Positions 1 through 38,449 of a stretch of 38,449 nt of DNA are shown one piece after another (position 1 is the first letter of the stretch; every line of letters starts with the position of its first letter). The stretch covers positions 1 through 38,449 of the forward strand of contig PZKD01000090.1 of NCBI GenBank assembly GCA_003034855.1. The letters run 5' to 3'. A program made the position numbers and the translations under genes. The notes under the pieces were generated by a model that saw only the letters and a list, made by a program, of their open reading frames with translations, did no database searches and was not told where the DNA came from. The stretch comes from an archaeon SCG-AAA382B04. Lineage in GTDB: Archaea; Halobacteriota; Methanonatronarchaeia; Methanonatronarchaeales; Methanonatronarchaeaceae.

Positions 1-14
1 ATTATGGAGGTGAA

Positions 15-65
15 GGGCAATTCCTCCCCAACCTAATCAAAAATTAGGAAGGGGTCCCCTTGCCC
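15..65. repeat. nested hairpin, probable IS200/IS605-type end
   Basis: Seen: three nested complementary arms, GGGCAA (15-20) with TTGCCC (60-65), CCCC (26-29) with GGGG (51-54), and CCTAAT (32-37) with ATTAGG (43-48) around a five-base loop. It is far more GC-rich than its surroundings and ends just before the ATG of the antiporter gene. Known: IS200/IS605 elements carry subterminal hairpins at their ends and often leave solitary ends. Inference: a remnant IS end or a small non-autonomous derivative. It could also be a terminator or structured leader belonging to the sequence beyond the left edge. Confidence 0.45.
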
Positions 66-72
66 ACTCAAG

Positions 73-1260
73 ATGAATAAGATACTGCTTATGGGAGTGA
101 TCTTAGGATTAGGTTACTTAATTGGAAAGATTACTCATAAAATCAAAATAACATCTGTTGTAGGATATATTTTAGTTGGCGTTCTTTTTGGCCCACATCT
201 TTTTAATCTTTTTAATCCTTCTGAGGAACTAATTCATATAATAACTGTTGGAACTCTTGCCTTAATAGCTTTCGAGATTGGAGTAAATATTTCACCTCAA
301 AAAATAGACAAAATAGGAAAAAAAGTCGTAGGGATAACCGTTTTTGAATGTTCTTTTACTTTTATAATAACAGCAATTGGCATGTATTTAGTTACAAGAA
401 GTATCATAGTAGCTAGTATTTTAGGTTCTCTAGCAGCTGCGACAGCTCCAGCTAGTAGAATGGCAATAATTAGAGAATATAGAGCAAGGGGAAATTTAAC
501 AGATACAGTAATAGCAATTGTTGGATTAGATGATGCCTTAGGAGTAACTTTTTTTACAATTACTTTAGCTCTTACAAAAGCCTCTATGAATCCAATTCCA
601 ATAACAGAAATAAGTCTAAATGCTTTGATGGAAATATTTGGCCCAATCTTACTAGGTGTTATTGGTGGGTTGTTAATAACAGTTTTATTAAGAAGATTTG
701 AAGGAGACGAAGAACTCTTTATTGGTGTTTTAACAGCTATATTATTAGTTTCTGGTTTAGCTGAATACTGGAATATAGATTGGATCCTAGCCTGCATGTC
801 ATTAGGAATTATTTTCGTAACATTTTCGAGAGACAAAGCAGAAAAGGCAAAAGAATTTATACAAAACAGGGTTTTGGACCCAATTTTTGTAATATTCTTC
901 GTTATAGTAGGGGTCTCAATGGAAATCGATTTACTATTGGCTTCTGCTGGATTAGCCTCAATTTACGTAATTTCTAGAAGTTTAGGAAAAATCATCGGAG
1001 GAGGATTAGGTTCAAACATATTTAATGCTTCAGGAAACGTTCAAAAGTATATTGGAATTTCGTTATTATCTCAAGCAGGTGTGGCTGTAGGATTAGCTTT
1101 AACTGTTAGTAAGGAATTACCGAATCTAACTAGTGGAGGAATAGAGCTAGGTTCATTTATTGTTACAATAATTGCAGCTTCAACAATAATCTTCGAAATA
1201 GTAGGAACCATTTCCTTTAGATATGTTTTAACTAAAACAGGAGAAGCCAACAAAACGTGA
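73..1260 (+). CDS. Kef-type/CPA2 cation:proton antiporter, membrane subunit
   Basis: A 395-residue, almost entirely hydrophobic protein with about 11-12 membrane segments, fitting the CPA2 (KefB/NapA-like) transporter domain of monovalent cation/proton antiporters. The first helix motif GYLIGKITHKIKI, the segment GLDDALGV, where paired acidic residues are expected for ion and proton binding, and the Gly/Ala-rich late helix SLLSQAGVAVGLAL are typical of the family. There is no C-terminal TrkA-N nucleotide-binding domain, so it is a membrane-only form. It would exchange Na+ or K+ for protons across the cytoplasmic membrane. A hairpin element ends a few bases before the start codon, so the natural promoter and possibly an upstream start may have been displaced. 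The exact ion is not determinable. Confidence 0.85.
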   Translation: MNKILLMGVILGLGYLIGKITHKIKITSVVGYILVGVLFGPHLFNLFNPSEELIHIITVGTLALIAFEIGVNISPQKIDKIGKKVVGITVFECSFTFIITAIGMYLVTRSIIVASILGSLAAATAPASRMAIIREYRARGNLTDTVIAIVGLDDALGVTFFTITLALTKASMNPIPITEISLNALMEIFGPILLGVIGGLLITVLLRRFEGDEELFIGVLTAILLVSGLAEYWNIDWILACMSLGIIFVTFSRDKAEKAKEFIQNRVLDPIFVIFFVIVGVSMEIDLLLASAGLASIYVISRSLGKIIGGGLGSNIFNASGNVQKYIGISLLSQAGVAVGLALTVSKELPNLTSGGIELGSFIVTIIAASTIIFEIVGTISFRYVLTKTGEANKT

Positions 1261-1276
1261 CATTCTCAACTGCTTT

Positions 1277-1346
1277 AATCAAAGATTTAAGAAGTTATAG
1301 TCCACTACCCCTACCTAAATCAAAGATTTAAAGAAGGTGTCTTCTT
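1277..1346. repeat. intergenic direct repeat and small hairpin
   Basis: The gap between the antiporter and the CBS gene holds an imperfect direct repeat: AATCAAAGATTTAAGAAG at 1277-1294, and the same with one extra A at 1318-1336. The second copy runs into a 6-bp hairpin, AAGAAG-GTGT-CTTCTT, at 1331-1346. This may be the shared 3' end and terminator region of the two convergent genes. No ORF is seen here. Confidence 0.4.
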
Positions 1347-1415
1347 GACTATGCAAGATAAAACTCCCTGAAACTCTTAAATTAGATGAAGTGTACTTTA
1401 AGACGGATAGGTAAT

Positions 1416-1829
1416 TCATTCTCTTTTAGCGATTTCACCTGCAATATCTGAATAAGAAACTACTCCAACAACTTTGTTTTCTTCATCAGTTACTGGTAAA
1501 AATCTAATATCTTGGCTCATCATCTTATCTAAAGCTTCGGATATGTGTATTTCTGGTGATAAAGAAGTGGGGTTTTGGGTCATCAAATCCACTACATGAC
1601 TCGCAAAAAAATCTGACATCTTTTTCTTTCCCCCAATAGATTCTACTAAATCGGCTTTAGTAACAACACCTACCAACTTGCCCTCATCACAAACAGGGAA
1701 AGCATGGAAATGTTCTTCTTTAAATTTTTCAACTAATTCCTCTATAGTTGCATCTTTATTTATGTAGGAGGGAGGAGTTGACATAACTTCTTTTATTTTT
1801 CGATCGGAAAGGTCATACTTATTGTTCAT
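1416..1829 (-). CDS. tandem CBS-domain protein
   Basis: A 137-residue soluble protein made of two CBS motifs and little else: the first about residues 10-65 (MSTPPSYINKDATIEEL, then FPVCDEGKLVGVVTKADLV), the second about 75-135 (VVDLMTQNPTSLSPE, then FLPVTDEENKVVGVVSYSDI). A CBS pair folds into a Bateman module that commonly binds adenine nucleotides or S-adenosylmethionine and senses energy state. With no attached effector domain, the partner is unknown. A TATA-like stretch (CTTATTTATC on the minus strand) lies about 20 bases before the ATG, suggesting a nearly leaderless transcript. It converges with the antiporter gene. Confidence 0.85.
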   Translation of the reverse strand: MNNKYDLSDRKIKEVMSTPPSYINKDATIEELVEKFKEEHFHAFPVCDEGKLVGVVTKADLVESIGGKKKMSDFFASHVVDLMTQNPTSLSPEIHISEALDKMMSQDIRFLPVTDEENKVVGVVSYSDIAGEIAKRE

Positions 1830-1887
1830 TGTCTTAGATAAATAAGTTAATTTTTAGAATTAATAAATTTTTCAGAAATAAAAAAAA

Positions 1888-2508
1888 TTAAATTCCTAGT
1901 AATATTTTTAGTGAGATTAAGAAAAGAATTGCTGAAGCAAAGTAATCAATTTCTCTCTCCATTTCAGGTAAATCAACCAATGTGGCTGTAGAAGTTAATA
2001 CCATTGCTGATATTGCTGAAATTAGTGAATTGAAAACTAATTCTTTGTTAATATTTAATTGGAAATACAACTCATTTAGATTTAACGAAAATATTAAACC
2101 TAATAATATTACAATTGAAGGCCTAAGAAATCGAATGAAACTAGATTCATCCAGCATTATCCTAAAGGCAATCAAAATTATCGATATAGATCCAAAAACC
2201 CTTAATCTAGTGATATTAAGTGCATTGGACAATGATTTGGCTAATATAGTGGACAGTATCACTAAAATAATGAAAGTTACTCCTATTGTAATTAAATTTT
2301 GTATCTTTTTAGTTTTCGAACCATTTATTCTCTGAGCCATCGATACAGAAGCCACTCCTGATAAAATTGAAACACCTATAACAATTGAATTAAATATATT
2401 GCCCAACTGATTTGTCAAAACCACCGTTATATAGGCACCATCTATCAGTGGTAAAATCATTATATAAAACAAGCTTAATGTATCAGTGCCTATGGAAAAA
2501 ACGATCAC
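1888..2508 (-). CDS. multi-span membrane protein, possibly DUF5794-like
   Basis: A 206-residue protein with about six to seven hydrophobic segments and very few charges outside the loop MAQRINGSKTKKIQ (near residue 60). The segment IMILPLIDGAYITVVLTN followed by a Gly-rich helix recalls the haloarchaeal DUF5794 family from memory, but I cannot confirm this. The first codon is GTG with no separated Shine-Dalgarno; an ATG at codon 17 (position 2460), directly before ILPLIDG, is an alternative start. Function unknown. It shares its strand with the CBS gene downstream, 58 bases apart. Confidence 0.6.
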   Translation of the reverse strand: MIVFSIGTDTLSLFYIMILPLIDGAYITVVLTNQLGNIFNSIVIGVSILSGVASVSMAQRINGSKTKKIQNLITIGVTFIILVILSTILAKSLSNALNITRLRVFGSISIILIAFRIMLDESSFIRFLRPSIVILLGLIFSLNLNELYFQLNINKELVFNSLISAISAMVLTSTATLVDLPEMEREIDYFASAILFLISLKILLGI

Positions 2509-2593
2509 TCCAATTACTTACTGGAGACAGAGAACCCGCCCTCACCTAACATAAAAAACCACAACTCAAAAATAAAACCAGAATAACTTAAAT

Positions 2594-2741
2594 CTTTTCG
2601 AAAAGCCTCATTTCAATCTAATCAAAGTTGTTTCAAAGATATAGAAGATACTTTCGTTTGGGCCACATTTACCCATGTTTTTTATTGCTTTAGACAAACA
2701 AAATTGTGATAGAATTTTTTAGAACTATTTTATTTGGAGGT
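2594..2741 (+). promoter_or_regulatory. thermosome promoter and leader with palindrome and strong RBS
   Basis: The gap before the thermosome gene holds a perfect 12-bp palindrome, CTTTTCGAAAAG (2594-2605), an AT-rich stretch near 2678-2690 (TTTTTTATTGC) that could act as the TATA element, and a strong Shine-Dalgarno, TTGGAGGT (2734-2741), seven bases before the ATG. Chaperonin genes are usually heat-inducible in archaea, so the palindrome is a candidate operator. This is inference; the sequence does not match a heat-shock site I can name. Confidence 0.4.
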
Positions 2742-2748
2742 TTAAATT

Positions 2749-4407
2749 ATGTCCGAAGAAAATCGTAATATTGGTGGACAACCAGTCTTTATATTAGGAG
2801 AAGATACAGAAAGAACACAAGGAAGTGACGCTCAACATCAAAACATTCAAGCAGCAAAAGCTGTTGGAGATACAGTAAAATCAACTCTCGGTCCTAAGGG
2901 TATGGACAAGATGTTAGTTAACTCTTTAGGAGATATAGTAGTTACTAACGATGGAGCTACAATCCTCGATGAGATGGATATTGAACATCCTGCAGCAAAA
3001 ATGGTTGTTGAAGTTGCAGAAACCCAAGATGAAGAAGTGGGTGATGGAACCTCAACCGCAGTAATATTAGCAGGTCAATTATTAGAAAAAGCCGAAAACC
3101 TATTAGAACAAGATGTTCATCCTTCAGTAATTGCAAATGGTTTTAGAAAAATATCTAATGTAATTGAAGAAACTCTAGAGGAATTAACCACTGAAATAGA
3201 TGTAAATGATAAAGAACTATTGAAAAATGTAGCCAAAACAGCGATGACTGGAAAAAGTGCAGAAGATTCTCATGAACTACTAACTCAACTATCAGTAGAT
3301 GCTATCCAAGAAATTACAGATAAGGGAAAAGTAGATTTAGATGACATAAATGTAGAATCAAAACAAGGGGGCTCAGTTGGAGATTCTAGTTTAGTGGAAG
3401 GTATGATTCTGGATAAAGAAAAAGCGAATAATGAAATGCCTTCAAAAGTTAGTGACGCTAAAATTGCAGTTCTAGACACTGCAATAGAAGTAGAAGAAAC
3501 CCAAACAGATGCAGAGATACAAATAGACAACCCCGAACAAATGCAAGAATTTCTTGAAAGAGAAGAAGAAACACTGAAAGAAATGGTGAACAAAATCAAA
3601 CAATCAGGTGCAAATGTAGTAATAAGCTCTGAAGACATAGACGATATGGCCATTCATCAAATGGTAAATAATGATGTTTTTGCAATAGAAAATCTCAGCA
3701 GTAGTGATCTTGAAAAAGTAACCAAAGCCACTGGAGCATCAACTATCTCAAATATAGATGAAGCAGAAGAAAATGATCTTGGAGAGGCAAGTTCCGTAGG
3801 AGAAAAGACAATCTCAGGAGATAAAATGGTGTTTATAGAAGGATGTAAAAACCCAAAAGCACTAACTATTCTAGTAAGAGGGTCAACCAAACACATAATC
3901 GAAGAAGCAAAAAGAACACTAAAAGATGCACTATCCGTTCTTTCAACAGCAATAAGAGATGGAAAAGTCCTTCCAGGCGGAGGAGCAACTGAAATAGAAT
4001 TAGCACTAACCCTACGACAATATGCAACATCAGTAGAAGGTAGAGAGCAATTAGCAATAGAAGAATTTGCAAATGCATTAGAAACATTACCAAGAATACT
4101 AGCTGAAAACGCTGGCCATAACCCAATAGATACGGTAATAGATTTAAAAAGCAAACATAAATCAGGAAACAAACATGCAGGAATAGACGCTGTTTCAGGA
4201 AAAATGAAAAACATGACAGAAAGTGGAGTAGTAGAACCAATATCTGTCAAAAAACAAGCACTCTCCTCAGCAACAGAAGCTAGTGGAATGATACTAAGAA
4301 TTGATGATGTTATCTCTGGCGGATCTGGTGGAGAAGCTCCTGGAGGCGCAGGTGGCCCAGGAGGTGCACCAGGTGGAATGCCTGGTGGAATGGGCGGAAT
4401 GATGTAA
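2749..4407 (+). CDS. ths: thermosome subunit (group II chaperonin)
   Basis: A 552-residue subunit of the archaeal group II chaperonin, the double-ring ATP-dependent protein-folding machine of the cytosol. The N-terminal equatorial domain shows [12 protein letters not shown] (47-58), VTNDGATIL (65-73) and the nucleotide-binding GDGTS (98-102). The middle carries the intermediate and apical domains, with an acidic apical stretch. The C-terminal equatorial half has [12 protein letters not shown]. The tail is the usual flexible Gly/Met-rich repeat ending GGMGGMM, which sits in the ring cavity. Length and motifs are complete. It appears monocistronic, with its own promoter, strong RBS and a T-rich stretch after the stop. 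Acidic substitutions and the N-terminal [15 protein letters not shown] resemble haloarchaeal thermosomes. Confidence 0.97.
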
Positions 4408-4420
4408 GTCCACCTAAAAA

Positions 4421-4440
4421 CTTTTTTCTTTTTCCTTTTA
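4421..4440 (+). terminator. T-rich archaeal-type terminator
   Basis: A pyrimidine tract of 20 bases with runs of six and five T begins 14 bases after the thermosome stop codon. Archaeal RNA polymerase terminates at such oligo-T tracts without needing a hairpin. Confidence 0.5.
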
Positions 4441-4463
4441 TAACACTAAACAGATAAAATAAG

Positions 4464-5501
4464 ATGAAAACCAAAATATGTCTTCTTGATGCATCAATTG
4501 GAAACAGCCCTGTTCAGAGAAATTTTAACCGTGAATTAAATTCTAAAATAGATTATTATAGGATTAGTCAAAACGAGTTTCCAAAAAAAATATTACATGA
4601 TGGTTACATAATAAGTGGTTCTCCTAAATCAGTAAATGACAAAGATAACTGGATAAGAAAAGCCGAAAGGTTTGTAACTAAGCTTCATGCCAAAAAGAAA
4701 CCAGTTTTAGGGGTTTGTTGGGGACACCAACTATTGGCAAAAGCTTTAGGTGGTGTTGTTGAAAAGTTGTTTGAGAGAAAGATAGGGTACAAAAAAATTG
4801 AGTTGACCAAAGAAGGAAAAAATGACAACACTGTTTTCCGAGGAATTCCAAAGAATTTTTTAGCTTTTATAACCCACCATGATTCCATAAAAGAACTCCC
4901 AACTGATTCTAAAATTCTAGCAAAAAAAGAAAAAACAATTCAAGGATTCAAAAAAGATTTCGCATATGGAGTTCAATTCCACCCAGAATACGATTTAAAA
5001 ACAACTAAACATGTTTCTGAAAAATACCTAAAAGGAGAAGAACTAAATAAGCTCAAAAAAACATTAACTCAAAAAAACCTAAAAAAAGCACGTAGAGAAA
5101 GTGGAAAAGTTTTAAAGAATTTTGAAGAGTTTGTTAAAACTAAAACCTGTTTTTCATATTTAGATTACTTAAATTATAAAAACTTAAAAGAAAAAGTAAT
5201 TTTGATAATTATGCCATCAATCAAGAGATTGGTCTTAGATGTTCTCAAACCACATAAACCTGACCTGATAGGGTTATCAGAAAGTCTTTGCAGTATAAAT
5301 GGTGTTGAAGGGGTTAATTTAAGTTTGTATGAAGTTGATCAAGACACTGAAAACATCAAAGTTACGATTGAAGGAGAAGGAATAGACTACTCTGACGTAG
5401 AAGAAATGATTGAAGGAACAGGTGCAGTGATACACAGTGTAGATGAAGTTGCAGCTGGAAATCGATTAATTGAAGAAGTTGAGACGCTTCAAGATAGATA
5501 A
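4464..5501 (+). CDS. class I glutamine amidotransferase joined in frame to a DUF211 protein
   Basis: One open frame of 345 codons holds two proteins normally separate. Residues 1 to about 235 are a class I glutamine amidotransferase resembling GMP-synthase-like GATases: oxyanion/nucleophile motif GVCWGHQ with Cys85, and QFHPE with His173 and Glu175, a complete triad. Residues 250-345 start with Met (codon at 5211) and match DUF211 (PF02680), a short archaeal family of unknown role, from [15 protein letters not shown] to the end. The joining segment (about 235-249) is poorly conserved-looking and AT-rich, and its DNA contains a TATA-like ATTATAAAAAC (about 5173-5183) some 30 bases before the DUF211 ATG. 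So either a true fusion exists, or the GATase lost its stop codon and DUF211 still has its own promoter. The GATase substrate is unknown. Confidence 0.8.
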
Positions 5502-5519
5502 AAAAATAGTTTTAATTTC

Positions 5520-6956
5520 CTATCCCTTAGCAACACCCATTGGTTGTAGTCTAGCAACTTTTTTAGAGATACCTACATCATGAGCTACATCTACTACTTT
5601 GGTAGGATCCTTGTATGCTCCAGGAGCTTCCTCGGCAATAATTGAACCATGTGTTGCCCTTACATATATTCCTTTTTTGGATAATTTGTCTTGGACAGTT
5701 CCTCCCCAATATTCCTTTTTAGCTTGGGTTCTACTCATCTTCCTACCAGCACCATGACAAGTTGATCCAAAAGTGTTTTCCATTGCGAATTTTGTTCCTT
5801 TAAGAACAAAAGAAGGTGCTCCCATATTACCTGGAATCATAACTGGTTGCCCAACTGAGGAATACTTATCTGGTATTTCTGGATGCTCGGGACCAAAAGC
5901 CCGAGTAGCTCCTTTTCTGTGAACTAATAAGTCCTTATTTTTGCCATTTACTTTATGTGTTTCTTTCTTTGCAACGTTGTGTGCTACGTCATAGATTAAT
6001 TTTAATTCTGTCTTTTGGTTAAAGAAATTTTTAAAAGCTTCTCGGACCCAATGAGTGATTACTTGTCTATTTGCCCAGGCATAGTTAGCTCCACAAGCCA
6101 TGGCCGCAAAATAATTTTTTGCCTCAGATGAATCTGTGGGAGCGCAAGCTAATTGTTTATCGGGAATTTTTATTCCATAGTTCTTGGTTGCCTTTTCAAG
6201 TTTGTTTACATAATCAGTACAAACCTGGTGGCCAAACCCTCGACTCCCTGTATGAACCATAACTGTTACTTGGTCTTCTTTTAATCCGAATGCTTGAGCT
6301 GCTTCTTGATCTATTATTTCGTCTACGTATTGAACCTCTAAGAAATGATTTCCACTTCCTAAGGTTCCTAGTTGAGGTATACCTCTGTTTTTGGCTTTTT
6401 TACTAACCTTTGAGGAATCAGCGGCATCGAATTTTCCTTTTTCTTCACAATGTTCATAATCTTCTTCTTCTCCATATCCTTCTTTTACCGCCCATTGAGC
6501 TCCTTTTTCAATAACCTCATTGAGTTGTTTTTTGTTTAAATTCAATTTACTCTCAGAACCTACTCCAGAAGGAACTTTCTGGAATAATTTGTCAATTAGG
6601 TTTTTAGATTTATCTTTAACTTCATCAACAGTTAGGTTTGTTTTCAAAACTCTTACTCCACAATTTATATCGAAACCTACTCCACCAGGACTTATAACCC
6701 CATCATTAATGTCTATTGCTGCAACTCCTCCTATGGGGAAACCATAACCTAAGTGTGCTTCAGGCATCGCTAGAGAGTATTTTTGTACTCCAGGAAGACA
6801 TGCCATGTTTGAGATTTGTTCGTATGTATCTTCTTCAACGATGTTTACTAATTCATCTGATAAGTAGATTCTTCCTGGGACATTCATACAGTCTTTTGTG
6901 TTTTGAGGAATCTCCCATGTCAAATCCGAAATTTTCTTTAGTTTTTCCTTTTTCAT
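5520..6956 (-). CDS. rtcB: RNA-splicing ligase RtcB
   Basis: A 478-residue RtcB, the GTP- and Mn2+-dependent ligase that joins 2',3'-cyclic phosphate and 5'-OH RNA ends, chiefly tRNA exons after intron removal. Metal and guanylation residues are all visible: Asp96 and Cys99 in [10 protein letters not shown], Asn203/His204 in [10 protein letters not shown], His235 in [11 protein letters not shown], His326 in [10 protein letters not shown], and the guanylated His401 in [13 protein letters not shown]. No intein interrupts it. It is followed on the map by archease, its activating partner, which lies upstream in transcription. The ribosome-binding site GGAGGAGGAGGT, nine bases from the ATG, is part of a 53-bp interspersed repeat that ends there. 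Confidence 0.98.
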
Positions 6957-6960
6957 CTCA

Positions 6961-7013
6961 TTGACCTCCTCCTCCGCCTGAAGACGGAGGTATACGGGCT
7001 TTAAACATTATCA
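6961..7013 (-). repeat. 53-bp hairpin repeat, copy A (supplies rtcB RBS)
   Basis: One of three 53-bp interspersed copies (others at 23120-23172 and 38160-38212). Minus-strand reading: starts TGATAA, has a stem-loop CCTCCGTC-TTCA-GGCGGAGG and ends GGAGGAGGTCAA. The end sequence is like the right end of the intact IS605-type element (GGGAGGAGGTCA at 28821-28832). Copy A ends four bases before the rtcB start codon, and its GGAGGAGGAGG is the only good Shine-Dalgarno for that gene. It lies between archease and rtcB in a shared orientation. Confidence 0.8.
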
Positions 7014-7081
7014 TTAATCAATTATTTTTTGATTACTATTGATTTTGTTTTTTTTGGTTTCAAAGAAATAAAGAAAAGGTG

Positions 7082-7507
7082 TTATGTATCTAACAAGGTA
7101 ATTATCTGATATTTCTCATTCTTTTTTATTTCTAGGTTGTGATATGTTATTGCTTTTACTTCAGTATTGAAAACATGTTTGGATAGATCTATTTTTTCTC
7201 CTATTGCTTCACCCATTAATTTGTATTTTAATTTGTCTTTTGTGATATCTACATTGAAGTTAGAAAAAACAATGTTTTTGGCGCTAAACAAATAGATTAA
7301 TTCACTTATCCACTTATATAATAATTCTTCGATGTTTTCTGTTTCTAGTTCTATTTTCTTCTTGCTCTTTTGTTTCACTGTAGAGATATCTATCATTGTG
7401 TCAAATGTTGCTTTGGCAGAATTTTCGAAAGCTTCCTCAATTGTTTCACCGTATGCTTTAAATTTAGAGTCAGCCGTATGCTCCAAAAATTCATAAGGTT
7501 TTTTCAT
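7082..7507 (-). CDS. archease, RtcB activator
   Basis: A 141-residue archease, the small protein that speeds RtcB guanylation and turnover. The family start is KPYEFLEHTADSKFKAYG; the acidic metal-site residues lie in HTAD and in the C-terminal tail LLDT. The ORF could start 13 codons upstream at 7546, but that start overlaps the preceding gene by 23 bases and adds residues absent in the family. The ATG at 7507, 16 bases after the upstream stop, gives the canonical MKKPYEFLEHTAD start. It is transcribed ahead of rtcB with about 125 bases between, including repeat copy A. Confidence 0.93.
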   Translation of the reverse strand: MKKPYEFLEHTADSKFKAYGETIEEAFENSAKATFDTMIDISTVKQKSKKKIELETENIEELLYKWISELIYLFSAKNIVFSNFNVDITKDKLKYKLMGEAIGEKIDLSKHVFNTEVKAITYHNLEIKKNEKYQIITLLDT

Positions 7508-7523
7508 TAAAGAAGATTTTAGA

Positions 7524-8063
7524 TTATTTTTTGATCCTATAACCACACCAAGGGCATTTTCTCACATTTAGTGAAAAATCATATCCACATTCAGGACATT
7601 CTTGTATTTTTTCTCGTGTTTCTTTATTTTGTTTTGTTTGTTTCTTCTCTTGCTCCTCTTCCTGTTCATCTTCCTCTTGTTCTTTAATGCCTAGTTCTTT
7701 TCCGCAGACTCCGCAATATGTGGATAGAGATGGGTTTAAGCTATAGCAATTTTGACATTCTATTTTTTCTGTTTCTAATTCTTTTCCACAGTTCACACAA
7801 TACTCACTCCACCATGGACTATAACTTCCACAGTGAGGGCAATAATTTTTTTTGATTTCTTTTAATGAGTTTTTGAAATAAGAGATTCTTTCTCTTGAAT
7901 CCCAAGTATTGTTCATGTAAATTGTAATGATTAAAGCAGCACCGGTAAAACCAATTAAAAATGGTAATATACTTTCAGTTGTGAATGAAAATACTGTTCC
8001 TACGAATATCACTAATATGGAAACTAAATAATTAGTTATTCTTAGTGGTGATGTCTCGTTCAT
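7524..8063 (-). CDS. membrane-anchored protein with three zinc ribbons
   Basis: A 179-residue protein of unknown function. Two hydrophobic helices near the N-terminus (about residues 10-28 and 33-50) are followed by a charged linker and three Cys4 zinc-ribbon modules: CPHC/CVNC (about 74-93), CQNC/CGVC (about 103-120) and CPEC/CPWC (about 155-173). The second and third are separated by a Glu/Gln/Lys-rich low-complexity stretch. The ribbons would face the cytoplasm if the helices form a hairpin. It sits between pcc1 and archease in an operon of RNA-processing genes, so a role in nucleic-acid binding or complex tethering is possible but unproven. Confidence 0.8.
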   Translation of the reverse strand: MNETSPLRITNYLVSILVIFVGTVFSFTTESILPFLIGFTGAALIITIYMNNTWDSRERISYFKNSLKEIKKNYCPHCGSYSPWWSEYCVNCGKELETEKIECQNCYSLNPSLSTYCGVCGKELGIKEQEEDEQEEEQEKKQTKQNKETREKIQECPECGYDFSLNVRKCPWCGYRIKK

Positions 8064-8095
8064 AATTAAGGTTTATTTTTCTAGGTCCTTATTTA

Positions 8096-8335
8096 TCAAT
8101 CTTTCTTTTTTATTTGGCTAGATTCTTGAGCAACTTGTATCCATCTTAACCAAGAATTCATTGCTGCTCTGAATGATGAAAGTTCTCTTGATTTAATTTT
8201 TAGTTTTATTTGGTTTTTTTGTTTTTCTATCTTTATTTCTGATTTTTTAGTTGGCGAAGACTTTAATTCAGGTTCAAGGGATTTTTTAATAACCTCGGGT
8301 TTTTTAGTTGGGATACTTATATCTAAAGTGTGCAT
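8096..8335 (-). CDS. pcc1: KEOPS complex subunit Pcc1
   Basis: A 79-residue Pcc1/CTAG family protein. Pcc1 is the dimeric subunit of KEOPS (with Kae1, Bud32, Cgi121), which makes t6A at position 37 of ANN-decoding tRNAs. The diagnostic C-terminal pattern is SRELSSFRAAMNSWLRWI, the RAxxNSxLRW signature. The start ATG directly follows the rpoP stop (TAAATG), so it is translationally coupled. It occupies the standard archaeal place behind rpl37ae and rpoP. Short but full-length for the family. Confidence 0.9.
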   Translation of the reverse strand: MHTLDISIPTKKPEVIKKSLEPELKSSPTKKSEIKIEKQKNQIKLKIKSRELSSFRAAMNSWLRWIQVAQESSQIKKKD

Positions 8336-8473
8336 TTATCTAGCTTTAACTTCTTTAGGTTGATCTCCTCTTTTCTTGAGCAATACTCTAAATCCACAAT
8401 ATGGACATCTTACCCTAGAAGATTCTTCATCTATTTCTACATCTTCTTTACATCTAGCACATCTATATCCCAT
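8336..8473 (-). CDS. rpoP: RNA polymerase subunit P (Rpo12)
   Basis: A 45-residue zinc-ribbon protein, the archaeal counterpart of eukaryotic Rpb12. It starts [15 protein letters not shown], has a second cysteine pair in [14 protein letters not shown], and ends in a basic tail. It helps assemble the Rpb3/Rpb11-like platform of RNA polymerase. Its ATG overlaps the stop of rpl37ae (TAATG), and its own stop immediately precedes the pcc1 ATG. The rpl37ae-rpoP-pcc1 order is conserved in many archaea. Confidence 0.95.
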
Positions 8474-8742
8474 TATTCTTCCTCCTCTTCTTCTCTAAGG
8501 GCTTTTTTAACTGCTTCACCAGTTGAAGTTTCTGGCTGGTATGCTCCTCCAGCTTGCTTGGTTCCACATTTTTGACAAATCCATATACCGGAGGCTTTTC
8601 TTTTTAGAGATTGGCTTTTACAATTGGGGCATTCGTAACTGTCTTTTTGTTTTTTTTCTATCTCGGATACTTTTTTTCTGATTTTTCTACCATATCTTGC
8701 TCCAAATCTCTTTGTTAAATCTGAACTACTTTCTTCTGGCAT
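8473..8742 (-). CDS. rpl37ae: 50S ribosomal protein L37Ae (eL43)
   Basis: An 89-residue ribosomal protein of the large subunit with a central Cys4 zinc ribbon (YECPNC ... WICQKCG) and the usual basic N-terminal motif [28 protein letters not shown] Shine-Dalgarno lies just upstream. The C-terminal tail is strongly acidic (REEEEEE), which some halophile-like lineages show. The stop codon overlaps the rpoP start. Confidence 0.96.
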
Positions 8743-8755
8743 TTATTAACTCACC

Positions 8756-9538
8756 TCATACGTTTTCTTTAATTTTCTCTCGTAATTGTTGGCCCTTTTT
8801 AATACTTTGATCAACAACTTCAAGTATTTCGTCTTGCTTCCAGTCTCCACTAATCCCTTTTTGCATACCCACAACATTTTGGTTTGAATTGGTTATCACG
8901 GTAACTCTTGTTGTTCCGATTTCTTCTTCTAGATGGTTTGGATCGTATATTATTTCTCCTCCAATCTTTTGGGCCGTAATGCTCACAGGAATAGTTTGTA
9001 TGTTTAGTTCTGTGGAGTTTGGGTCTAGCTCATATTTTTCATAGGGGAGTTCTGCTGTCATGAGAGCTGCGATTGCTCCTATTGATGAGACATCAATGAG
9101 GTTACCTACATGGTCGATTATGTGGATATCTACGAAAGCCATCCACACTTTTTCTCCTTCTTCTATGCATAATGATTCTAAGTCTATTGCATCGGCTTCT
9201 CTAATTCCTCTATCGACGACTCTTGAGATCTCTGTTGCTTCTGGTCCTGGAGGACCTGGTTCAAATTCAGGGGAAGCCATTGAGTTTAGTTCGGCGTTAG
9301 TGATTAAAACTCCATCATTTGGTTTATCTTCAAATGGTTCACCGGGTTCAAATTTTACTCCAACCACAACTTCTGTTTTTCCCAGCTTTACTCGGGCTGA
9401 GCCTTCGGCTTTTCCAACAAAATCTGTTTCTATTTCGACTTCCCTAAAATCTGTAAAGTTTCTCTCATCAACTCTTTTACCTTCTTGTATTGAATCTAAT
9501 ACGTGGTTCCTCTCAATTTCTGCTAAAACTTCTTCCAT
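8756..9538 (-). CDS. rrp42: exosome subunit Rrp42
   Basis: A 260-residue RNase PH-fold protein, the non-catalytic partner of Rrp41 in the hexameric ring of the archaeal exosome, which degrades and tails RNA 3' to 5' with phosphate. It starts with EVLAEIERNHVLDSIQEGKR and has GKRVDERNFTDFREVE, the Rrp42 signature. The ORF extends five codons further to 9553, but the ATG at 9538 has an ideal Shine-Dalgarno inside the end of rrp41, whereas the upstream ATG overlaps that gene by 14 bases and has none. Order rrp4-rrp41-rrp42 is standard. Confidence 0.95.
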   Translation of the reverse strand: MEEVLAEIERNHVLDSIQEGKRVDERNFTDFREVEIETDFVGKAEGSARVKLGKTEVVVGVKFEPGEPFEDKPNDGVLITNAELNSMASPEFEPGPPGPEATEISRVVDRGIREADAIDLESLCIEEGEKVWMAFVDIHIIDHVGNLIDVSSIGAIAALMTAELPYEKYELDPNSTELNIQTIPVSITAQKIGGEIIYDPNHLEEEIGTTRVTVITNSNQNVVGMQKGISGDWKQDEILEVVDQSIKKGQQLREKIKENV

Positions 9539-9539
9539 T

Positions 9540-10265
9540 TTACTCTCCTCCATATCTCTCTTTTAGAGCTTTTTTCTGTTCTTCGTGAAGTATTTTGCAA
9601 CCTTGCTTTGCTGTCTCTATTGATTTCTCTAGTTCATCTCTGCTTAGGTCCCCATCCATTTGTAGGAGTGTTATGTCTTCTGTGTTTGGTTTCATTGCTA
9701 TTGGAACATCTGCATCTCCGAAATTATCTTCAAGTTCGTTTATATCTAATACTATTTCATCATCGACTTTGCCTGCTGCACATGAAACTACTAAGTCATT
9801 CATTGGTATACCTGCATCAGCTAGTGCTACTGAAGCTGCTGTTAGGCAAGTTGTTCTAGTTCCTGCTGCTGATTCTAGTATTTCTACAAAGATATCTATT
9901 ACTGATTTAGGATATTTTTCTAAAAAAATTGCGGATTCTAATGCTTCTTTGCTGACTTTTGAAATTTCTTTGGACCTTCTTCCTGGTCCAGGTCTTTTTC
10001 TATCGCCAACTGAGAATGATGCCATGCTATATTTATATCTTATAATTGCTCTGTCTGGTTCTTGTAAATGTCTTGGATGTAATTCTCTGGGACCGTATAC
10101 TGCTGCTATAATTTTGTTGTCACCTAACTCTATATATGCTGATCCGTCAGCTCTTTCTAATACTCCTACTTCGATGTTAACTTCTCTTAATTCGTTAATT
10201 TCTCTTCCATCTATTCTTTTACTTTGATCATCAATAAATTGATCTGGTTTTTCTTTTTTAGCCAT
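9540..10265 (-). CDS. rrp41: exosome catalytic subunit Rrp41
   Basis: A 241-residue RNase PH-type phosphorolytic ribonuclease, the active subunit of the archaeal exosome ring. Visible motifs are [19 protein letters not shown] at the N-terminus, the RNA/phosphate-binding arginines in [12 protein letters not shown] and [13 protein letters not shown], the phosphate loop [16 protein letters not shown], and the metal/acid site [24 protein letters not shown]. An AGGTGA Shine-Dalgarno lies five bases before the ATG. Full length and co-transcribed with rrp4 and rrp42. Confidence 0.97.
9545..9551 (-). promoter_or_regulatory. Shine-Dalgarno deciding the rrp42 start
   Basis: GGAGGAG on the minus strand sits within the last codons of rrp41, six bases before the ATG at 9538. 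It favours that start over the in-frame ATG at 9553 and implies translational coupling of the two exosome ring subunits, which are needed in equal amounts. Confidence 0.7.
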
Positions 10266-10281
10266 TCTTTCACCTATTTTA

Positions 10282-10932
10282 TTAATTTTGCATAAAATTC
10301 TTGATTTTATCCGTTAAGCCTGATGTATGAGCTTTTTCCTCTATTATCTTAATTGCTTCTTTTACCTTTTCGGCTTTTTCTCTTTCACCATTTATCCAGA
10401 TTCTTCCATTCTGCCCTACATATATGTTGCAATTACTTTCTCTTTTTAACATTGAGATCATAGAGGCATCTTTTCCGATAACTCTAGGAACTTTTGATGG
10501 AGATATTTCGATTAATCTGCCTTCTTTAATTTTTTTGAGTCCCTCTTCATTCATTTTTACATTAATGTTCATATCTTTGTCAACTTCAGTTACTTCCACA
10601 ATGACAGTATCTCCTATTTTTAAGTGTGATTCTAATTCTCCACTTTCTATGTATGTTGGATGTTGCTCCACCGCTAATCTAGCGTCATATGGACAATTTA
10701 TGTCCAAATACCAATTGTTGAAATTTACATCTTCTACAATTCCAATTACTTTATCTCCATTACTAGGAGAATATTTAATATTTGCTGGTAATACCTCTAC
10801 GTAGTCTTCTCTTTCTTCTTTGAATCCATATATCTTCGAAAAGACCGAGTTTCCTTTCCTGTAAGTGTTTTCACCAGATTCTTTATTTTTGGCGAGTAAT
10901 TCGCCAGGTACAACTATTTCTCTTCTTGACAT
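10282..10932 (-). CDS. rrp4: exosome RNA-binding subunit Rrp4
   Basis: A 216-residue cap protein of the exosome: N-terminal domain ([12 protein letters not shown]), S1 domain around residues 55-130, and a KH-like domain with [19 protein letters not shown]. It forms the trimeric RNA-entry platform on the Rrp41/42 ring. An in-frame GTG three codons earlier (10941) overlaps the sbds stop and lies inside the Shine-Dalgarno GAGGTGA; the ATG at 10932 is correctly spaced from it and is chosen here. Confidence 0.95.
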
Positions 10933-10937
10933 AATAA

Positions 10938-11639
10938 TCACCTCTTATATAATCTTACATCTCCTTTTCCTTCAGTTAATTCTGCCAAAAGTTCTTCTAA
11001 TTCTCTTCTTATCCCACCAGGTCCCTTTATTATACCTATCCAAGAGCCATCATCTTGCCATTCTTCTTGAATTAATTCTCCAAATTGTCGAACCTTACCA
11101 TAACTTGATCCTGCGTATTTGCTTGGAATCCTTACTGCAAATTTTTTTTCTTCGAATCTTATTGGGATTAGTGGTCTTATTGCATCTAATGCTTCTTCTA
11201 CTTGTTCGCTTACACTTTCGAATGGATCTATCTTTATACCTGCTTCATCCATCGCTTTTTCAATTCTCTTGGGTGGGTGTGGTGCATCATTTTGTTGAGG
11301 ATTAATTGCATTTCTTGCTATTGTATTTATAACTTGGTTTCGTTTTTGTTGCCTAATTTCTTCTCGTTGTTCACTCGTTAGTTGTATATCGCCATTTTTA
11401 ATTATTTTTTTAGCTATTTTTTCGACATCTTTTGTCTTGAAAACTTTTTCCATCATTTCATCAGAGGCTTCGTCGCCTTTAGAAGAATCTTTGAAAACCT
11501 TGTCAATTGCTAATAACTCGTCAAAATCTACTTCTTCTCCATCTCTCAAATCTAGCGCTATATCTGGATCTACTAAGACTTCAAATCTAGATCCATGACT
11601 TTCATACCTAGCTACAACAGCATCATCGAGGGAAACCAT
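10938..11639 (-). CDS. ribosome maturation protein SBDS (Sdo1)
   Basis: A 233-residue SBDS ortholog with three domains: N-terminal FYSH domain ([20 protein letters not shown]), a helical middle region ([20 protein letters not shown]) and a C-terminal ferredoxin-like domain ending in a short basic tail. SBDS helps release the anti-association factor aIF6 from 50S subunits with EF-2-like GTPases. The position between psmA and rrp4 is the conserved archaeal arrangement. Its last codons contain the rrp4 ribosome-binding site. Confidence 0.96.
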
Positions 11640-11653
11640 TTATTCAACCCTTT

Positions 11654-12379
11654 TTAAGATTCCCTATAATCGTTTATATATGTTTCAACTTGTTCTTCTT
11701 CTAGTTTTTCAAATTTCTCTGTTTCTGTTTTAGCTACTCCAACTTCTAGGGATTTCGAATTTAGCTCTTGGTCTTGGTTTTCTTCTAAGGCTTCAAAACC
11801 GAGTTCTATTGATTTTTTGGTTGACATGTCTTGTTTATAATTTTCTTCAAAGAATTCCATTATATCTGATCTGTTTTCCCCTATACTTGTTGCTTTATAT
11901 TCCATCATTGCCCCACTTGGATCTGTTTCAAAGAGTTTCGGAGAACCGTTATGAACTCCTGCAATTAAAAGTGCTGTTCCAAATGGTCTAACTCCACCGT
12001 ATTGAGTGTATTGCTGTAGATGATCGCAAACTCTTCTAGTAAGAGTTCTCACATCTATCTTTTCGTCATATGACATTTGGTTTACTTGTCCTTCCATTCT
12101 CGCTTTATCTATTAATTGCCTCGCATCTGCCACCAATCCAGAGGTAGCTGCTCCTATATGATTATCTAGATGGAAAATTTTCTCAATAGATCGGGGTTCT
12201 AATAGATCTGTTGAAATTCTCTTGTCTACCATCAAAACAACGCTATCTTTGCCTTTTATTCCCATTGCCGTTGTTCCTCTTTTTACTGCTTCTCTTGCAT
12301 ACTCTACTTGGAAAAGCCTACCATCAGGGCTGAAAACTGTTATAGCCCTGTCGTATCCCATTTTTGGGTTTTGTTGCAT
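11654..12379 (-). CDS. psmA: 20S proteasome alpha subunit
   Basis: A 241-residue alpha-type subunit forming the outer rings of the 20S proteasome and its gated pore. The N-terminal alpha signature [20 protein letters not shown] (residues 9-28) and the gate motif preceding it are present. There is no N-terminal threonine, as expected for alpha. The C-terminus is acidic. An AGGTGA Shine-Dalgarno lies seven bases before the ATG. The gene sits in the RNase P-exosome superoperon rather than near psmB, the usual archaeal arrangement. Confidence 0.97.
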
Positions 12380-12446
12380 AATTTCACCTAATTTAAAAAT
12401 TACTTCTAATAAGTATTGAGTAAAAGATTATTTCTTTACTTTATTC

Positions 12447-12854
12447 TTACTCTTTTTGTATAAACTTTTTCTTAAGTTTCTTTATTGTTCCGGACTCACC
12501 TAATTTGTCAATTCTTACTTTTTTGTTTTCGATCTCATAAATTGCTGAAAGAATGCTTGAAATTTTTTTGGTTTTTTTGTGATTACATTCTATTATGGCA
12601 AATTTTCCATCAAAATCATGAACCCAAAGCCCCGTTTTGGCAACCCCATAGTCACCTATCAACGAGATTGCGTTATTCCATATCCCCTTAACAAATTCAT
12701 TTCTAGAAAGAGATTCTTCTACCTCTAATTTAATTGCAATGTATCTTTTTTTATTCTTCATTGATGGAGGAAGATTCTTCAATTTTTTCAACACCAGGTT
12801 CGATAAATCTTTCTTTTTTATGTTCGATAAATCTTTCTTTTTTATATTTTTCAT
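12447..12854 (-). CDS. rnp2: RNase P protein component Pop5 (Rnp2)
   Basis: A Pop5/Rpp14 family subunit of RNase P, which matures tRNA 5' ends together with Rpp30. The family core LPPSMKNKKRYIAIKLEVEE and the RNP-like segment DYGVAKTGLWVHDFDGKFAIIE are clear. The start is uncertain. The ORF opens at 12854, inside rpp30, and its first 20 codons are the translation of a 24-bp tandem repeat (KKDLSNI twice). LPPS is normally near the N-terminus, so a GTG at 12794 or a TTG close to it is plausible, giving about 115 residues. Long overlap with the rpp30 3' end implies coupling. Confidence 0.9.
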   Translation of the reverse strand: MKNIKKKDLSNIKKKDLSNLVLKKLKNLPPSMKNKKRYIAIKLEVEESLSRNEFVKGIWNNAISLIGDYGVAKTGLWVHDFDGKFAIIECNHKKTKKISSILSAIYEIENKKVRIDKLGESGTIKKLKKKFIQKE

Positions 12855-13491
12855 TTAATTTTATCCTATTATCTAGGAATTTTTTAGATTTCCTTAAGTC
12901 CTCTTTTTTTAGTTCAATAACTCTCATTAAGTTCTCAATATCTCTGAGTTTTTTAATTTGATACTTGTTATCAGAAAATAGGCTTATAACTCTTGGGGAA
13001 TTAAATTTCCTAGTTATCTGATTATTCTCAATTTGATGTTGGATAATTCGGGATCTTAAATATCCATTATTTTTTAACAACTTTTTGAGATTAAATCCTA
13101 TTCCTACTTCATTCTCTCTTGCTTTTTTGGCTAAAACATGGTTAATTCCTCTCTTATTTGGCTCTACATGATTATATAATAAATCAACTCTTTTGTCCTC
13201 TAAAGACACTGTATTTATCTCTTCTAGTCCTCCATCTACTATTAAAAAATTAACTTTTGGCCTAAATTTCTTAATCTTCTGTTTTAATTTTCTTACTTTT
13301 GTTTCTTTAATCTCAATTGCTTTAACTAAGTTTAATTTATTATATTGGTTAGAAAAGTCTCTATGTTTCTTTAATGAATTAGGGGAAGTGTGATTGATTA
13401 TGATTTTTTGATAACCCAATTCTTTGGCTAATTCTAATTTTTTGTTATTTTTTACTTTCTCCTCCAAATTTACTCTCAATATTCTGGGCAT
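12751..13491 (-). CDS. rnp3: RNase P protein component Rpp30 (Rnp3)
   Basis: A 246-residue Rpp30 with a TIM-barrel fold. Signatures are VKAIEIKETKVRKLKQKIKK, VNFLIVDGGLEEIN, the conserved RVDLLYNHVEPNKRGINHVLAKKA and the helix VGIGFNLKKLL. It pairs with Pop5 to activate the catalytic RNA of RNase P. It is the first gene of the minus-strand RNase P-psmA-exosome superoperon. The C-terminus carries a duplicated KKERFIE octad and is more charged than usual; the end overlaps pop5. Confidence 0.93.
   Translation of the reverse strand: MPRILRVNLEEKVKNNKKLELAKELGYQKIIINHTSPNSLKKHRDFSNQYNKLNLVKAIEIKETKVRKLKQKIKKFRPKVNFLIVDGGLEEINTVSLEDKRVDLLYNHVEPNKRGINHVLAKKARENEVGIGFNLKKLLKNNGYLRSRIIQHQIENNQITRKFNSPRVISLFSDNKYQIKKLRDIENLMRVIELKKEDLRKSKKFLDNRIKLNEKYKKERFIEHKKERFIEPGVEKIEESSSINEE
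12799..12846. repeat. 24-bp tandem duplication in the rpp30/pop5 overlap
   Basis: Two copies of a 24-bp unit starting TTCGATAAATC, at 12799-12822 and 12823-12846, identical except for the last base. Because the unit is eight codons long, it keeps both overlapping frames open: rpp30 reads KKERFIEH/KKERFIEP and the upstream pop5 frame reads KKDLSNI twice. It looks like a recent replication-slippage duplication. Confidence 0.85.
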
Positions 13492-13557
13492 TTTTATCTT
13501 TTACTGTTGGAATTGTAATGGAAAATAATAAGTTTTGGCTTAACTATTTTTTGAACA
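13492..13557. promoter_or_regulatory. divergent promoter between rpp30 and a KaiC-like gene
   Basis: Only 66 bp separate the rpp30 ATG (minus) from the KaiC-like ATG (plus), so both promoters overlap here. For the plus gene an AATAATAAG stretch (about 13524-13533) sits near -26 relative to the ATG, which fits a leaderless transcript; no Shine-Dalgarno is present. The whole superoperon probably starts here on the minus strand. Confidence 0.4.
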
Positions 13558-14304
13558 ATGGAGAAAATACCAACAGGTATAGAAGGTCTGGATAGAGTTC
13601 TCTATGGGGGAATTCCTTCTGGTAGTGTTGTTTTGATTAGTGGGAGTTCAGGTACTGGTAAAACCATTTTAGGGACTCAATTTTTAATTAGAGGTGCTGA
13701 AGAACAAAGAGAGAGAGGTATGTTTGTATCATTAGATGAGAGACCTTCTAACCTAAGAGAGGACTTCAAGGATATTGGTTTCGAGATTGAATCTCTTGAA
13801 AAAAAAGATGACTTGATTATGTTAGATGCGGCTAGCCCTAAAGTTGGCTTAGTTAGTGACGAAGAATATGTAGCGAGGTTTGGTCTTGAAGTGGATTCTT
13901 TGCTAAATGACATCTCCAGAATTCATAATGAAAAAGATGTTGATAGAATTGTTATAGATTCATTACCCCTGATTGCTTTTAGGACCGAGGAAGGAGTTGG
14001 AACCACAATATATAGGTTGATGTCTCTTCTTAATGAATTGGATTCCACTGCTTTAGTTATTACCGAAAGAGAGGAAGGGTCAGCTAAAATTAGTAGATAT
14101 GGAGTGGAACAGTATGCAGCCCGAGGAGTGATTTTACTTAACACGAGGATGGTAGGTAACGAAATGAGAAGAAACTTATTAATTAAAAAAATACGAGGAG
14201 GAGATCACGACCGAAGAAGATATCCCTTCGAGATAAGTAAGGGAGGTATTGAAGTATACCCATATCCTGATGTGTACAGTAAAAGAGGACAGAAAACTTT
14301 TTGA
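13558..14304 (+). CDS. KaiC-like RecA-superfamily ATPase with intact Walker A
   Basis: A 248-residue single-domain KaiC-like ATPase. It starts with the family motif TGIEGLDRVLYGGIP, then Walker A GSSGTGKT (29-36), an acidic pair in SLDERPSNL where KaiC has its catalytic glutamates, Walker B RIVIDSLPLI, and a C-terminal YPFEISKGGIEVYP, typical of archaeal KaiC-family proteins. Such single-domain proteins are abundant in archaea and mostly uncharacterised; proposed roles are signal transduction and archaellum/pilus control. It reads away from rpp30 and its stop abuts the stop of an opposing KaiC-like gene with no spacer. Confidence 0.9.
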   Translation: MEKIPTGIEGLDRVLYGGIPSGSVVLISGSSGTGKTILGTQFLIRGAEEQRERGMFVSLDERPSNLREDFKDIGFEIESLEKKDDLIMLDAASPKVGLVSDEEYVARFGLEVDSLLNDISRIHNEKDVDRIVIDSLPLIAFRTEEGVGTTIYRLMSLLNELDSTALVITEREEGSAKISRYGVEQYAARGVILLNTRMVGNEMRRNLLIKKIRGGDHDRRRYPFEISKGGIEVYPYPDVYSKRGQKTF

Positions 14305-15111
14305 CTAAGCTACTCTCTCAGTTGTTTCAACTTCGATTCCTTTTTCTATTATTGAATAAGGAATTACTTTAGATGGGTAAGCCATCCCTCTAATCTTTTC
14401 TATAATCAACTCCCTCTCAATCTCGTTTCCTCTTTTTTCTGAATTTAATTCAATTACACAATCTGCATGATGTTTCATTTTGTTCTCAATTTTTTCCTCA
14501 TGCATCCCTTTTGTCATTAAAATGAGAGTCACTCCATTAGATGCTCTGTTAACACTTGAAATTAATTTAACCACATTTGAAACTCTATCAGCCGGATTAT
14601 CTTCAAGGAAATCCGATAATGAGTCTATAACCCCTCTTAGTTGAACATCTGATCTCAGATTAGTTACATAGTTCTGAAGTTTGTTTAGGACATTTGTACC
14701 TTGTTTTAAGTCCTCTTTATTTGCTAATTTATTCAATGTTTCGGGAGGTAATGCTCCAACAAACCTACCTACGTATCCATCGATTATGTCAATTTTTCCT
14801 TTTTTCTCATATTCCTCTAAATTCCAACCAAAGTTTTTCATCTCATTCTTTAAGGTATCAGGAGGATCTCGCGTTATGAAATACCAACTTTTTTCATTGT
14901 TTTTTAAGCCCCCATATATAAATTGTTGAGCGAATATCTCTATTCCCGAACCTGGTTTTCCAATTAATAATGTAGTACTTCCTTTAGGAATTCCTCCTTT
15001 TAGTTGAAGATCAAATCCTTCTATACCTGTTTCTATTAATTTATCTGATGGTTGAGAGGCTTCGTAGGTCTTTTTATATTTTTCTTTTACAACATCCTTC
15101 GTTTTTTCCAT
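14305..15111 (-). CDS. KaiC-like protein with degenerate Walker A
   Basis: A 268-residue KaiC-fold protein. It retains the framework ETGIEGFDLQLKGGIPKGS and the end motif YSIIEKGIEVE. However, the P-loop reads GKPGSGIE (51-58): the essential Lys and Thr/Ser are Ile and Glu. The usual acidic pair after the second strand is RDPPDTL. Walker B is RGVIDSLSDFL. The fold seems intact and the frame is open, so it is probably a maintained pseudo-ATPase that binds a partner rather than a decaying gene. It is convergent, with zero spacing, with an active-looking KaiC-like gene. Confidence 0.85.
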   Translation of the reverse strand: MEKTKDVVKEKYKKTYEASQPSDKLIETGIEGFDLQLKGGIPKGSTTLLIGKPGSGIEIFAQQFIYGGLKNNEKSWYFITRDPPDTLKNEMKNFGWNLEEYEKKGKIDIIDGYVGRFVGALPPETLNKLANKEDLKQGTNVLNKLQNYVTNLRSDVQLRGVIDSLSDFLEDNPADRVSNVVKLISSVNRASNGVTLILMTKGMHEEKIENKMKHHADCVIELNSEKRGNEIERELIIEKIRGMAYPSKVIPYSIIEKGIEVETTERVA

Positions 15112-15168
15112 AGTTAATATTTAATTAGTATTTAACTCCAAATAAAAGATAGTGTATGCTGTGAGAGG

Positions 15169-15564
15169 ATGAATAACAAAGAAATTGATGATCTGTTGAG
15201 CTATTTGGATTTTAAAGATGGTTTATTAGATGTTGTTATCCAGGACAAAAAAAGTGGTAGGGTTTTAATGTTGGCTCATATGAATAAAGATGCCTTTGTT
15301 AAAACATATAAGGAAGGAAAGGTCTATTTTTGGTCTAGAAGTAGAGAAGAGTTGTGGAAAAAAGGAGAATCATCTAGTCACACCCAAGAAGTTGAAGAGA
15401 TGAGGATTGATTGTGATGGAGATGCACTTCTAGTTGTAGTGGATCAAAAGGGTGGTGCTTGTCACACCGGACATTTTAGTTGTTTTTATAGAAAAATTAT
15501 TGATGGAGAGCTAGAAGTTGTGGAAGAGAAAGTTTTTGATCCAGAAAACGTTTATGGTGAATGA
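15169..15564 (+). CDS. hisI: phosphoribosyl-AMP cyclohydrolase
   Basis: A 131-residue HisI, the third step of histidine synthesis, opening the adenine ring of PR-AMP. The metal and active-site motifs are complete: [19 protein letters not shown], the Mg/Zn-binding IDCDGDALL, and [14 protein letters not shown]. The usual separate PR-ATP pyrophosphatase (HisE) is not fused. A GAGAGG Shine-Dalgarno precedes the ATG. The stop overlaps the next ATG by four bases (ATGA), so it is coupled to the PINA gene; hisF is 15 kb away. Confidence 0.95.
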
Positions 15565-17402
15565 TTATGAAGGTAGTTCCAGATACTAGTGTATTAATTG
15601 ATGGTAGAGTTACACGAATGTTAGAAGAAAAAGAATTAGAGAATCCTATTATTTTTATTCATGAGGCTGTGATAGGTGAATTAGAGGCACAAGCAAATCG
15701 GGGAAAGGAAACGGGTGTTAATGGATTAAAGGAAATACAAAAATTGAGTGATTTAAGGGAAAAGACCGAAATTAAAATTAATTTTAAGGGAAAAAGACCT
15801 TCTTTAGAAGAAATAAAATTAGCTGATACTGGAGAAATAGATTCAGCAATAAGAAATATAGCTCTAGAGGAGGATGCACTTCTTTTAACTAGTGATATTG
15901 TCCAAAGCGAGGTAGCTAAAGCTAAGGGCATAGATGTCAAATACCTTGAACCTGAAAAGGAAGAAACCAAATCAAAAATAAAGATTGAAGATTTCTTCAC
16001 TGAAAATGTTATGTCAGTTCATCTACGTGAAGGAACAATCCCTAAAGTTAAGCGGGGTAAACCTGGTGAGATGGAAATGTCTAGTGTAGGTGAGGAACAG
16101 AGTAGCGCTAGAGAACTCAGAAAGTTGACTCAGGAGATTATTGAAAAAGCTAAGAGATCATCTGATGGTTTTATTGAATTCGATAAAGGTGGAGCAACTG
16201 TTATACAATTAAAAGACTTGAGAATAGCAATTGCGAGACCACCATTTTCTGATGGTTACGAAATCACTGCTGTGAGGCCTGTTGCAAAAGTTTCTTTAGA
16301 TGATTATAGATTGTCCCAAGAATTGAAGACAAGATTATCTGAAAAGCAGAGAGGAGTATTAGTAGCTGGAGCTCCGGGAGCAGGTAAAAGTACTCTTGCT
16401 CAAGCTATTGCTGAATACTTACTAAAAAAAGATTTTGTTGTTAAAACGATGGAAGAACCGCGTGATCTTCAAGTTAGTGATGAGATAACTCAATATACAT
16501 CTCTTGATGGTAGAATAGAAGATACAGCTGATGTTCTATTGCTTGTAAGACCAGATTACACTATTTATGATGAAGTTCGGAAAACATCTCATTTCCAAGT
16601 TTTTGCTGATATGAGACTAGCTGGAGTTGGAATGATTGGAGTTACTCATGCAAACAGAGGAATAGACGCTTTACAAAGACTGATTGGAAGAGTGGAACTT
16701 GGTATGGTTCCTCAGGTAGTTGATACCATCGTCTTTCTTGAAGAAGCAAAAATCAAAAAAGTGTATGACATTTCCTTTACCGTGAAAGTTCCTACCGGAA
16801 TGGTAGAAGAAGATCTAGCAAGACCTGTTATAGAGGTAAAAGATTTCGAAACAAATGAAACTGAATATGAAGTATATACCTATGGCGAACAAGTAGTTGT
16901 CATGCCTGTTGAAGAAGAGAAATACAAACCAATTTGGAGTTTAGCTGAAAATGAAATCGAAAAAGAATTAAATAAATATATCCAAGGGAGAATTGTGGCT
17001 GATGTAACCTCAGAGGAATCTGTAACAGTATATGTTCCTAAAAACGAAATTGGGCATTTAGTTGGAAAAGGCGGAGAAAATATCTCAGCAATAGAAGAGG
17101 ACCTAGGAATGAAAATAGATGTCCAACCCCATAGTGAAAGACAAAGAAAAAACCAACCTAAGAAGCAAAAAAAGAATCTAGTTAAAGGAAAAAAAGTTGA
17201 TGTAACTATCGAAGACAATGAAGTTATCCTTGATCTAGGCAAAGATAAATCAGGAGAAACTGTCGATCTTTATGCAGGTGAGGACTATTTATTCACAGCT
17301 ACCGTAGGAAAAGATGGCTTAATTAAAATAAAAAAAGGAGCAAGCGTTGCCAATACAATAATAAAAAAAGTTGAAAAAAACACAGATATCGTAGTTGGCT
17401 AA
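15561..17402 (+). CDS. pinA: PINA: PIN-domain / PilT-like ATPase / KH protein
   Basis: A 613-residue archaeal PINA. Residues 1-130 form a PIN nuclease-fold domain with its acidic set (Asp8 in [10 protein letters not shown], Glu40, Asp94, Asp112). The central VirB11/PilT-like motor has Walker [10 protein letters not shown] (260-268) and the Asp-box [13 protein letters not shown]. Near residue 500 lies a KH motif, [16 protein letters not shown], and the C-terminus is a small beta-rich domain. PINA forms hexamers that unwind and remodel Holliday junctions and work with Hjc in crenarchaea. Here it follows hisI with a four-base overlap; a second ATG at 15567 is possible. Its stop overlaps the opposing PD-(D/E)xK-like gene. 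Confidence 0.93.
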
Positions 17403-17857
17403 TCTAAAAAAGAAGAAACATCGTATTCCTCACCACATCTCTCAATTCTGGGAAATCTCTTTATTTCATTCAATTTAAATCCCACTTCGTTTTTTTCTAA
17501 TTTATTAATCACATCTTCCCATTTTATCATAAATGCTAATCTACTCTTTCCTCTCCCTCTCTTCAACTCAACTGCTAAATATCCTGTTCTTCCACTCCGG
17601 TTCAAAAAATCAGTTATATTATTAATTTGGTTTTCTGAGAAATGTTGACTAAAATATAGTTTTTTTGCTCCCTTCCGAGTTGATATAGATTTGTTTTCTA
17701 TTGCTAGATAATAATCAGGATCCAATGAATCAACTAAAACATCTATAAACTGAGAACTAAACCTATGTTGCTTTCGTCTATAGGCAATAGCTTGTATATC
17801 ATTTTTTTCAAAAAACTTATTCAAAGAGTTAACCAACCCTCTCTCAAATTCAGTCAT
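17399..17857 (-). CDS. small PD-(D/E)xK-like nuclease-fold protein
   Basis: A 152-residue soluble protein with the core pattern of Hjc-like resolvases and RecB-type nucleases: Asp in FIDVLVDSL, then AIENKS with an ExK signature, then a long helix and a basic segment [17 protein letters not shown]. That arrangement (D-X(14)-ExK) fits PD-(D/E)xK metal-dependent nucleases. I cannot name the family precisely. Its convergent overlap with pinA, whose partner elsewhere is a Holliday-junction resolvase, is suggestive but position alone is weak evidence. Confidence 0.6.
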
Positions 17858-17964
17858 TTTTCCTCAATCTATTTGATAATAACTTTTTTTCTTTTAGGTT
17901 TATTTCTATCTTGTTTTATAAGATTTATTTTAAAGTAAAAGGAAATTTAACTAGAATTTCTAAT

Positions 17965-19197
17965 ATGAATATATATTTCGAAACTTATGGATGTACTTCT
18001 AATAAATCTGATACAAGGAAAATGGAAGCTTTGGCCAAAAATTCTGATCATAAAATAGTCGATGATATCGAAAAATCCGATTTAGTAGTCATTAATACAT
18101 GTGTGGTTATTGAAAAAACTGAAAATAGAATGTTAAATAGAATAAAAGAGCTAAAAAATCTAAAATTGGTTGTTGCAGGTTGTCTATCCAAGGTTAATCA
18201 AGAAGGAGTAAAAGAGATAGATTCAGATATTAAATTAATTTCTCCTCAAGATTTAAGTGAATTTGCAGAGGTTGTGGGGGATAAAAAAAAGGATTTAGAT
18301 AAATGGGAAATCCTCAATGAGAGAGATGGAGTTGAAGGTCAAATCCAAATTTCAGAAGGTTGTAAGGGAAATTGCTCTTATTGTATCACTAAATTTGCTA
18401 GAGGAAATTTGAGAAAATTTCCCAAGAATTCTATTGTAAATGAAGTTAGAAATCTAGTTAATGAAGGAGTGAAAGAAATTCAATTAACAGCTCAAGACAC
18501 CTCTACATATGGGTTAGATGGCAAAGATGATTTGTATAGTCTAGTAGAGGAGATTAATGGAATTGAAGGGGAGTTTAGGATTAGAATCGGTATGATGAAC
18601 CCTAATAATGTTGTCGACAAAAAAGATAGATTAATTAAGGTTTTTGAATTAGACAAAGTCTATAATTTTCTCCATTTACCTGTTCAATCTGGCTCAAATA
18701 AGGTTCTTAGGGACATGCAAAGAGGATACAGTGTCAGAGATTTTAAAGAGATCGTGAAAGTTTATAGAGAGAAAAATGGTGGCTTACTGTCCACGGACGT
18801 GATTGCTGGTTTTCCTTCTGAAAACGAAAATGATTTTGAAAAAACTGTCTCTCTTATCCAAGATATCGAACCTGAAATTTTGAACATAACTCGTTATTCA
18901 CCTAGACCAGGAACAAAGGCTGCAGAATCAGATGAAATTATTTCTCAAGAAAAAAAGAATAGATCTAAAAAGCTGACTAAATTGAAGAAGAAGATTGGTA
19001 AAAAAAGGAGAAAAAGATATTTAGGTAAGACTAGAGAGGTTTTAGTTCTTAAGGAAGGAAAAGAAGACACTATGATTGGAAAAGATCCTGATTATAATAC
19101 AGTGGTTATTGAAGATAACGTTTGTATTGGTGATTTCGTTGATGTGGAAATTTCAGATTTCTCCTTTACATACCTAGTAGGAAAATTAGAGGTTTGA
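17965..19197 (+). CDS. tRNA t6A37 methylthiotransferase (archaeal MiaB/MtaB-like)
   Basis: A 410-residue radical SAM methylthiotransferase of the CDKAL1/MtaB type, which converts t6A37 to ms2t6A37. Order: N-terminal UPF0004 domain with YFETYGCTSNKSDTRKM, AGCLSKVNQE and further cysteines for an auxiliary 4Fe-4S cluster; radical SAM site SEGCKGNCSYCITKFARG; C-terminal TRAM domain with basic KKKIGKKRRKRYLGKTREVLV. The ORF runs 18 codons further upstream, but the family starts at MNIYFETYG and a TATA-like TTTATAAGA lies about 40 bases before this ATG. The 3' end overlaps the opposing asparaginase gene by 12 bases. Confidence 0.93.
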   Translation: MNIYFETYGCTSNKSDTRKMEALAKNSDHKIVDDIEKSDLVVINTCVVIEKTENRMLNRIKELKNLKLVVAGCLSKVNQEGVKEIDSDIKLISPQDLSEFAEVVGDKKKDLDKWEILNERDGVEGQIQISEGCKGNCSYCITKFARGNLRKFPKNSIVNEVRNLVNEGVKEIQLTAQDTSTYGLDGKDDLYSLVEEINGIEGEFRIRIGMMNPNNVVDKKDRLIKVFELDKVYNFLHLPVQSGSNKVLRDMQRGYSVRDFKEIVKVYREKNGGLLSTDVIAGFPSENENDFEKTVSLIQDIEPEILNITRYSPRPGTKAAESDEIISQEKKNRSKKLTKLKKKIGKKRRKRYLGKTREVLVLKEGKEDTMIGKDPDYNTVVIEDNVCIGDFVDVEISDFSFTYLVGKLEV

Positions 19198-20052
19198 GGA
19201 TATTTCTTCGCCTTCTTTTGTATATGCAACTGGTAAGTGAGTTGTATTTTTATTAAAACTTATATTGTATTTTTTGTCTATAGCTATTACTCCACAGGAA
19301 TTTATTTTTTTACTTATATGTTTAGTATGTTCTTCAATTGATTTTTTTATGGCTTTTCTTAGGTTTTTTTCTTTGTTGTATTTTTCATAGACTTTACTTG
19401 TTAGTAATGATTTTATTATTCCTTCTCCAGTTCCAGTTGCTGATGCTCCAATATCTTTATTTACGTATGTGCCAGCTCCAAAAAGTGGTGAATCTCCTAT
19501 TCTGCCATCTTGTTTGAGTGATTTTCCCCCTGTTGATGTTCCAGCAGCTATTTTTCCTTTGTTGTTGATTGCTACTGCTCCTACAGTATCAGAGAGTGAG
19601 TATGGAGGATTTTTTTGTTCTTTTTTCTCTTGCCATTCTTTGATTCTTTTTTTTGTATAGGGATTTGATGTTTCTAATCCTAATTCAATTGCATGTTTGG
19701 TTGCCTGTTTTCCTCCAAGCAAGAGGTGGTCTTTGTTTTTCATGATTTTTTTAGCTAGACTAATTGGGTGTTTGATATCTGTAATATTTGCAACGGCACC
19801 TATCTCTTTTTTAGAGTTAGCAATTGAAGCATCCATCTTGATCTCTCCTTTTTTGGTTAGAACACTCCCTCTTCCTGCATTAAAGTTTATATCTTCTTCT
19901 AAAACCTTAATTGACTCTTCAACTGATTTTATTGGGTTTTTGCATTCCTTTAGTGTATTTTCACCTTTTTTTACTGCTCTTATGACTCCTTTTTTTGCTT
20001 CTTTGGTGTTTTTATGTTCTCCTGCTCCTCCATGAACTATTATGCTATACAT
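19186..20052 (-). CDS. Ntn-hydrolase L-asparaginase / isoaspartyl peptidase
   Basis: A 288-residue plant-type (T2 family) asparaginase. It is made as a proenzyme that cleaves itself before Thr156 in SDTVGAVAIN; the second conserved threonine and substrate glycines are in AAGTSTGGKS, and IGDSPLFGAGTY and ATGTGEGI complete the site. It hydrolyses asparagine or isoaspartyl dipeptides from damaged proteins. The open frame continues to 20145, but those extra codons run into the IS remnant. The family starts MYSIIVHGGAGEH, so the ATG at 20052 is chosen. Confidence 0.92.
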   Translation of the reverse strand: MYSIIVHGGAGEHKNTKEAKKGVIRAVKKGENTLKECKNPIKSVEESIKVLEEDINFNAGRGSVLTKKGEIKMDASIANSKKEIGAVANITDIKHPISLAKKIMKNKDHLLLGGKQATKHAIELGLETSNPYTKKRIKEWQEKKEQKNPPYSLSDTVGAVAINNKGKIAAGTSTGGKSLKQDGRIGDSPLFGAGTYVNKDIGASATGTGEGIIKSLLTSKVYEKYNKEKNLRKAIKKSIEEHTKHISKKINSCGVIAIDKKYNISFNKNTTHLPVAYTKEGEEISSNL

Positions 20053-20161
20053 TTTTAGTGAACTTGAAAATTTATTTTTATAGAAGTGTAACCCTCTCCG
20101 CTCTGAAGGATCAGAACTTCCGATCGCTTGTTCAAGGGTTGACACCTACCTCGCCAACTTG

Positions 20162-20476
20162 TCAGCAACAAATACTTCCAGAAGCTGGTTCATAAATAAT
20201 GTCTTTGGACCATGCCACATAGGCGCCGTAGTAATGAATTTGCGGGTCGTGAATCCTAACACAGGTCGCAAATTTATCAAAACCCAAATCAACACTCAAA
20301 ACATCTCTGTAGGTTTCAACAAGATCCACTTCCTTCAAAACTGAAAGATGAAATTCAAAACCATAATCCTTCTTAACAATACTCGAATCCTTATTATCGT
20401 ATTCTTCTTCGAGATCAACTAACTTGGATTTGTTATAGTTGAGTATCCTACAAATTATTGTATTTTCAGCCTTCAT
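20162..20476 (-). pseudogene. tnpB: tnpB fragment
   Basis: A 104-codon remnant of a TnpB nuclease. The RuvC-I motif VLSVDLGFDKFATCV survives with its Asp at residue 63. In the intact 435-residue copy downstream the same Asp is residue 232, so about 170 residues are missing before it. The RuvC-II/III motifs and zinc finger are also gone. The start ATG overlaps the stop of the small accessory ORF by 11 bases, as in the intact element. Not expected to be active. Confidence 0.8.
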
Positions 20477-20588
20477 CTTCTATCAGCTCATTCAATTTAT
20501 CTTGGACAAAATTTAATTAGTTGAAATGGTTTTCTTTTACCCCTTCGGTTTGCTTTTCTCTTATTGTGATGTTTTTCCTTTCTATCAA
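20466..20588 (-). pseudogene. broken ribbon-helix-helix-like accessory ORF of the decayed IS
   Basis: Too short for standard ORF calling. From a TTG at 20588 the frame reads RKNITIREKQTEGVKENHFN, an in-frame TAA, then LNFVQDKLNELIEDEG and a stop. It aligns along its length with the 52-residue protein at 27255-27413 (RKSVSIRKNQEKWLQ ... FLQEKLDKLIEKYD). This shows that the two IS elements carried the same accessory gene before one decayed. Confidence 0.7.
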
Positions 20589-20740
20589 GACACAATATAC
20601 TTGTTTCTCTTATTTATATCTCTTACTTGAAAAAATCTATATATCCTCCTCCTAAAGAAAGAGAATTATGTAGCTCTCTCAAACTCTCACAAAAGTTAAA
20701 TGATAATAATGACATTTGAATACGTTGTAACTTAGTTTAG

Positions 20741-20746
20741 AAGGAG
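20741..20746 (+). promoter_or_regulatory. Shine-Dalgarno of thrS
   Basis: AAGGAG, six bases before the thrS ATG. A TATATATCC stretch near 20638-20646 is a possible TATA element, which would give an unusually long leader of about 85 bases for an archaeal gene. No T-box or riboswitch fold is recognisable there. Confidence 0.5.
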
Positions 20747-20752
20747 ATATAT

Positions 20753-22603
20753 ATGAAGTTGTTATTACTCCATGCCAATCATTTCAAATATGAGGTGACC
20801 GATAAGACACCTGTTGCAGAAGATATTGATAATGATCTGAAGAAGAAAGAGATGGGAGAAGGTCTAGTTGTTTTCTTGACTGTTGAATCTAATGATGAGT
20901 TAGATATAGATTATGCCATAGAAAGTGGAGCTAAGAACATAAAAGAGGTTTCTAAAAAGGTTAACACTAAGAAAGTGATGCTTTATCCCTATGCTCATTT
21001 GAGTTCAGATTTAGGTTCTAAAGAAGCAGCTATTAAGATATTAGATGGAGTAGAAAATGAGTTAGAAAAAAATGATTTTGATGTTGAAAGATCTGCTTTT
21101 GGTTGGTATAAGTCCTTTGAGATAGAGACAAAAGGTCATCCTCTCTCAGAATTATCTAGAGAGATAGATGTTAGCGAAAAAGAAGAGGAAGAAGAGGAAG
21201 AAAGAGAAATTGAAAGTGATTTTTATTACATAAAACCCAACGGTGAAGAGTTAGAGGTAGAATTAAATGAAAAGTGGGTAAATAAAAATGTCCAAGATGA
21301 GGCTATGAAGAGCTACATTTTCTCAGAAGAGATAAAAGGTCAGCCTAGTGAAGAACCTCCTTCTATTGATTCAATGAGAAGATTGGAAATTGCTGATTAC
21401 GAAGAAGCTAGTGATCCAGGAAATTTTAAATTTTATCCCAAGGGAAATTTGATAGCCAACTTACTTGAAGATTGGTCTAAAGAAATCGCTGTAAATAGAT
21501 TTGGTGCTATGGAAATAGAAACTCCATTAATATATGATTGGTCTCAACCAGATATACGTGAACAGGGCAAAAGTTTTCACGAAAGACATTATAGAGTCTT
21601 CCCACCAGATAAGGAGAAAAAACTAGTATTGAGATTCGCAGGAGACTTTGGTTTATTTAGGATGCTAAAGAACTCTATTATTAGCTATAAAAACTTACCA
21701 TTAAGAATCTATGAGTTATCTAAAAGCTTTAGATACGAAAATAGAGGAGAATTAACAGGATTAAAAAGGACAAGAGCCTTTACAATGCCAGATATTCATT
21801 CATTCACTAAAAATCTAAGTGAGGGGTGGAAAGAATATCAAAAATTATATAAAGAATATGATGATTTAGCAAAAGAAACAGAAATAGAGTATGCAGTAGT
21901 CTTTAGGGTAGTAGAAGAGTTTTATGAAGAAAATAAAGATAAAATCAAAGAAATGCTTTCTTATTCAAACAAACCAGGGTTTATTGAAGTATTATCCGAA
22001 AGAAAGCATTACTGGGTCGTAAAACACGAATTCCAAGGAATTGATTCAACTAAAGGAAACTCTCAGCTCTCAACAGTTCAATTAGATGTAGAAGACGCAG
22101 AAAGATATGGTATTACTTATACAACAAAAAAAGGAGAAGAACAAGGATGCATTATATGCCATTCATCCATTGGTTCAATAGAAAGATGGATATATGAAAT
22201 AATAGAAAACGCACATAGAATGAAAAAACCAAAATTACCTACTTGGTTAACACCCACCCAAGCTAGAATACTACCAGTTTCAGAACAAAACGAGAGCTAT
22301 GCAGAAGAGATAGGAAATAAACTTAAAGAAAAACAGATACGAGTAGATATTGATGACTCCGAAAAAAATTTAGGCAAAAAAATAAGAAAAGCAGAAAAAG
22401 AATGGATTCCCTATATAGTTGTTGTTGGTGACAGAGAAGAAAAAAATAATTCAATCAATGTTAGAAGAAGAGAAAAAGATGATGAAATTGAAATGAAAGC
22501 TGAAGAATTAATAGAAAATATAAATGATGAAACACAAAACATGCCATATAGAGAACTTCCTCTTCCCACTCTATTAAGTAAAAGACCAAAATTTGTTGGA
22601 TAA
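20753..22603 (+). CDS. thrS: threonyl-tRNA synthetase, archaeal type
   Basis: A 616-residue ThrRS. Residues 1-140 are the archaea-specific editing domain, related to D-aminoacyl-tRNA deacylases ([13 protein letters not shown] ... [13 protein letters not shown]), which removes mischarged serine. An acidic Glu-rich linker (about 143-155) follows. The class II catalytic core contains motif 2-like [23 protein letters not shown], a zinc-site histidine in MPDIHSFTK, and motif 3 near [11 protein letters not shown]. The C-terminal anticodon-binding domain spans about 500-616 ([18 protein letters not shown]). Full length. A 56-residue membrane protein starts seven bases after the stop. Confidence 0.96.
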
Positions 22604-22609
22604 AATAAA

Positions 22610-22780
22610 ATGAAACCAGAAGAAATTAAAAGGAATATAAATACCTTCAAAAAAATACTAGAGATATTAACAACTTTTCTAGCTATATTAGTCATATTAG
22701 TTGAATTATACGAAGAAATTATGGATTTAGGGAATAAGACTAGTAAAAAATCGAAAATAGAAATCGATGAAAAAGACTAA
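22610..22780 (+). CDS. 56-residue single-helix membrane protein
   Basis: A small ORF starting seven bases after the thrS stop: MKPEEIKRNINTFKKI, then one hydrophobic helix ILTTFLAILVILVEL, then a charged tail ending KIEIDEKD. Start and stop are clean and codon use matches its neighbours, but there is no clear Shine-Dalgarno. Probably read from the thrS transcript. Function unknown; it could also be a non-functional ORF. Confidence 0.5.
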   Translation: MKPEEIKRNINTFKKILEILTTFLAILVILVELYEEIMDLGNKTSKKSKIEIDEKD

Positions 22781-22871
22781 AAAAGCATTATCTACATTCT
22801 CCTAACTACTTAATAAAAAAATAAATTAAAAATAAGAATACTAGCCAAGATAAATAGATGAGTGTAGAAAA

Positions 22872-23072
22872 ATGAAACAATACTTGAGTGCTATTCTTTC
22901 GATAATTATTCCAGGTCTTGGACAATTTCTACAAGAGAGATATCTTAAAGTTGTATTTATATATCTATTATTCTTATTATCTTTACTCATGGGGGGCTTT
23001 TTATTTACTATAGTGGCTATTCCTATAATCTGGATCTATTCAATTACTGATGCCTATAATCATCACAAGTAA
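22872..23072 (+). CDS. small TM2-like membrane protein
   Basis: A 66-residue protein with two hydrophobic helices and the motif LSIIIPGLGQFLQERYLKVVF, which resembles the first helix of TM2/DUF5683-type small membrane proteins (PGxGQFYxGR). The second helix is IVAIPIIWIYSITDAYNHH, with the family's Asp-Ala-Tyr near the end. These proteins occur across prokaryotes without an assigned function. Confidence 0.75.
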   Translation: MKQYLSAILSIIIPGLGQFLQERYLKVVFIYLLFLLSLLMGGFLFTIVAIPIIWIYSITDAYNHHK

Positions 23073-23119
23073 GAGATGAAACTAATAATTAAAAAATATC
23101 CATCTTTTTAAACCATTAC

Positions 23120-23172
23120 TTGACCTCCTCCTCCGCCTAAAGACGGAGGTATGCGGGTGTTAGTTTTTATCA
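23120..23172 (-). repeat. 53-bp hairpin repeat, copy B
   Basis: Same 53-bp unit as at 6961-7013 and 38160-38212. It has the stem CCTCCGTC-TTTA-GGCGGAGG on the minus strand and ends GGAGGAGGTCAA. Copy B is nearly identical to copy C over its full length. It lies between the TM2-like gene and the broken kinase and touches neither coding frame. Confidence 0.8.
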
Positions 23173-23219
23173 ACTTTTTAGTTTAAAACAAACTATCGAT
23201 GAATATGGATATTTAAAAA

Positions 23220-24694
23220 ATGAGCGAAATATTGTTAATTGAAGAGGATTCTAATTTTCTTGATTCAGCTAAAAATTATTTAGAGGACAAAAACGAAAAT
23301 CTAGAGATTAAAACAATCAGTTCTTCTGAGGAGGCATATGAATTAGTCAAAAACAATAGTTATGATTGTATAGTAGGTGACTACCAAACAATCGAAGATA
23401 ACGACCTAGAATTATTAGAAAAAGTTAAAAAAAACTAGGGAGTGGACTTCCCTTTATAATTCTTACGAGTCCTAAAAAAGAAAAAATTTCTATAAAGGCG
23501 CTGAACATTGGAGCAGACTGTTGCATTCAAAAACCATCTGGGAATAAAGAATCTTTTTCTTCTCTTGCTGAAGCAATTACTCAAGAAGTAAAAGATTATA
23601 AAGGTAAAAATAAGCTTGGGAAGATTGGAGAAGTAAAATCAACAATTTTAGACGATGCTCAGGAAATGGTTGCGCTTCATGACACTGACCACAATATAAA
23701 TTGGGCAAATAAAGCTTATGCAGAATCAATGGGAACTTCTAAAAAAAATATAATTGGAAAAAAATGTTACGAGGTCTGGTTAGGAAAAGATGAGCCTTGT
23801 AATAACTGTCCCGTTCAGAAAGCTATGGATAAAGGAGAACTTGATTATAACACTAAAAGATATCTTCATTTTGAAAGCCGTTCAGAAAGCTATGGATAAA
23901 GGAGAACCTCAAGAAGGGGAGATGGATGAACCTAAAAAAGAAAAGATATATGGTGAAGATGAAAAAGACAATTTTTATGTAAGTGGTAGCCCAGTGAAGG
24001 ACAAGAAAGGAAATGTCCTTGGAGCTATTGAAGTAGCTATGGATATATCAAAAAAAGAAAGAGAAAAAGAAAGGAATTTCTCTATTCTTTATTAATACAT
24101 GATGTTCAAAACAAAAACCAAGTCATCAGAGGATATCTGGAACTTTTAAAAGAAGAGAATCTAGGCGAAGAAATAGAACAAAAAATTGAAAAAGCCCTAA
24201 ATGCAGTTTCAACTAGTGAGAAATTAATAAATGATGTAAAAACCCTTTTAAATATCGGAAGAATCGATTTAAAAGAAAGAAAAATTAATAAAATTATAGA
24301 AAACGCTTTAAATGAAGTTAGAGATTTAGCCCAAAGAAAAGATTTTGATATAAACACCAATCTCAAAGAAACAAAAATTGTGGTTTGTGATCTTTGTGAA
24401 AAACTCTTTACCAACATAATTGAGAACTCAATTGAACATTCAAATGGGAATAAAATAGAGATCGATGTTAAAGATAAAAATAACCATGTTGTGGTTTCTA
24501 TAGAGGATGATGGAAAAGGAATTCCCAACGATAAAAAAGACAAAATCTTTGAAAAAAATTATGCCACTGAAGGAACGGGACTAGGATTATACATAGTAAA
24601 AGAAATCTTAAATAATAGTGATGGAGAAATTGAGGTTAAAGATTCTGATTTAGGTGGAACAAGATTCGAAGTATATCTCCCAAAACCTGAATAA
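23220..24694 (+). pseudogene. REC-PAS-histidine kinase gene with three frame breaks
   Basis: Read across frames this is one cytosolic sensor kinase: receiver domain (SEILLIEEDSNFLDSA, Asp in VGDYQ, then FIILTSPKK and CIQKPSG), PAS domain with clustered cysteines (CYEVWLGKDEPCNNCPV), phosphoacceptor helix LLIHDVQNKNQVIRGYLE and HATPase (NIIENSIEHS, DDGKGIP, GTGLGLYIVKE) ending at 24694. Break 1 at 23428-23438: A8-C followed by TAG; the receiver continues in the -1 frame. Break 2 at 23841-23907: a 67-bp insertion with 30-bp flanking repeats. Break 3 near 24080-24090: another -1 shift just before HDVQNKNQ. Three lesions favour a pseudogene, although all domains remain well preserved, so decay is recent. 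Confidence 0.85.
23811..23907 (+). repeat. 30-bp direct repeat flanking 37 bp inside the kinase gene
   Basis: Two perfect 30-bp copies starting CCGTTCAGAAAGCTATGGAT, at 23811-23840 and 23878-23907, encode VQKAMDKGE in different frames. The repeat period is 67 bp, not a multiple of three. Precise loss of one period would rejoin PVQKAMDKGE to PQEGEMDEPKK in a single frame. Confidence 0.9.
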
Positions 24695-24731
24695 AAAAAT
24701 TCGTTATGAGTATAGAACTTTATGTGTAACA

Positions 24732-24802
<71 letters not shown>

Positions 24803-24977
24803 TTTTACTAAACTATCTTTGGTAAGATATTGATATACAAATTATTTTCGCATCTAAAAAATCATTCTTATCCTAAGGTATATTCAAAAATTGATAATTT
24901 TAACTTTTTCTTATAATTTTTAGTTCAATAGATGCATAAATTTTCTAAATAATAAAATTATAAAAGTTTCCTTTTCA

Positions 24978-25418
24978 CTAATTATCTAATTTTTCTATTT
25001 TAAAATCCCAAGTTTCTTCTGATTTCTTCCTTGCCAGACACAATTTTATTTCAATACTAGGAAATCGTTTTTTCAAAATTTCCTTAGCTTCCTCTAAGTC
25101 ATCCTTATGTTGGTTTATTTCTTCCTTTTTTGTATCAAATTCTAAATCCTGATAACCACCACAATCTTCATGATTAATTAGGAAAAATGTGCTTATTTCA
25201 TGGAGGTTTATAGAAACTTCAATGTCTTTAAGTAAGGATTTTCTAAAACCAGGTTGCTGAGGTCTGACTAAGTCCTTAATTCCTCCTCCTCGAGTTATTA
25301 TGTCAGATGACTCACCGAGGTTTTCAACAAATTCAGCTATTTTGTTTTCTCCAACAGGCTTTTGGTGTAACCTAAAATCTTCACATGTAACTACAGCAGA
25401 TTCACATGTATTAGCCAT
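24978..25418 (-). CDS. beta-carbonic-anhydrase-like protein
   Basis: A 146-residue protein with the metal signature of beta carbonic anhydrases: CxDxR as Cys12-Asp14-Arg16 in VVTCEDFRLH, and HxxC as His83-Cys86 in FLINHEDCGGY, giving the Cys-His-Cys zinc set and the Asp-Arg dyad. A Gly-rich segment, RGGGIKDLV (about 43-51), matches the family. It is shorter than typical enzymes (about 170-200 residues), so it may be a small archaeal variant with altered activity. AAGGAG lies about ten bases before the ATG. It stands alone between two tRNA-Gly genes. Confidence 0.75.
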   Translation of the reverse strand: MANTCESAVVTCEDFRLHQKPVGENKIAEFVENLGESSDIITRGGGIKDLVRPQQPGFRKSLLKDIEVSINLHEISTFFLINHEDCGGYQDLEFDTKKEEINQHKDDLEEAKEILKKRFPSIEIKLCLARKKSEETWDFKIEKLDN

Positions 25419-25471
25419 TTTTTTACTCCTTGATTCATTTATGTGGATTTTAAGAAAAAATATAAGGAAAG

Positions 25472-25542
<71 letters not shown>

Positions 25543-25553
25543 AGATAACAGAA

Positions 25554-25627
25554 TGCCACGGCCCGGATTTGAACCAGGGACAACTGCCTCTTCAGGGCAG
25601 CGCTCTCCCAGTCTGAGCTACCGCGGC
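25554..25627 (-). tRNA. tRNA-Phe (anticodon GAA)
   Basis: Minus-strand cloverleaf. Acceptor GCCGCGG pairs with CCGTGGC (one G-T wobble); D-arm TAGCTCAGACTGGGAGAGC; anticodon stem CTGCC/GGCAG with loop CTGAAGA gives GAA; T-loop TTCAAAT. Upstream of tRNA-Gly(GCC) on the same strand. Confidence 0.95.
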
Positions 25628-25709
25628 TCTAAGCAATTTCAGTGATATTTCTTGTTACTGATTTATATTAAAATATTGGTATTGTGGTTTTCGGAGATTA
25701 ATTATTTAA

Positions 25710-25730
25710 TGTTTGATTTTTAATTAAACA
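25710..25730. promoter_or_regulatory. possible operator upstream of the degenerate KaiC-like gene
   Basis: TGTTT (25710-25714) and AAACA (25726-25730) form an inverted repeat around an AT-rich centre, ten bases before the ATG at 25741. The centre could serve as the TATA region. In AT-rich DNA this may be chance. Confidence 0.2.
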
Positions 25731-25740
25731 TCTACAAAAG

Positions 25741-26484
25741 ATGTCTAGGAAATTTGGAATTGATGGATTAGATAGGTTATTGGGTGGAGGTTTTGATGAA
25801 TCTTCATCGATAGGTATTCTTGGTGAACCTGGAACTGATAGAGATTTGTTTAATCATATCTTCACAGAAACTGGTGTTAAAAACAATGAACCTACTATCT
25901 ATTTTTGTTCTAACAACAGACCTATGTTTTTAAGACAAGATTTCGAAAAACGTGAGATCAATGAAAGTGAATGCCTTGAAATTGTTGATTGTTATTCTTG
26001 GAAACTAGGAAAACCTGATTCTTCTGAAGATTTAGTGATGGGTAGTTCCAATTTAAATGAGTTTTTAAATTTGTATAATAAAGCTAGAAAAAAAATTGGA
26101 AATGATGGGAGAAGTGTTATAGATTCTATAATTAATATAGTTGATTTCGAAGACTTATCAGCTATAAACAATGTTTTACAAATATTATTCGCTGAAGAAC
26201 AAAATTCTAATAATTCCTTACTAATATCAATCTCTTCTGATTATAGGAAAAAAATTATAAACCTAATAGAGAGCTATGTTAGTGGATTTATCGAATTGAA
26301 AAGACTTAGGGGAAATAAGTACATAAAAGTTCATTGGATGAGTAATAATGACTACAAAGAAAGATGGCATCAATATAGCATTGAAAAAGGAGTAAGTAAA
26401 AATAGTGCTTTGAGAGTGATTATTGGTGATGAGGTTGGCGATGAACTGAATATTGAATTAACTAAGAAATCAGGTCTTATTTAA
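25741..26484 (+). CDS. KaiC-like pseudo-ATPase next to a prepilin peptidase
   Basis: A 247-residue KaiC-fold protein. It keeps the opening FGIDGLDRLLGGGF and the family layout, but the P-loop reads GEPGTDRD (28-35): the last Gly is Asp, Lys is Arg and Thr is Asp. The usual acidic pair is replaced by CSNNRPMFL. Walker B is SVIDSIINIVDF. Nucleotide hydrolysis seems unlikely. The frame is clean over its full length. The prepilin peptidase begins four bases after its stop, so the two are almost surely one operon. The archaellum ATPase-regulator ArlH also has a KaiC fold, but this protein lacks ArlH's Walker A and should not be called ArlH. Confidence 0.8.
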   Translation: MSRKFGIDGLDRLLGGGFDESSSIGILGEPGTDRDLFNHIFTETGVKNNEPTIYFCSNNRPMFLRQDFEKREINESECLEIVDCYSWKLGKPDSSEDLVMGSSNLNEFLNLYNKARKKIGNDGRSVIDSIINIVDFEDLSAINNVLQILFAEEQNSNNSLLISISSDYRKKIINLIESYVSGFIELKRLRGNKYIKVHWMSNNDYKERWHQYSIEKGVSKNSALRVIIGDEVGDELNIELTKKSGLI

Positions 26485-26488
26485 TTAG

Positions 26489-27121
26489 ATGAATATAGAA
26501 CTAATTAAGATAGGTTTCACTATACCTTTATTTTTTTATGCAACTTATACTGATTACAAAGATAGAAGAGTTTCTAATAAGGTTTGGTTACCTCTAATTG
26601 GGTTAGCTTTGGTTGTGTTCTTTTTTGAGTTCAGTATTAGTTATTTAATCAAACTTTGTTTATCGATTGGTGTTATGTTTCCCTTAGCATATTTATTAAT
26701 GTATTTTGATTTTGGTGGGGCTGATGCTAAATTCTTAATGGTTGTTGCGATATTGTTTCCGGAATATCCTGCAGTTTTTAACCCATTTTATGTTGAAGGA
26801 TGGATTTTTTCGTTTACAGTTTTGTTAAATGCCTTAATTTTGGCTTTAGTGTATCCTTTAACTATTTTCTTAGTAAATCTTAAAAAGAAGAATTTTACTA
26901 ATCCTTTAAAGATGATTATTGCTCTCCCAAAAAAACCTGGGTGTGTTAATGAAGATGATAAGGTTATTGGTGATAAAATTTTTCTTGGTAAGCAGGTTGA
27001 GGATGTTAAAGAGAAGGAGAAGGTGTGGGTTAGTCCTAAGATACCTTTTATAATTCCTTTAGTTGCTGGTTATTTTGTTTCATTGGTTTATGGAGATATC
27101 TGGTTGTCTTTGATTCTTTAG
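26489..27121 (+). CDS. archaeal prepilin/prearchaellin peptidase (A24 family)
   Basis: A 210-residue membrane aspartic peptidase with about six helices. The two catalytic aspartates are visible: Asp in YTDYKDRRVSNKVW near residue 22 and Asp in FGGADAKF (the GxGD-like motif, here GGAD) near residue 76. It cleaves class III signal peptides of archaellins and pilins. No pilin or archaellin gene is in the window. It follows a KaiC-like pseudo-ATPase by four bases. The IS605 element begins shortly after its stop codon. Confidence 0.88.
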   Translation: MNIELIKIGFTIPLFFYATYTDYKDRRVSNKVWLPLIGLALVVFFFEFSISYLIKLCLSIGVMFPLAYLLMYFDFGGADAKFLMVVAILFPEYPAVFNPFYVEGWIFSFTVLLNALILALVYPLTIFLVNLKKKNFTNPLKMIIALPKKPGCVNEDDKVIGDKIFLGKQVEDVKEKEKVWVSPKIPFIIPLVAGYFVSLVYGDIWLSLIL

Positions 27122-27254
27122 ATGAAAAATTTTTAGTATATGATGATATGAATGCTACTGAGCCGCAAACCCATCTCCTTTAGGGGATAGGTAAGGCGCC
27201 ATATCTTTTTTTAAGATTTAGGAAAACTATTTAAGTAAGCGTATACATACATAA

Positions 27255-27413
27255 ATGTGTATGGGTGAAGAAGAGAAAAAGGAGAATGGTAAGGTTAGGA
27301 AGAGTGTGAGTATAAGGAAAAACCAAGAAAAGTGGCTACAGAAACATCCTGGAATAAATCTATCTGGTTTCTTACAAGAAAAACTAGATAAACTAATAGA
27401 AAAATATGACTAA
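27255..27413 (+). CDS. ribbon-helix-helix-like accessory protein of the IS
   Basis: A 52-residue ORF (ATG at 27255, alternative ATG at 27261) whose stop overlaps the tnpB start by eight bases. It has a strand-like basic start, KVRKSVSIRKNQEKWLQ, then two predicted helices with GINLSGFLQEKLDKLIEKY, the shape of a ribbon-helix-helix DNA-binding protein. A decayed homolog stands in the same position ahead of the tnpB fragment at 20.5 kb, so it belongs to the element. Short overlapping inverted repeats (CATAC/GTATG at 27246-27263 and ACAT/ATGT at 27249-27258) cover its start codon and could be its own operator. Role unproven. Confidence 0.65.
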   Translation: MCMGEEEKKENGKVRKSVSIRKNQEKWLQKHPGINLSGFLQEKLDKLIEKYD

Positions 27414-28713
27414 ACAAAAACAAAAAGAGAAAAAAGAAATCAAGATAGCGTATCAAGTACCCGTTTCCTCTAGAATCACTAGGCGAAAAAAGACGATCCT
27501 AGAAGACATAATCAATAGGTTTCCAAAGATGGTGCAATGGCTTCTAACAATCTACTACAAAGAAGACATGAGCTTTTCTGAGAAATCAATCACTCATAGT
27601 CGAAAGCTGGTGAAGGAACTTGCCTATCCAACCAAGAGCCATGGCACGCCATATAATTGTAAGAGAGCTGTTTATGGACATCATAGCCATTTCTACGACA
27701 CCGCCATCACGGAGTCTATACAAAAATGGAGTAGCTTCAGCACATGGAAGGAAAAAAGGAAGAAAGCGGGAAAAGAAACAGGAAAACAATTCCCAGACAT
27801 CGAGAGCTACGCTCCCTTGTTCGACTCCACCATGTTCTCTCTAGACCTGGAAAATGAATGGGTGATACTCCACACCGAGAGGGGCAAAGAAAACATCTAC
27901 ATACCCATTACGGTTCCAAACAAAAAAAGATACAAGAACCTCGAGCAAGAAAAAATTAAATCCCTTAGGTTAAAGAGAAACAAAAACGATGAACTAGTTT
28001 TTATATTTAATCAAACTGTTATGTGTTCATCTTTTTCTCCATCTTCATCTTCTTCTCCCGAGGGTGATAACCCATCTCCACTGGCTTTGGTGGGGATGGA
28101 CCTTGGGGAGCGTTTCTTAGCGTCGTCCGTGACGATAACGCCAAGGAATCAACTCTCCAAGATAGAGATACAGAGGGTTAGATTCCACGACTCCTCCGAG
28201 TTACGAGAAACAAATAGAAAGGAAATGGAGATTAGGAAGAACCTACAGAATAAGGGACTGGGTTCAGAGATACCAAAGATGAGTTGGAGTTATCAAAACA
28301 AGAAACAAGAACGAGTGAGAGAAATCGTAGACGAAGAAACCAAATGGATACAAAAACTAATAGAGAACAATAGAGAAGTCTATGTCTTTGTTGGGGATCT
28401 CTCCACACCAACACCACCTAATAGGGGTTCGTTGTCTAGACGACTAAACTCCTTCCCCTATAGAGAACTAAAGAACCAGTTAAAGCATCGGTTGAAGAGA
28501 GAAGGAGCCCACGTCCACTTAGTTAACGAATACAACACATCAAAGACTTGCCCAAGCTGTGGTTCCACGGACACGGACAGAGTCAACCAAGCACGGTTCA
28601 AGTGCCTAAGCTGTGGCTACAGAGCTAATGCCGACTACGTTGGTGCATGGAACATTGTCGGGAGAGGAATCAGCCAACTCAGTATACCTGAGTTGGAGGG
28701 GGCAGTACCCTAA
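27406..28713 (+). CDS. tnpB: TnpB RNA-guided nuclease with relocated RuvC glutamate
   Basis: A 435-residue TnpB. RuvC-I: Asp232 in VGMDLGERFLASSV. At the usual RuvC-II Glu position the sequence is VFVGDLS, with Gly330 instead of Glu. Exactly 45 residues later Glu375 stands in LVNEYNTSKTCPSCG. RuvC-III: Asp410 in RANADYVGAWNIVGRG. The zinc finger has Cys382, Cys385, Cys400 and Cys403. A relocated catalytic glutamate of this kind has been described for some TnpB and Fanzor lineages, so the enzyme may well be active. A Ser-rich insertion (about 208-217) precedes RuvC-I. TnpB cuts DNA under guidance of the omega RNA from the element's right end. Confidence 0.9.
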   Translation: MTKQKQKEKKEIKIAYQVPVSSRITRRKKTILEDIINRFPKMVQWLLTIYYKEDMSFSEKSITHSRKLVKELAYPTKSHGTPYNCKRAVYGHHSHFYDTAITESIQKWSSFSTWKEKRKKAGKETGKQFPDIESYAPLFDSTMFSLDLENEWVILHTERGKENIYIPITVPNKKRYKNLEQEKIKSLRLKRNKNDELVFIFNQTVMCSSFSPSSSSSPEGDNPSPLALVGMDLGERFLASSVTITPRNQLSKIEIQRVRFHDSSELRETNRKEMEIRKNLQNKGLGSEIPKMSWSYQNKKQERVREIVDEETKWIQKLIENNREVYVFVGDLSTPTPPNRGSLSRRLNSFPYRELKNQLKHRLKREGAHVHLVNEYNTSKTCPSCGSTDTDRVNQARFKCLSCGYRANADYVGAWNIVGRGISQLSIPELEGAVP

Positions 28714-28832
28714 ATTGACAGGGTGAAGTGACCCCGCCCAGAGGGGTGCCCAAGAGGGCGTACAAAACCCTAACCTAACCACATCCCATTATTTGGGAAG
28801 CTCGTCCCTTTTTAAGGGACGGGAGGAGGTCA
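28714..28832 (+). ncRNA. putative omega-RNA scaffold / IS right end
   Basis: After the tnpB stop the sequence is GC-rich and foldable: CCCC-GCCCAGA-GGGG near 28733-28747, then a CCC/GGG step, then the terminal hairpin at 28803-28821. In IS605-type elements the guide RNA scaffold spans the 3' end of tnpB and this right end, with the guide lying just past the element border, here in the 5' leader of nfo. The RNA boundaries cannot be set from sequence alone. Confidence 0.45.
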
Positions 28833-28855
28833 CAATAAAAAGTAGTTGGTTATTA

Positions 28856-29695
28856 ATGCTTAAGGTAGGAGTTCATGTTTCAATCTCGGGAGATCTTTTT
28901 AGAGCTATTGATAGAGAAAGAGAAATTGGTGGGAACTGTGGTCAGATATTTAGTCATTCTCCACGTGGTTGGAGTTTTACTTTTCCTAGTAATGAAGAAG
29001 CTAAAAATTTTCGTCGAAAATATAGAAACAAAGATGTCAATCCTTTTGTGATACATGAAGCGTATTTACCTAACTTAGCTACTCCAAAAGATGAGTTGTA
29101 CAAAAAGTCACTTAAAGCAACTAAAAAAGAAGTTGAAGTTGCCAAAAAGCTAGATATAAGGTACATCAATATACATCCTGGCACACATACTGGCTTAGGA
29201 GAATCTAAAGGATTAAAGAAAATAATCAGATCATTGAACAAATTAGAGACTGGTGATGGAGTAATTATTTTATTAGAAACAACTTCTGGAAGTGGAACAA
29301 TGTTGGGTTATTCGTTTGAACAAATTTCTAAAATCCTTAATGAAACTACTATTAATACGGGTGTCACCCTGGATACTTGCCACAGTTTTGCTGCTGGATA
29401 TGATTTATCTTCGAAAAAGGCTGTTAATGAAACGTTGGATGAATTTGATTCAACTGTAGGGCTAGATAACCTAGAATTAATTCATTTGAATGACTCTAAA
29501 CATGGGCTTGGGTCTAAAAAAGATAGACATGAACATATAGGTTTAGGCAAAATTGGTGAAGAGGGAATGAAGAGTATAATTAACAATGAAAGATTGAGGG
29601 ATTTACCTTTTGTATTAGAAACTCCTGAAAATTCTAAAAGAGGCGATAAAGAAAATATCCAAAAAGTTAAAGAATTTAGAGAAAACTACAATTAG
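28856..29695 (+). CDS. nfo: endonuclease IV (AP endonuclease)
   Basis: A 279-residue endonuclease IV, the Zn-dependent TIM-barrel enzyme that cuts 5' to abasic sites in base-excision repair. The metal ligands and motifs are present: HVSISGDLF, VIHEAYLPNLATP, INIHPGTHTG, ILLETTSGSGTMLGY, TLDTCHSFAAGYDL, LIHLNDSKHGLGSKKDRHEHIGLGKIG. The ORF extends upstream to 28793, but that part is the IS right end; the ATG at 28856 gives the family start MLKVGVHVSISG. Only 23 bases lie between the IS end and this ATG, so the original promoter must be displaced. The 3' end overlaps the opposing KaiC-like gene by four bases. Confidence 0.95.
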   Translation: MLKVGVHVSISGDLFRAIDREREIGGNCGQIFSHSPRGWSFTFPSNEEAKNFRRKYRNKDVNPFVIHEAYLPNLATPKDELYKKSLKATKKEVEVAKKLDIRYINIHPGTHTGLGESKGLKKIIRSLNKLETGDGVIILLETTSGSGTMLGYSFEQISKILNETTINTGVTLDTCHSFAAGYDLSSKKAVNETLDEFDSTVGLDNLELIHLNDSKHGLGSKKDRHEHIGLGKIGEEGMKSIINNERLRDLPFVLETPENSKRGDKENIQKVKEFRENYN

Positions 29696-30489
29696 AAATT
29701 ATAAACTTCTTCTCCTGGATGAATCTTTATTCCTTCTTCTGTGATATCAAAGGGATGAACTTCATTACTATGATCTGAACCTCTCATTTTGTATATTTCT
29801 ATACTCCTAATCCTGGCTCCATTTTTTCTCTTATAATACAATTTGATCATTCCTTCAGTTACAAACTCTTCAACATCAAACCTACTAATTGAATCTCCTT
29901 TAGCTTCAGACGTCATCAAAGTAGTTAGTCCAAGAACTCCTAAAGTCGCTGATAACTTAAGTAGTTCTGTTCTGATTTCACTTCTATTTTCCAGATTATA
30001 GGCTAGTGCCGTTATAGAGTCTATTGTACATCTTTCCGCATTGATTTCTTCTTTTACATCAATTATTTCATTTATTAGTGACCTAATGTCAAAGGGTTTT
30101 ACTTCAACGTATTTTTCATCACTTGGTATCCCTATTTTTGCTGCAGATGCATCAATTATTGCTAATTTGTTTTCTTCTTCAAGTTCTTTAAAATCCATTC
30201 CAAAATTTGACATATTTTCTCTAATGTTATCGGGAGTTTCTTCGGTAGCAACCAGGATGCCTGGTGAATCAAAGTTTTTAGCTCCTTCATATAAGAATTG
30301 AGCAGAAAATATAGATTTTCCTGAGCCAGCGTTACCGGAAAGGAGGTATGTTCTTCCTTCAAGTAATCCTCCTGCGCTTATTTTGTCAAATCCTTCTAGT
30401 CCAGTTTTCACTCTTCCTCTAGGTGCTTTTTTGTTGAGTCTCTCCTCATCAAATCCCGATACACCTGAACCAAAGTTATTTTCTTCCAT
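29692..30489 (-). CDS. KaiC-like RecA-superfamily ATPase with intact Walker A
   Basis: A 265-residue single-domain KaiC-like protein. A 25-residue extension precedes VKTGLEGFDKISAGGLLEG. Walker A is GNAGSGKS (52-59), the catalytic acidic pair is in VATEETPDNIREN, Walker B is CTIDSITALAYN, and the end is HPFDITEEGIKIHPGEE. All elements for ATP binding and hydrolysis are present. The gene is 80 bases downstream of coaD on the same strand and may be read from that operon or its own promoter. It ends in a four-base overlap with nfo. Confidence 0.9.
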   Translation of the reverse strand: MEENNFGSGVSGFDEERLNKKAPRGRVKTGLEGFDKISAGGLLEGRTYLLSGNAGSGKSIFSAQFLYEGAKNFDSPGILVATEETPDNIRENMSNFGMDFKELEEENKLAIIDASAAKIGIPSDEKYVEVKPFDIRSLINEIIDVKEEINAERCTIDSITALAYNLENRSEIRTELLKLSATLGVLGLTTLMTSEAKGDSISRFDVEEFVTEGMIKLYYKRKNGARIRSIEIYKMRGSDHSNEVHPFDITEEGIKIHPGEEVYNF

Positions 30490-30569
30490 TACTCCTACCC
30501 TACCATAATTAGTTTTTATGTCCTTTAATGCTTTATTAAATTATCAATAAACTGTTTAAGTATTTTCCC

Positions 30570-31016
30570 TTAATTATCTTTTATTATTTTTCCTTTGTTA
30601 TTAATTTCGCCTTTTCTAATTCTAGTTGAGGAGATTGGTTTCCAGTCTTCGGCTAATATAAGATCAGTTACGATTACTTCAATTTGATCTAATCCCTTTT
30701 TTTGTCTAATTTCGTTAATTTCTTCGGCAGTTTTTTCTGTTTCCGGTGAAACGACTATCGCATCGAAATCTTCGTGTATCGCAGGACCATACTCATCTTC
30801 TAATTTGATGATTTCGTATTTACAATTAAAATTTTTTTGGCTTAAAAACTCTTTCAGTGAGTTTTTTCTTTTTTTGAAGCTTTTACCATCCTTTGAAACC
30901 ATTTTGTCTGAGGATAGACCTATTGTTATTTCATCACCTATGCTTAATGCCTTTTTTAATAGATAGGTATGTCCTGCATGCAATAGAGAGAATGTGCCTC
31001 CTATAGCTACTTTCAA
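30570..31016 (-). CDS. coaD: phosphopantetheine adenylyltransferase, archaeal type
   Basis: A 148-residue nucleotidyltransferase forming dephospho-CoA from 4'-phosphopantetheine and ATP. The HxGH-type motif is GGTFSLLHAGHTYLL (residues 6-20) and the second nucleotide motif is PISSTRIRKGEI. It belongs to the archaeal/eukaryotic-like branch rather than bacterial CoaD. The start codon is TTG, with GAGG nine bases upstream inside the end of hisF; the family start MKVAIGGTF supports it. Two bases separate it from hisF, so they are co-transcribed. Confidence 0.93.
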   Translation of the reverse strand: MKVAIGGTFSLLHAGHTYLLKKALSIGDEITIGLSSDKMVSKDGKSFKKRKNSLKEFLSQKNFNCKYEIIKLEDEYGPAIHEDFDAIVVSPETEKTAEEINEIRQKKGLDQIEVIVTDLILAEDWKPISSTRIRKGEINNKGKIIKDN

Positions 31017-31018
31017 CC

Positions 31019-31834
31019 TTAAATCCTCACATTTATATCATTTTCTTTTAATTCTTTTTTGAGGTTTTTTATAGAATACTCTTTGTAATGAAAAATGCTT
31101 GCTGCTAAGCAGGCGTCCGCTTTACCTTTTTTAAAAGCTTCTACAAAATGCTGGGGGTTTCCTCCTCCACCAGATGCTATAACTGGGATATTTACATTTT
31201 CTGAGACATTTTTTGTCAATCCTATATCATATCCACTTTTTTTTCCGTCCTTATCCATGCTTGTTAGTAATATCTCTCCAGCTCCTTTTTTTTCAACTTC
31301 ACTAGCCCACTTTATTGCGTCTTTTCCAGTGGGTTCTCTTCCTCCATATGTGTATACCTCAAACCAGCCTTTTCTTCCATCTTCAAACTCTACTAAGTTC
31401 TTGTTTTCCTTTTCTTCATATCTTCTTTTTGCATCGATTGCTGAGACTATACATTGGCTTCCAAACAACCTTGCTCCTTTTGATAGTAGGTTTGGATCTT
31501 TTACAGCTGCTGTGTTTATACTTACTTTATCTGCTCCTGCTCTAAGTGTTTTTTTTATTTCTTCAGTAGAACTGATTCCACCACCAACTGTTAGAGGAAT
31601 AAAAACTTCTTCAGAAGTTTTTTTAACAACATCGAGCATTGTTTTTCTATTATCTGACGAAGCGGTTATATCTAAGAATACTAATTCATCTGCAAGATCT
31701 TTGTTATATCTTTTTGACAATTCAACTGGATTACCTGCTTCTTTTAAGTCCTCAAATTCTACTCCTTTAACTACTTTACCTCCTTCTTTTCCTAGTTTAA
31801 CATCTAAACAAGGTATTATCCTTTTTGTTAACAT
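31019..31834 (-). CDS. hisF: imidazole glycerol phosphate synthase subunit HisF
   Basis: A 271-residue (beta-alpha)8 barrel cyclase of the HisF-HisH complex, making IGP and AICAR from PRFAR and ammonia. Catalytic aspartates lie in [10 protein letters not shown] (Asp11) and in SAIDAKRR (about residue 135); phosphate-binding loops are [11 protein letters not shown] and [11 protein letters not shown]. It links histidine and purine synthesis through AICAR, and here it directly follows purL. hisH is not in the window. Six bases separate it from purL. Confidence 0.97.
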
Positions 31835-31840
31835 TTTTGA

Positions 31841-33970
31841 TCACATATTTCTTTTTAAAACATCATTTTTTTTCTTTAATTCATTTAAACTCCATTCATT
31901 TTTTGTTTTATCCAATTTAATTTCCAATGAATTTTTTGAAATCAATCTACCTATTCTCTCCCCTTTATCTCCAAGATCAATTTCTTCATCAGTTATTAAC
32001 AATACTCTACCAGCATTTTCTGAGAACAATAATTCGTCCTTCTTCATTTCTCCAATTCTTGAAATAGAATTTAGATTAATTTTCATTCCATATCCCGCAT
32101 TCAAAGCTGTTCTAGCCAAAGAAACACCTAAACCACCCTTGGTTATATTCTTTGAAAAAACTACTTCATTTTCTCTTACTATTTTAATTGTTTTCTCATA
32201 AATCTCAAGATCTTGAGTAGTTGGCTTGGGCACTCTCCCTCCAGTATGGTCATGTATTTTTTTGTAATATTGGGATCCCCCTAATCTTTTTTTAGTTTCT
32301 CCCAAGAGATAGATATCTTGATTTTCTTTGAATTGCAAGGAGGGTGCTTCTTCTAATTTTGGAAGCCATCCTACCATACCAACATTTGGGGTGGGATTTA
32401 CCTTGGTGTTTTTTTCTTGGCTTTCGTTGTATAATGAAACATTACCTCCTACTACTGGAATATTTAGTTTTCTAGCCATATCTGACATTCCAGAAACTGT
32501 GTTCTTGAATTCCCAATAAATTTCTTCATCTTGGGGAGAAGCAAAATTTAAGCAGTCTACCATTCCTATTGCTTCAGATCCTACTGTTGCCAAATTCATT
32601 GCATTGTTATAAACAGCTAATTCACCTCCTCTATATGGGTCTAAATAACCATAATAAGAGTTAGATCCTGCTGACAATGCCAAACCATTCTCTCCTAATC
32701 TTAGTAAAGCAGCATCAGCTTCACCTGGTCTGATAACTGTTCTTATTTGAACTTCATGATCATATTGTTGATAGATGTATTTTTTAGACCCTAAATCAGG
32801 ATTAGAAACTAAACTCAATAATGACTTAGATATAGGAGCTGAATTCGTAGCAGGTTCTTTACTTCTATCAGGATTTTTTGCTTTTCTATCATACAATGGT
32901 GCTCCTTCTGTCAATAAATCAACTGGAAGATCTATTACCTTCCTATCATTAAAATAGACCTCATATTTCTTTTCGGCAATCAATTCTCCCACAATTGAGC
33001 AAGGTAAGTCATATTTTTTTGCTACCTCTTCTAATTTCTCTATGTCTTGTTCTTTTACTTCTAACAACATTCTTTCCTGGGATTCAGCTAACAAAAGCTC
33101 CAGTGCATTCATATCCTTTTCTCGAGTGTGTAACTGACCTAATTCTATTCTAGCTCCTTTATCTCCAATTGAACATAGTTCAGAAGATGCTCCTCCAAAT
33201 CCAGCTGCTCCAAGATCCCTACATGATTGAATCAAATCGTTCTTGGCCATCTCTAACACACATTCTATCAGCAGTTTTTCGGTGAATGGATCTCCTATCT
33301 GGACACTATGTCTATCTTCAGTCTCTGACTCATCATCAAGTTCAGAAGAAGCGAAGTCAGCTCCACCTAATCCATCTCTTCCTGTTGATGACCCTAACAA
33401 AACCAACTTATTTCCGGGTTCTTTTGACTCAGCAGTCAATAGGTTCTCAACTAATCCAACACAAAAAACATTTACTAAGGGATTTCCATTATAGCAAGTG
33501 TTAAACTCAACATCTCCTCCTACAGTGGGAACACCTATGCTATTACCATAATCAGAAATTCCAGAAACAACTCCATCAAAGAGATATCTATTTTTTTGCT
33601 TTTCCAAATCCCCAAATCTCAATGGATCCAAAAGAGCAATAGGCCTCGCCCCCATAGACAAAATATCTCTAACAATTCCCCCTACTCCAGTTGCAGCACC
33701 ATTATAAGGATCAACATAAGAAGGATGATTGTGGCTTTCTATTGCTAAGGCAATCTTTTTTCCATTTGGTAACTCAATAACCCCTGCATCATCTCCTGGA
33801 CCTATCTGGACATTTTTTCCAGTTGTTTGAAATTTTTTTAACTCAGATTGACTTGACCTATAAGCGCAATGCTCGCTCCAGAGATTCGCGAATAACTCCT
33901 CCTCAACTTGATTTATCTCTCTCCCAATTCTATTCTCTATGATTTGTTGATCTTCTTGATCTAAGGGCAT
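31841..33970 (-). CDS. purL: phosphoribosylformylglycinamidine synthase subunit PurL
   Basis: A 709-residue small-type PurL that makes FGAM from FGAR, ATP and ammonia in step 4 of purine synthesis, together with separate PurQ and PurS. Motifs are [18 protein letters not shown] at the N-terminus, [48 protein letters not shown] and [11 protein letters not shown] in the second half. There is no glutaminase domain, as expected for the archaeal type. Four bases after aroC and six before hisF indicate one operon. Confidence 0.97.
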
Positions 33971-33974
33971 ATTT

Positions 33975-35057
33975 TTACTCTACTTGATTTGTTGGAAGTT
34001 TATCAGCTAACATTCCCAGATCCACAAGCACTAGCCGTGTCATTGATTCTATCACAGGCAAGATCCTAGGACAGATACAAGGATCGTGACGTCCTTCAAT
34101 TTTTATTTCTTTTTCTTTCATTTCTTCAATATCTATCGTTTGTTGTTTTTTGCCTATTGATGGCGTAGGTTTAACAGGCACCCTGAAATGAATTTTTTGA
34201 CCCGTAGTAATCCCACCGAGCATTCCACCTGAATCGTTTTTTTCGAAAAATGCTTGATCTTTATTAACCCTTATCTCATCATTCATTTTGCTTCCTAGTT
34301 TTTTGGAACTAGCGAATCCTGCTCCAAATTTTATCCCTTTGACTGCCCCTATTGATGTAATTGCATGGGATAATTTAGCTTCAATTTTATCAAAAACAGG
34401 TTCGCCAAATCCCATGAGAGGTGATGTTACCACTATCTCAATTTCTCCGCCAATGGAGTCATTTTTTTGTTGAACCTCTCTAACTTGTTTTTTCATTTCT
34501 TCGAGTTTTTTTGAATCTGCGCATCTCAGATCATTATCATAGGTGTTCTCTTTTATCTGTTTTAGTGATGGATTTGCTTCTATTTCATCTATCTTTTTAA
34601 CATGACCATAAACACCCATCGGAGTGTGTTCTAATATTTTATTTGCAATTGCTCCCCCACATACTCTTCCAACTGTTTCTCTGCCAGAGGCTCTGCCACT
34701 TCCTCTATAATCAAAGTGACCATATTTTTTGTGATAGGTATAATCTGCATGTCCCGGTCTGATCCTGTTTTTTTCGTAATTTGATGAATCAACGTCCCTG
34801 TTTTCCACTAATAGTGCAATCGGACTGCCTATTGTTTTTTGTTTGAATATACCAGATAAAATTTTTACCCTGTCTTTTTCTTTTCTACTTGAATAAAATT
34901 CGCTTTGCCCTGGTTTTCGTTTATCTAATTCCTTTTGAATGAAATCTCTAGTTATCTCTAAGTCGGCTGGGCAGCCATCTATTACAGCGCCTACTGCTTC
35001 TCCATGTGATTCTCCAAATGTAGTTAGCTTAAATAATTCTCCAAATGTGTTTGACAT
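33975..35057 (-). CDS. aroC: chorismate synthase
   Basis: A 360-residue FMN-dependent lyase converting EPSP to chorismate, the last shikimate-pathway step. Signatures are [52 protein letters not shown] and [17 protein letters not shown]. It is the first gene of the aroC-purL-hisF-coaD operon. GGTGA lies a few bases before the ATG. aroA, the preceding pathway enzyme, is 1 kb upstream on the same strand, separated by a plus-strand protease gene. Confidence 0.97.
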
Positions 35058-35098
35058 GTATTCACCGATTGGTTTAGTTTAAACTTTAAATTAATATG

Positions 35099-35114
35099 GT
35101 TTTTTCGAAAAAAC
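35099..35114. promoter_or_regulatory. 16-bp palindrome in the aroC/CPBP divergent promoter
   Basis: GTTTTTTCGAAAAAAC is a perfect palindrome midway between the divergent starts of aroC and the CPBP protease. Its core TTTTCGAAAA also occurs in the palindrome upstream of the thermosome gene (2594-2605). It could be a shared regulator site, though short AT-rich palindromes arise easily by chance. Confidence 0.25.
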
Positions 35115-35146
35115 TCTATTAGACTAAACCACTTAATTATGATGAA

Positions 35147-36082
35147 ATGGAAAAAAATGGTTTTGGTGCGAAACTGTTTGGGTTATTGTTCATTTTTTTC
35201 TTAGGTTATATTGCAATTTCTAGAATCCACTTGTTGATGGATAGTATTCCTCCTATGAGTAGATATGAGTATGTTTTTCCTATTAGTCAGTCGATTTCTA
35301 TAATAGCTTCTTTGATAACCACCGTGTTTATATTTGCTTATTTGATTGAGCCTAATTTTTTAACTAAAAAAATTGAAGAAGTCTCCGACTTGGAATTAAA
35401 AAGAGGAGAACATGGATTACTTTTTATATTGCTTTGTGGTTCATTATGGTTAATATTTAGTTCCTCCTTAGCTCAGGGGTTTAGAGCGTTTGAAATTAGG
35501 TTTATTTTAGAAAAATCCGTTGAGTTTGGGGGAATAGACCAGATGTCAGTGCTTTTGAATCAATTAGTTCTCTTAATTCCATTTGTGGTAATCCCTATTT
35601 CTTATATGGCCATTGTCAATGATAAGGGTTATAAAGAAATAATTGGCTTTAAAAAAGATAATTTATTAAAAAATATTGTTTTAGGGATCTTAACTGGGTT
35701 TTTAATACTTTTATGCGTTGGAATTGTTAATTATGGACTGATTCAACTCTTTGATGTGAGTCAAGAAAATATGCTTTTGGGTCAAATCGCCAATCTTGGT
35801 CCATTTTTTGCGTTATTTTTGTCTTTAAGTGCAGGAATATCTGAAGAAATATTTTTCAGAGGATTTTTACAAAATAAACTTGGAATATTAACTGCTTCAT
35901 TTTTGTTTGCCATCACTCATGCAGGTTATGGAATCTTAATCCAGATATCTGGACCCTTTGTTTTTGGGCTAATAATTGGATTCGTCTATTATAAAACAAA
36001 AGATATACTCATACCAATAATAGCTCATACTTCTCTGAATCTAGCTGTCTTGTTGTTTACAATGTACTCTATTACTCCATGA
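35147..36082 (+). CDS. CPBP-family intramembrane metalloprotease
   Basis: A 311-residue membrane protein with about eight helices. The C-terminal half is a CPBP/Abi (Rce1-like) domain: motif 1 SEEIFFRGFL with Glu233, Glu234 and Arg238, motif 2 ITHAGYG with His258, and motif 3 AHTSLNLAVL with His294 and Asn298. These residues bind metal and water for intramembrane proteolysis. An N-terminal pair of helices and a cytoplasmic loop precede it. The substrate is unknown; archaeal members are largely uncharacterised. The 3' end overlaps aroA, on the opposite strand, by 11 bases. Confidence 0.88.
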   Translation: MEKNGFGAKLFGLLFIFFLGYIAISRIHLLMDSIPPMSRYEYVFPISQSISIIASLITTVFIFAYLIEPNFLTKKIEEVSDLELKRGEHGLLFILLCGSLWLIFSSSLAQGFRAFEIRFILEKSVEFGGIDQMSVLLNQLVLLIPFVVIPISYMAIVNDKGYKEIIGFKKDNLLKNIVLGILTGFLILLCVGIVNYGLIQLFDVSQENMLLGQIANLGPFFALFLSLSAGISEEIFFRGFLQNKLGILTASFLFAITHAGYGILIQISGPFVFGLIIGFVYYKTKDILIPIIAHTSLNLAVLLFTMYSITP

Positions 36083-37340
36083 ATTGGATTTCTCCACCAA
36101 GCTCTTGAATATGTTCAAAGAAATTTGGATAAGAAACCATTACCGATTCACCATCAGTGATTTTGCTTTCACCATTAGCATTCAATGCGGCTATTGTGAG
36201 AGCCATAACTATTCGATGATCATTATGTCCATCTAGATATGTTCCCTTTGGATTGGAATCATTTATTATGAAATCTTCATCTCTAACTTCAACATCAATC
36301 CCCATTTTATTCAATTCTTTTTTCATAACACTTACTCTGTCAGTTTCTTTGTAGCGGATGTGAGAAATATTTTTAAGAACAACTTTTCCCTCAATAAATG
36401 ACCCTAATACTGATAAAATAGGGAATAAATCAGGATTATTTGATAAATCAATACTAAATGGTCTTAATTCTCTTTTTTCTACCCTAATTTTTTCAGTCTG
36501 CTTTTTAACTTTGGCTCCAGCGTTTTCCAATATCTTAAGAATTTTATAATCTGCTTGCTCTGATTCTAAATCCAAATTAGATACTTCTGTAGGTGCTGAA
36601 AGAGCGCCCAGGACCAAAATATTCGAACTTGAGGAAAAATCGCCAGGAACTTCGTAATCTAGGGCTTTATAAGTCTGATTACCAGGTATTTTATACCTAT
36701 CAAGTATTTCTATATCTGCCTCTCTAAGAACGTTTATTGTCATATTTGTATAGGGCTCAGATTTGATTTGAGTGGTTGGTGTTATTTTAGAATCTTTTTC
36801 ACATTTTGGTAGTGTCAATAGTAGAGATGAGATGAATTGACTAGAAACATCTGCTTTTATCTCTACCTTACCTCCTTTAATCCTTCCTTTCACCACAATA
36901 GGAGGGGTTCCATCTTCTTTTGTCGAAAAAGAGTTGGCTCCTAAAGAATTAATTGCATCTAATAGAATTTGATTAGGTCTATCCCGTAAAGATTCGTCAC
37001 CAGTCAAAACACAAGCGCCCTTATCTAATAATGAGGAAATCCCTATAAGAAATCTAAGAGATGTTCCTGAGTTACCTAAATCAATTACATTATTTGGAAC
37101 TTGCGGATTGTTTCCAAATCCTTTAACTTTTACTAAATCTTCTTTTATGTCGAATTTAGCTCCCAAGACCCTTAAACCTCTTATCGAAGATTTAATATCT
37201 TTAGACATTAAGGGGTAATGTATTTTAGAAGCTTCTGAGGATAATGCTGCTACAAAAAGAGCTCTATGAGAATAACTTTTCGATGGTGGGGCTTTAATTT
37301 CACCCCCACTAACCCCATCCTCTCTAATTAAAACTTTCAT
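36072..37340 (-). CDS. aroA: 3-phosphoshikimate 1-carboxyvinyltransferase (EPSP synthase)
   Basis: A 422-residue EPSP synthase joining PEP and shikimate-3-phosphate. Two inverse alpha/beta domains are indicated by PPSKSYSHRALF at the N-terminus, DLGNSGTSLRFL, GDESLRDRPNQ, the S3P-binding SSQFISSLLL, and the C-terminal KETDRVSVMKKEL and DGHNDHRIVMAL. All key basic and acidic residues appear present. It has its own promoter region divergent from the winged-helix gene. Confidence 0.96.
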   Translation of the reverse strand: MKVLIREDGVSGGEIKAPPSKSYSHRALFVAALSSEASKIHYPLMSKDIKSSIRGLRVLGAKFDIKEDLVKVKGFGNNPQVPNNVIDLGNSGTSLRFLIGISSLLDKGACVLTGDESLRDRPNQILLDAINSLGANSFSTKEDGTPPIVVKGRIKGGKVEIKADVSSQFISSLLLTLPKCEKDSKITPTTQIKSEPYTNMTINVLREADIEILDRYKIPGNQTYKALDYEVPGDFSSSSNILVLGALSAPTEVSNLDLESEQADYKILKILENAGAKVKKQTEKIRVEKRELRPFSIDLSNNPDLFPILSVLGSFIEGKVVLKNISHIRYKETDRVSVMKKELNKMGIDVEVRDEDFIINDSNPKGTYLDGHNDHRIVMALTIAALNANGESKITDGESVMVSYPNFFEHIQELGGEIQFME

Positions 37341-37403
37341 ATAGACAATCCTTCAATTAATAAGTTGGTTTTTTTAAAAAACTATTAGTATCCCTAAATT
37401 TTA

Positions 37404-37434
37404 GTATTATATTAAAAAATCTTCCTTAGGAGGT
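37404..37434 (+). promoter_or_regulatory. TATA element and Shine-Dalgarno of the winged-helix gene
   Basis: An AT-rich TATTATATTAAAAAA stretch (37404-37418) and a strong Shine-Dalgarno, AGGAGGT (37428-37434), three bases before the ATG at 37438. The region is divergent with aroA. Confidence 0.45.
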
Positions 37435-37437
37435 CTG

Positions 37438-37734
37438 ATGTTGATTGAGAGAGTTGAAGAAGAAATAGACCTACTTAAAAGACATATTGATATTCTTAAA
37501 ATAGCCAAAGAGAAAGGCCCTATTGGTATGGGAAAAATTTCAGAACTTACCGGCATTCCAAAGCACAAAATTAGGTATTCTCTTAGGATATTAGAAAAAG
37601 AGGATTTAATAAAACCTACTAATGAAGGTGCTGTAGCAAAAAATGTTGAAAAATTTTGGGAAAATTTTTCTGATAAAGTTAAGTTCGAAATAGAAAAAAT
37701 GAAAGAAATGGATAATACTCTTGATTCTTTTTGA
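37438..37734 (+). CDS. small winged-helix transcription regulator
   Basis: A 98-residue protein dominated by one winged-helix domain: helix 1 LKRHIDILKIAKEKGPIGMG, helix 2 KISELTGIP, recognition helix KHKIRYSLRILEKEDLI and a wing KPTNEGAVAKN. A C-terminal helix FSDKVKFEIEKMKEMD could form the dimer contact. It is of the type abundant in haloarchaea and methanogens as predicted regulators. No ligand domain. Target unknown; autoregulation is plausible. Confidence 0.8.
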   Translation: MLIERVEEEIDLLKRHIDILKIAKEKGPIGMGKISELTGIPKHKIRYSLRILEKEDLIKPTNEGAVAKNVEKFWENFSDKVKFEIEKMKEMDNTLDSF

Positions 37735-37798
37735 GTTGGGTCTAGAAAATTTTATATGTATCAGCAAAAATAAAATGGTTGAGGTTTTTTCTAAAATT

Positions 37799-37871
37799 GT
37801 CGCCATAGCTCAGTTGGTAGAGCGCCTCGCTGTTAACGAGGTGGTCCCAGGTTCGAGTCCTGGTGGCGACG
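37799..37871 (+). tRNA. tRNA-Asn (anticodon GTT)
   Basis: Plus-strand cloverleaf. Acceptor GTCGCCA pairs with TGGCGAC, followed by discriminator G; D-arm TAGCTCAGTTGGTAGAGC; anticodon stem CCTCG/CGAGG with loop CTGTTAA gives GTT; T-arm CAGGTTCGAGTCCTG. A TATA-like TTTATATG lies about 42 bases upstream. No intron, CCA not encoded. Confidence 0.96.
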
Positions 37872-37949
37872 CCTATTACAAAAGTAATATTTTTTGCTTA
37901 AGATGCCACTGTTCTCCTAAGTCATCTAGGTTGAAGCATTATTTTGAAA

Positions 37950-38213
37950 TTATTTATTTAAGAGGGTTCCTGTTATGAGTGGAGCGACTAGGGTTGTCAA
38001 TAAAACTAGTATCCAAATTCTTCCTTTTAATATGTTGTAATCGGCAAGGAGTTTATTCCATAAATGTCCCATAACATAGTGTCCAAAAATGAATTCAAAG
38101 AAAATTGTTAAAATGAACCAAAATGTTCCTATTAAAACTAAATCCAGTTTGGAGTATCCTTGACCTCCTCCTCCGCCTAAAGACGGAAGTATGCGGGCGT
38201 TAGTTTTTATCAT
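37950..38213 (-). CDS. membrane protein with repeat-derived, truncated N-terminus
   Basis: An 87-residue frame. The conserved part starts at about residue 23 (KLDLVLIGTFWFILTIFFEF) and contains FGHYVMGHLWNKLLADYN and a final helix VLLTTLVAPLITG. From memory this pattern occurs in somewhat longer archaeal membrane proteins of unknown function. The first 18 codons (MIKTNARILPSLGGGGG) are translation of repeat copy C, which begins at the ATG itself. So the repeat has replaced the original 5' end and provides a new start codon. It may be expressed as a chimera or be a dead remnant. Confidence 0.55.
   Translation of the reverse strand: MIKTNARILPSLGGGGGQGYSKLDLVLIGTFWFILTIFFEFIFGHYVMGHLWNKLLADYNILKGRIWILVLLTTLVAPLITGTLLNK
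38160..38212 (-). repeat. 53-bp hairpin repeat, copy C (fused to a membrane gene)
   Basis: The third 53-bp copy, nearly identical to copy B, with one change in the stem (CTTCCGTC). On the minus strand its TGATAAAAAC start provides the ATG context of the truncated membrane gene and its GGAGGAGGTCAA end joins directly to the conserved coding part. Confidence 0.8.
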
Positions 38214-38336
38214 TAAAGTAAATATTATCTATATAGTATAGTGAGTTAACTTAGTAGGCTAAATAATTTATTTAAAAACCATAAATTGAGCTTAAAACTT
38301 TTAAAATCCAAAAGATACCTAACACTTGTCTCTGAA

Positions 38337-38390
38337 AGCCCTGGCCGGGACGCTTGAACCCAGGGTAAATATCCCTCATATATCGGGATA
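38337..38390 (-). other. tRNA 3'-half-like hairpins
   Basis: On the minus strand: a stem TATCCC/GGGATA with a nine-base loop, a short spacer, then CTGGG-TTCAAGCGT-CCCGG, which looks like a T-arm with a nine-base instead of seven-base loop, then CCAGGGC as an acceptor-like strand. No D-arm or 5' acceptor half is present; a protein-coding end lies where they should be. An alternative pairing is CCCTGG/CCAGGG (38339-38344 with 38360-38365). It may be a degenerate tRNA fragment or simply two hairpins downstream of the gene at the window end. Confidence 0.3.
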
Positions 38391-38396
38391 AAAAAA
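38390..38396 (-). terminator. T7 tract after the partial gene
   Basis: Seven T residues on the minus strand immediately after the stop codon of the gene running in from the right edge, a typical archaeal termination tract. Confidence 0.4.
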
Positions 38397-38449
38397 TTAG
38401 TTTGGCAACATAATTTCTTTTTCTTTAACTACTCCTCCATTTGCTCGAA
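38397..38449 (-). CDS. 3' end of an unidentified protein gene (partial)
   Basis: The last 16 codons of a minus-strand gene that enters from beyond the right edge: RANGGVVKEKEIMLPN followed by TAA. The frame is open to the edge, and the composition resembles that of real genes here. Too short to identify. Confidence 0.55.
   Translation of the reverse strand, partial: RANGGVVKEKEIMLPN

Follow-up and report, generated by a model that had tools for sequence, protein, structure and literature searches.

A small ribbon-helix-helix-like gene before archaeal tnpB, probably an autorepressor, with an evolvable operator code

Many of the relatives of a short open reading frame (ORF) found upstream of tnpB in the archaeon SCG-AAA382B04 also stand directly before tnpB, and together they make up a conserved module that is a real part of archaeal TnpB elements, has an operator code capable of evolving and probably represses itself. 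The ORF lies in a stretch of 38,449 nucleotides that was analysed as a whole and is called the window below. We consider it likely that it encodes a minimal ribbon-helix-helix (RHH) protein, with a core of about 39 residues, that represses its own promoter and hence tnpB on the same message. In the proposed mechanism, RHH dimers would lie side by side on tandem 9-bp boxes from the TATA box to the start codon, and the bound dimers would block transcription of the operon formed by the small gene and tnpB. TnpB would be made by translational coupling from the bicistronic message, and tnpB would be repressed with the small gene because both are translated from the same message. A resident element would then keep the nuclease at a low level, and an element entering a repressor-free cell would give a burst. 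The fold, the DNA binding, the repression, the translational coupling and the purpose of the module are what we infer from the comparisons below. Autorepression by promoter occlusion, with cooperative binding of several sites, is described for RHH proteins of archaeal viruses in the accessible portion of PMC5569661.

The small gene, its tnpB and their relatives

The window small gene (27,255-27,413, plus strand) is an ORF of 52 codons from the ATG at 27,255, and a second in-frame ATG at 27,261 would give 50 codons. The latter is probably the true start, because its spacing to a TATA-like element ATTTAA (27,229-27,234, plus strand; -32 to -27 from ATG 27,261) agrees with that of 49 haloarchaeal leaders, in which a T-rich peak falls at -29/-28. 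The small protein matched the family profile, which includes the window protein, with an E value of 2.1e-21, and was 38-55% identical to 29 relatives. Its gene overlaps by 8 nt a tnpB (27,406-28,713, plus strand) encoding a 435-residue protein of the RNA-guided nuclease family, with scores above the cut-offs of PF07282 (70.7 bits, cut-off 26.3) and TIGR01766 (36 bits, cut-off 32) and under that of NF040570 (88.5 bits, cut-off 100). No tnpA was seen by inspection among the listed ORFs around the element, and an Rfam scan of 26,900-29,000 gave no match at gathering strength. With a TnpB that has the TNB RuvC/zinc-finger domain and without tnpA, the element reads as an IS200/IS605 element of the IS1341 type. 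IS1341-type elements carry tnpB without tnpA, as do the window element and its relatives; their expansion in haloarchaea is described in PMC3119063, the accessible part of which does not mention a small repressor gene upstream.

A relict of the same small gene lies at 20,466-20,579 on the minus strand. It contains an in-frame TAA (20,517-20,519) and has no start codon at the expected place. A relict tnpB follows (20,162-20,476, minus strand), an ORF of 104 codons with a weak match to NF040570 (E value of 0.0059), and its start at 20,476 is overlapped by the relict small gene, as in the HMET1 relative L064. The earlier note had described an ORF overlapping the tnpB start in both elements. This holds for the window element, and not for the relict, whose frame is interrupted and startless. 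The similarity it had seen between the two copies stands: it is beyond chance by the family profile (E value of 1.1e-8), but not by a single pairwise search of the genome (0.13).

A profile built from four proteins of the same genome, three encoded before tnpB and one not, detected seven distinct places in that genome at an E value of 0.01 or less. Four of these precede tnpB (the window gene, the relict, C100 and C67), and three have no TnpB match nearby (C56:39295, C56:318 and C56:39007). The C100 TnpB is 74-75% identical to the window TnpB and the small proteins are only 28% identical, so the small gene appears either to evolve faster than tnpB or to have been exchanged. The sister genome, Candidatus Methanohalarchaeum thermophilum HMET1, contained 16 distinct places at the same threshold, 15 of them directly before an intact or decayed tnpB; the remaining one was 1278026. 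This place and C56:39295 belong to a related RHH-like family with the motif WAK.YG.N.S, without tnpB, which is possibly a regulator of the host or of another mobile element. Relatives away from tnpB also occurred in G037 (two), G002, G024 and G007, near which TnpB was sought with own-genome and HMET1 queries only, and a profile match was obtained at G033:1138688 (E value of 0.005). In G037, L130:848-973 is an intact family gene with no recognisable tnpB behind it.

We scanned 84,980 genomes with a 12-sequence alignment as the query and obtained 162 encoded relatives, of which the best 80 were analysed. By title, these 80 were nearly all haloarchaeal, with three from HMET1 and one from a contig of a bacterial metagenome-assembled genome (MAG). 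All of the best 80 had tnpB behind the small gene: 78 were recognised among same-strand open frames by a profile made from the TnpBs of two Methanonatronarchaeia genomes, and two starts of tnpB were recognised by eye (L185, with most of the gene missing, and L197, near the contig end). The tnpB frame begins within 120 nt of the small-gene stop or overlaps it in 73 loci and is more distant in five (L154, L167, L176, L183 and L220). The usual junction is a stop codon followed directly by ATG with no gap, and the two codons abut or overlap in most loci. The counts in HMET1 and in the best 80 of the 162 bear out the idea that the gene recurs upstream of archaeal tnpB genes. An ORF arisen by chance, or an element end of common non-coding ancestry, might explain why the gene is short and its relict copy broken, but 162 encoded relatives were found, the best 80 all precede tnpB, and dN/dS is low (see below). 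The genome survey refuted the chance-ORF reading, and we give this explanation practically no weight.

The survey exposes a mostly unannotated family of genes of about 40 residues before archaeal tnpB. Among the 25 best matches in a plasmid collection, whose gene table is incomplete, 17 had no listed gene, seven were annotated as hypothetical and one was in an unannotated record. We found no literature report of the pair of small gene and tnpB in a search that most subscription papers lay outside, and the pair is not described in the accessible portions of PMC8303175, PMC8987985, PMC13092281, PMC12558985, PMC10134880, PMC5569661, PMC3325190, PMC11870625 and PMC6678401. One pair of haloarchaeal type (L213) is located on a 3.3-kb contig of a Syntrophomonadaceae MAG, a placement that is probably a binning error.

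Around its second RuvC motif (28,372-28,410) the window TnpB reads VFVGDLS, and several HMET1 TnpBs likewise read GDL there. In many TnpBs, the residue before DL at this motif is E, the catalytic glutamate. The window TnpB may be of a type with a relocated catalytic residue, or may be inactive.

Constraint on the small protein and its predicted fold

The family has a core of 39 residues with the strand motif R-K-X-I-Y-I-R. It is under strong purifying selection, with a median dN/dS of 0.09 from 49 non-redundant haloarchaeal genes (944 of 1,176 pairs were usable, the others being outside the usable range). This selection, together with the homologs before other tnpB genes, bears out the earlier proposal of a maintained accessory gene. 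The abutting or overlapping codons at most junctions would also suit a leader ORF, in which translation alone matters by delivering ribosomes to the tnpB start and the protein is functionless. The constraint on the amino acids and the residue-specific coupling to the leader DNA described below argue against such a leader, which we regard as very unlikely.

AlphaFold monomers of the window protein (pLDDT 65.7) and of L141 (pLDDT 74.3) both had an extended N-terminus followed by two helices, H22-30 and H36-51 in the former and H8-18 and H23-38 in the latter. No strand was assigned in these models, and a lone monomer may not show one. Foldseek returned a best E value of 2.0 for one model and no match for the other, VIA-align on the models found nothing to compare, and PDB sequence searches gave unrelated matches only; for a chain of 39 residues, these structure searches count as uninformative. 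The most frequent Pfam match was CcdA, an RHH antitoxin, in 15 of 30 and 7 of 12 members (best E value of 0.002), and none of these matches was above the cut-off (best 18.9 bits, cut-off 22.4). No significant match to any named family was obtained. The core ends with helix 2, with no C-terminal toxin-binding tail. Since neither a named family nor a structure was matched, the membership in the RHH proteins is predicted from the layout of the chain together with the operator code.

The layout resembles that of the CopG/MetJ/Arc repressors, such as CopG of pMV158, in size and in having an extended stretch followed by two helices, and CopG shares the regulator-first order of the operon. Unlike these repressors, the window family lies upstream of a gene for an RNA-guided nuclease, within a transposable element; it also has several operator classes and matches no named family significantly. 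The DNA-reading strand of CopG is R-x-T-x-T and its TGCA boxes are spaced by 9 bp, like the Thr/Thr class described below. The presence of TGCA in the CopG operator is documented in the accessible portion of PMC6678401. SvtR, AvtR and F55, RHH proteins of archaeal viruses, likewise act as repressors at their own promoters, in the case of F55 by way of tandem repeats that overlap the transcription start site and BRE (according to the available part of PMC5569661); these viral regulators differ from the window family in being viral and in having other operators.

Leader repeats and their covariation with the strand residues

Leaders were taken from 76 of 77 haloarchaeal loci tried, 49 of them non-redundant; the set omits L155, which lacks a start codon where one was expected, and L141, L159 and L169 from HMET1. 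In the 49 leaders, the 36 nt preceding the start codon showed autocorrelation at lag 9 (z of 11.9) and lag 18 (z of 6.8), and tandem 9-bp boxes fall in the interval from TATA box to start codon. These z-scores are inflated because the elements share ancestry, and a z-score alone is weak proof, as a control region upstream, which inherited an 8-bp repeat of its own, reaches a z of 11.5 at lag 8. Because the elements are related, we tested the boxes by dealing them among elements, and none of 5,000 deals gave boxes as alike as those observed within single elements. Separated by the class of strand residues, the observed likeness was reached in 0 of 5,000 deals for Thr/Thr, 8 for Thr/Ser and 55 for Asn/Thr, which is marginal, and in 1,387 for Asn/Ser, which fails. 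The leaders of 13 Methanonatronarchaeia genes, a set that omits the near copies L056 and L123 and uses one of the two starts of the window gene, had a z of 2.6 at lag 9, equal to that at lag 21, and the evidence for the 9-bp rule outside haloarchaea is weak.

By analogy with the haloarchaeal operators, the candidate operator of the window element extends from the TATA-like element to the start codon (27,234-27,263, plus strand), a position predicted by homology. The window leader has no significant 9-bp repeat, and by eye it contains TGTG and not TGCA. Inverted repeats over the start codon, to which the earlier note had drawn attention, are indeed present inside this candidate operator (CATACA at 27,246-27,251 and TGTATG at 27,258-27,263). 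They are within chance for such an AT-rich stretch (p of 0.18), and the repeat alone was rejected as evidence for an operator.

The identity of the haloarchaeal box followed the residue at strand position 0. TGCA was found in the last 30 nt of the leader in 35 of 40 loci with Thr at this position and in none of 36 with Asn (28 of 32 and 0 of 17 in non-redundant leaders), compared to 9 of 40 and 2 of 36 in the control stretch. TGTG or CACA discriminated poorly, with 10 of 40 Thr leaders and 32 of 36 Asn leaders. The best predictors of the operator among the 14 protein columns that could be tested were positions 0 and 2 (partial r of 0.30 and 0.285, respectively), and position 5 came third (0.25). 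Position 0 was unrelated to the control stretch, with which columns 17, 5 and, weakly, 2 were correlated.

The relationship of the TnpBs does not account for this pattern. Pairs with TnpBs more than 70% identical and different strand classes shared operator words at 0.083, no more than other pairs, and pairs with TnpBs less than 50% identical and the same strand class shared more (0.199), where identities are ungapped over the N-terminal 110 residues. On a FastTree tree of the TnpBs, which were usable in 69 of the 76 loci, the Thr/Asn state changes 15 times. Seven independent pairs could be drawn across supported branches; TGCA followed the residue in 6.2 of them on average and went the opposite way in none (median p of 0.03), and TGTG/CACA went the expected way in 3.9 and against it in none, which is not significant (median p of 0.125). 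A sample selected with PF07282 gave 10 leaders, three of which share identical TnpB rows with the first set, and TGCA was present in 5 of 5 Thr leaders and absent from 5 of 5 Asn leaders. TGTG/CACA occurred in 4 of 5 and 5 of 5, respectively, and did not discriminate. In Methanonatronarchaeia, by eye, TGCA occurred in one of three Thr leaders (C100, not L052 or L129) and in neither of two near-identical Asn leaders. As these leaders fit poorly, the code is claimed for haloarchaea only.

In haloarchaea, the box sequence covaries with two alternating strand residues and does not follow TnpB ancestry. We conclude that the predicted repressor and its operator have apparently been exchanged as a unit. 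In RHH dimers, it is a two-stranded sheet that reads the major groove (available portions of PMC5569661 and PMC3325190), and AmrZ reads DNA by residues i, i+2 and i+4 (same portion of PMC3325190). The suggestion of the earlier note that the protein might be a repressor of tnpB is supported, in that the haloarchaeal 9-bp boxes track the predicted DNA-reading residues.

The same data bear on an antitoxin-like partnership, in which the small protein would bind TnpB and hold the nuclease inactive, with operator binding secondary. CcdA as the most frequent sub-threshold Pfam match and the gene order of small protein followed by nuclease are in its favor. The bare core of 39 residues, however, has no tail for binding a partner, and the same strand class occurs with TnpBs less than 50% identical, while TnpBs more than 70% identical occur with different classes. 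Furthermore, one relative precedes an HNH nuclease instead of TnpB. We judge this partnership improbable, although it is the strongest of the competing explanations, and prefer a repressor acting on the shared promoter.

Other genes before tnpB and possible roles of the module

Prevalence was estimated from PF07282-selected loci, one haloarchaeal family, plus 20 further loci, with TnpBs of at least 300 residues. Upstream of 45 haloarchaeal TnpBs, we found the RHH-like family in 10, a DUF2080-like gene in 9, TnpA in 1 and none of these in 25. The corresponding numbers for 22 TnpBs of other Halobacteriota were 0, 1, 3 and 18, and 23 HMET1 TnpBs had the RHH-like family in 1, DUF7557 in 4, TnpA in 6 and none in 12, the remaining HMET1 pairs being shorter, decayed TnpB frames outside this count. 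The upstream small gene is dispensable for TnpB elements, because 25 of the 45 haloarchaeal TnpBs lack all four profiled genes. From these counts and the TnpB tree, the RHH-like family appears frequent within a single TnpB clade and absent from most of the other clades in the sample.

HMET1 has 89 TnpB places, fragments included, of which 57 loci entered the upstream survey; those omitted were mostly short frames. Either TnpA or the small gene often precedes tnpB there. The slot is also filled by a protein matching DUF7557 (E value of 1.6e-10), a family of unknown function in Pfam, which in 9 of its 13 HMET1 places (including L048, L057 and L059) is followed some 1 kb downstream by a TNB match on the same strand, and in L065 by one ParD-like protein below the cut-off. 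L009, in the genome of the window, has a different small ORF in the slot, RHH-like to the eye and without a family match, although the TnpB of L009 shares 83% identity with the TnpB of L064, where the small gene is of the window type. A TnpA at L064 was rejected as a part of the element, since it is a separate remnant upstream, and the L064 row was relabelled by hand for the TnpB tree. The TnpB of L299 is nested in the RHH-bearing clade; upstream of it lies a TnpA-like ORF, and the profile detects no small gene.

DUF2080-like genes occupy the slot in L257, L261, L264, L236, L283, L285-L288 and L295. DUF2080 is listed in Pfam as a putative transposon-encoded protein, and the slot proteins scored 20.8 and 21.2 bits against it (cut-off 21.5). 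They resemble the RHH-like family in abutting tnpB in the same slot and clade, and the two kinds of gene alternate on the TnpB tree. In contrast, their sequence is unrelated to that of the RHH-like family, with no DUF2080 match in the window protein or the 29 other members scanned, and their leaders as a set show no 9-bp period (z of -1.9 for 7 of the 10 leaders, three being missed by the extraction pattern).

A profile of three HMET1 TnpAs found no TnpA-like ORF in the best 80 loci with flanks of up to 3 kb. The same profile gave 16 matches in the HMET1 loci (counting the three TnpAs it was built from), one in the haloarchaeal sample and three in the sample of other Halobacteriota. A co-factor of transposition that binds the element ends and replaces TnpA in TnpA-less elements would agree with this absence and with the frequent occurrence in HMET1 of one or the other gene before tnpB. 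On the other hand, the 9-bp boxes sit at the promoter and start codon and not at the element ends, and in L299, which belongs to the small-gene clade, a TnpA-like ORF takes the place of the small gene. We also know of no RHH protein that acts as a nuclease, which counts against this role. A co-factor seems to us slightly less probable still than an antitoxin-like partner, and repression of the shared message remains our preferred reading.

TnpB, which is regarded as ancestral to Cas12, can serve its element as a gene drive (accessible portion of PMC11870625). An autorepressor is a possible restraint on such gene-drive-like nucleases, of which our literature search gave no report, and might keep the dose of TnpB tolerable where a host carries dozens of copies. 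We tentatively propose, while thinking it rather less than an even chance, that haloarchaeal TnpB elements form immunity groups like those of temperate phages, in which exchange of the cassette frees the nuclease expression of a newcomer. If so, a resident RHH repressor would silence incoming copies of the same 9-bp operator class, and the cassette would be portable between selfish nucleases, as it is also joined to a viral HNH gene. A coupled repressor with readable operator classes would then predict which resident element silences which newcomer.

In three viral contigs (L221-L223), identical in sequence here, a family member shares one base with the beginning of an HNH endonuclease gene (L222:3001-3689 for the pair, also in L221 and L223). 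The endonuclease has 189 residues and matched PF13391 at 21.1 bits (cut-off 21). No TnpB match was found in four viral loci. The leader of L221-L223 has a 9-bp period (p of 0.006), and the pair is possibly a repressor-controlled homing endonuclease. Distant relatives of this HNH protein occurred in seven halovirus records, and in the one halovirus inspected, the gene directly before the HNH gene encodes a hypothetical protein of about 147 codons.
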